Below are positions 1 to 36,284 of a stretch of DNA of 36,284 nt, piece after piece (the first letter of the stretch is position 1; every line of letters starts with the position of its first letter). The DNA lies in NCBI GenBank assembly GCA_019243445.1, contig JAFAUH010000289.1, positions 1 to 36,284 on the forward strand, given 5' to 3'. The position numbers were made by a program, and so were the translations under genes. The notes under the pieces were generated by a model. It did not search any database, was not told the origin of the DNA, and worked only from the letters and a program-made list of their open reading frames with translations. This stretch comes from Streptomycetaceae bacterium (lineage in GTDB: Bacteria; Actinomycetota; Actinomycetes; Streptomycetales; Streptomycetaceae).

Positions 1-31
1 CCCCGGCGTGGTCCGATGGCGATCTCCACGC

Positions 32-62
32 ACACTAGCCCAAGTGGCTGACCAATTGTCAA
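32..62 (-). promoter_or_regulatory. possible promoter reading out of the left edge
   Basis: On the minus strand TTGACA (62-57) is followed after 19 nt by TAGTGT (37-32), resembling a principal-sigma promoter with a slightly long spacer. It would drive a gene lying left of the window. A GTG at 29-27 stays open to the edge, so a leaderless start is conceivable. Apart from this, 1-312 shows no convincing gene; it probably also holds the promoter of the small genes that begin at 313. Confidence 0.25.
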
Positions 63-312
63 GTTGGGTTTCCGCTTCGGCTGCGGGCCGAATCCGGCCT
101 AACCCGGCCGTGAACGACCGGGCTTGCGGCCTTCATGAAGAGGGTCAAGTCCCAGCTCATGGACCATATTCGGCCCCTTTCCCCAAGTCCCATTGACAAG
201 TGCCGTGTCACTGCTCCGCCCCTGTTGAGCGTAGCGCCGCGACGGCAGGCTTGTACACGCAAAGTCATATTCCGCTCACAGGGCGGGACGCAACCGGCGG
301 AGGAACCAAGCC

Positions 313-516
313 ATGTACACCACACCCCACGAAGCCCTCGGGATCGGCAGGCGCGCGGCGGAGGATCTCGCGGAGGCACTACGATCCGTGGGGTTCGTAC
401 TGCCGGGCCTGGACGGAGAGTTCCCGCTCATGGGGAGCCCGCAGGTCCAGCTCGGCAGCGTACTGGCGACGGAAGCGCAGCGGCTGGCAGCGTGGATCCG
501 GGAGCAGCAGGGATGA
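313..516 (+). CDS. small hypothetical protein, 67 aa
   Basis: The ATG at 313 follows a GGAGGAA ribosome-binding site (298-304). The product is a short acidic helical protein with no signal peptide and no Cys. It resembles the small actinobacterial proteins often found next to XRE-type regulators, but I recognise no named family. Its stop overlaps the next start in an ATGA arrangement (513-516), so the two genes are translationally coupled. The ribosome-binding site and the coupling are the main reasons to believe it is a gene. Function is unknown. Confidence 0.55.
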   Translation: MYTTPHEALGIGRRAAEDLAEALRSVGFVLPGLDGEFPLMGSPQVQLGSVLATEAQRLAAWIREQQG

Positions 517-713
517 GGACCATCAAGCGGGAGGGCCAGCCCCGGATGACGCTGCGGGTCTACCGGGTGGACCGGTACGGAACGTGCGTCGCGGAGGTGT
601 CCTCGTGTGAGGTGCGGGCGCAGGAGCGGCCACCGGAGTTCAATCCCATCGGGTTTCCGCCCTGCGCGTGCCCTCGATGCCGTGCCGAGTCAAACAAACT
701 CGGCCCAAGCTGA
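513..713 (+). CDS. small Cys-containing protein, 66 aa
   Basis: It starts at the ATG overlapping the preceding stop and ends at TGA 711-713. The N-terminal part reads as a beta-rich segment (MTLRVYRVDRYG). The C-terminus carries a CACPRC cluster preceded by NPIGFPP, a pattern seen in short streptomycete proteins encoded beside small regulators. The three cysteines could bind a metal, but this is inference. The next gene overlaps the stop (TGATG). The last part of the gene and the start of the next are duplicated at 1030-1118. Function is unknown. Confidence 0.55.
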   Translation: MRTIKREGQPRMTLRVYRVDRYGTCVAEVSSCEVRAQERPPEFNPIGFPPCACPRCRAESNKLGPS

Positions 714-731
714 TGCTTCCCGACATGACCG
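643..731 (+). repeat. 89-bp direct repeat, copy 1
   Basis: This spans the 3' end of the Cys-containing gene and the 5' end of the following one. It aligns without gaps to 1030-1118 with about nine mismatches. Both copies keep the CPRCRAESNK coding segment, the stop and the overlapping start, so the duplicated unit is a gene junction. Confidence 0.85.
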
Positions 732-871
732 TGCCAGAGAGCGGAATCGATGAGCACGCGCTCAGAGCCCAGCAGTTGCGCGATGCGGCGCCGGTCGTGC
801 AGGCCTGGCGCGAGCGAGCCACGCTCGATGCCGAAGAGCTCGCCGACATCTTCGGTGAGGACGTCGCGTGA
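713..871 (+). CDS. small acidic protein, possible antitoxin, 52 aa
   Basis: The ATG at 713 overlaps the previous TGA; an ATG at 728 is an alternative start. The product is short, acidic and helical (AWRERATLDAEELADIFGED). Its stop overlaps the GTG of the following PemK/MazF-like frame. A short acidic gene coupled directly to a toxin-like gene suggests an antitoxin, but no DNA-binding fold can be recognised, so this rests on position and composition only. Confidence 0.45.
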   Translation: MLPDMTVPESGIDEHALRAQQLRDAAPVVQAWRERATLDAEELADIFGEDVA

Positions 872-1209
872 CGCCCCTGGCTCGGGGCCAGGTCTGGGCG
901 CGTCCAGCTGGTACCAAGAGCTGGGCCGTGGTGATCGTCGAGTCGGACGCCGCCCTGGACGCACTGCCCGGCACTGCTGTGTGCATGATGATCGACGAGA
1001 CCCAGGGCGCCCCGGACACCGTCGTCACCATCCCATCGAGTTCCCGTCCTGCGGGTGCCCTCGATGCCGTGCCGAGTCGAACAAACCCGGCCCCAGCTGA
1101 TGATGCCCGACATGACCGGAAATACTCTAGCGTCGAGCCCACTTGGGTGAGTTTACTCAAAGCCCCGTGTCCACGTCGGGGCGGGAGAATCCAAGGAGGA
1201 CATGCATGA
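868..1209 (+). pseudogene. truncated PemK/MazF-like toxin gene with a foreign 3' end
   Basis: The frame starts with GTG at 868, overlapping the preceding stop. Residues 1-54 (LARGQVWARP, then WAVVIVESDAALDALPGTAV and a TVVTIP strand) resemble the N-terminal half of PemK/MazF mRNA-interferase folds, which are usually about 100-115 residues. From about 1030 the DNA becomes a second copy of the upstream Cys-gene/small-gene junction read in another frame. The remaining residues are therefore not a natural toxin C-terminus. I read this as a toxin gene cut short by recombination. The family call is moderate; the chimeric end is visible directly. Confidence 0.45.
1030..1118 (+). repeat. 89-bp direct repeat, copy 2
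   Basis: This is the second copy of 643-731. It contains the end of a Cys-containing small gene (EFPSCGCPRCRAESNKPGPS, then stop at 1098-1100) and a following ATG frame that stops after a few codons at about 1150. It is a remnant of a duplicated gene pair. The junction with the toxin-like gene lies at about 1030. Confidence 0.85.
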
Positions 1210-1379
1210 TCCAGCCCTCTGTTACAAGCGAATCCTCAAAGGTTCAGCAGAAGGCCGCGGCTTCCCGCGAACTGAGGGACATCGTCGCCCGGACCCTGCC
1301 GGAGAGCGGAATCGACCGGATGACGGACCAGCGGATCGAAGAGGTCATCGCAATTCCTGCACTCACCGCTCACATCTAG
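1206..1379 (+). CDS. 57-aa peptide, possible precursor or partner of the PP-loop enzyme
   Basis: A near-consensus ribosome-binding site, AAGGAGGA (1193-1200), sits 5 nt before the ATG at 1206; the ATG at 1202 is too close to it. The peptide has a Ser/Gln-rich start, an amphipathic central helix (ASRELRDIVARTLPESGIDR) and a short hydrophobic C-terminal tail (VIAIPALTAHI). It has no Cys and no signal peptide. The next gene begins 55 nt downstream, so the two are probably co-transcribed. The size, strong translation signal and position before a PP-loop enzyme would fit a modified-peptide precursor or a small protein partner, but I recognise no family. LPESGID also occurs as VPESGID in the 713-871 protein. 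Confidence 0.6.
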   Translation: MIQPSVTSESSKVQQKAAASRELRDIVARTLPESGIDRMTDQRIEEVIAIPALTAHI

Positions 1380-1434
1380 CCATTCGGTCATTCGTCAGCG
1401 CATCGCCAAAGGGCCAGGGAAAGAGGAATTCTTA

Positions 1435-2828
1435 GTGGGCGACTGGGACAACGTGACACTCCTATTCTCCACGGGAGCTCGATCTCCGAAGCGATCGTGT
1501 CATCTGACCCTCGGAGACTTGCTGCTCGCCAACCGGTTCCCCCCGTCACTGTTCCAAGCATACGAGGTGCCTGGAGACGGGAGACTGAAGCCGGTACCGA
1601 TGTCCCTGGCTCTCGGTGAGATCCCTCCTGGCCATAAGGTCATTTTACAGTGCGTCCGGAACACCGATATCGAATCTCTGGATCCGTCGAAGCTGGAGAC
1701 GGTAGCGCATACCCACGAACCCGTCGCGGCGATGTACGAATTCCAGTACGTCGGCGCAACCCACTCCGCAGATCACAAGGTGCACCTTGTAGACGATGCC
1801 AGCCTACGCGACATCATGTTCGAGAAAATCGCTGACTTCCTGACCCAGTACACGGTCCCGGTTCCCATGGTCGCGGGCATCTCGGGCGGCGGAGACAGCA
1901 ACACCATTGTGGGTCTTCGAAGTTAACCGGGGAGGGGTGCCGCGTCGGCCGGCAAGGTTCCGCCGGATGCGGGCCGTGACCTGGGCGGACTCGCTTCGCC
2001 AGAGATGACGCGTGCTCCGCTTGCGCGGGGGTCCCCGGTTAACTTCGAAGACCCACCATTGTACAAGGTGTGCGTCGCTACGTGACTGCGGCGAGCCTGG
2101 ATTCCTCGAAGGTCAACTGCTTCACGCTGATCATGGATCCGATCTGGCCTGAATCTGCGGGGCAGCGGGCCCGAGAACTGTGCGCCGAGGCGGGATTCGA
2201 GCACCTGGTACTCTATCCGGACGATATCGCAGACCTACTCCACATGCGTGAATCGCCCGAAAAGCTGTGGGAAGAGTTCTCCGCTACTTACGAAGACTGC
2301 GCACACTTCTTCGGTACCTTCCTCATCAACCTGGCAGGCCGCCAAATCTGCGAAAACCGGGGCGGCTCGCATCTCCTCGTGGGCTACAACCGTGAGGACA
2401 TCATGGCGGAACTACTCTTCTGTCTCGTGAACGGCCGGCGCCCACTGCCCTTCCCGAAACGGCGCACGGGAGAAGTGGATTGCCTGATGCCGGTCTGGGA
2501 CGTGCCCAAGCACCTGCTGGATGCCTGCTACCCGCACTACAGTGAGATCAACTACAGCGAACGTGTGGACACGACGACCCCGCAGCGCTCCGCGATCTAC
2601 TACTTCGCGCACAGCCTCGACGCCCTCGTACCTGAGATGTCGATGTCACTCATGAGCGGTACCGCAAAGCTGATGGATGAGCTGGGCGGTTGGCAGGAAC
2701 TCTCCTCTCTTCCGGGAACGCCGCTGCTCACGACGGGAGTTGGCACGGATCACGAGCGCGAGGCGGTGGTCAGCCTGCTGAGCCGCTACTTTCCGCGCTG
2801 GCAGGTGACGGAGAGCCAGACCCCTTAG
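1435..2828 (+). pseudogene. PP-loop ATP-pyrophosphatase gene interrupted by a MITE-like element
   Basis: The GTG at 1435 follows AAAGAGGA. The first 140 residues form a small beta-rich domain, possibly ubiquitin-like (low confidence). They are followed by VAGISGGGDSN, the SGGxDS PP-loop, with Ser at residue 150. This motif adenylates a substrate with release of pyrophosphate, as in TilS, TtuA and asparagine synthetases. The frame then hits TAA at 1924-1926 inside the inserted element. From 2063 it resumes with QGVRRYVTAASLDSSK and runs to TAG at 2828, including a GYNREDIMAELLF segment like the GHNxDD region of TtuA/TilS proteins. Joining 1435-1910 to 2063-2828 gives 1,242 nt, an unbroken 413-aa protein. 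As it stands the enzyme is split and probably inactive; a short second frame from 2070 exists but lacks the PP-loop. Substrate unknown. Confidence 0.8.
1911..2054. mobile_element. 144-bp MITE-like element with 23-bp inverted repeats and 8-bp target duplication
   Basis: The ends at 1911-1933 and 2032-2054 are perfect 23-bp inverted repeats beginning GGGTCTTCGAAGTTAACC. The element is flanked by the 8-bp direct repeat ACCATTGT at 1903-1910 and 2055-2062. Its interior of about 98 bp has no coding capacity. Perfect ends, an 8-bp duplication and a GGGTCTTC-like terminus fit a non-autonomous derivative of an ISL3-type insertion sequence; the family is inference. Deleting the element and one duplication restores the host gene exactly, confirming the boundaries. 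The perfect ends suggest recent insertion. Confidence 0.92.
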
Positions 2829-2884
2829 GATACGAGCCTGACCATCGAGGCTTTGACGAGCCGGACACCGGGAGTATCACCAGC

Positions 2885-4195
2885 ATGGGGCAGGCTGCTC
2901 AGGCGCCGTCGGGGACCAGGGACCTTCTCGCCGACGAGGTACGCCGCCGTAAGGCGGCATTCGACATGCTCGCGCGGATTTTCGAAAGCTTTGGGTTCGA
3001 CCCCCTGGAGACACCAGCTTTTGAAAACCTGGACGTTATCACCGGAAAGTACGGCGAAGAAGCGTCGAAACTCATCTTCAAAATCCTTAAGCGCGGGGTG
3101 CATGAGGCATCGGGAGAGGCCGATCTGGCGCTGCGCTATGACCACACGGTGCCGTTGGCGCGTGTCATTGGCACGCACGGAGCGAAGCTCCCCACCCCTT
3201 ACAAGCGGTACGCCATCGGCCCCGTATGGCGAGCCGACCGGCCGCAGGAGGGGCGCTTCCGAGAGTTCGTCCAGTGCGATATCGACACGGTCGGCTCTCT
3301 GTCTCCGCTCGCCGATGCGGAGGTCGTGCTCGCGATTGCCCGTGGGCTGGAAGCCCTGAAGGTCAGGAAATTCACCTTCATGGTGAACTCCCGCAAAGCG
3401 CTCTACGCGCTCCTGGAGGTCTACGGCATCAGCGCGGCCGACGGACCTGGTGTTCTGGGGACTCTCGACAAGCTCGACAAGATTGGGGCCGAGGCGGTCG
3501 TCAAAGAGCTGACCAGCGAGCGAGGGCTTGCCCCCGAGGTAGCCGAGTCGCTGGTAGGGGACGTTGCCGCCGACAACCCCAGCCGCATCCGCAGGCGCCT
3601 GGATGCAACGGAGGAGGGCAGGGCCGGGCTCGCCGAAATCGACCGGCTCATTGAGCTGACCACAAGTGCCGGGCTCGCGAGCGAGCGCATCGCCTACGTT
3701 CCCCGTATGGTGCGCGGGCTGGACTACTACACGGGGGTCATCTACGAAGTCGAGGCCGACGGATACCCCGGCTCGGTCGCCGCTGGCGGGCGTTATGACC
3801 ACCTGGTCGCCACTCTAGGCGGCCCCGATGTCCCCGCCTGCGGATGCTCCATCGGTATCGAACGCATCCTCGCCGTCCAGGGTTCGCAGGACACCGAGCC
3901 ACGCGGCTTGGATGTCGCGGTGACGGTCCTCGGCGGCGAAGAAAACCTGATGCGGCTTGCTGCCGACCTTCGCGAGCAGGGCCTGCGCGTCGGCACGTAC
4001 TTGGGGGCGTCCGGCAAACTGGCCAAGCAATTGAAGTGGGCTAACGACCAGAACGCCCGGATCGCGGTCCTGCACGGCCCCGAAGAACAAGCCGCCGGGG
4101 AGGTAACACTGCGCGACATGCGGTCTGGTGACCAAACGCGGGTGCCTCTCGATGAAGCCGTGGCACAGGTGAGCGAACTGCTGGAAGGTTCCTGA
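2885..4195 (+). CDS. hisS: histidine-tRNA ligase (HisRS), 436 aa
   Basis: It charges tRNA-His with histidine in the cytoplasm. The class II synthetase signatures are present: motif 2 in RYAIGPVWRADRPQEGRFRE (from residue 108), the histidine-specific RGLDYYTG (277-284), and motif 3 around AAGGRYDHL and CGCSIGIERI. A complete C-terminal anticodon-binding domain follows (from about LDVAVTVLGG), so it is not a HisZ-type paralogue lacking that domain. The ATG at 2885 lies 56 nt after the PP-loop gene with only a weak GGGAG upstream; SGTRDLLADE just after it matches the usual HisRS N-terminus. Its sequence does not look like the housekeeping streptomycete HisRS as I remember it, and its setting is accessory, so it is probably an extra copy. 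Possible roles are self-resistance, or supplying His-tRNA to a peptide pathway (inference). Confidence 0.9.
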   Translation: MGQAAQAPSGTRDLLADEVRRRKAAFDMLARIFESFGFDPLETPAFENLDVITGKYGEEASKLIFKILKRGVHEASGEADLALRYDHTVPLARVIGTHGAKLPTPYKRYAIGPVWRADRPQEGRFREFVQCDIDTVGSLSPLADAEVVLAIARGLEALKVRKFTFMVNSRKALYALLEVYGISAADGPGVLGTLDKLDKIGAEAVVKELTSERGLAPEVAESLVGDVAADNPSRIRRRLDATEEGRAGLAEIDRLIELTTSAGLASERIAYVPRMVRGLDYYTGVIYEVEADGYPGSVAAGGRYDHLVATLGGPDVPACGCSIGIERILAVQGSQDTEPRGLDVAVTVLGGEENLMRLAADLREQGLRVGTYLGASGKLAKQLKWANDQNARIAVLHGPEEQAAGEVTLRDMRSGDQTRVPLDEAVAQVSELLEGS

Positions 4196-4213
4196 ACCGA
4201 TCGCGATACGTTC

Positions 4214-4252
4214 ACCATGTCCCGCTCCAGCTCCATTAGAGCGGGACATGGT
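4214..4252 (+). terminator. strong hairpin terminator after hisS
   Basis: A perfect 14-bp stem, ACCATGTCCCGCTC (4214-4227) with GAGCGGGACATGGT (4239-4252), encloses an 11-nt loop 18 nt after the hisS stop. There is no T-tract, which is common for streptomycete terminators. It closes the peptide/PP-loop/HisRS unit. Confidence 0.8.
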
Positions 4253-4453
4253 GCCACCCTGAACTGCCGCCCGCCCGCCACCCGCCCCCCGCCGCACGCG
4301 AATTCGCCACGGTGAATCGCGCGTTCACGCCACTTGCCGCACAATGGATCGTCTGGAAGCCAGGGCGGGTGGCGCTTCGGCGATCCGTCCGGGGATCCCA
4401 CGCGCCGATCCGGGTTGGCGTGACGGGCGGATCAGCCGGAGGGGCGCGGGCGA

Positions 4454-7400
4454 ATGGCGGTTGCGGTCGAGCGGGATGAGGTGGAGCGGCCGTTCATCGA
4501 ACAGCTCACGGCGATGGGCTGGCAGCACGTCCACGGACCCGACCTGAAGCGGGAGGGCCGGGCCTACCACGACGTGCTGCTTACCGAGCGCCTCACGAAG
4601 GCCCTCAAGCGCATCAACCTGCACAGCGGTTCCCCCTGGATGGCCGACGCGAACGCCGCCCGCGCGATCGCCGAGCTCGGCGGAGCCGCGATCGGTGACC
4701 GCGGACTGCTCGACGCCAACTTCGCCGCGACCGACACCCTGCTGCACGGCGCGCAGATCCCCGGACACCCGAGTCTGCACGGTGACGACGACACTCACGT
4801 CCAGTACATCGACTGGCACGTCGACGACGGCCCCGAACTGGTCGCCACACGCAATGACTTCCTCGTCGTCGACCAGCTCGAAGTGCGCACCCTCGGCGGG
4901 GAGAAGTCCGTCCTCGACCTCGTGCTGTTCGTCAACGGCATCCCGCTCGCCGTTGTCGAGTGCAAGAGCCCGCACGGCAGCGACCCGCTCGGGCTGGCGA
5001 TTCGCGACCTGCGCGCATACACCGGCGAACCGCTCGACTACGACGAGCGTGACCGCCGTGACGTCCCCTGCGGTGTCCCGGAGTTGTTCAAGACCGTGCA
5101 GCTGCTGATCGCCGCCACCGGAGACACCGCGCACCTGGGCACCATCTCCTCCAGTGAGGAGCACTTCGCCGCCTGGCGCAGCATCGCTCCGGAGGAAGAG
5201 GGCACGCTGCGACGGGAGTTGAGGCAGGCGAAGATCATCGGCCCCACCCCTGAAGGCGAGGCCCCGGCTCCGCTGACCGAGCAGCAGAAGCTGATCGGGG
5301 TCGTGCTGCGTCCGGCGAATCTGCTGAACATCGCCCGTCATTACGTTCTCACTCTCCCGCTGAAGGACGGGAGCGCCGTCAAGGCGGTCTGCCGCCACCA
5401 GCAGTACCGTGCCGTCGAGAAGGCCGTACGCAAGTTGCGCACCGGCCGTACCCGGCGGGACCCCGGCCCCGACATGGACGGCCGTGGCGGTGTCATCTGG
5501 CACACGCAAGGGTCGGGCAAGAGCCTGACCATGGCGTTCCTCGCCCGTCGGCTGCACATGCACAAGGACCCGGCGTTCAATTTGTTCACCATCGTGGTGG
5601 TCACGGATCGGACGCAGTTGCAGGGCCAGCTCGCGGCTGCGGTACGGATCAGCGGCAGCGAAGTGGCGGTCGGTGAGACCCAGTCCGAGGTCGAGGGGCT
5701 ACTGCGCGGCGGCGGACGTCGCGTCGTCTTCGCGATGATCCAAAAGTACGGTGCGGGCGGCCGGTTGACGTTCGCGAAGGACGCCGACGGGGAGGCTGAC
5801 GGGGACGATCGCGATCTCACGGCGGAACCGCGGGCCCGGGAGGCGGGCGCGAAGGGAGGGCCGGATACCGCCACGCGGCCCAGGTTCCCGCGGTGCAACG
5901 ACTCGACCCGGATCCTCGTCCTCATCGACGAGGCACACCGCTCACACACCTCCGTACTCCACGCCTGCCTGCGCGAGGCTGTGCCGAACGCCGCGCGAAT
6001 CGGGTTCACCGGCACGCCGATCATGCGCGGCAGGCTTGAGGACACCGGACGGATCTTCGGCATCGAGCCGGACGGGCGGTTCTTGGACGAGTACCGGATG
6101 GACGAGGCCGAGCGCGACGGCGTCGTGGTCCGGGTGCGGTACGAGGGGCGTACCGGCGAGGGCCGGGTACGCGACGGTGCCGCTCTGGACCGGAAGTTCG
6201 ACGACCTGGTCAGGCGACGCGATCCGGAGGAACAGAAGGCGCTCGCCCGCCGGTGGAACAGGCCCACCGAGCGCGACGTCGCCGAATCCGTGCCGATGAT
6301 CAGGGCCAAGGCCGCGGACATCCTTGAGCATTATGTGACCTCGGTGCTCCCTGGCGGGTTCAAGGCGCAGGTAGCGGCGGTCAGCCGGGATGCCGTCGTG
6401 CGGTACCGGTTCGCGCTGCGCGACGCGCGGGACGAATTGCTGCTGCGCGTCGGGGAGTTCGACCCGTGGGCGTTGCGGGGGCGCCTGCCGGAGAGACTGA
6501 AGCGCGATGAACTGCTGCTGTTGCGGGCCTGGCAGTACCGGAACGTGCTGCGCCGGATCGATTTCGTACCAGTGATTTCGGCGGGTGCGGAGCGCAAGGA
6601 GCGGCGCTGGCTGGAGTGGACCGACGCGACGCGGCAGGCCAAGCACATCGAGCGGTTCTTGGAGGACTTCCCGCAACTGCCCCCGGACAACCCCTGGGCG
6701 GCGGCCGGGGCCGCCGCGCCCGTCGTCGCGGCTTCGCCGTCGCAGCCCACCGGGCTGCCGTGGAGCAGCCCACCCATGGGCCGGACCGGCGCCGTGCGAC
6801 GGGACGACGAGGCCGATGAGCCGATCGCGTTCCTCATCGTCAAGTCGATGCTGCTGACCGGCTTCGACGCCCCGATCGAGCAGGTGCTCTACCTGGATCG
6901 GCCGATCCGGGATGCCGAACTCCTGCAGGCTGTCGCCCGGGTCAACCGGCCGGCACCCGGCAAGGCGGGGGGTTATGTCGTCGACTACTACGGCGTCTTC
7001 GCCAACCTTGCCGAGACCCTCGCGGGCTACCGTGACGACGCCCCGGTACTGTGCAGCGTGCCGGACATCGGATCCGAGGTTCCCTCGATGCAGGAGGCGG
7101 CCGAGGAGGTGCACAGGTTCCTCGCCCGCATGGGCGTCCTGGGCGTCGGGGACGGCGAGCGGCCCGGCGGCATCGCGGAGGCGCTGTTCGCGTTCCACGA
7201 CGAGGGCGACCGCCACGCTTTCGACGAACTGCTCGGCGACTTCCTTCGCGCGGTCGAGCGGGTGCTCCCCCATGAGGACGCTTTGGACTACATCCCAGAC
7301 GCCCGGAAGTGGGCCCTGCTGCAAAAGCGTCTGCGCCACCACTACCGGGATGCGCCGGGTGGGACCTTCACGCTGCGCGGCTACGGCCGCAAGGTGCGCG

Positions 7401-8047
7401 CGATGATCGCAGAACACCTGGAACTACCCGAGATCGAACAGGTCATCCCGCCTGTCTCGATCACTTCCGCGGCCTTCGACGACGCCGTACGCGAGATCCG
7501 TGAGCCGCGGGTGGCGGCGGCCGAGATGCGGCACGCGCTCCGCTTCCACCTGGAGGAGCGCGTCAAGCGCAAGGACCCGGCCAAGTTCACGGCGCTCTCC
7601 AAAGCGCTGGAGGATGTCCTTCGTAACCTGCACGGGCGGTTCGAGGAGCAATGCGAACGGCTGCACGAGCTGATCTCCGAAGCCCGCAAGGAGGAGGCGG
7701 ACGACCCCCGGATGGCGGGCCTCAGCATCGCGGAACAGCGAGTGTACAGTCAGCTCGAAAACCGACTGACCGGTCACCCGGCCTTCGACCAGCCGGATGC
7801 CGAGCTTCTGCGGCGGCTGTCGACAGGGGCGTGCGAGGTCATCGCGGAGGCGTTCACCAAGGTCACTTACCTGGGACGGCACGAGAACGTCCACTCCCTC
7901 GCCGCGGACATCTTCACGCGGCTCTTCGAGGAGGGCTTGATGCCGAAGGACGCGGACTTCGCGCCGCTCCAGGAGTTGTCACAGTTCCTGGCCGGCTTCG
8001 CCGAGAGCAACAGGTCCTCGTTCACCCGTCAGCGACCGGCACAATAG
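4454..8047 (+). CDS. hsdR: type I restriction enzyme R subunit (HsdR), 1197 aa
   Basis: HsdR is the ATP-driven translocase and nuclease of type I restriction complexes. The N-terminal PD-(D/E)xK nuclease is visible as D155 followed by E169-C-K171 (VVECKSPHG). The SF2 motor follows: Walker A GSGKS (353-357) in IWHTQGSGKSLTM, TDRTQLQGQL, DEAH (492-495), FTGTP (518-522), and the late motifs LLTGFDAP and QAVARVNRP. A GGAGGGG ribosome-binding site (4438-4444) supports the ATG at 4454. The protein is somewhat long because of two low-complexity insertions, an acidic one before DEAH and a Pro/Ala-rich one before LLTGFDAP. No hsdM or hsdS lies elsewhere in the window, so the subunit is an orphan here. 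A YgjP-like peptidase gene follows after 5 nt. Confidence 0.93.
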   Translation: MAVAVERDEVERPFIEQLTAMGWQHVHGPDLKREGRAYHDVLLTERLTKALKRINLHSGSPWMADANAARAIAELGGAAIGDRGLLDANFAATDTLLHGAQIPGHPSLHGDDDTHVQYIDWHVDDGPELVATRNDFLVVDQLEVRTLGGEKSVLDLVLFVNGIPLAVVECKSPHGSDPLGLAIRDLRAYTGEPLDYDERDRRDVPCGVPELFKTVQLLIAATGDTAHLGTISSSEEHFAAWRSIAPEEEGTLRRELRQAKIIGPTPEGEAPAPLTEQQKLIGVVLRPANLLNIARHYVLTLPLKDGSAVKAVCRHQQYRAVEKAVRKLRTGRTRRDPGPDMDGRGGVIWHTQGSGKSLTMAFLARRLHMHKDPAFNLFTIVVVTDRTQLQGQLAAAVRISGSEVAVGETQSEVEGLLRGGGRRVVFAMIQKYGAGGRLTFAKDADGEADGDDRDLTAEPRAREAGAKGGPDTATRPRFPRCNDSTRILVLIDEAHRSHTSVLHACLREAVPNAARIGFTGTPIMRGRLEDTGRIFGIEPDGRFLDEYRMDEAERDGVVVRVRYEGRTGEGRVRDGAALDRKFDDLVRRRDPEEQKALARRWNRPTERDVAESVPMIRAKAADILEHYVTSVLPGGFKAQVAAVSRDAVVRYRFALRDARDELLLRVGEFDPWALRGRLPERLKRDELLLLRAWQYRNVLRRIDFVPVISAGAERKERRWLEWTDATRQAKHIERFLEDFPQLPPDNPWAAAGAAAPVVAASPSQPTGLPWSSPPMGRTGAVRRDDEADEPIAFLIVKSMLLTGFDAPIEQVLYLDRPIRDAELLQAVARVNRPAPGKAGGYVVDYYGVFANLAETLAGYRDDAPVLCSVPDIGSEVPSMQEAAEEVHRFLARMGVLGVGDGERPGGIAEALFAFHDEGDRHAFDELLGDFLRAVERVLPHEDALDYIPDARKWALLQKRLRHHYRDAPGGTFTLRGYGRKVRAMIAEHLELPEIEQVIPPVSITSAAFDDAVREIREPRVAAAEMRHALRFHLEERVKRKDPAKFTALSKALEDVLRNLHGRFEEQCERLHELISEARKEEADDPRMAGLSIAEQRVYSQLENRLTGHPAFDQPDAELLRRLSTGACEVIAEAFTKVTYLGRHENVHSLAADIFTRLFEEGLMPKDADFAPLQELSQFLAGFAESNRSSFTRQRPAQ

Positions 8048-8052
8048 GCGGC

Positions 8053-8844
8053 GTGTCTGCCGCGCCCGATGTAGCCGAAGCCTGCGCCGCCCCTCTGACG
8101 GACGGGCAGATACTCAGCGTGGGCGGGCAGAGGCTGAACGTACGGGTGAGCGCTCGCCGCACCAGGCTCGCCCTGACCGTCGAGCGGGACGGGACGGTCA
8201 CTTTGCACGCGCCCCACGACTGCACGACCGAGCGGGCCAAGGACTTCGTCCACCGGCACCGCCGCTGGATGGAGGGGAAACTCGCCCTGCGTGAGAGGCT
8301 GCGCCCCGTACACCCGACACGGCGGCTGGTCGACGGTGAGATCTTCCGCTATTTGGGACGGGCGTACCGTCTTCAGGTGCGGGATGTGCCCGGGGAGTCC
8401 GTGCGCCTGGTATGCGGCAGGCTGCAGTTGGACGCCGGGGCAGCGACCGATCCCCGCCGTGGCCGCCGGGAGATCACCGGCTGGTACCGGCGCGTCGGGC
8501 GGGAGTGGGCCCTTCGCAGGCTTCAGCCGTGGGCTGCCCGCCTCGACGTCGCCGCGCCACGTGTGGAGGTGCGGGACTTGGGGCTGCGCTGGGGCTCCTA
8601 CACCCCCGGAGGCGAAGAGCCAGGGCTCATGGCCCTGAACTGGGCGGTATTTCAATTGCCCGCGCACCTCGTCGACTATGTGATTGCGCATGAGCTGGCT
8701 CATATCACCGTCTCAGGGCACGGGCGGGAGTACTGGCGTGTGCTGCGCCGGGCGCTCCCCGAGTGCGAAGAGCGCAGGAACGATCTGGACGAGCTGGGGC
8801 GCAGGGTCTGGCTTGGCGAAGTCGAAGCTCAGCCGTGCGGCTGA
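8053..8844 (+). CDS. YgjP/DUF45-type zinc metallopeptidase, 263 aa
   Basis: The GTG at 8053 lies 5 nt after the hsdR stop, so the two genes form an operon. The C-terminal half holds the zinc-binding motif HELAH (in VIAHELAHI), followed by GREYWRVLRRALPE, and preceded by RWGSYTPGG and the LNWAVFQLP strand that characterise YgjP/DUF45 (SprT-like) proteins. The N-terminal half contains the family's beta-rich segment (VRVSARRTRLALTVERDG). No signal peptide is seen, so it is probably cytoplasmic. YgjP-family genes are commonly found next to type I restriction genes; their role there is not established and proteolytic control of the complex is a guess. Confidence 0.88.
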   Translation: MSAAPDVAEACAAPLTDGQILSVGGQRLNVRVSARRTRLALTVERDGTVTLHAPHDCTTERAKDFVHRHRRWMEGKLALRERLRPVHPTRRLVDGEIFRYLGRAYRLQVRDVPGESVRLVCGRLQLDAGAATDPRRGRREITGWYRRVGREWALRRLQPWAARLDVAAPRVEVRDLGLRWGSYTPGGEEPGLMALNWAVFQLPAHLVDYVIAHELAHITVSGHGREYWRVLRRALPECEERRNDLDELGRRVWLGEVEAQPCG

Positions 8845-8921
8845 CCGAGGCGATGCACGATCTGTTCGGCGCAGAAGATCTCGGGAGGATGGCGCATGCG
8901 CACCCGCAAAACCCCACCCAG

Positions 8922-8981
8922 GTCAAGAGCCCTTCACAGCAGGCTCCAGGATCGCCACGCACTCCACGTGATGCGTCATCG
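8922..8981 (-). repeat. 60-bp copy of the RNA-methyltransferase gene 3' end (left)
   Basis: This matches 10002-10061 at 58 of 60 positions and includes the terminal codons and stop of the methyltransferase gene (AVKGS, then stop). The homology begins one base beyond the stop. It looks like the left product of an insertion at that gene's 3' end. The rest of 8845-9178 holds no gene I can support. Confidence 0.9.
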
Positions 8982-9178
8982 CAATCATGTCGGCCTGGAC
9001 GGGATCGCGAAAACCAGCAGGTCAGACGGGGATTCCCGGCCTGTCATGCGTCCTCTCGGACGGCCAGAGCGTCACGGCGCCCGAAGCGCCCGCTCCCCAG
9101 AGCGCTGTCGGACCTGGCCCGCCCTTCGACAAAACGCCATCTTGTCGCACCTTCCCGTCAGAGGTGGGGCAGCTCCTT

Positions 9179-9622
9179 TCACAGAGGCAGGTCATCGGGC
9201 AGTACCCGGAATGCTTTGTACCGGCCGAGCGGGCGTACGGCGCGGAAGTCGCGACGGTCGAGGGTGAGGACAGCGTCGGTGTCGTAGTCGGCGGCAAGAG
9301 CTACGTTTACGGCATCCGCCAGATCCAGGTGGAGGCCGTGGTAGCGGGCACGCACCGACTGGGCGACCTCCAGATGCTCTTCCGTGACTTCGGGGACGAC
9401 GACACGGCCGCGACGCATCCAGTGCCGGATGTCATCGACCGCGCTGAGCGCCGCTTCCCGGCCGAGTTCACGGGTGGCGACATGGTCGATCTCAGCGAGC
9501 AGCAGAGGCGACATCACCAGCAGACCCGCGGCCATGATCGCTTCGTTTGTAGCCTGATGCTCCGGGTGGGTCGAATCGAGCGCTGCCAAGAGTCCGGACG
9601 TGTCCGCGATGACGATGATCAC
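9179..9622 (-). CDS. vapC: PIN-domain toxin, VapC family, 147 aa
   Basis: VapC toxins are Mg2+-dependent ribonucleases that usually cleave tRNA or rRNA. The PIN acidic residues are recognisable: Asp in IADTSGLLAALD near the start, Glu in LLAEIDHVATRE, Asp in LDLADAVNVALA, and a final Asp in LTLDRRDF. The length is typical. The start at 9622 overlaps the antitoxin stop by 4 bp, the normal antitoxin-first order. The pair sits between two copies of the methyltransferase 3' end, suggesting acquisition as a unit. Confidence 0.9.
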   Translation of the reverse strand: MIIVIADTSGLLAALDSTHPEHQATNEAIMAAGLLVMSPLLLAEIDHVATRELGREAALSAVDDIRHWMRRGRVVVPEVTEEHLEVAQSVRARYHGLHLDLADAVNVALAADYDTDAVLTLDRRDFRAVRPLGRYKAFRVLPDDLPL

Positions 9623-9879
9623 GCGGCGGATCCGGTCTCGGCCTCGCGGCGAACAGCGTCAGCGACGGCGTCGCGCACGTCACGCTTCGTAGGTGTGCGG
9701 CCGGATCCCTCGAAGGTACGGGAGAAGAGGGGCTCATCCCAGACACGGTTGGCCATGGCCGCGAGGTGGATGCCCTGGCGGATGATCTCTGCCTCACTGA
9801 TACCCCGCCGCTTGGCCGCTTCCTTGATGATGGCGAGGTCTTCCGGGTCGGCATAGACATTGGTCCGCTTCATAGCCAT
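9619..9879 (-). CDS. vapB: VapB-type antitoxin, ribbon-helix-helix family, 86 aa
   Basis: The N-terminus MKRTNVYADPEDLAIIKEAA followed by RGISEAEIIRQGI is a CopG/Arc-type ribbon-helix-helix DNA-binding domain. The C-terminal tail is the likely toxin-binding part. The start may be the ATG at 9879 or the one two codons later; the second would place MKRT first. In such pairs the antitoxin, alone or with the toxin, represses its own promoter, here in the 120 bp between 9880 and the repeat at 10002. Confidence 0.88.
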   Translation of the reverse strand: MAMKRTNVYADPEDLAIIKEAAKRRGISEAEIIRQGIHLAAMANRVWDEPLFSRTFEGSGRTPTKRDVRDAVADAVRREAETGSAA

Positions 9880-10001
9880 GTACCAAGTTTAGCGTATGTG
9901 CCATTTTGATGTATGTCGTGTTCAAGTCCTCCCCCGCCGCCACCTCTACGACGAGGCCACCACATGCCGAAAGGCACGGAAAGACTTATCATCGTCGGTC
10001 T

Positions 10002-10061
10002 GTCAGGAGCCCTTCACAGCAGGCTCAAGGATCGCCACGCACTCCACGTGATGCGTCATCG
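10002..10061 (-). repeat. 60-bp repeat at the methyltransferase 3' end (right)
   Basis: This is the resident copy, forming the last codons of the methyltransferase gene. It matches 8922-8981 with two mismatches. The two copies directly flank a segment of about 1.0 kb carrying vapBC, as attachment-site repeats flank an integrated element. No integrase lies between them. Confidence 0.9.
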
Positions 10062-11361
10062 GGAAGAGGTCGAACGCCCGCAGCGATACAGGGCGGTAGC
10101 CCGCCTTTCCGAAGTAGGACAGATCGCGGGCGAGTGCCGCCGGGTCGCAGGCGACGTAGGCGATGGCACGGGCGCCGAGGCCGGCAAGGTGGGCGACCAC
10201 TGTTCCACCCGCGCCCGTACGGGGCGGATCGAGGACGATCAGGTCGGTCTCGGTGACTCCGGTACGGGGCAACACCCGCTCCACTGTGCCGTGTTCGATA
10301 CGGACCCGGTCGAGGTCGGCGAGGTTGTGCCGGGCATCCGCGACCGCGCGCTTCGCCGACTCGATGCCGAGTACGGCGCCGCGCTCCCCCACCCGGTCGG
10401 CGAGCGCACCCGCGAAGAGGCCGACGCCGCAGTACAGATCGAGCGCCGTCTCGCCCGGCCTCGGCGTGAGCCCTTCGAGCACCGCATCAACCAGCAGATC
10501 CGCAGCCTGGTGATGGACCTGCCAGAAACCGCCGGAGCCGACCCGCCAGGTGCGGCCCGCCGCACGCTCCCGTACGAAGTCGCGGCCGTGCACCCGGTGC
10601 GCTCCACCCTGGTCGTCGATCCGCAACACCGAGACCGGCCGGTCGAGTTCGATGAGCGGCAGCCTGGCACCCGGATCGGGAGTGATGATCACTTGGCGGT
10701 CGGAGGAGCCGGTGGACGCGATGGCCTCGATCGCGGTGATCGACGGCCAGCTGCGTTTCTCGATGCCCAGCTCGCTGACACCGGGCGCGGCGATCAGGCA
10801 GTGGTCGATCGGTTCGACCTCGTGCGAACGATGACGGCGCAGCCCCGCGCGTCCCTCGGCGTCGACGGCGTACTGCACCCGCGTGCGCCACGCCGGAACC
10901 TGACCCCGGGGCACCTTGTCGCCGGGGGCGGGTTCGACTGTGCCGTCCCACCCGGCCTCCTGCGCAGTGAGCCCGGCGAGGCGGGCGAGCTGCTCGGTGA
11001 TCACAGCAGCCTTCAACCGCCGCTGAGCGCCAGGTGCGGTGTGCTGCCAGTCGCAGCCGCCGCATTTGCCCGGCCCGGAGAACGGGCAGGGCGCGGCAAT
11101 CCGGTCGGTGGAGGCGTCGAGTACCTCGACCGCGTCGGCGCGCAGGAAGCGGGAGTCCTCGTCACCCTCCGTGATCTTGGCCCGGACTCGTTCGCCGGGC
11201 AGTGCGTGCCGGACGAAGAGCACCCGCCCCTCATGGCGTGCGATGCAGTGCCCGCCGTGCGCCACCGGGCCGACCTCGACCTCATAGAGCTCGCCGACGA
11301 GCGAGGCGGCCGTGGAGTCGGTCCGGTCCTTCGTACGGTTCGTACGGGTGCGGTTCTTCAC
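10003..11361 (-). CDS. TRAM-domain RNA (uracil-5) methyltransferase, RlmD/TrmA family, 452 aa
   Basis: It transfers a methyl group from S-adenosylmethionine to C5 of uridine in rRNA or tRNA. The N-terminal TRAM RNA-binding domain (VGPVAHGGHCIARHEGRVLF) is followed by a Fe-S-type Cys cluster (C-x7-C-x2-C in CPFSGPGKCGGCDW), the SAM motif DLYCGVGLFAGALADRVG, DPPRTGAGG and the catalytic Cys in YVACDPAALARDL. I chose the GTG at 11361, preceded by CAGGAG; an upstream TTG at 11415 would add 18 poorly conserved residues. Which nucleotide is modified cannot be told from sequence. The last 60 bp of the gene are duplicated at 8922-8981. Confidence 0.88.
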   Translation of the reverse strand: MKNRTRTNRTKDRTDSTAASLVGELYEVEVGPVAHGGHCIARHEGRVLFVRHALPGERVRAKITEGDEDSRFLRADAVEVLDASTDRIAAPCPFSGPGKCGGCDWQHTAPGAQRRLKAAVITEQLARLAGLTAQEAGWDGTVEPAPGDKVPRGQVPAWRTRVQYAVDAEGRAGLRRHRSHEVEPIDHCLIAAPGVSELGIEKRSWPSITAIEAIASTGSSDRQVIITPDPGARLPLIELDRPVSVLRIDDQGGAHRVHGRDFVRERAAGRTWRVGSGGFWQVHHQAADLLVDAVLEGLTPRPGETALDLYCGVGLFAGALADRVGERGAVLGIESAKRAVADARHNLADLDRVRIEHGTVERVLPRTGVTETDLIVLDPPRTGAGGTVVAHLAGLGARAIAYVACDPAALARDLSYFGKAGYRPVSLRAFDLFPMTHHVECVAILEPAVKGS

Positions 11362-11435
11362 GTCGGGCGGACTCCTGAGCTGGATGGTGGATTGGGCGGT
11401 GGGCTGGACGGGCAACAGCCCTTCAGTCTACGTCG

Positions 11436-11474
11436 CGGTCCGGTACGGAGAAATACGGTCCGGTACGGAGAAAT
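11436..11474. repeat. 20-bp tandem direct repeat upstream of the trkA pair
   Basis: The unit CGGTCCGGTACGGAGAAATA occurs at 11436-11455 and again, without its last base, at 11456-11474. It lies in the gap between the divergent methyltransferase and trkA genes and may be an operator or part of the promoters. Confidence 0.8.
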
Positions 11475-11484
11475 TTTGAGGTTT

Positions 11485-11518
11485 GCTTGCACCGACAGAC
11501 CGCTTGCACCAACAGACC
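11485..11518. repeat. 17-bp tandem direct repeat upstream of the trkA pair
   Basis: GCTTGCACCRACAGACC occurs at 11485-11501 and 11502-11518 with one mismatch, 11 bp after the 20-bp repeats. Two different tandem repeats side by side in a 321-bp divergent gap suggest regulatory binding sites; the binding protein is unknown. Confidence 0.8.
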
Positions 11519-11682
11519 GAGAGCTGCCACGAGCCCCGGCAAGGGAGGCGAATCGTGCACGGCTTTGCAGGCAGGTTCCCGGTCGGCAGGCTACGCGTGT
11601 AGCTTTGGCCGCGGTCTGAGATTCTTAAAGGGCCTGAGATCAGCTGGATCTGCAGGAATCTGCCGGAAGGACAGGCGACAGC

Positions 11683-12351
11683 GTGCACGTCGTAATCATG
11701 GGCTGCGGGAGAGTGGGATCGACTCTCGCGCACTCCTTGGAGCAAAAGGGTCATACGGTCGCTGTGGTCGACCAGGACCCGACGGCGTTCCGCCGTCTCG
11801 GGGCTGGGTTCTCCGGACGCCGTGTGACCGGAGTCGGTTATGACCAGGACACCTTGCGCGAGGCCGGCATCGAGGAAGCGGGCGCATTCGCCGCAGTGAG
11901 CAGCGGCGACAACTCCAACATCATCGCGGCTCGGGTAGCCCGGGAAATGTTCGGCGTGGAGAATGTGGCGGCCCGCATCTACGATCCGCGCCGCGCCGAG
12001 GTCTACCAGCGACTCGGCATTCCCACCGTGGCGACAGTGCGGTGGACCGCCGACCAGATGCTGCGCCGTTTGCTGCCTTCGGGCGCCGAACCGCTGTGGC
12101 GGGACCCGAGCGGCGGAGTGCAGTTGGCCGAAGTGTCGACCTCCACTGCATGGGTTGGCCAGCGAATCAGCAAGCTGCAGACCGAGACGGGCGTACGTGT
12201 GGCTTTCCTCACTCGATTGGGCGAAGCAATGCTGCCGGCGTCGGACACGGTGCTGCAGGAGGGCGACCTCGTGCACGTGATGATGCGCACCAATGAGGTC
12301 GAGAAGGTCGAAGCGGCCTTCGCCAAAGGGCCCGAGGAGGCTCACACATGA
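11683..12351 (+). CDS. ceoB: TrkA-family K+ regulatory protein (first RCK protein), 222 aa
   Basis: This is a cytoplasmic RCK subunit that binds NAD(H) or nucleotide and gates a K+ channel or transporter. The N-terminal Rossmann motif is MGCGRVGSTLA (GxGxxG), with an acidic residue ending the second strand (VAVVDQD). The C-terminal RCK_C part includes TGVRVAFLTRLGEAMLPASD. The GTG at 11683 follows GGAAGGA. The stop overlaps the next start (ATGA), so the pair is coupled, as in actinobacterial ceoB-ceoC. No membrane partner such as TrkH lies beside it. Confidence 0.9.
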   Translation: MHVVIMGCGRVGSTLAHSLEQKGHTVAVVDQDPTAFRRLGAGFSGRRVTGVGYDQDTLREAGIEEAGAFAAVSSGDNSNIIAARVAREMFGVENVAARIYDPRRAEVYQRLGIPTVATVRWTADQMLRRLLPSGAEPLWRDPSGGVQLAEVSTSTAWVGQRISKLQTETGVRVAFLTRLGEAMLPASDTVLQEGDLVHVMMRTNEVEKVEAAFAKGPEEAHT

Positions 12352-13025
12352 GGGTCGCTATAGCGGGAGCGGGCGCGGTTGGCCGGTCCATCGCGGGTGA
12401 GCTGCTGGAGAACGGGCATGAAGTCCTGCTCATCGACAAGAACCCGGGATCCATCTCGGTGGAACGGGTTCCGCAGGCGGAGTGGCTGCTTGCCGACGCG
12501 TGCGAGATCACCTCGCTGGACGAGGCGGCGCTGCACCGCTGCAACGTGGTCATCGCGGCGACCGGTGACGACAAGGTGAACTTGGTCGTCTCGCTGCTCG
12601 CCAAGACCGAGTACGGGGTGCCGCGAGTCGTCGCCCGCGTCAACAACCCGAAGAATGAATGGCTGTTCACCGAGGCCTGGGGTGTGGACGTCGCCGTCTC
12701 CACGCCGCGGCTGATGTCGGCCCTGGTCGAGGAGGCGGTCAGCGTCGGCGACCTGGTGCGGCTGATGCGATTCAGCCAGGGCGACGCCAACCTCGTCGAG
12801 CTGACCCTGCCGCCGGAGGCGGCGCTGGTCGGCACACGAGTGGGAGACGTCGCGTGGCCCACCGATACCTCTTTGGTGACGATCATCCGTGGCCAGCGGG
12901 TGCTCACCCCGTCGAAGGACGACGCGTTGGAGGCGGGCGACGAGATGCTGTTCGTGGCCGCGCAGGATCGGGAGGAGCAGTTGGAGGAGCTGTTGTCGGT
13001 GACGCGCGAGGACGCCGGAAGCTGA
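12348..13025 (+). CDS. ceoC: TrkA-family K+ regulatory protein (second RCK protein), 225 aa
   Basis: The N-terminus MRVAIAGAGAVGRSIAGELL is an RCK_N Rossmann fold (GxGxxG) with VLLIDKNP at the second strand; RCK_C follows (VGDVAWPTDTSLVTIIRGQR, EMLFVAAQ). A GAGGAGG ribosome-binding site lies inside the end of the first gene. Residues MRFSQGDANLVELTLP link the two halves. It probably forms a hetero-complex with the preceding protein. Name by analogy with mycobacterial ceoC. Confidence 0.9.
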   Translation: MRVAIAGAGAVGRSIAGELLENGHEVLLIDKNPGSISVERVPQAEWLLADACEITSLDEAALHRCNVVIAATGDDKVNLVVSLLAKTEYGVPRVVARVNNPKNEWLFTEAWGVDVAVSTPRLMSALVEEAVSVGDLVRLMRFSQGDANLVELTLPPEAALVGTRVGDVAWPTDTSLVTIIRGQRVLTPSKDDALEAGDEMLFVAAQDREEQLEELLSVTREDAGS

Positions 13026-13044
13026 GCCGCGCCGACTGCATTAC

Positions 13045-13071
13045 GAGGGTCCGGGCCATGCCCGGGCCCTC
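13045..13071. terminator. bidirectional hairpin between convergent genes
   Basis: GAGGGTCCGGGC (13045-13056) pairs with GCCCGGGCCCTC (13060-13071), 12 bp with one G-T pair and a 3-nt loop, between the ceoC stop and the end of the minus-strand DUF3159 gene. Confidence 0.8.
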
Positions 13072-13083
13072 CGCGTTATGGCG

Positions 13084-13860
13084 TCATCGCACCGAAGCTT
13101 CGCCGGTTGCTTCGCGCTCGGCCTGCTCCGCCGCCTCGGTGGTCTCTGCCGCCTCTGCCGCCTCTGCCGCCTCCATCTCGGCGATCACATCGATCGGCGG
13201 CGGCGCCTTGGCAAGGAAGATCCACGTCAGATAGACCGCGAGCAGGAACGGCGGGATACCGAGGGCGATCTTGACCCAGCCGAGCTGCATCGCGCTGCCC
13301 CACCAGTAGAGGGGGAAGAGGATCGCCGACTTGGCAAGCAGGATGATGCCCCACGCCCAGGTGGATTTGGTGTAGGCGCGGAAGCGGCCCGGGTTGCGGG
13401 TACGCCAGGACAGGTTCTCCCGCAGGATCGGGCCGAGCAGCACACCAATCAGCGGATAGCGCAACAACGCGGAGATGAGGTACGCCACAGCGAGGCCGAG
13501 GGTGTAGAGCATGCCCGGCAGATAGAAGTTTTTGGCGTTGCCGGAGAGCATCGCGAAGAACGCGCCGAAAGCGACGCCGAACACTCCGCTGAAGGCGTGT
13601 TTGAGCGTTTCCTTACGGACGAGCCGTGCGATTGCCAGTACCAGGCTCAGCCCCAGGGCCGCCAGCGCCGAGACAGTGATCGAGTGCTGAATGGTGAAGA
13701 TGAGGACGAAGACCAAGCCCGGCACGGTCGTGTCGACCATGCCGCGCATACCGCCGAACGCTTCGAGGAGCGCCGCATCAGCTGCTGCCTTCGCCGCAGT
13801 TGCCTCGTCGCCCGCTGCCTGATCGGTCCGCTGATCGGTCCGCTTGTGGGTGCCCAACAC
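13084..13860 (-). CDS. DUF3159-family membrane protein, 258 aa
   Basis: An Ala-rich N-terminus is followed by several hydrophobic segments (VPGLVFVLIFTI, ALAALGLSLVLAIARLV, FGAFFAMLSG, LYTLGLAVAYLISALL, WGIILLAKSAILFPLYWWG, IPPFLLAVYLTWIFLA), about five to six membrane helices. The FRAYTKSTWAWG and WVKIALGIPPF regions fit the actinobacterial DUF3159 family. The GTG start lies 3 nt after the stop of the OB-fold gene, so the two are co-transcribed. The C-terminal tail is an imperfect Ala-Glu repeat (AAEAAEAAETTEAAEQAE) encoded by a short tandem DNA repeat near 13145-13175. Function is unknown. Confidence 0.8.
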   Translation of the reverse strand: MLGTHKRTDQRTDQAAGDEATAAKAAADAALLEAFGGMRGMVDTTVPGLVFVLIFTIQHSITVSALAALGLSLVLAIARLVRKETLKHAFSGVFGVAFGAFFAMLSGNAKNFYLPGMLYTLGLAVAYLISALLRYPLIGVLLGPILRENLSWRTRNPGRFRAYTKSTWAWGIILLAKSAILFPLYWWGSAMQLGWVKIALGIPPFLLAVYLTWIFLAKAPPPIDVIAEMEAAEAAEAAETTEAAEQAEREATGEASVR

Positions 13861-13863
13861 CGG

Positions 13864-14262
13864 CTACTCCTGTCCGACGGGACGCAGTTCGTACTTGGGG
13901 TTGAACAGCACCGGGCGGCCACGGTTCACCGAGACCCGACCCGATGCGATGATCTTGCGCCCCGGTTCGATGCCCGCGATGCTGCGGCGGCCGAGCCACA
14001 CGACGTCGAGTGCGGCCGATCCGTCGAACAGCTGCGCCTCGAGGGCCGGCACGCCGGCCCTCGGTCGAAGCGTAACTGTGCGCAGTGTTCCAGTGACGGT
14101 CACCACCTCGCGGTCGTGGCACTGCCCTATCGGTGTACAGCCGACTGCCGCCGTGTCCTGCTGCAGCTCTTGTGACTCCAACTCCTCCTGTGTGGAGGAG
14201 AAGCGGTTCAGCATCCGGCGGAAACGTCCGGCCGGTCGATCCGAACGGGTGGCACCACTCAT
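13864..14262 (-). CDS. OB-fold nucleic-acid-binding protein, 132 aa
   Basis: A short basic N-terminus is followed by an OB-type beta barrel: EVVTVTGTLRTVTLRP, then LEAQLFDGSAALDVVWLGRR and GRKIIASGRVSVNRGRPVLFNP. This pattern occurs in tRNA-synthetase-type and RecG-type OB domains, so single-stranded nucleic acid binding is likely. It lies between kdpE and the DUF3159 gene on the same strand. No catalytic motif is seen and its exact role is unknown. Confidence 0.8.
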   Translation of the reverse strand: MSGATRSDRPAGRFRRMLNRFSSTQEELESQELQQDTAAVGCTPIGQCHDREVVTVTGTLRTVTLRPRAGVPALEAQLFDGSAALDVVWLGRRSIAGIEPGRKIIASGRVSVNRGRPVLFNPKYELRPVGQE

Positions 14263-14345
14263 ACCGGCAGACTACCGGTCGAGAACCGGATTCCGGCGCC
14301 GCTGGTAGGTCACGGATTCGCTTCCCGCCCGCTCCCGTGCGCCGC

Positions 14346-15182
14346 TCACGGTTCGAAGCGGTAGCCCATGCCGGGCTCGGTGATGAAATGCCGGGGGTGG
14401 GCCGGGTCGGCCTCGAGCTTGCGGCGCAGCTGCGCCATATAGACACGCAGGTAGTTGGTCTCCCTCCCGTATGCGGGCCCCCAGACCTCCTGCAGCAGCT
14501 GCTTTTGGCTGATCAGTCGGCCGGTGTTGCGTACCAGCACTTCGAGCAAGTGCCATTCGGTCGGGGTGAGGCGTACATCCTTACCGTCCCGGTTGACCTT
14601 CTTGGCTGCCAGGTCGACGGTGAACGAGCCGGTCTCGATCAACACCGCCTCGTCCTCGTCACTGCCCGGCGCGGCTCTGCGGACGGCGGCGCGCAGCCGG
14701 GCGAGTAGTTCGTCCATGCCGAAAGGCTTGGTGACGTAGTCGTCGGCTCCGGCGTCGAGCGCCTCGACCTTCTCGTCGGACGCCTGGCGGGCGGAGAGCA
14801 CGATGATCGGCACGCGGGTCCATCCGCGCAGGCCCTTGATCACTTCAGCGCCGTCCATGTCGGGCAGGCCGAGATCGAGAAGGACCACGTCAGGATGGCA
14901 GGCGGCGGCGAGCTGGAGCGCGGTGGCGCCGTCGGAAGCAGCGTCCACCTCGTATTTGCGGGCGCGCAGGTTGATCACGAGGGCACGGACGATCTGCGGC
15001 TCGTCATCCACCACGAGCACTCTGATGGCTCGCTGCGGCAGAGGGTATCTCTCGCCGGAGGCAGGGGGAGGCTGATGTAGCGGGCGGGAGTGGCCCCCGG
15101 ATGGTTCCGGCATGAGACCTGCCTTTCGCGTCATGAAGTCGTTCATGAGGTGGTTCATGGGCTCGTTCATGAGGTGGTTCAT
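14346..15182 (-). CDS. kdpE: response regulator KdpE, up to 278 aa
   Basis: It is an OmpR/PhoB-type regulator that activates the kdp genes after phosphorylation by KdpD. In the longest reading the receiver domain begins at RVLVVDDEPQ, with acidic D59 and D60, phospho-acceptor D103 (LLDLGLPDMDG) and K152 (VTKPFG). A winged-helix DNA-binding domain follows (VRLTPTEWHLLEVLVRN, GRETNYLRVYMAQLRRKLE, ITEPGMGYRF). The first ATG overlaps the kdpD stop (ATGA, 15179-15182). A 12-bp repeat then supplies further in-frame ATGs at codons 5, 9, 13 and 17, and another at codon 24 follows AAGGCAGG. The extra N-terminal residues before the receiver domain are unusual, and the true start could be any of these. 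Confidence 0.93.
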   Translation of the reverse strand: MNHLMNEPMNHLMNDFMTRKAGLMPEPSGGHSRPLHQPPPASGERYPLPQRAIRVLVVDDEPQIVRALVINLRARKYEVDAASDGATALQLAAACHPDVVLLDLGLPDMDGAEVIKGLRGWTRVPIIVLSARQASDEKVEALDAGADDYVTKPFGMDELLARLRAAVRRAAPGSDEDEAVLIETGSFTVDLAAKKVNRDGKDVRLTPTEWHLLEVLVRNTGRLISQKQLLQEVWGPAYGRETNYLRVYMAQLRRKLEADPAHPRHFITEPGMGYRFEP

Positions 15183-15188
15183 GAGGTG
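15129..15188. repeat. 12-bp tandem repeat across the kdpD/kdpE junction
   Basis: Five 12-bp units resembling GTTCATGAGGTG (plus-strand reading) run from 15129 to 15188; three are identical, at 15141, 15165 and 15177. On the minus strand each gives the codon set CACCTCATGAAC or a variant, producing an in-frame ATG every four codons at the start of kdpE. The array also covers the kdpD stop. Confidence 0.88.
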
Positions 15189-17716
15189 GCTTCAGCGGGA
15201 AGCTGCGGTGGGGCGGACGGTAGCTGCGCGCCGACTGCCCGCAGAGTGAGGATCATGGTGAGCCCGCCACCGGGTGTGTCGTCGGCGACGAGGGTGCCGT
15301 CCATGGCCTCGGCAAAACCGCGGGCAACTGCGAGGCCGAGGCCGACCCCGGCGCCGCGCGGGGCGTCACCGTACCGCTGGAAGGGCTCGAATATCCGGTC
15401 TTTCGCATGTTCCGGTACGCCCGGGCCACGGTCGGCGATGCGCAGCTCGACGCGGTCGTGCAGGGCGCTGGCCGAGATGAGCACGCGCTGGTCGTGCGGG
15501 CTGTACTTGACGGCGTTCTCGACGACGTTGGCGACCGCCCGTTCCAGCAGCCCGGGGTCAGCAAAGATCATCGGAAGCGTTTCGGGGATGTCGAGAGTGA
15601 CCGAATCGGGCGGCACCCCGCCGAGTGCCATCGGCACCACCTCGTCGAGGTCGACCTCCTGGAGCAGCGGGGTGACAGTACCGGTCTGCAGCCGGGACAT
15701 GTCGAGCAAGTTGCCCACCAGGTGGTCGAGCTTGTCGGCGCCGTCCTCGATGGATTCGAGCAGCTCTGCTTCGTCCTGGGGCGACCAGGCGACGTCATCG
15801 GAGCGCAGTGAGGAGACAGCAGCTTTGATGGCGGCGAGCGGGGTGCGCAGGTCGTGCGAGACGGCAGCGAGCAAGGCAGTGCGTATGCGGTTGCCCTCGG
15901 CCAGCTCATTGGCCTGTTCGGCTTGGCCCATGAGGCGTTGGCGGTCGAGGAGTACGGCGGCCTGGGAGGCGAATGCGGAGAGCAGCCGCTGGTCCTCAGC
16001 GGGCAGTACGCGGCCGGTGAGGGCCAGCGACATCGTGCCGTCCACTGGCACGTCGACGTCCGCGTCGTCCGGGCTGCTGCAGGGGTGCGGGCCCACGCTT
16101 CCGGCGCAGGTCCATTCGCGTTCGCTGTCCCGTTCGAGCAGTGCAACGGATTCGAGGTTGAAGGTCTCGCGGACCCGTTCCAGCAGCGCGTCGAGCGAAT
16201 CCTCGCCACGCAGCACGGTGCCGGCGAGGAAGGAGAGCACTTCGGACTCGGCGCGCAGCCGTGCTGCCTGGTGGGTGCGGCGCGCCGCGAGGTCGACGAC
16301 GGAGGCGACCGATGCCGCGACCGCCAAGAAGATCGCGATGGCGACGATGTTACGGGGGTCGGAGATCGTCCAGGTGTGGACGGGCGGGGTGAAGTACCAG
16401 TTGAGCAACAGTGAGCCGACCACCGCCGAGGCAAGTGCCGGGAGCATCCCCCCGACCAGTGCTGCCGCTACCGTCAGTGTCAAGAAGAGCAGCATGTCGT
16501 TGGCGAGGCCGGGATGGATGCTGGTGAGGATCAAGGTCATCAGCGTGGGGCCCGCACAGCCGGTGAGCCAGCCCGCGACGATGCGGGAGCGGCCGAGCCG
16601 TGCCCCGCGCGCGACGGGCAGGCCTCGGCCCTTGCCGACCTCCTCGTGCGTGACGATGTGCACATCGATGTCGGGGCCGGAGTCGCGGGCGACGAGGGCG
16701 CCGACGCCGGGGCCGAAAATGTACTGCCATGCCTTGCGGCGGCTGGAACCCAGCACTATCTGGGTGGCGTTGACACCCCGAGCGAAGTCAAGCAGCGCGG
16801 TGGGGATGTCATCGCCTATGACCTGGTGGAACGATCCACCGAGGTCCTCGACAAGGGTGCGCTGGACGGCGAGTTCCTTGGGCGAGCCGGATGCCAGACC
16901 GTCGCTGCGGGCGATGTAGACGGCGAGGATCGCGCTCCCCGAGCCCTTTGCCGCTATCCGGGCGGCGCGCCGGATCAGCGTACGGCCCTCGGGTCCGCCG
17001 GTGAGGCCGACGACGATGCGCTCGCGTGCCTGCCAGGTCGAGGAGATCCGGTGCTCGGCGCGGTACTGCTGCAGGTATTCGTCGACCCGGTCGGCGACCC
17101 ACAGCAGGGCGAGTTCGCGCAGGGCGGTGAGGTTACCGGGTCGGAAGTAGTTGGACAGCGCTGCGTCGATCTTGTCGGGTTTGTAGATGTTTCCGTGGGC
17201 CATCCGGCGGCGCAATGCCTGCGGCGACATGTCAACGAGCTCAATCTGGTCAGCGCGACGGACCACCTCATCGGGCACGGTCTCGCGTTGCCGGACGCCC
17301 GTTATGGACTCGACGACGTCGCCGAGCGATTCCAGGTGCTGGATGTTGAGGTTCGAGATGACGTCGATGCCTGCCGCGAGCAGTTCGTCGATGTCCTGCC
17401 AGCGTTTGGCGTGGCGGCAGCCGGGGACGTTGGTGTGGGCGAGCTCGTCGACGAGCACGACGTGCGGATGGCGCTCAAGGATGGCGTCGATGTCCATCTC
17501 GGTGAAGGTGGTGCCGCGGTATTCGATCTCACGGCGCGGCACGACTTCCAAGCCGTGCAGCATGACTTCGGTGCGCGGGCGGTTGTGGTGCTCCACGAAG
17601 CCGACGACGACGTCCGTGCCGCGTTCCAGGCGCCGGTGCGCCTCGGAGAGCATGTCGTACGTCTTGCCGACGCCGGGGGCCGCTCCTAGGTAGATGCGCA
17701 GTGTTCCGCGTGCCAT
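15179..17716 (-). CDS. kdpD: sensor histidine kinase KdpD, 845 aa
   Basis: KdpD is a membrane sensor of K+ limitation that phosphorylates KdpE. In order: the N-terminal KdpD domain with Walker A GAAPGVGKT (11-19) and LVDELAHTN; a universal-stress-type domain (RIVVGLTGGPEGR, QIVLGSSRRKAWQ); four membrane helices (LMTLILTSI to VVGSLLLNWYF and IVAIAIFLAVAAS); a GAF-like region; the phospho-accepting H621 in AAVSHDLRTPL; and the ATP-binding NVVENAVKYSP, DRGPGVP and GVGLGLAVARGF boxes. The length is normal for the family. The gene lies after the kimA-like gene and is coupled to kdpE by a 4-bp overlap. The 235-bp gap before it (17717-17951) holds a short dispersed repeat at 17746-17769. Confidence 0.95.
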   Translation of the reverse strand: MARGTLRIYLGAAPGVGKTYDMLSEAHRRLERGTDVVVGFVEHHNRPRTEVMLHGLEVVPRREIEYRGTTFTEMDIDAILERHPHVVLVDELAHTNVPGCRHAKRWQDIDELLAAGIDVISNLNIQHLESLGDVVESITGVRQRETVPDEVVRRADQIELVDMSPQALRRRMAHGNIYKPDKIDAALSNYFRPGNLTALRELALLWVADRVDEYLQQYRAEHRISSTWQARERIVVGLTGGPEGRTLIRRAARIAAKGSGSAILAVYIARSDGLASGSPKELAVQRTLVEDLGGSFHQVIGDDIPTALLDFARGVNATQIVLGSSRRKAWQYIFGPGVGALVARDSGPDIDVHIVTHEEVGKGRGLPVARGARLGRSRIVAGWLTGCAGPTLMTLILTSIHPGLANDMLLFLTLTVAAALVGGMLPALASAVVGSLLLNWYFTPPVHTWTISDPRNIVAIAIFLAVAASVASVVDLAARRTHQAARLRAESEVLSFLAGTVLRGEDSLDALLERVRETFNLESVALLERDSEREWTCAGSVGPHPCSSPDDADVDVPVDGTMSLALTGRVLPAEDQRLLSAFASQAAVLLDRQRLMGQAEQANELAEGNRIRTALLAAVSHDLRTPLAAIKAAVSSLRSDDVAWSPQDEAELLESIEDGADKLDHLVGNLLDMSRLQTGTVTPLLQEVDLDEVVPMALGGVPPDSVTLDIPETLPMIFADPGLLERAVANVVENAVKYSPHDQRVLISASALHDRVELRIADRGPGVPEHAKDRIFEPFQRYGDAPRGAGVGLGLAVARGFAEAMDGTLVADDTPGGGLTMILTLRAVGAQLPSAPPQLPAEATS

Positions 17717-17745
17717 AGCTCCATCTTCGTCTCCCCCGGCCTTTT

Positions 17746-17769
17746 GTTCGCTTCTCCGGCCACTCCCAG
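17746..17769 (-). repeat. 24-bp piece of a dispersed repeat
   Basis: GTTCGCTTCTCC followed by GGCCACTCCCAG matches 35172-35195 with two mismatches. It lies in the leader of kdpD. It is probably part of the same short dispersed family represented at 35145-35288 and 30773-30802. Confidence 0.55.
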
Positions 17770-17951
17770 ACCGACCGCGTACCTGTGCGGTCTACCGCAG
17801 AGACTACGACCGGGCACAGCGATAAAAGGGGCGAAGGGCGGCGCTCAGGAATGCTTTGACACGATCCTGACGCCCGCCCGTCGCCCACCACCACCCTCAA
17901 ACGAAGCGCTACGCGCCCCCCGTTTCCTCCCGCCTCACCCTTTGTCCGCGG

Positions 17952-19931
17952 TCACGTCTTGTCGATGACGGCCTCCGACTTCGGCATCGCCTCGACGGTC
18001 TTGTGCTCTCGTGCCTTGCGTCGCTGCGCGGACTGCAGCAGGTACGGGACGCTGATCACCATCACGCCCGAAGTGAACAGCAGCCGTGCCTTGAGTCGCA
18101 GCGCGCTCTGGTTGTGCAGGATCTGCTCCCACCAGTGCCCGAGTACGTACTCGGGGATGAGCACGGTGACGACATCGCGCGGGCTCTCCCGGCGCAGTGT
18201 GCGGACGTAGTCGAGCACCGGCCGGGTGATCTCGCGGTACGGGGATTCCAACACTTTCAGCGGAATGCCGATCTCGTGCGAGTCCCACTTGCGCCGCAGC
18301 CCCTCGGCGGTGGCCGGGTCGACGGCCACGGTGAGCGCCTCGACATTGTCCGGGCGTATCGACTGTGCGTATCCGAGGGCGCGCAGCGCCGGGGCGTGGA
18401 GGGTGGAGACCAGCACCACAGCGTGGTTGCGGGACGGCGGCTCGGGCCGGGCGTCGTCAGCGACCCGCAGTTCGTCGGCGACGTTCCGGTAGTGCTTGCG
18501 CACGCCCTTCATGACCAAGAAGAGCAGCGGCATCGCAATGGTGACGATCCATGCACCGTGCTCGAATTTCGAGATCGTCACGATCACCAGCACCAGGCCG
18601 GTGAGTATCGCGCCGGTGGTGTTGATCAACTGTGAACGGCGCATCCGTCCGCGGCCCTCGGTCCCCGGCGCGCTGTCGGCGAGCTTGCGCCCCCAGTGCC
18701 GCACCATGCCACTTTGGGAGAGGGTGAAGGAGACGAAAACGCCGATGATGTAGAGGTTGATGATCGAGTTCAGGTTGGCGTCGAAGACGACGATCAGGCC
18801 CGATGCCGCGAGCGCCAGCAAGATGATGCCGTTGGAGAAGACCAGCCGGTCACCGCGGTTGTGCAGTTGGCGTGGCAGGTAGCGGTCCTGGGCGAGGATC
18901 GACGACAGCATCGGGAAGCCGTTGTATGCGGTATTGGCGGCGAGGATCAGGATCGCTGCGGTGACGGCCTGCACGTAGTAGAAGAGGAACGTGAAGTTGC
19001 CGAACGACGCCTTGGCGATCTGGGCGAGCGCGGTGGGCATCGAGTAGTTCGCGGGAAGGCCGAGTTGCTCGGGGCTTTCAGCGGTGTGCACCTGGTAGAG
19101 CATCGCCAAGATGGTGATGCCGATGAACATGGTGAGTGAGAGCACGCCCATGATCACCAGGGTCAACGCGGCGTTTTGGCTCTTGGGCTTCTTGAACGCG
19201 GGCACACCGTTGCTGATGGCCTCGACGCCGGTCAGCGCGGTGCAGCCGGAGGCGAACGCCCGCAGGATCAGCAGCATCAGGCCGATGCCGGCGAAGGTGC
19301 TGGTGGTGTGGAACGTCCAGTGCGAGGACTCAGCACGGATGGTGTCGCCGGTGAGCATCCGCGCCGCCGCGAAGGCGAACATCACGTAGATGCCGATCAC
19401 GAAGCCATAGGTGGGTATCGCGAAAGCCCGGCCGGACTCCTTGACACCGCGCAGGTTTATCACGGTGAGCAGGACGACGAAACCGAGGGATATCGCCGTG
19501 GTGTGGGAGGCGAGCGAGGGTGCGGCCGAGGTGATCGCTGCGACGCCGGCCACCACGGAGACGGCGACGGTGAGCACGTAGTCGACGAGCAGTGCGCTTG
19601 CCGCAGTCAGCGCTGCCGTCTCGCCCAGGTTGTCCGCGCTGACGATGTACGCCCCGCCACCTCCTGGATACGCGTAACAGGTCTGCCGGTACGAGGCCAC
19701 GACCACGACCAGCAGAAAGACAATCGCGGCCGCCACCCACCAGGTGAGGTGGAGCAAGGTCGCGCCGCCGATGGCGAATACCGTCAGGGTCTCCTCGGTG
19801 GCGTACGCGACGGAGGAGAGGGGGTCACTGCAGAAGACCGGCAGGGCCAGGCGCTTCGGCAAAAGCGTCTCACCCATCTGCGCGGTGCGCAGGGGGCGGC
19901 CCAATAGAAACTGCTTGGGGAGCATCGTCAC
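17952..19931 (-). CDS. KimA-like K+ importer of the APC/KUP superfamily, 659 aa
   Basis: It resembles Bacillus KimA, a proton-coupled high-affinity K+ importer. The N-terminus QFLLGRPLRTAQMGETLLPK and CSDPLSSVAYATEE match the KimA pattern, including D36 and Y43 at the same numbers as the K+-site residues recalled for B. subtilis KimA. YAYPGGGGAYIVSADNLGE and SGCTALTGVEAISNGVPAFK are also shared. About twelve membrane helices are followed by a C-terminal cytoplasmic domain ending in ILHNQSALRLKARLLF. The start is the GTG at 19931, with an ATG two codons later. It lies between kdpC and kdpD on the same strand, but a terminator and its own promoter suggest a separate transcript. A general amino-acid permease is the alternative reading; the KimA features argue against it. 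Confidence 0.85.
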   Translation of the reverse strand: MTMLPKQFLLGRPLRTAQMGETLLPKRLALPVFCSDPLSSVAYATEETLTVFAIGGATLLHLTWWVAAAIVFLLVVVVASYRQTCYAYPGGGGAYIVSADNLGETAALTAASALLVDYVLTVAVSVVAGVAAITSAAPSLASHTTAISLGFVVLLTVINLRGVKESGRAFAIPTYGFVIGIYVMFAFAAARMLTGDTIRAESSHWTFHTTSTFAGIGLMLLILRAFASGCTALTGVEAISNGVPAFKKPKSQNAALTLVIMGVLSLTMFIGITILAMLYQVHTAESPEQLGLPANYSMPTALAQIAKASFGNFTFLFYYVQAVTAAILILAANTAYNGFPMLSSILAQDRYLPRQLHNRGDRLVFSNGIILLALAASGLIVVFDANLNSIINLYIIGVFVSFTLSQSGMVRHWGRKLADSAPGTEGRGRMRRSQLINTTGAILTGLVLVIVTISKFEHGAWIVTIAMPLLFLVMKGVRKHYRNVADELRVADDARPEPPSRNHAVVLVSTLHAPALRALGYAQSIRPDNVEALTVAVDPATAEGLRRKWDSHEIGIPLKVLESPYREITRPVLDYVRTLRRESPRDVVTVLIPEYVLGHWWEQILHNQSALRLKARLLFTSGVMVISVPYLLQSAQRRKAREHKTVEAMPKSEAVIDKT

Positions 19932-19939
19932 GGCAGGGG

Positions 19940-19969
19940 ATCCTAGGCATCATTTCAACCAGAGCGTCA
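19940..19969 (-). promoter_or_regulatory. promoter of the KimA-like gene, leaderless type
   Basis: On the minus strand TGACGC (19969-19964), an 18-nt spacer and TAGGAT (19945-19940) form a good -10 with a moderate -35. Transcription would start about 19932-19933, at or one to two bases before the GTG at 19931, so the mRNA is probably leaderless; no ribosome-binding site is present. Confidence 0.5.
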
Positions 19970-20131
19970 CTCAGATGGGTGACATTCGCGTTAGGAAGTC
20001 GTGAAGATTTCGCAGGTCAGAGCAAGGATCGCGGCAAAGTGCTTGTGACCGAAGTCTCAATGCTGCATGCGGGAATCTCATCGATGCGGGATTTCGGGGC
20101 AGCTCCAGGGCCTGTCGCACAACAGAAACGG

Positions 20132-20169
20132 GCTGCCCAGCGCGCCGATGAGATCGGCGGCTGGGCAGC
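20132..20169 (-). terminator. hairpin terminator after kdpC
   Basis: GCTGCCCAGC (20132-20141) pairs with GCTGGGCAGC (20160-20169), with an inner CGCCGAT/ATCGGCG stem and GAG loop, just after the kdpC stop. It separates kdpFABC from the kimA-like gene. The rest of the gap, 19970-20131, shows no gene. Confidence 0.8.
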
Positions 20170-20182
20170 TCGTGGTGGCGGT

Positions 20183-20815
20183 TCAGCCCGCGAGTTTCTG
20201 CAGAGCGATGTTGAGTTTGAGCACGTTGACCGTCGGTTCTCCGAGGATCCCGAACTCGCGGCCGTTCGTGTGCTCTTGGACCAGCTTGTCGACCTCGGCC
20301 ACGGGCAGGTGGCGCGCCTTGGCGACCCGGTCGACCTGGATCTGGGCGTATTGCGGGGAGATATCCGGGTCAAGGCCGGATCCCGAGGCAGTGACGGCGT
20401 CGACCGGAACGGCTGACAAAGACACGCCGTTGAACACCGCCACCTGCGCACGCCGTTGCTCGATCGTCTGCGCCAGCTTCGGGTTGGTGGGCCCGAGATT
20501 GGAGGCTCCGGAGGCCGTCGGATCGTACCCGCCTGAGCCTGCTACGGACGGTCGCGGCTGGAACCACTTGGGGTCCGGAGCCGGCGTCGTCTGCCCCTTG
20601 CGCAGCGGCAAGTTGAAATTCTGGCCGAGCAGGGACGAGCCGACGACCTTGCCGTTCACCGTCACCTGGTCGCCGTTGGCCTGATTGTGGAACGCCGTCT
20701 GCGCGACGGCCCAGACCGCGAGCGGGTAGATCACACCGGTGACAACAGTCAGCACCAAAAGCGCACGGAGCGCGGCCCAGGTCAACCGGGCAGTATTACG
20801 AACAGAGTTGTTCAT
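20183..20815 (-). CDS. kdpC: K+-transporting ATPase subunit KdpC, 210 aa
   Basis: KdpC is the single-span accessory subunit of the KdpFABC complex. One N-terminal membrane helix (LRALLVLTVVTGVIYPLAVWAVAQ) is followed by the periplasmic-type domain with GSSLLGQNF, FQPRPSVAGSGGYDP, ASNLGPTNP, AVPVDAVTASGSGLDPDISP and QVDRVAKARHLP, all KdpC signatures. It starts with ATG at 20815, 6 nt after the kdpB stop. A strong hairpin follows the gene. Confidence 0.95.
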   Translation of the reverse strand: MNNSVRNTARLTWAALRALLVLTVVTGVIYPLAVWAVAQTAFHNQANGDQVTVNGKVVGSSLLGQNFNLPLRKGQTTPAPDPKWFQPRPSVAGSGGYDPTASGASNLGPTNPKLAQTIEQRRAQVAVFNGVSLSAVPVDAVTASGSGLDPDISPQYAQIQVDRVAKARHLPVAEVDKLVQEHTNGREFGILGEPTVNVLKLNIALQKLAG

Positions 20816-20821
20816 GGCGGG

Positions 20822-23022
<2,201 letters not shown>

Positions 23023-23026
<4 letters not shown>

Positions 23027-24714
23027 GACAGTCCCTCCGCAAGCGGGCCGAGCGCAAGCGCCGGGAAAAACGTCAGAGCGGTGACGATCAGGACAGTGCC
23101 GACCAACAGCCCTGCAAACAGCGGCTTTTCCGTACGCAGCGTGCCGGCGGTCGCCGGGACGGGCTGCTGTTCGGCGAGCGAACCGGCCAGCGCCAGGACG
23201 AACACCATCGGCAGGAAGCGGCCGAGCGCCATGCAGATACCGATCGTGGTGTTGAACCAGTCGGTGTTGGCGTTCAGGCCGGCGAAGGCCGAACCGTTGT
23301 TGTTGGCGGCGGATGTGTAGGCGTAGAGCACCTCGGAGAAGCCGTGCGGGCCGGGGTTGGCCGCCGAGTGGATCGGCGTGGGCAGCGCCATCGCGATGGC
23401 GGTGAAGATCAGCACCAGCGCCGGGGTGATGAGGATGTAGGACGCGGCGAACTTGATCTCACGGCTGCCGATCTTCTTGTCGAGGTACTCCGGCGTATGG
23501 CCGACCATCAGACCGGCGATGAACACCGCGATGATCGCCATGATCAGCATGCCGTACAGGCCGGAGCCGGTACCGCCGGGGGCGATCTCGCCGAGCATGA
23601 TGCCCAGCAGCGCGATGCCGCCGCCGAACGCGGAGAACGAGGAGTGGAAGGAGTTCACTGCCCCGGTCGAGGTGAGGGTCGTGCTGGTGGCGAAGAGCGA
23701 CGAGGATCCGACGCCGAACCGCTGCTCCTTGCCCTCCATCGCACCGCCCGCGGCATGCAACGCGGCACCGGGGTGGGCGAACTCCGACCAGCTCATGAAG
23801 ATCACGAAGATGAGCCAGATGATGCCCATCGCCGCGAGGATCGCATAGCCCTGCTTGACGCTCCCGACCATCGTGCCAAAAGTGCGGGTCAGCGAGAACG
23901 GGATGACGAGGATCAAGAAGATCTCGAAGAAGTTGGTAAAGGCGTTCGGGTTCTCGAATGGGTGGGCTGAGTTGGCGTTGAAGTAGCCGCCGCCGTTGGT
24001 GCCGAACTCCTTGATCGCCTCCTGGGAGGCGACCCCGCCGACCGGCATGGCCTGCTGGTCACCGGCGAGTGTAGTGAGGTGATGCCAGGTGCCGAAGTCC
24101 TGGATGGCGCCGCAGGCGACCAGCACGATCGCGGCAATGAACGAGCCCGGCAGCAGGATCCGGACCACGCACCGCACCAGATCGGCCCAGAAATTGCCGA
24201 GGTCTCCGGTACGGGAGCGGGCAAAGCCGCGCACGAGCGCGATCGCAACCGCGATGCCGACCGCTGCGGAGACGAAGTTCTGCACTGCCAAGCCGCCGGT
24301 CTGCACGACGTGGCCCATGGTGGTCTCGCCGGAGTACGACTGCCAATTCGTGTTGGTCACGAACGACATGGCGGTGTTGAACGCCTGGGCCGGGCTGACG
24401 GCCGAGAAGCCCAGCGAGCCGGGCAGGTGGTTCTGCACGCGCTGGAGAAGATAGAGGAAGAGGACGCTCACCGCGGAGAAGGCGAGGACGCCGCGCAGAT
24501 AAGCGGTCCAGCGCATCTGTGCGTCCGGGTCGGCGCCGATAGCCTTGTAGATCCAGCGTTCGACGCGCAGGTGCTTGGGAGAGGCGAAGACGGCGGCCAT
24601 GTAGTCGCCGAACGGGCGGTACACCAGGGCGAGCGCAACGATGAGCGCCGTGACCTGGAGCACATCTGCGCATATCGGGCTCATTGAGCCCACTGCGCCA
24701 GCAGCTATGGGCAC
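23023..24714 (-). CDS. kdpA: K+-transporting ATPase channel subunit KdpA, 563 aa
   Basis: KdpA is the K+-selective channel-like subunit. About ten membrane helices are present with four pore-loop signatures: [34 protein letters not shown], a segment near [16 protein letters not shown], and [17 protein letters not shown]. The GTG at 24714 lies 2 nt after the kdpF stop with GGAGAGG upstream; an ATG at codon 11 is an alternative. The length is normal. Confidence 0.96.
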
Positions 24715-24716
24715 GG

Positions 24717-24806
24717 TCAGAACCTCTCCGGGAAAATGAGGGCGAGGACCAGGTAGCCCAGGAGGGCGACGGCCACGACGAGCCCGACGACGTTCTCGAT
24801 GCTCAT
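24717..24806 (-). CDS. kdpF: KdpF, 29-aa membrane subunit
   Basis: The gene encodes [20 protein letters not shown] and ends IFPERF: a single hydrophobic helix closing with the LxxPExF-like ending typical of KdpF, which stabilises the Kdp complex. Its ATG overlaps the stop of the upstream 27-aa gene and it ends 2 nt before kdpA. GGGAG lies about 10 nt before the start. Confidence 0.92.
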
Positions 24807-24886
24807 AGCTTGGTCACTCCCTTCGCGCACAGGGCCACCAGCGCGAACACCGCGAGCGCGGTGAGGAGGAAGGCCAGGTCGGCCAT
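24803..24886 (-). CDS. 27-aa single-helix protein leading the kdp operon
   Basis: The gene encodes [20 protein letters not shown] followed by AKGVTKL, one membrane helix with a short basic end. TAGGAG lies 6 nt before the ATG, and its stop overlaps the kdpF start by 4 bp, so it is the first gene of the operon. Similar tiny proteins occur before kdpF or kdpA in other bacteria as far as I recall. It may be an extra small subunit or a translational leader. Confidence 0.75.
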
Positions 24887-24948
24887 CGCGTGCTCCTAGA
24901 ACAGGGGCGAATTTCGGACACGTCGAGTGAAGCCTGACCGCCCCTGGA

Positions 24949-25000
24949 AACCTAGATCGTTGACGCCTCTCTTACGAGTTTTGTCGCATCCTTGACGCCT
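24949..25000 (-). promoter_or_regulatory. kdp control region with 13-bp direct repeats
   Basis: ATCGTTGACGCCT (24956-24968) and ATCCTTGACGCCT (24988-25000) match at 12 of 13 positions and lie 32 bp apart, about three helical turns, as expected for tandem binding of an OmpR-type regulator such as KdpE. On the minus strand TAGGTT (24954-24949) is a candidate -10 just downstream of the repeats. No c-di-AMP riboswitch was recognised in the leader. Confidence 0.5.
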
Positions 25001-25031
25001 TCCCTACGTCACCTGGGAATCCAAAGGAAAA

Positions 25032-25071
25032 GGCCGATGGCTCGAGCCTTTATAGGCTCGAGCCATCGGCC
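25032..25071 (-). terminator. 18-bp hairpin terminator after the DUF3710 gene
   Basis: A perfect 18-bp stem (25032-25049 with 25054-25071) has a TTAT loop and is followed on the minus strand by TTTTCCTTT. It ends the dut-DUF3710 transcript just before the kdp promoter. Confidence 0.92.
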
Positions 25072-25090
25072 TCGTTCGAGATGAAGGCGG

Positions 25091-25900
25091 TCAGCGTACT
25101 TCGGTGATCTCCGGCCCCCGCCGCATCGGGTCGATGCCGTCGGAAAACTTGCCCGGCGCTCCCGTCTGCTCTTGGGCGACACCCTCGGGCATCATCTGTG
25201 CGTCGTCCGGGAGCTTGAGGACGATCGGGTCGCGCGGCGCCATGGGCGCGTCACCGCGGTTCACCACGGTGTCACGGAAGATCTGCTCCAGCAGTCCGGC
25301 CGTCTGCGGCTGCACCGCGCCCTGCCCCGAGATCACCCCGCGCAGGAACCAGCGCGGCCCGTCGCAGCCGACAAACCGTACGAGCTGCACGCCGTTGGTG
25401 CCATCCGGGAGCTGTACCGGGACCTGGGCCCGCAGCTCCCAGCCCAGCGGTCCCTCGACCTCGTCGATGATGCCGCCTTGCTGGATGATCCCGGCGGCGA
25501 TCTCATCGCGCACCTCGCCCCAGATGCCCTCGGTCTTCGGAGCGGCGAAGGCTTGCAGCTGCACCGCGCTGTCCTGCAGCACGACCGTCGCGGCAACGAT
25601 GGCGTCGCCCGCCACCTCCACCCGCAGCTCCATGCCCTCGACACCGGGCACGAAGAGACCGCCGAGGTCGACTCTGCCGCCGACGGGGTCCGACATCTCA
25701 CTGATGTCCCACGGGCCGTCCGGCCGCGGGGCCGGCGGAAGGTTGTAGCGGCGGGGTCCGCCGCCCACCGACAGAGTCGGCTGATGCAGCATTTCTGACT
25801 CCTCCGACGCGTCGGCGTCCTCGATCGTCTTGTCCGGGCCCGCGTGCTGCGCGAGCTCGTCGAGAGCGTCTTCGCGCTCCTTGCGGCGACGACGGAACAC
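25091..25900 (-). CDS. DUF3710 protein, 269 aa
   Basis: This is a conserved actinobacterial cytoplasmic protein. The charged N-terminus FRRRRKEREDALDELA precedes a long acidic linker. The folded part includes GPWDISEM, RVDLGGLFVPGVEGMELRVE, ETEGIWGEVRDE-like APKTEGIWGEVRDEIAAGI, GPLGWELRAQVPV, VRFVGCDGPRWFLRGVISG and LKLPDD, the DUF3710 pattern. The GTG at 25900 lies 2 nt after the dut stop with GGAAGGA 8 nt upstream, so it is in an operon with dut. Role unknown. Confidence 0.85.
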   Translation of the reverse strand: MFRRRRKEREDALDELAQHAGPDKTIEDADASEESEMLHQPTLSVGGGPRRYNLPPAPRPDGPWDISEMSDPVGGRVDLGGLFVPGVEGMELRVEVAGDAIVAATVVLQDSAVQLQAFAAPKTEGIWGEVRDEIAAGIIQQGGIIDEVEGPLGWELRAQVPVQLPDGTNGVQLVRFVGCDGPRWFLRGVISGQGAVQPQTAGLLEQIFRDTVVNRGDAPMAPRDPIVLKLPDDAQMMPEGVAQEQTGAPGKFSDGIDPMRRGPEITEVR

Positions 25901-25902
25901 GG

Positions 25903-26448
25903 TCACTGTCCTTCCCGGTCTGAGGTCCGGCCTGCGGCGACCGAAGCATAGCCCTGCGTAACACCGGCCGGACCAGCCGCCGGACCACCCACTGCAGCGT
26001 GGCCCCCCGTGGAGCCGAAGCCCCCGTTGGCTCTGGCGGATCCAGGCAGCTCCGCCACTTCGTGGAAGCGGACCTTCTCCACCTGCTGGACGACCAGCTG
26101 GGCGATCCTGTCGAAACGCTCGAACCGCACGCTCTCGCGCGGATCGAGATTGACCACGATCACCTTGATTTCCCCACGGTACCCGGCATCGACCGTCCCC
26201 GGCGTATTCACCATGGATACCCCGCATCGGGCGGCAAGACCCGAGCGCGGATGGACGAACGCGGCGTATCCGTCAGGTAGCGCAATGGCGATCCCGGTCG
26301 GCAACACCATGCGCTCGCCGGGGGCGAGTTCGGCGGCAACGGTAGTCACCAAGTCCATGCCCGCGTCGCCAGGGTGCCCATACGACGGGATCGGCACCCC
26401 TTCGTCGACGCGTCGGATGAGTACGTCCACAGGGTTCCTTGGGCTCAC
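25903..26448 (-). CDS. dut: dUTP diphosphatase, 181 aa
   Basis: It hydrolyses dUTP to dUMP and pyrophosphate, keeping uracil out of DNA and supplying thymidylate synthesis; it acts as a trimer. All five motifs are visible: HPGDAGMDL, PRSGLAAR, NTPGTVDAGYRGEIKV, RIAQLVVQ and the C-terminal RANGGFGSTGGH that closes over the substrate. The GTG at 26448 has AGGAGG 5 nt upstream. The tail after motif 5 is about 27 residues, longer than in E. coli Dut. Confidence 0.96.
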   Translation of the reverse strand: MSPRNPVDVLIRRVDEGVPIPSYGHPGDAGMDLVTTVAAELAPGERMVLPTGIAIALPDGYAAFVHPRSGLAARCGVSMVNTPGTVDAGYRGEIKVIVVNLDPRESVRFERFDRIAQLVVQQVEKVRFHEVAELPGSARANGGFGSTGGHAAVGGPAAGPAGVTQGYASVAAGRTSDREGQ

Positions 26449-26639
26449 CCCTGCCTCCTGTTCGCCTCGCCGCGCCAGCCGCTCATGGCGCGGCCGCCTG
26501 CGGCCCGGCTGCCTCGCGTGCGATCGCTTGTTGCGCAATTCACGGCCCAGACCCTACCTCCCCCTCTTACGACCTGGGGAGCAAGGGCATAAGGCCCGGG
26601 CTGCGGGTTGTCCAGGCCTGGCGTGCCAAGCTTGTCCCC

Positions 26640-27083
26640 ATGCAGCCTTACGACGAACGCCTCACCGCGCCGCGCTCATGGTGGTTCATTGCCGTAGCGG
26701 CTGGCATCGCCGTCGGCCTGATCGCCCTTCCTTTCGGCACTCTGTCGTTCCTCGGCGTGTTCGCTGCGGGTACGGCGCTGTCGACGGCAGTGGTGAGCGC
26801 TTACGGCTCGGCGCGGATCCGGGTGGTCGCCGGCTCGCTGGTGGCGGGCGACGCAAAGATCCCGCTGGATGCGCTGGGCGAGGCGGTCGTGCTCGGTCGG
26901 GACGAGGCGATCGCCTGGCGGTCGTACAAGGCCGACACGCGCGCCTTCATGCTGCTGCGCAGCTATGTGCCGACCGCGCTCAAGGTGGAGGTCACCGATC
27001 CTGAGGATCCGACCCCGTATCTCTACCTGTCGACACGTTCGCCGGAGCAGCTCGCCGCCGCGCTGCAGGCCCTGAGGGCCTAG
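26640..27083 (+). CDS. DUF3093 membrane protein, 147 aa
   Basis: The N-terminus MQPYDERLTAPRSWWFIAVA leads into two membrane helices (AAGIAVGLIALPFGTL and FLGVFAAGTALSTAVV). A cytoplasmic domain follows, with SARIRVVAGSLVAGDAKIPL, ADTRAFMLLRSYVPTALKVEVTDPEDPTPYLYLSTRSP, the DUF3093 pattern in actinobacteria. It is divergent from dut with a 191-bp gap. There is no clear ribosome-binding site before the ATG, so the mRNA may be leaderless. Function unknown. Confidence 0.85.
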   Translation: MQPYDERLTAPRSWWFIAVAAGIAVGLIALPFGTLSFLGVFAAGTALSTAVVSAYGSARIRVVAGSLVAGDAKIPLDALGEAVVLGRDEAIAWRSYKADTRAFMLLRSYVPTALKVEVTDPEDPTPYLYLSTRSPEQLAAALQALRA

Positions 27084-27093
27084 GGCCTAGGGC

Positions 27094-27951
27094 TTAGGGC
27101 GAGTCGATCTCACCAGGCGAGGGGTAGCCCCCTTCTCCTGCCTTCGGCGGGAGGTGCCCCTGAGAGGCAGGGGGAACATCCCGGGGAGGAACATCCCATG
27201 GGATCTGGCGGGCGCGCAGGTCGTGGCGGACCTGTTGGGCAAGCTTCCGGGTGCCCCGGCGGTTCACTATGACGCCGATCGTCGCGCCGACCATGAACGG
27301 GGTCAGCGTCGGCAGATGGCGTGCGGTGCGCTTGACGAGCTTCTGGCGCAGTTCGCGCTTCATCTGGGTGCTGAACGCGATACTGACGGAGGATGCCCTG
27401 GTCACTTCGATGCCGCGCTGCTGCGTCCAGGCGCCGAGATAGGCGGCGGTGCGCTCCATGAGGCCGCCGGGAGCCCGTACTCCATAGACCTCATGCAACT
27501 CGGCGATCAGTTTGAATTCCACGGCCGCGACAGCGAGCGTCTCGGTGGCCAGCTCGGCTGTCATGGCCAGCGGTACAGGCAGCATGGCCGCAGCGCCGAT
27601 ACCGGCGCCGACGGTCGCTGTGCCGACGGTGGCGGCGGCGACGAGCTTGTCCGCGATCTCCTCCGGGCCAAGGCCCGGGAAGTGCCTGCGCAGTGTCTCC
27701 ACGTCTCGGACGGGAATACGCGGGGCCACATCGATCAGCCACTCGGTGAGCACCGTCAGACCGGATTTGGCACCGCGGCCGATAAGGTGCGCGAGCGAGC
27801 CCCGTCCCTCACCGTGCTCCCGCTCCTCATCGCCGCCTGCCGCCGGGGTGGTCGCGTCGAGGTACGACCCGACCGCCCCCGGCGTCGGGGCAGCGTCCTC
27901 CCCCTCTGAGCGGTTCACGCGCTTCTTTCGGAAAGGTACGGAGCCCACCAC
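27094..27951 (-). CDS. unrecognised actinobacterial protein, about 285 aa
   Basis: I do not recognise the family. After a polar N-terminus comes a charged stretch, then LAHLIGRGAKSGLTVLTEWLIDVAPRIPVRD. A Gly/Ala-rich hydrophobic region follows (TVGTATVGAGIGAAAMLPVP), with helices TLAVAAVEFKLIAELHEVYG, ERTAAYLGAWTQQRGIE and TPFMVGATIGVIVNRRG. Membrane association is possible. I take a GTG at 27951 (or 27948) because the ATG at 27999 would overlap the DUF4193 gene. The last 30 residues are encoded by what looks like an intergenic repeat (27121-27195), so the frame has probably been extended at its end. Confidence 0.65.
   Translation of the reverse strand: MVGSVPFRKKRVNRSEGEDAAPTPGAVGSYLDATTPAAGGDEEREHGEGRGSLAHLIGRGAKSGLTVLTEWLIDVAPRIPVRDVETLRRHFPGLGPEEIADKLVAAATVGTATVGAGIGAAAMLPVPLAMTAELATETLAVAAVEFKLIAELHEVYGVRAPGGLMERTAAYLGAWTQQRGIEVTRASSVSIAFSTQMKRELRQKLVKRTARHLPTLTPFMVGATIGVIVNRRGTRKLAQQVRHDLRARQIPWDVPPRDVPPASQGHLPPKAGEGGYPSPGEIDSP
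27121..27195. repeat. repeat-like sequence in the 3' end of the 27094-27951 gene
   Basis: The stretch includes CCTTCGGCGGGAGGTGCCCC, typical of short sequences scattered between streptomycete genes, and a doubled GGAACATCCC (27172 and 27189). It adds a Pro/Gly-rich tail to the protein. Just beyond, 27081-27100 repeats TAGGGCC(T). Confidence 0.45.
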
Positions 27952-27964
27952 GGCTGTCCCGGCT

Positions 27965-28264
27965 TCAGGCCGCGCAGTCGCGGCAGATCGGTTGGCCATT
28001 CTTCTCGGCGGCCAGCTGGCTACGATGGTGGACGAGGAAGCAGCTCATGCACGTGAACTCGTCCGCCTGGCGAGGCAGCACCCGGACCGACAACTCCTCA
28101 TTGGAGAGATCGGCGCCGGGCAGCTCAAGCCCTTCGGCCTGCTCGAACTCGTCGACATCGACGGTCGAGGCCGACTTATCGGTGCGGCGGGCCTTCAGTT
28201 CCTCGATGCTGTCCTCGTTGACGTCATCGTCGGTCTTGCGTGGGGTGTCGTAGTCCGTTGCCAT
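27965..28264 (-). CDS. DUF4193 protein, 99 aa, CxxC pair
   Basis: The start is MATDYDTPRKTDDDVNED with GGAGGGGGAG upstream. The acidic N-terminal part is followed by EFTCMSCFLVHHRSQLA and ICRDC, two Cys pairs forming a probable zinc ribbon, matching DUF4193, a widespread actinobacterial family of unknown role. It likely acts in the cytoplasm and is possibly nucleic-acid or RNA-polymerase associated (inference). The 399 bp upstream (28265-28663) hold its promoter and a hairpin described separately. Confidence 0.9.
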   Translation of the reverse strand: MATDYDTPRKTDDDVNEDSIEELKARRTDKSASTVDVDEFEQAEGLELPGADLSNEELSVRVLPRQADEFTCMSCFLVHHRSQLAAEKNGQPICRDCAA

Positions 28265-28471
28265 GTCGCTCTCCCCCTCCGGGTGTCTGCGGTATCTCTA
28301 GCGCACGTAACGCGTGAGAGGCCGGACTTGTGCCCGACCCGAGGCGGAGATTTTGCCTTACATCAAGGCCTGTTACTCAATCGACACCCAACCACGCCCC
28401 CGAAGAGGTGATCGGATCGGCCGTCAATCAGGCCCCAACACGGTCCGAATGTCGCACTTCACTCACGCCGT

Positions 28472-28532
28472 CCCGTGTACTTCCCGTGATCACACCCTGC
28501 GGAAACCTGGATTTTTCCGCTTTTTACACGGG
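28472..28532 (+). ncRNA. structured intergenic element, possible 3' end of a small RNA
   Basis: GCGGAAA (28499-28505) pairs with TTTCCGC (28514-28520) and is followed by TTTTT on the plus strand, a Rho-independent type terminator. An outer stem CCCGTGTA (28472-28479) with TACACGGG (28525-28532) encloses it. No plus-strand gene ends here. The 28265-28663 gap is noticeably AT-richer than the surrounding genes and has no supported gene. A plus-strand small RNA ending near 28525 would explain it; its 5' end is unknown. Confidence 0.35.
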
Positions 28533-28663
28533 CCGATTGATCACTCTCCGTATCGATGGCCGAATTTGTTTGTGCAATCGGTCACAGCATCGGTCCACAA
28601 AGAGCGGATCGCGACATTTCACGCAAAGCGAACGTGCGCCCGCACGCTCAAGTGCCACAGAAA

Positions 28664-30004
28664 TCACACGGGTATCGAAACCTTCATCACCAGCCCACCG
28701 CCCTCGCGCGGCTCGGCGGTGATCGATCCGCCGTGGGCCCGCGCCACGGAGCGGACGATGGACAGGCCAAGACCCACGCCCTTGTCGCTACCCGTCCGTT
28801 CGGTACGCAGTCTGCGGAACGGCTCGAAGATGTTGTCCAGCTCGTAAGCCGGGACAGCCGGGCCCGTATTGGCCACTATCAGATATGCCCGGCCGGACTC
28901 CTTGCCCGTGGCGACCTCGACCCAGCCGTCCTTGGGGACGTTATAGCGCACGGCGTTCTGCACCAGATTCAGCGCGATCCGCTCCAGCAGTACACCGCTG
29001 CCCTGCACCACCGCTGGTTCAAGATCCTCGGCGCGCAGCTCCACACACCGCTCCTGGGCCTCCGCCCGACTCTGGTCGACCGCCTGGGCGGCCGCCTCCG
29101 CGAGATCGACTGCTTTGCGCTCCACGACCTCGTTATCGCTGCGGGCGAGCAGCAACAGCCCCTCCACCAGCTGCTCACTGCGCAGATTAGTGACGAGCAG
29201 CGTCTTGCCGAGCTGCTGCAGGTCTTCAGAAGCATGGGGGTCGGCGAGCTGGACCTCGAGCAGTGTGCGGTTGATCGCCAGTGGTGTGCGCAACTCGTGC
29301 GAGGCGTTGGCGACGAATCTGCGCTGCGACTCGAAGGAGCGAGCGAGGCGGTCGAGCATGTCGTCGAAGGTGTCGGCCAGCTCCTTGAGCTCGTCGTCGG
29401 GGCCGTCCATCTCGATCCTCCGCGACAGGTCGGAGCCGGCCACAGAGCGGGCGGTGCGGGTGATCCGGCCCAGCGGCGCAAGCACTCGGCCTGCCATCAC
29501 ATAGCCGAAGGCAAACGCGATCACCGATAGGCCCAACAGCGCCATCAGCGCATGCCGCAGCAGATTGGCAAGGGCCAGCTCACGCTGAGCCTTCATACAC
29601 GCGTCGAGAGCGTCGTTGAACTGGGTAGCCGAGGAGTCCAGCGTCGGATCGGTGAGACCGGGGCAGGTATTGCTGGTGAGTCGTACCTGTCCGGTGACCA
29701 GACGGAAGGGGGTCATGCTGCCCTGGCGCATCGCATCCGCCGCGAGGAGATAGATCACCAGCAGCAGCAGCACTCCGGCGATGAGGAACATCCCGCCGTA
29801 CAGCACGGTGAGCCGTATCCGGATGGTCGGCCGTAGCCACGGCCTGGACGATTCAGCTCGGTGCGGCTCCCAGGTGGGCTTGGGCGGCATCGCGGGCGGC
29901 GAAGGAGCTGTGAGCTGCGACGGCGCGGTCGGCAGGGTGCCGTGCTCCCTTGAGGACGCAGGAGACGCTGAAGACGCACTCGGTTCGGACATGGGGGAAG
30001 CCAT
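28664..30004 (-). CDS. cutS: sensor histidine kinase CutS, 446 aa
   Basis: This is a membrane kinase paired with CutR. A long Pro/Ser-rich cytoplasmic N-terminus precedes membrane helix LYGGMFLIAGVLLLLVIYLL, then an extracellular loop with C114 and C136 and a second helix (LRHALMALLGLSVIAFAFGYVM). A HAMP linker, phospho-accepting H236 in VANASHELRTPLA, and the ATP-binding boxes NLVQNAVRYN, NTGPAVP and GVGLGLSIVRSVARAHGG follow. In Streptomyces CutRS is linked to secretion stress and redox; the two extracellular cysteines fit a thiol-redox sensor. The start is 6 nt after the cutR stop; ATG at codon 5 is an alternative. Confidence 0.94.
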   Translation of the reverse strand: MASPMSEPSASSASPASSREHGTLPTAPSQLTAPSPPAMPPKPTWEPHRAESSRPWLRPTIRIRLTVLYGGMFLIAGVLLLLVIYLLAADAMRQGSMTPFRLVTGQVRLTSNTCPGLTDPTLDSSATQFNDALDACMKAQRELALANLLRHALMALLGLSVIAFAFGYVMAGRVLAPLGRITRTARSVAGSDLSRRIEMDGPDDELKELADTFDDMLDRLARSFESQRRFVANASHELRTPLAINRTLLEVQLADPHASEDLQQLGKTLLVTNLRSEQLVEGLLLLARSDNEVVERKAVDLAEAAAQAVDQSRAEAQERCVELRAEDLEPAVVQGSGVLLERIALNLVQNAVRYNVPKDGWVEVATGKESGRAYLIVANTGPAVPAYELDNIFEPFRRLRTERTGSDKGVGLGLSIVRSVARAHGGSITAEPREGGGLVMKVSIPV

Positions 30005-30010
30005 CCCGGA

Positions 30011-30664
30011 TCAGATCCGGTAGCCGGAGCCGGGGACCGTCACGATGACAGGTGGTTCGCCAAGCTTGCGACGCAAGGTCATCACCGTCACCCGGACGAC
30101 ATTGGTGAACGGGTCGGTGTTCTCGTCCCAGGCCTTCTCCAGCAGCTGCTCGGCAGAGACCACAGAGCCTTCACTGCGCATCAACACCTCGAGAACGGCG
30201 AACTCCTTCGGCGCGAGACGCACCTCCTCGCCGCCACGGAAGACCTCGCGGCGATTGGGATCGAGCCTGATCCCGGCCCGTTCCAGGACGGGCGGCAACG
30301 GCATGCTCGTACGGCGCCCGAGTGCCCGTACCCGCGCGGTCAGCTCGCTGAAGGCGAACGGTTTGGGGAGGTAGTCGTCGGCGCCAAGCTCCAGGCCCTC
30401 GACGCGGTCGCTCACATCACCCGCGGCGGTGAGCATCAGGACCCGCGTGGACAGGCCCATGTCGACGAGCTTGCGGCATACCTCGTCGCCATGAGTCACC
30501 GGCAAGTCACGGTCGAGCACGACCACGTCGTAATCGTTGACTCCGATGCGCTCGAGCGCCGCACCTCCGTCGTAGACGACATCCACGGCCATGGCCTCCC
30601 GGCGCAGGCCGGTGGCCACGGCATCGGCAAGCAGTTGCTCGTCCTCGACGACGAGTACGCGCAC
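30011..30664 (-). CDS. cutR: response regulator CutR, 217 aa
   Basis: It is an OmpR-type regulator. The receiver begins MRVLVVEDEQLLADAVATGL, with phospho-acceptor D51 in VVVLDRDLP and Lys in LPKPFAF. The winged helix includes VRLAPKEFAVLEVLMRSEG and FTNVVRVTVMTLRRKLGEP. The GTG at 30664 has GGAAGGA 8 nt upstream and gives 217 residues, the length I recall for S. lividans CutR. It precedes cutS in the operon. Confidence 0.95.
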   Translation of the reverse strand: MRVLVVEDEQLLADAVATGLRREAMAVDVVYDGGAALERIGVNDYDVVVLDRDLPVTHGDEVCRKLVDMGLSTRVLMLTAAGDVSDRVEGLELGADDYLPKPFAFSELTARVRALGRRTSMPLPPVLERAGIRLDPNRREVFRGGEEVRLAPKEFAVLEVLMRSEGSVVSAEQLLEKAWDENTDPFTNVVRVTVMTLRRKLGEPPVIVTVPGSGYRI

Positions 30665-30772
30665 GTCGCTGGTCCTTCCACGCGAAGCAAGACTGGACAC
30701 CCCCCATCCTGCCGTGGATGCCCATAAAACAGCGGTAAGGCGAGGAGCCGGAAGAGCGTCAGAAGATCACCG

Positions 30773-30802
30773 GTGAGCGACACACGCGAGCAAGCGGAGT
30801 GG
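30773..30802 (+). repeat. 30-bp dispersed repeat upstream of cutR
   Basis: It begins GTGAGCGACACACGCGAG and matches the reverse complement of 35251-35280 with three mismatches in 30. It lies in the 378-bp divergent gap 30665-31042, which otherwise holds promoters and a possible stem region near 30825-30870 but no gene I can support. Confidence 0.7.
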
Positions 30803-31042
30803 GTCTTCCGCAGGGCAGGGGGAGGCCGGAGAAACCCTGGCGAGATTCCCGGCAATGAAAGGTTTCCCCTCAGCAGGGCGTGGGGAAGACGTCTGCAACC
30901 CGCGATCACCTCATCCTCTGCGCGTATTGCCGCGCTTTCCTGTGATCGCCCGTACCACTGATCGCCACTGGACCTCTGCCCTTACCCGTACCGTAGATCA
31001 ACCCACTGACCATCTCGTGCCACCAACGACGAGGGGCGCCTC

Positions 31043-31213
31043 ATGGACGCATTCACCACCGGAATCATGCAACGCATAAGAAGTACCGAAACCGACCTTT
31101 ACCGGGCCCGCGAGGCCGGGGACGACTTCCTCGCCGAGGTGGAGCAGGGCGAGCTCGACGATCTGCACCGGATCGCCGCCGAACACGGTGTCGACCTGCC
31201 CAAGATCGCCTGA
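31043..31213 (+). CDS. conserved small protein, 56 aa
   Basis: The start is MDAFTTGIMQRIRSTETDLY, with GAGGGG 6 nt before the ATG. The rest is acidic and helical (ARE-AGDDFLAEVEQGELDDLHRIAAEHG) and ends DLPKIA. It is soluble and Cys-free. Codon bias is clearly streptomycete (G or C in most third positions) and two hairpins follow the stop. I believe it is conserved next to cutRS in streptomycetes but cannot confirm it. Function unknown. Confidence 0.75.
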   Translation: MDAFTTGIMQRIRSTETDLYRAREAGDDFLAEVEQGELDDLHRIAAEHGVDLPKIA

Positions 31214-31218
31214 AGCGT

Positions 31219-31272
31219 GCCCGCCCATTGGGCGGGCCTGCGCCCCGGACACCTCCGAACGGGTGCCGGGGC
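31219..31272. terminator. two consecutive hairpins after the 56-aa gene
   Basis: GCCCGCCCA/TGGGCGGGC (31219-31237) is followed by GCCCCGG plus CACC pairing with GGTG plus CCGGGGC (31242-31272, one bulged base). Together they separate the convergent 56-aa and phosphatase genes. Confidence 0.8.
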
Positions 31273-31290
31273 GTTTGCGTGTCCTCTTTG

Positions 31291-31350
31291 GTCACGCCTA
31301 GTCACGCTTAGTCACGTTTTAGTCATACTTAGCTTTGCTTAGTCGTGCCA
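31291..31350. repeat. degenerate 10-bp tandem repeat array
   Basis: Six 10-bp units read GTCACGCCTA, GTCACGCTTA, GTCACGTTTT, AGTCATACTT, AGCTTTGCTT and AGTCGTGCCA. The array lies between the hairpins and the phosphatase gene and includes that gene's stop codon (31339-31341). A 10-bp period matches one DNA turn. Confidence 0.65.
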
Positions 31351-32139
31351 GGCACCGAGCTCGTCCAAAAGCTCCTGCAGCGGCTCGAAGAGGCCGGAGG
31401 GAGCAGCGACGGCGAGCTCGGTAGAGGCCGCCTCACCCGGACGGCCTCCGATGAGCGCGCCCGCCTCCTGGGCGAAGAGCGCCCCGGCGGCGAGGTCCCA
31501 CGGGTTGAGTCCCCGCTCGTAGTAGCCGTTCAGCCGACCGCAGCCGACATCGCACAAGTCGATCGCGGCTGATCCGCCACGCCGGATGTCTCGTACCCGG
31601 GGCAGCAGCCCGTTGAGCACCGCTGCCTGCGCGATCCGGCGTTCGGTGAGATAACCGAAGCCGGTGCCGATGAGCGCCTGCTCGAATGCGGGAGCAGGGC
31701 GGCAACAGGCCCGCTGCCCGTTCACGTACGCGCCCTCACCGCGTATCGCCTGGTACGTCTCGCCGCGCATCGGGGCTTCGACGACTCCGACGATCGTCTC
31801 GCCGTCCTTCTCGGCGGCGATGCTTACCGCCCAGGACGGCAGGCCATAGAGATAGTTGACGGTGCCGTCCAGCGGGTCGATCACCCACCGCACGCCTGTG
31901 GTGCCCTCGGTGCTCGCGCCCTCCTCGCCCAGCAGTCCGTCGTCGGGCCGGTGCTCGGAGATGTAGTCGGTGATCAGCTTCTCGGCGGCAATGTCCATCT
32001 CGGTGACGACGTCGATCGGACTGGATTTAATGGCGGCGACGCCGAGGTCGGCGGGACGCCCGTCGCGCAGCAGCACGCCGGCACGGCGAGCGGCCTCCAG
32101 CGCGATGTCGAGGAGCTCAGCGGTGCGGGGGTGGGTCAC
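31339..32139 (-). CDS. inositol-monophosphatase-family phosphatase, 266 aa
   Basis: It is a Mg2+-dependent, Li+-sensitive type sugar or inositol phosphate phosphatase. The metal-site residues are in LLGEEGAS, WVIDPLDGTVNYLYG and GLNPWDLAAGALFAQEAG. The GTG at 32139 follows AAAGGAT. It lies just after the ferrochelatase gene on the same strand with 21 bp between. The substrate could be inositol phosphate (mycothiol or phosphatidylinositol pathways) or another phosphomonoester; sequence alone does not decide. Confidence 0.9.
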   Translation of the reverse strand: MTHPRTAELLDIALEAARRAGVLLRDGRPADLGVAAIKSSPIDVVTEMDIAAEKLITDYISEHRPDDGLLGEEGASTEGTTGVRWVIDPLDGTVNYLYGLPSWAVSIAAEKDGETIVGVVEAPMRGETYQAIRGEGAYVNGQRACCRPAPAFEQALIGTGFGYLTERRIAQAAVLNGLLPRVRDIRRGGSAAIDLCDVGCGRLNGYYERGLNPWDLAAGALFAQEAGALIGGRPGEAASTELAVAAPSGLFEPLQELLDELGAWHD

Positions 32140-32160
32140 AATGATCCTTTTCAGTCGGGT

Positions 32161-33285
32161 TCAATCGAGCCCCGCAGCGGCGGGGCGGGGGTTGCGGGCC
32201 GGGCAGCAGCCGGTCGGGCACACATCGTGGCTGGGTCCGAGCGCGCCCAGTGCGCAGCGTTCCACCGTCTCGCCGCGTTCGGTCGCAGCCCGCTCCAGTA
32301 CCAGCTCGCGCACTGCGGCCACGAAGCGTGAGTCGGCACCCACCGTCGCCGCACGGCTGATCGGCAAGCCGAGCTCGGCCGCCTTGGCTGCTGCCTCGGT
32401 GTCGAGGTCGTACGTGACCTCCATGTGATCGGAGACAAAGCCGATCGGCGCCATCACCACCGCAGGCACGCCCTGTGCGTGCAGCTCCTCCAAGTGGTCG
32501 CAGATGTCGGGTTCCAGCCACGGAATGTGCAAAGCGCCGCTGCGCGACTGATAGACGAGCCGCCACGGCCGATCGACGCCGGTGGCCTTGCATACCGCCT
32601 CGGCGATCACGGCGGCGACGTCCAGGTGCTGCGCGACGTACGCGCCGCCTTCACCGCCGGTGGTGGGCGCCTTGAGCGGGCCCGAGGTGTCAGCTGCGGC
32701 GGTCGGGATGGAGTGGGTGGTGAAGGCGATATGTGCGCCGTTTCGTACCTCCTCGGGCAGCTCGTCGAGTGCGGCGAGCACCGCCTCCGTCATGGGGCCG
32801 ATGAAGCCCGGGTGGTTGAAGTAGTGGCGCAGCTTGTCGATCCGGGGCAGAGGGCGGCCCTCCGCCTCCAGCGTGGCGAGGGCATCCGCGAGGTTCTCGC
32901 GGTACTGGCGGCAGCCCGAATACGAGGCATAGGCGCTCGTGAGCAGAACGAGGATGCGCTGATGGCCGTCGTCGATCATGGTGCGCAGGGTGTCGGTGAG
33001 GTACGGAGCCCAGTTGCGGTTGCCCCAGTAGACGGGCAAGTCGAGGCCGTGCTCGGTGAAGTCCTTGCGCAGCGCGTCGAGCAGGGCGCGATTCTGGGCG
33101 TTGATCGGGCTGACCCCGCCAAAGAGGAAGTAGTGCTGCCCGACTTCCTTGAGGCGCTCACGCGGGATGCCGCGTCCCCGGGTGACGTTCTCCAGGAACG
33201 GGACAACGTCGTCGAGGCCTTCCGGACCGCCGAAGGAGAGCAGCAGGAGGGCGTCATAAGGGCGTGAGTCTTGTTGATCGGCCAT
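32161..33285 (-). CDS. hemH: ferrochelatase of the coproporphyrin type (HemH/CpfC), 374 aa
   Basis: It inserts Fe2+ into coproporphyrin III in the actinobacterial haem pathway. Signatures are [21 protein letters not shown], the HHxL-like and YWGNRNWAP region, [23 protein letters not shown] with the catalytic His, LVYQSRSG, and [16 protein letters not shown] with the metal-side Glu. The C-terminus carries Cys residues in [19 protein letters not shown], a likely [2Fe-2S] site as in other actinobacterial enzymes. The ATG at 33285 is preceded by CAGGA; frames starting further up are not conserved. Confidence 0.94.
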
Positions 33286-33307
33286 GTCTCGATCCTGCCA
33301 TCCGCCG

Positions 33308-33329
33308 CCTGGCGTGAGCCTGGCGTGAG
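33308..33329 (-). promoter_or_regulatory. 11-bp tandem repeat in the hemH leader
   Basis: CCTGGCGTGAG occurs twice without a gap (33308-33318 and 33319-33329), 23 bp before the hemH start. A CATACT -10-like element lies just upstream on the minus strand (33333-33328). It could be an operator for a haem or iron regulator; the regulator is not identified. The 640-bp gap 33286-33925 otherwise contains a short leader frame (33719-33790) and sepH control sequence. Confidence 0.45.
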
Positions 33330-33718
33330 TATGATCCCACGGCCGCGGCTGCCGCGGTACAGGTACGCGCCCGGCATCGGAGGCTGCGCGCCGACGCGTG
33401 GTTGGTCGGTGTATTGCCGGTCGATGCGTTGTGCCCCGGCGCACGCCGGAGCTGCAGTTCCTGGGGGCGCGTCCGTGCGGCCGAATCGCGCAACTGCTCA
33501 CCGATTGAGCGGAAGAGGCACCTCAGAACCCCCCAGAGCAGGCCTTCCGCTCCAATCCTTCCTCATCGGGTCGGAACATCGACGGCGCGGTGCTGCACCT
33601 CAGTGGCCCGAATGGAGTACTGTGGCGAATCCGTGCACCGGTTTCCGTCCGGCTGTCCGGATCCTGTGGGAGGGGCCCGAGGGTGTTATGTGACTAGGCG
33701 CCGTTACGCAGGAGAGGT

Positions 33719-33790
33719 ATGCGCAACGGATTGCAACAGAGAGTGACGAGTTCCGTCACTTTGAGTTGCGAAAAGGTAACCGTGCCATAA
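33719..33790 (+). CDS. possible 23-aa leader peptide before sepH
   Basis: The frame is MRNGLQQRVTSSVTLSCEKV and ends TVP, with AGGAGAGG just upstream of the ATG. It lies 135 bp before sepH on the same strand. The good ribosome-binding site and isolation suggest a translated short frame; no run of regulatory codons is apparent. It may simply be a chance frame. Confidence 0.35.
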   Translation: MRNGLQQRVTSSVTLSCEKVTVP

Positions 33791-33925
33791 CGGTGGGTCG
33801 GGGAAGGTATCCGACACGCCGGGCAAGTCGGCAAGGTTGTGGCAGGCCGCAGTCGGGCAGGCCACACTCGTTCTTCGGGAGCAGCGACGCACGTGACGTC
33901 GGCAGGCACCACCCGGGAGGTCCCC

Positions 33926-35065
33926 ATGCCCGATCTGCGTGTCGTGGCCGTCAGCAACGACGGCACACGACTGGTGCTCAAAGCTGCAGACAGCACGGAA
34001 TACACGCTTCCGATCGACGAACGGCTGCGCGCCGCCATACGCAACGACAGAGCACGCCTCGGCCAGATCGAGATCGAAGTCGAGAGCCATCTGCGGCCGC
34101 GTGACATCCAGGCACGGATACGAGCCGGGGCTACCGCGGAAGAGGTGGCCCAGCTCGCCGGAATCCCGGTCGAGCGAGTACGGCGCTTCGAAGGGCCCGT
34201 GCTGGCGGAGCGGGCATTCATGGCTGAGCGGGCGCGCAAGACGCCGGTACGCAGGCAGGGGGAGTCCGCCGGCCCGCAGTTGGGTGAGGCGGTGGCCGAG
34301 CGGCTGCTGCTGCGCAGCGCCGAGAAGGACAGCGCCCAGTGGGACTCCTGGCGCCGCGACGACGGCGTATGGGAAGTGCTGCTCGTTTACCGCGTCGCGG
34401 GCGAGCCGCACTCCGCGAGCTGGACGTATGACCCGCCGCGCCGCCTCGTTCAGGCGGTGGATGACGAGGCACGAGCGCTGATCGGCGAGGCACCGCCGGA
34501 GCAGCCCGAGCAGCCCGAGCAGCCTGAGCCGAGCTTCCCGTTCGTACCTCGGATCGCACGGCTGCCGCGGGACCGCCCGTTGGACCGGCAACTGGATCGC
34601 GGTGAGCGTACGGACCGGTCCGACCGGAGCGAACGCGCCGCCCGCGACGGGCAGTCCGGCGAAGAGCAGCACGACGAGCGCCCGGAAAAGGAGCGAGACT
34701 CACTGACCAGCCTGCTCGAAGCGGTGCCGAGCTTCCGGGGTGACATGGTCGTGCCGTCGCCCGGCCTGGCTGTCGGCTCGCCTGAGCGGGGATCCGACTC
34801 CGCATCGGCCGACGGCGGGGAAGACGAAGAATCCGCTGTGGAGTCCGCCCCGTCGGCATCCGCGGCGGCGCCGGCCGCGAGCGCGGGAGCAGGATCTGCC
34901 TACGCCGACGTCCTGATGCCACGTTCGGTCGGCGCCCACCGGGAGCGGCTGGTCGGTACTACCGACCGCCAGGCGGAGGCGGATGGGGTACGGCCTGGGC
35001 GGCGCGCGACTGTGCCGAGCTGGGACGAGATCGTCTTTGGAAGCCGGCGGAAGAAGCAGGAGTAA
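33926..35065 (+). CDS. sepH: cell division protein SepH, 379 aa
   Basis: SepH interacts with FtsZ and promotes Z-ring assembly in sporulating streptomycetes. The DUF3071 N-terminus MPDLRVVAVSNDGTRLVLKA continues through YTLPIDERLRAAIRNDRARL. A helix-turn-helix follows (AGATAEEVAQLAGIPVERVRRFEG, about residues 68-91), then the conserved WDSWRRDDGVWEVLLVYR. A long acidic disordered linker leads to the conserved C-terminal motif RRATVPSWDEIVFGSRRKKQ. The ATG at 33926 has GGGAGG 5 nt upstream. PEQPEQPEQPEP is a short encoded repeat. Confidence 0.95.
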   Translation: MPDLRVVAVSNDGTRLVLKAADSTEYTLPIDERLRAAIRNDRARLGQIEIEVESHLRPRDIQARIRAGATAEEVAQLAGIPVERVRRFEGPVLAERAFMAERARKTPVRRQGESAGPQLGEAVAERLLLRSAEKDSAQWDSWRRDDGVWEVLLVYRVAGEPHSASWTYDPPRRLVQAVDDEARALIGEAPPEQPEQPEQPEPSFPFVPRIARLPRDRPLDRQLDRGERTDRSDRSERAARDGQSGEEQHDERPEKERDSLTSLLEAVPSFRGDMVVPSPGLAVGSPERGSDSASADGGEDEESAVESAPSASAAAPAASAGAGSAYADVLMPRSVGAHRERLVGTTDRQAEADGVRPGRRATVPSWDEIVFGSRRKKQE

Positions 35066-35090
35066 GCGCAGGAGCGATCCTGCAGCTTGA

Positions 35091-35119
35091 GGGCGGTGCG
35101 CACCCGGTGCGCACCGCCC
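35091..35119. terminator. hairpin terminator after sepH
   Basis: GGGCGGTGCGCACC (35091-35104) pairs perfectly with GGTGCGCACCGCCC (35106-35119) just after the sepH stop and faces the end of the convergent sulfurtransferase gene. Confidence 0.88.
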
Positions 35120-35144
35120 CCAAAGTTCGCCCCTCGCGATCAGA

Positions 35145-35288
35145 CGCGTGCGTCGCTCACGGGTCTCTTTCGTTCGCTTCTCCGCCCGCTCCCAGGCTCC
35201 GCGGACGGCCTGACGTACCAAAGACACACCCACGATCGGGCCCCGGCCGACCACTCCGCCTACTCGCGTGCGTCGCTCACGGGGTCTC
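35145..35288 (-). repeat. paired direct repeats around the sulfurtransferase 3' end
   Basis: CGCGTGCGTCGCTCACGGG followed by TCTC occurs at 35145-35167 and, with one extra G, at 35265-35288; the second copy covers the sulfurtransferase stop. The segment between contains the 24-bp piece also seen at 17746-17769 (here 35172-35195), and 35251-35280 matches 30773-30802. The stretch of about 140 bp thus looks like a dispersed element. Confidence 0.7.
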
Positions 35289-36110
35289 CCCGGTGGCCAC
35301 CGGCCGTGCCGGATCGGCACACCACTCGCTCCACGAGCCGACGTAGAGGGCAGCCGGAATGCCCGCGACGGCAAGCGCCAGGACCTCGTGCGCGGCCGAG
35401 ACGCCAGAGCCGCAGTAGACGCCGACCTCGGTATCCTCTGTGGCACCCAGCGCCTTGAAACGCAGGGCCAGTTGATCAGCGGGGAGGAATCGGCCATCGG
35501 CCGAGACATTGCCGGTCGTCGGGGCGTTGACGGCGCCCGGGATGTGCCCGGCGACCGGGTCGATGGGCTCGACATCGCCGCGGTACCGGTCGGCGGCGCG
35601 GGCGTCAAGCAGCAGACCGCGACTCGCCAAGCCCGCGGCGTCGTCGGCTGTCAGCAGCGGCAGCGCGCCCGGCGCAGGGGTGAAGTCACCGGGAGCGGGA
35701 GTGGATGTCGTCACCTCCAGCGGCCCCTGCCAGGCCGCGAGGCCGCCGTCCAGGACACGGACATCCGGGTGGCCGCTCCACCGCAGCATCCACCAGGCGC
35801 GCGCCGCAGCCCAGCCCTGGCCTCCGTCGTAGACGACCACCGGGCGGGAGGAAGTGACGCCGGCACGGCGCATCGCCACGGTGAAGATCTCGAGATCGGG
35901 CAGTGGATGGCGCCCGCCGACGCCGGGTACTCCCGCGAGCTCGGTATCGAGATCGATGTAGACAGCGCCGGGAATGTGGCCCGCCTCGTACTGCGGGCGG
36001 CCGGGGGGGCCGCCGAGCTGCCAGCGGACATCGAGAAGGACCGGTTCTTGGCTTCGGTCTTCGCTGCGGTACTGGCTACGGAGCTCCGCCTCGGAGATGA
36101 TGGCTTCCAT
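35277..36110 (-). CDS. two-domain sulfurtransferase (rhodanese/mercaptopyruvate type), 277 aa
   Basis: It moves sulfane sulfur from thiosulfate or mercaptopyruvate to an acceptor. Two rhodanese domains are present. The N-terminal one (LLDVRWQLGG, AGHIPGAVYIDLDTEL) has Asp in place of Cys in VYDGGQGWAA and is inactive, as usual. The C-terminal one (LLDARAADRYRG, AGHIPGAVNAPTTGN) has the catalytic Cys in VYCGSGVSAAHEV; CGSGV is closer to mercaptopyruvate than to thiosulfate enzymes. The ATG at 36110 has no strong ribosome-binding site. It is divergent from the VOC gene with 34 bp between. Confidence 0.92.
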   Translation of the reverse strand: MEAIISEAELRSQYRSEDRSQEPVLLDVRWQLGGPPGRPQYEAGHIPGAVYIDLDTELAGVPGVGGRHPLPDLEIFTVAMRRAGVTSSRPVVVYDGGQGWAAARAWWMLRWSGHPDVRVLDGGLAAWQGPLEVTTSTPAPGDFTPAPGALPLLTADDAAGLASRGLLLDARAADRYRGDVEPIDPVAGHIPGAVNAPTTGNVSADGRFLPADQLALRFKALGATEDTEVGVYCGSGVSAAHEVLALAVAGIPAALYVGSWSEWCADPARPVATGETP

Positions 36111-36144
36111 GCGGCCTATTGTGTCGCGCAAGGAGAGATTTCCG

Positions 36145-36284
36145 ATGAGCGAGGTAGCGGCTCGGCGTCCCCAGGGTGCGCCCTGCCGGGTCAGCTTGCT
36201 GGTGCATAGTCTGCCCACGACCCAGGAGTTCTACGGCAGGCTTTTCGGCTGGGAATTCCACCCCGGACCCCAGCATTTCGGGCC
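36145..36284 (+). CDS. VOC (glyoxalase-like) protein, 5' part only
   Basis: The ATG at 36145 has AAGGAGAG upstream. The visible residues CRVSLLVHSLPTTQEFYGRL followed by FGWEFHPGP match the first beta-alpha-beta unit of vicinal-oxygen-chelate proteins. The gene runs past the right edge, so the metal ligands and function cannot be judged. Confidence 0.8.
   Translation, partial: MSEVAARRPQGAPCRVSLLVHSLPTTQEFYGRLFGWEFHPGPQHFG

Follow-up and report, generated by a model that had tools for sequence, protein, structure and literature searches.

Why does the end of a methyltransferase gene occur twice, with a toxin–antitoxin gene pair between the two copies? This question is raised by a locus in the window, by which we mean the whole 36,284-nucleotide stretch of DNA analyzed here; it occupies bases 1 to 36,284 of contig C10. 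Among the genomes examined, the host falls outside the main GTDB Streptomyces genus, in a two-species genus that it shares with 'Streptomyces humicola'. The duplicated end belongs to a TRAM/TrmA-type gene, which we call trm, and the enclosed pair is vapBC-like. We consider it likely that positions 8922–10002 are an integrase-less vapBC-only cassette flanked by attachment sites, and that this cassette is one unit of a family that inserts by site-specific recombination at the 3′ end of trm.

Results

The trm end is repeated around a vapBC pair

By direct reading, the end of trm forms a direct repeat in which 58 of 60 nucleotides are identical at a spacing of 1080 bp; the pair stretches to 71 nucleotides at 90% identity. 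A 31-nucleotide core pattern, searched with up to three mismatches allowed, was found at two places in the window, which are the repeat copies, and in none of 100 dinucleotide-preserving shuffles of the window used as a control. The entire genome holds exactly two core copies, both within the window. Reading and pattern search agree on what a first-pass annotation of this DNA had described, a gene end duplicated about 1.08 kb apart with vapBC in between. The annotation had also taken the resident gene to be complete, and trm is indeed an intact open reading frame with both of its domains (Table 1). We searched the window for tRNA genes and Rfam families as an attachment site and found none. 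At 97%, the window's two cores resemble each other even in their variable tail, in which the sister species S. humicola differs; this likeness would be compatible with insertion within this lineage, or with one copy having converted the other.

Table 1 Features at the duplicated trm end and to its left (window positions)
Feature	Position	Strand	Basis
trm, TRAM / tRNA_U5-meth_tr methyltransferase gene, intact, target gene	10003-11415	-	domain matches TRAM + tRNA_U5-meth_tr; conserved in relatives
Core copy 1, trm 3′ end including stop codon, gene-side attachment core	10002-10061	-	repeat + core-plus-arm model
vapB-like ribbon-helix-helix antitoxin gene	9619-9879	-	RHH_1 4e-06
vapC-like PIN-domain toxin gene, overlapping vapB	9179-9622	-	PIN 5e-14; relatives at same site
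Element-side arm of distal junction	8982-9075	-	arm profile match 8999-9074; core-plus-arm model 8943-9075
Core copy 2, distal attachment core, far end of vapBC unit	8922-8981	-	repeat + core-plus-arm model
Stretch behind distal core, resembling the sequence immediately after trm in S. humicola	8897-8921	-	window 8897-8992 vs L033 5520-5429, 77%
YgjP-like metallopeptidase gene, accessory, left neighbour	8053-8844	+	domain search
Type I restriction R-subunit gene (hsdR-like), accessory, left neighbour	4454-8047	+	HSDR_N, SWI2_SNF2, T1R_D3-like

Open reading frames and domain searches revealed only vapBC between the cores, and neither an integrase, whose absence the annotation had pointed out, nor a rep or tra gene was recognised there. 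The two genes lie on the trm strand, with the small antitoxin gene preceding the PIN toxin gene and overlapping it by 4 nucleotides; this is the gene layout of a VapBC type II toxin–antitoxin system, and such activity is predicted for the pair.

The closest VapC relatives, with 88–92% amino acid identity, occupy the same trm site. One vapBC relative has both core copies, with a Doc gene or unit directly behind (G112), and another has both copies 3.3 kb apart (G287). In three further genomes vapBC adjoins trm (G360, G353, and G261), and in two it adjoins half a core, with no trm within the stretch read (G292 and G301). Additional VapC relatives of 85–89% identity are situated elsewhere and lack the core. 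When the site label was placed on a VapC tree, whose internal support is weak, it was clustered, requiring three changes, a number as low as which was reached in 0 of 500 shuffles.

An element-specific arm adjoins the distal core

Copies of the trm end without the gene, which we refer to as orphan cores, are common in relatives, where the match covers the last 20–29 codons only. Where trm would continue into its gene body, orphan cores instead have a conserved arm consisting of TGACGCTCGTTTGACGCTC, about 50 nucleotides, TCTGACCTG..TTTC, and about 20 nucleotides, after which the core begins. The arm positions are invariant among integrase-less units. We built an arm-only profile from 18 orphan sites of other species' elements, leaving the window and the vapBC elements out of the training set. 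In a search over all collected loci, this profile matched the window right beside the left core with an E value of 1.2e-8. Since an independently derived arm profile matches beside the left copy, we regard this copy as the distal end of a unit that has inserted here, not as a second gene. A model of core plus arm had its genome-wide best place, at 79 bits, at the same junction, and its sole other strong match was trm's own core. Direct reading of the minus strand shows a single TGACGCTC at 9067–9074 and TCTGACC at 9020–9026; the outer TGACGCTC of the arm has been lost. The gene-side end of the vapBC unit, compared with left-end profiles of classes A and B, gave no convincing match in the window.

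At several loci (L038, L060, L043, L054, and others), the gene-side flank about 110 nucleotides behind the trm stop contains repeats of the same arm motif. Depending on the species, these read either GACGCTC or GACGCAC, with all repeats of a locus changed together, and the two versions look as though two integrase specificities existed.

The same junction recurs with varied cargo

The 3′ flank of trm was compared across 80 named relatives, about 15 of which have a second core no more than 10 kb downstream of trm, at spacings of about 1–7.6 kb and with differing genes in between. The repeat is the same and the cargo is not, the pattern of a hotspot that the annotation had suggested looking for; strains with both copies and nothing between them were not seen, and other cargo between the copies was found, as expected.

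A sample of 200 Streptomycetaceae genomes contains at least about 49 junctions with an arm, spread over 37 genomes and six genera. This tally is a lower bound obtained with strict filters, counting, among the matches listed, those that score about 59 bits or more and reach into the arm. The units span about 1–36 kb, spacings from junction to junction or from gene to junction being 1.1–36 kb, and their cargo includes VapBC, RHH-Doc, AbiEii, and TIR genes. Junctions also occur in tandem: one genome has five on a single contig over 48 kb (G175), and four have two each (G157, G161, G143, and G263). Two linear Streptomyces plasmids likewise carry paired junctions, and the portions read contain no trm gene; it is possible that linear plasmids serve as vehicles of the units. 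Among phage records, there was no core-plus-arm match, and the best integrase was merely 35% identical. Junctions are not confined to trm, because one in G009 sits 184 kb upstream of this gene.

That junction (L121; G009:C1, near 6309340) has a full arm, with left-end-like sequence behind it, and may be read as an array or an insertion away from the gene. On the plasmids, the junctions lie at 20102 and 39079 (L220; NZ_CP108566.1) and at 8093 and 15675 (L221; NZ_CP120984.1), where they flank genes for CHAT-domain, SseB-family, and T7SS-secreted-like proteins. A unit between two cores at 11635–17623 of another locus (L103) encodes proteins that, judged by eye, are conservon-like (sensor kinase, roadblock-type protein, and GTPase).

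A tyrosine integrase accompanies a minority of the junctions

A motif search of the loci with long flanks yielded just two tyrosine integrases, one lying between the copies (L073) and the other in L038, which are 76% identical to each other. The former has a Phage_integrase domain and an N-terminal SAM-like domain, and a small HTH protein is encoded next to it (L073:13892–14158). Relatives are present in 11 of 298 family genomes. An integrase associated with the site, the search for which the annotation had suggested, does exist: in three genomes (G151, G132, and G282), the gene lies about 50–300 bp from a core, or about 120–300 bp from a junction, and points toward the core. A cognate integrase at an E value of 1e-50 or better is encoded in only 5 of the 37 junction-bearing genomes, and most units are therefore without a recombinase. 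The window's own genome, a 414-contig assembly, yielded no cognate integrase, only distant ones of 26–30% identity. On the plasmids, too, the integrase was not found, though arrays were.

These observations bear out the annotation's central proposal of an element inserted at a gene's 3′ end that is now a minimal cassette or a remnant: site, repeat, and arm are the same, cargo varies, units stand in tandem, and a tyrosine integrase accompanies a minority of them.

Small toxin–antitoxin units move between species

The Doc toxin (Fic/DOC), which is 86–94% identical across seven loci, is encoded 610–800 nucleotides after a core in all seven, and an RHH gene adjoins the Doc gene wherever read. In one locus (L100), a second core after the Doc gene delimits a unit of about 1 kb. 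In four loci, the AbiEii gene (92–94% identity) lies 944–971 nucleotides ahead of a core, and two of these are units of about 1.7 kb. We compared four-fold degenerate sites in species pairs where trm was also comparable, including cross-genus pairs. The Doc and AbiEii units were 72–90% identical at these sites (about 75–90% for Doc and 83–87% for AbiEii), against 54–69% for trm. Because the same genes recur at fixed distances from the core and their synonymous sites are far more alike than those of trm, we conclude that the Doc and AbiEii units move horizontally.

We also looked in synonymous sites for a transfer of vapBC postdating the species splits. The synonymous identity of vapBC to its relatives was 47–61%, a little higher than the 46–50% of trm. 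As the two values scarcely differ, a transfer later than the species splits cannot be claimed for the vapBC unit.

Discussion

The vapBC unit is best read as a CIME-like, att-flanked cassette in an accretion array, whose movement would have been brought about by an integrase acting in trans. A cognate tyrosine integrase would insert units flanked by core plus arm into the 60–70-bp core at the trm 3′ end, presumably rebuilding the gene's end each time, and the second core left behind a unit would accept more units and so give rise to arrays. Units without an integrase would be moved by that of a co-resident element. We infer this movement in trans because junctions outnumber integrases, the arm keeps invariant positions in units that lack an integrase, and small units are mobile. 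Going by the known behaviour of toxin–antitoxin systems, vapBC may help to retain the unit as an anchor that penalises loss. The unit in the window is probably sedentary and partly decayed now, since no cognate integrase was found in its genome, one arm repeat has been lost, and the gene-side arm is unrecognisable.

Three other explanations have to be weighed against this reading. That the left copy is the remnant of a paralogous methyltransferase gene, or that the gene end was duplicated in tandem around vapBC by chance, seems scarcely credible to us. The left copy is in frame with the gene end and includes the stop codon, as such an origin would predict, but orphan copies lack a gene body, comprising the last 20–29 codons only, and what lies upstream of their core is the arm motif and not gene sequence. 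We reject a paralogous gene remnant on these grounds; the annotation had named a left copy belonging to a paralogous gene as an observation that would speak against an inserted element. RecA-dependent homologous exchange, in which cores and flanking genes provide the homology at a site of the 'minimal mobile element' type and an integrase has no role today, is improbable. It would suit the 60–70-bp cores that the units have in common, the conserved flanking backbone, and the lack of an integrase in most genomes; it leaves unexplained why the element-side arm is conserved, why an integrase lies beside the arm, and why arrays exist on plasmids without trm, and 60–70 bp at 80–90% identity is scant homology.

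A stronger competitor, which we nevertheless think unlikely, is that an integrase-bearing ICE or IME at trm was reduced by deletion to vapBC and its ends, such that nothing moved in trans and the small units are independent end-points of decay. Decay of Streptomyces ICEs to cargo between two direct repeats has been documented (PMC9513070), the arm in the window is partly lost, and certain units retain an integrase, all of which agree with this history. Independent decay would not, however, account for small Doc and AbiEii units that keep one layout from species to species and from one array position to another, at a synonymous identity far above that of trm, and the arm positions of integrase-less units are invariant. 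A wider picture, which we offer tentatively and with less than even confidence, is that Streptomycetaceae maintain integrase-less cassettes in integron-like arrays, located behind trm and on linear plasmids. These cassettes, rich in toxin–antitoxin and possible defence genes, would circulate independently, inserted and shuffled in trans by rare integrase-bearing helpers, with the toxin–antitoxin units anchoring the array.

The category to which the unit belongs is already known from CIMEs and accretion (PMC5704250) and from Streptomyces ICEs that have decayed and retain two direct repeats (PMC9513070). A CIME is described as a product of decay, moved in cis by an ICE that joins it (PMC5704250). 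Like the unit studied here, CIMEs of the ICESt1 type of tandem accretion are flanked by att sites, free of integrase and transfer genes, located at a gene 3′ end, and in tandem with core-sharing elements (PMC5704250). The vapBC unit has attL-/attR-like flanks at a specific target, with two cores and an arm at the distal one, and the arm on the gene side cannot be recognised; it contains vapBC alone, without genes for integration or transfer. Integrase-bearing elements with the same junction exist, and the unit may descend from one of them. The trm family differs from CIMEs in that many integrase-less units share one arm, including single-operon toxin–antitoxin units of about 1 kb, and in that the same unit recurs across species. 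An autonomous AICE, ICE, or IME would have its own integrase, whereas there is none between the cores and no cognate one was found in the genome.

Decayed Streptomyces AICEs, or DAICEs, are alike in bacterial family, in site-specific insertion, in having different elements per site, and in leaving cargo and two repeats (PMC9513070). Their sites are tRNA genes and rlmN, with repeats of 11–46 nucleotides (PMC9513070), whereas the vapBC unit has no recognised rep or tra gene and uses the 3′ end of a TRAM/TrmA-type gene. CALINs, which are integrons without integrase, similarly form arrays of small units between repeated recombination sites, with the integrase mostly missing (PMC11389934). They are, however, built on attC sites and IntI, whereas the sites here consist of core plus arm and derive their homology from the trm 3′ end, and the recombinase found with them is of the Phage_integrase type with an N-terminal SAM-like domain; judged by these sites and this recombinase, the arrays are neither integrons nor CALINs. 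IMEs in rumA of Streptococcus likewise target a broadly comparable rRNA methyltransferase gene (PMC5704250), but do so with a serine integrase at an internal site, whereas here the 3′ end is used and trm stays intact. Among open-licence papers, we found none that describes the trm site or the arm-defined family.

The definition by core plus arm lets many accessory units of Streptomyces genomes be delimited. It also provides a testable case of small toxin–antitoxin genes spreading without a recombinase of their own, and supplies an integrase together with its attachment site at a conserved gene that stays intact.

Accessory DNA to the left of the distal core

The repeat pair had been annotated as marking the boundary between accessory and conserved DNA. 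This holds for the gene-side copy only and not for the left one, as DNA not shared with the sister species runs leftward from the left core to the contig start. Window and contig start at the same base, so that the accessory region reaches its far end outside the window. The backbone that S. humicola has in common with this genome resumes there about 1.06 kb after trm; here, that backbone starts at position 8238 of a different contig, C48, with mostly non-shared DNA ahead of it. If contigs C10 and C48 join, the distance from trm to the backbone would be about 17 kb or more. The 25 nucleotides directly behind the left core, which resemble the sequence following trm in S. humicola (Table 1), may be the old flank behind the insertion, or the start of a next unit.

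The window DNA left of 8922 holds the hsdR-like, YgjP-like, and histidyl-tRNA-synthetase-like genes. The hsdR-like gene is absent from the trm flanks of relatives. Close relatives of the YgjP-like gene occur in 9 of the 298 family genomes but are missing from the sister species; we considered it as a unit in other species and set this aside on sequence identity, the relatives there being only 51–59% identical.

The histidyl-tRNA-synthetase-like gene, at 2690–4195 in the accessory part, lies next to an interrupted open reading frame (1435–1926 and 2070–2828). The frame is split by a 144-bp insert with palindromic ends at 1911–2054 (region 1903–2062), which ends in GGGTCTTCGAAGTTAACCGGGGA and its reverse complement and is flanked on both sides by an 8-bp direct repeat, ACCATTGT. 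Read by eye, this insert looks like a MITE.
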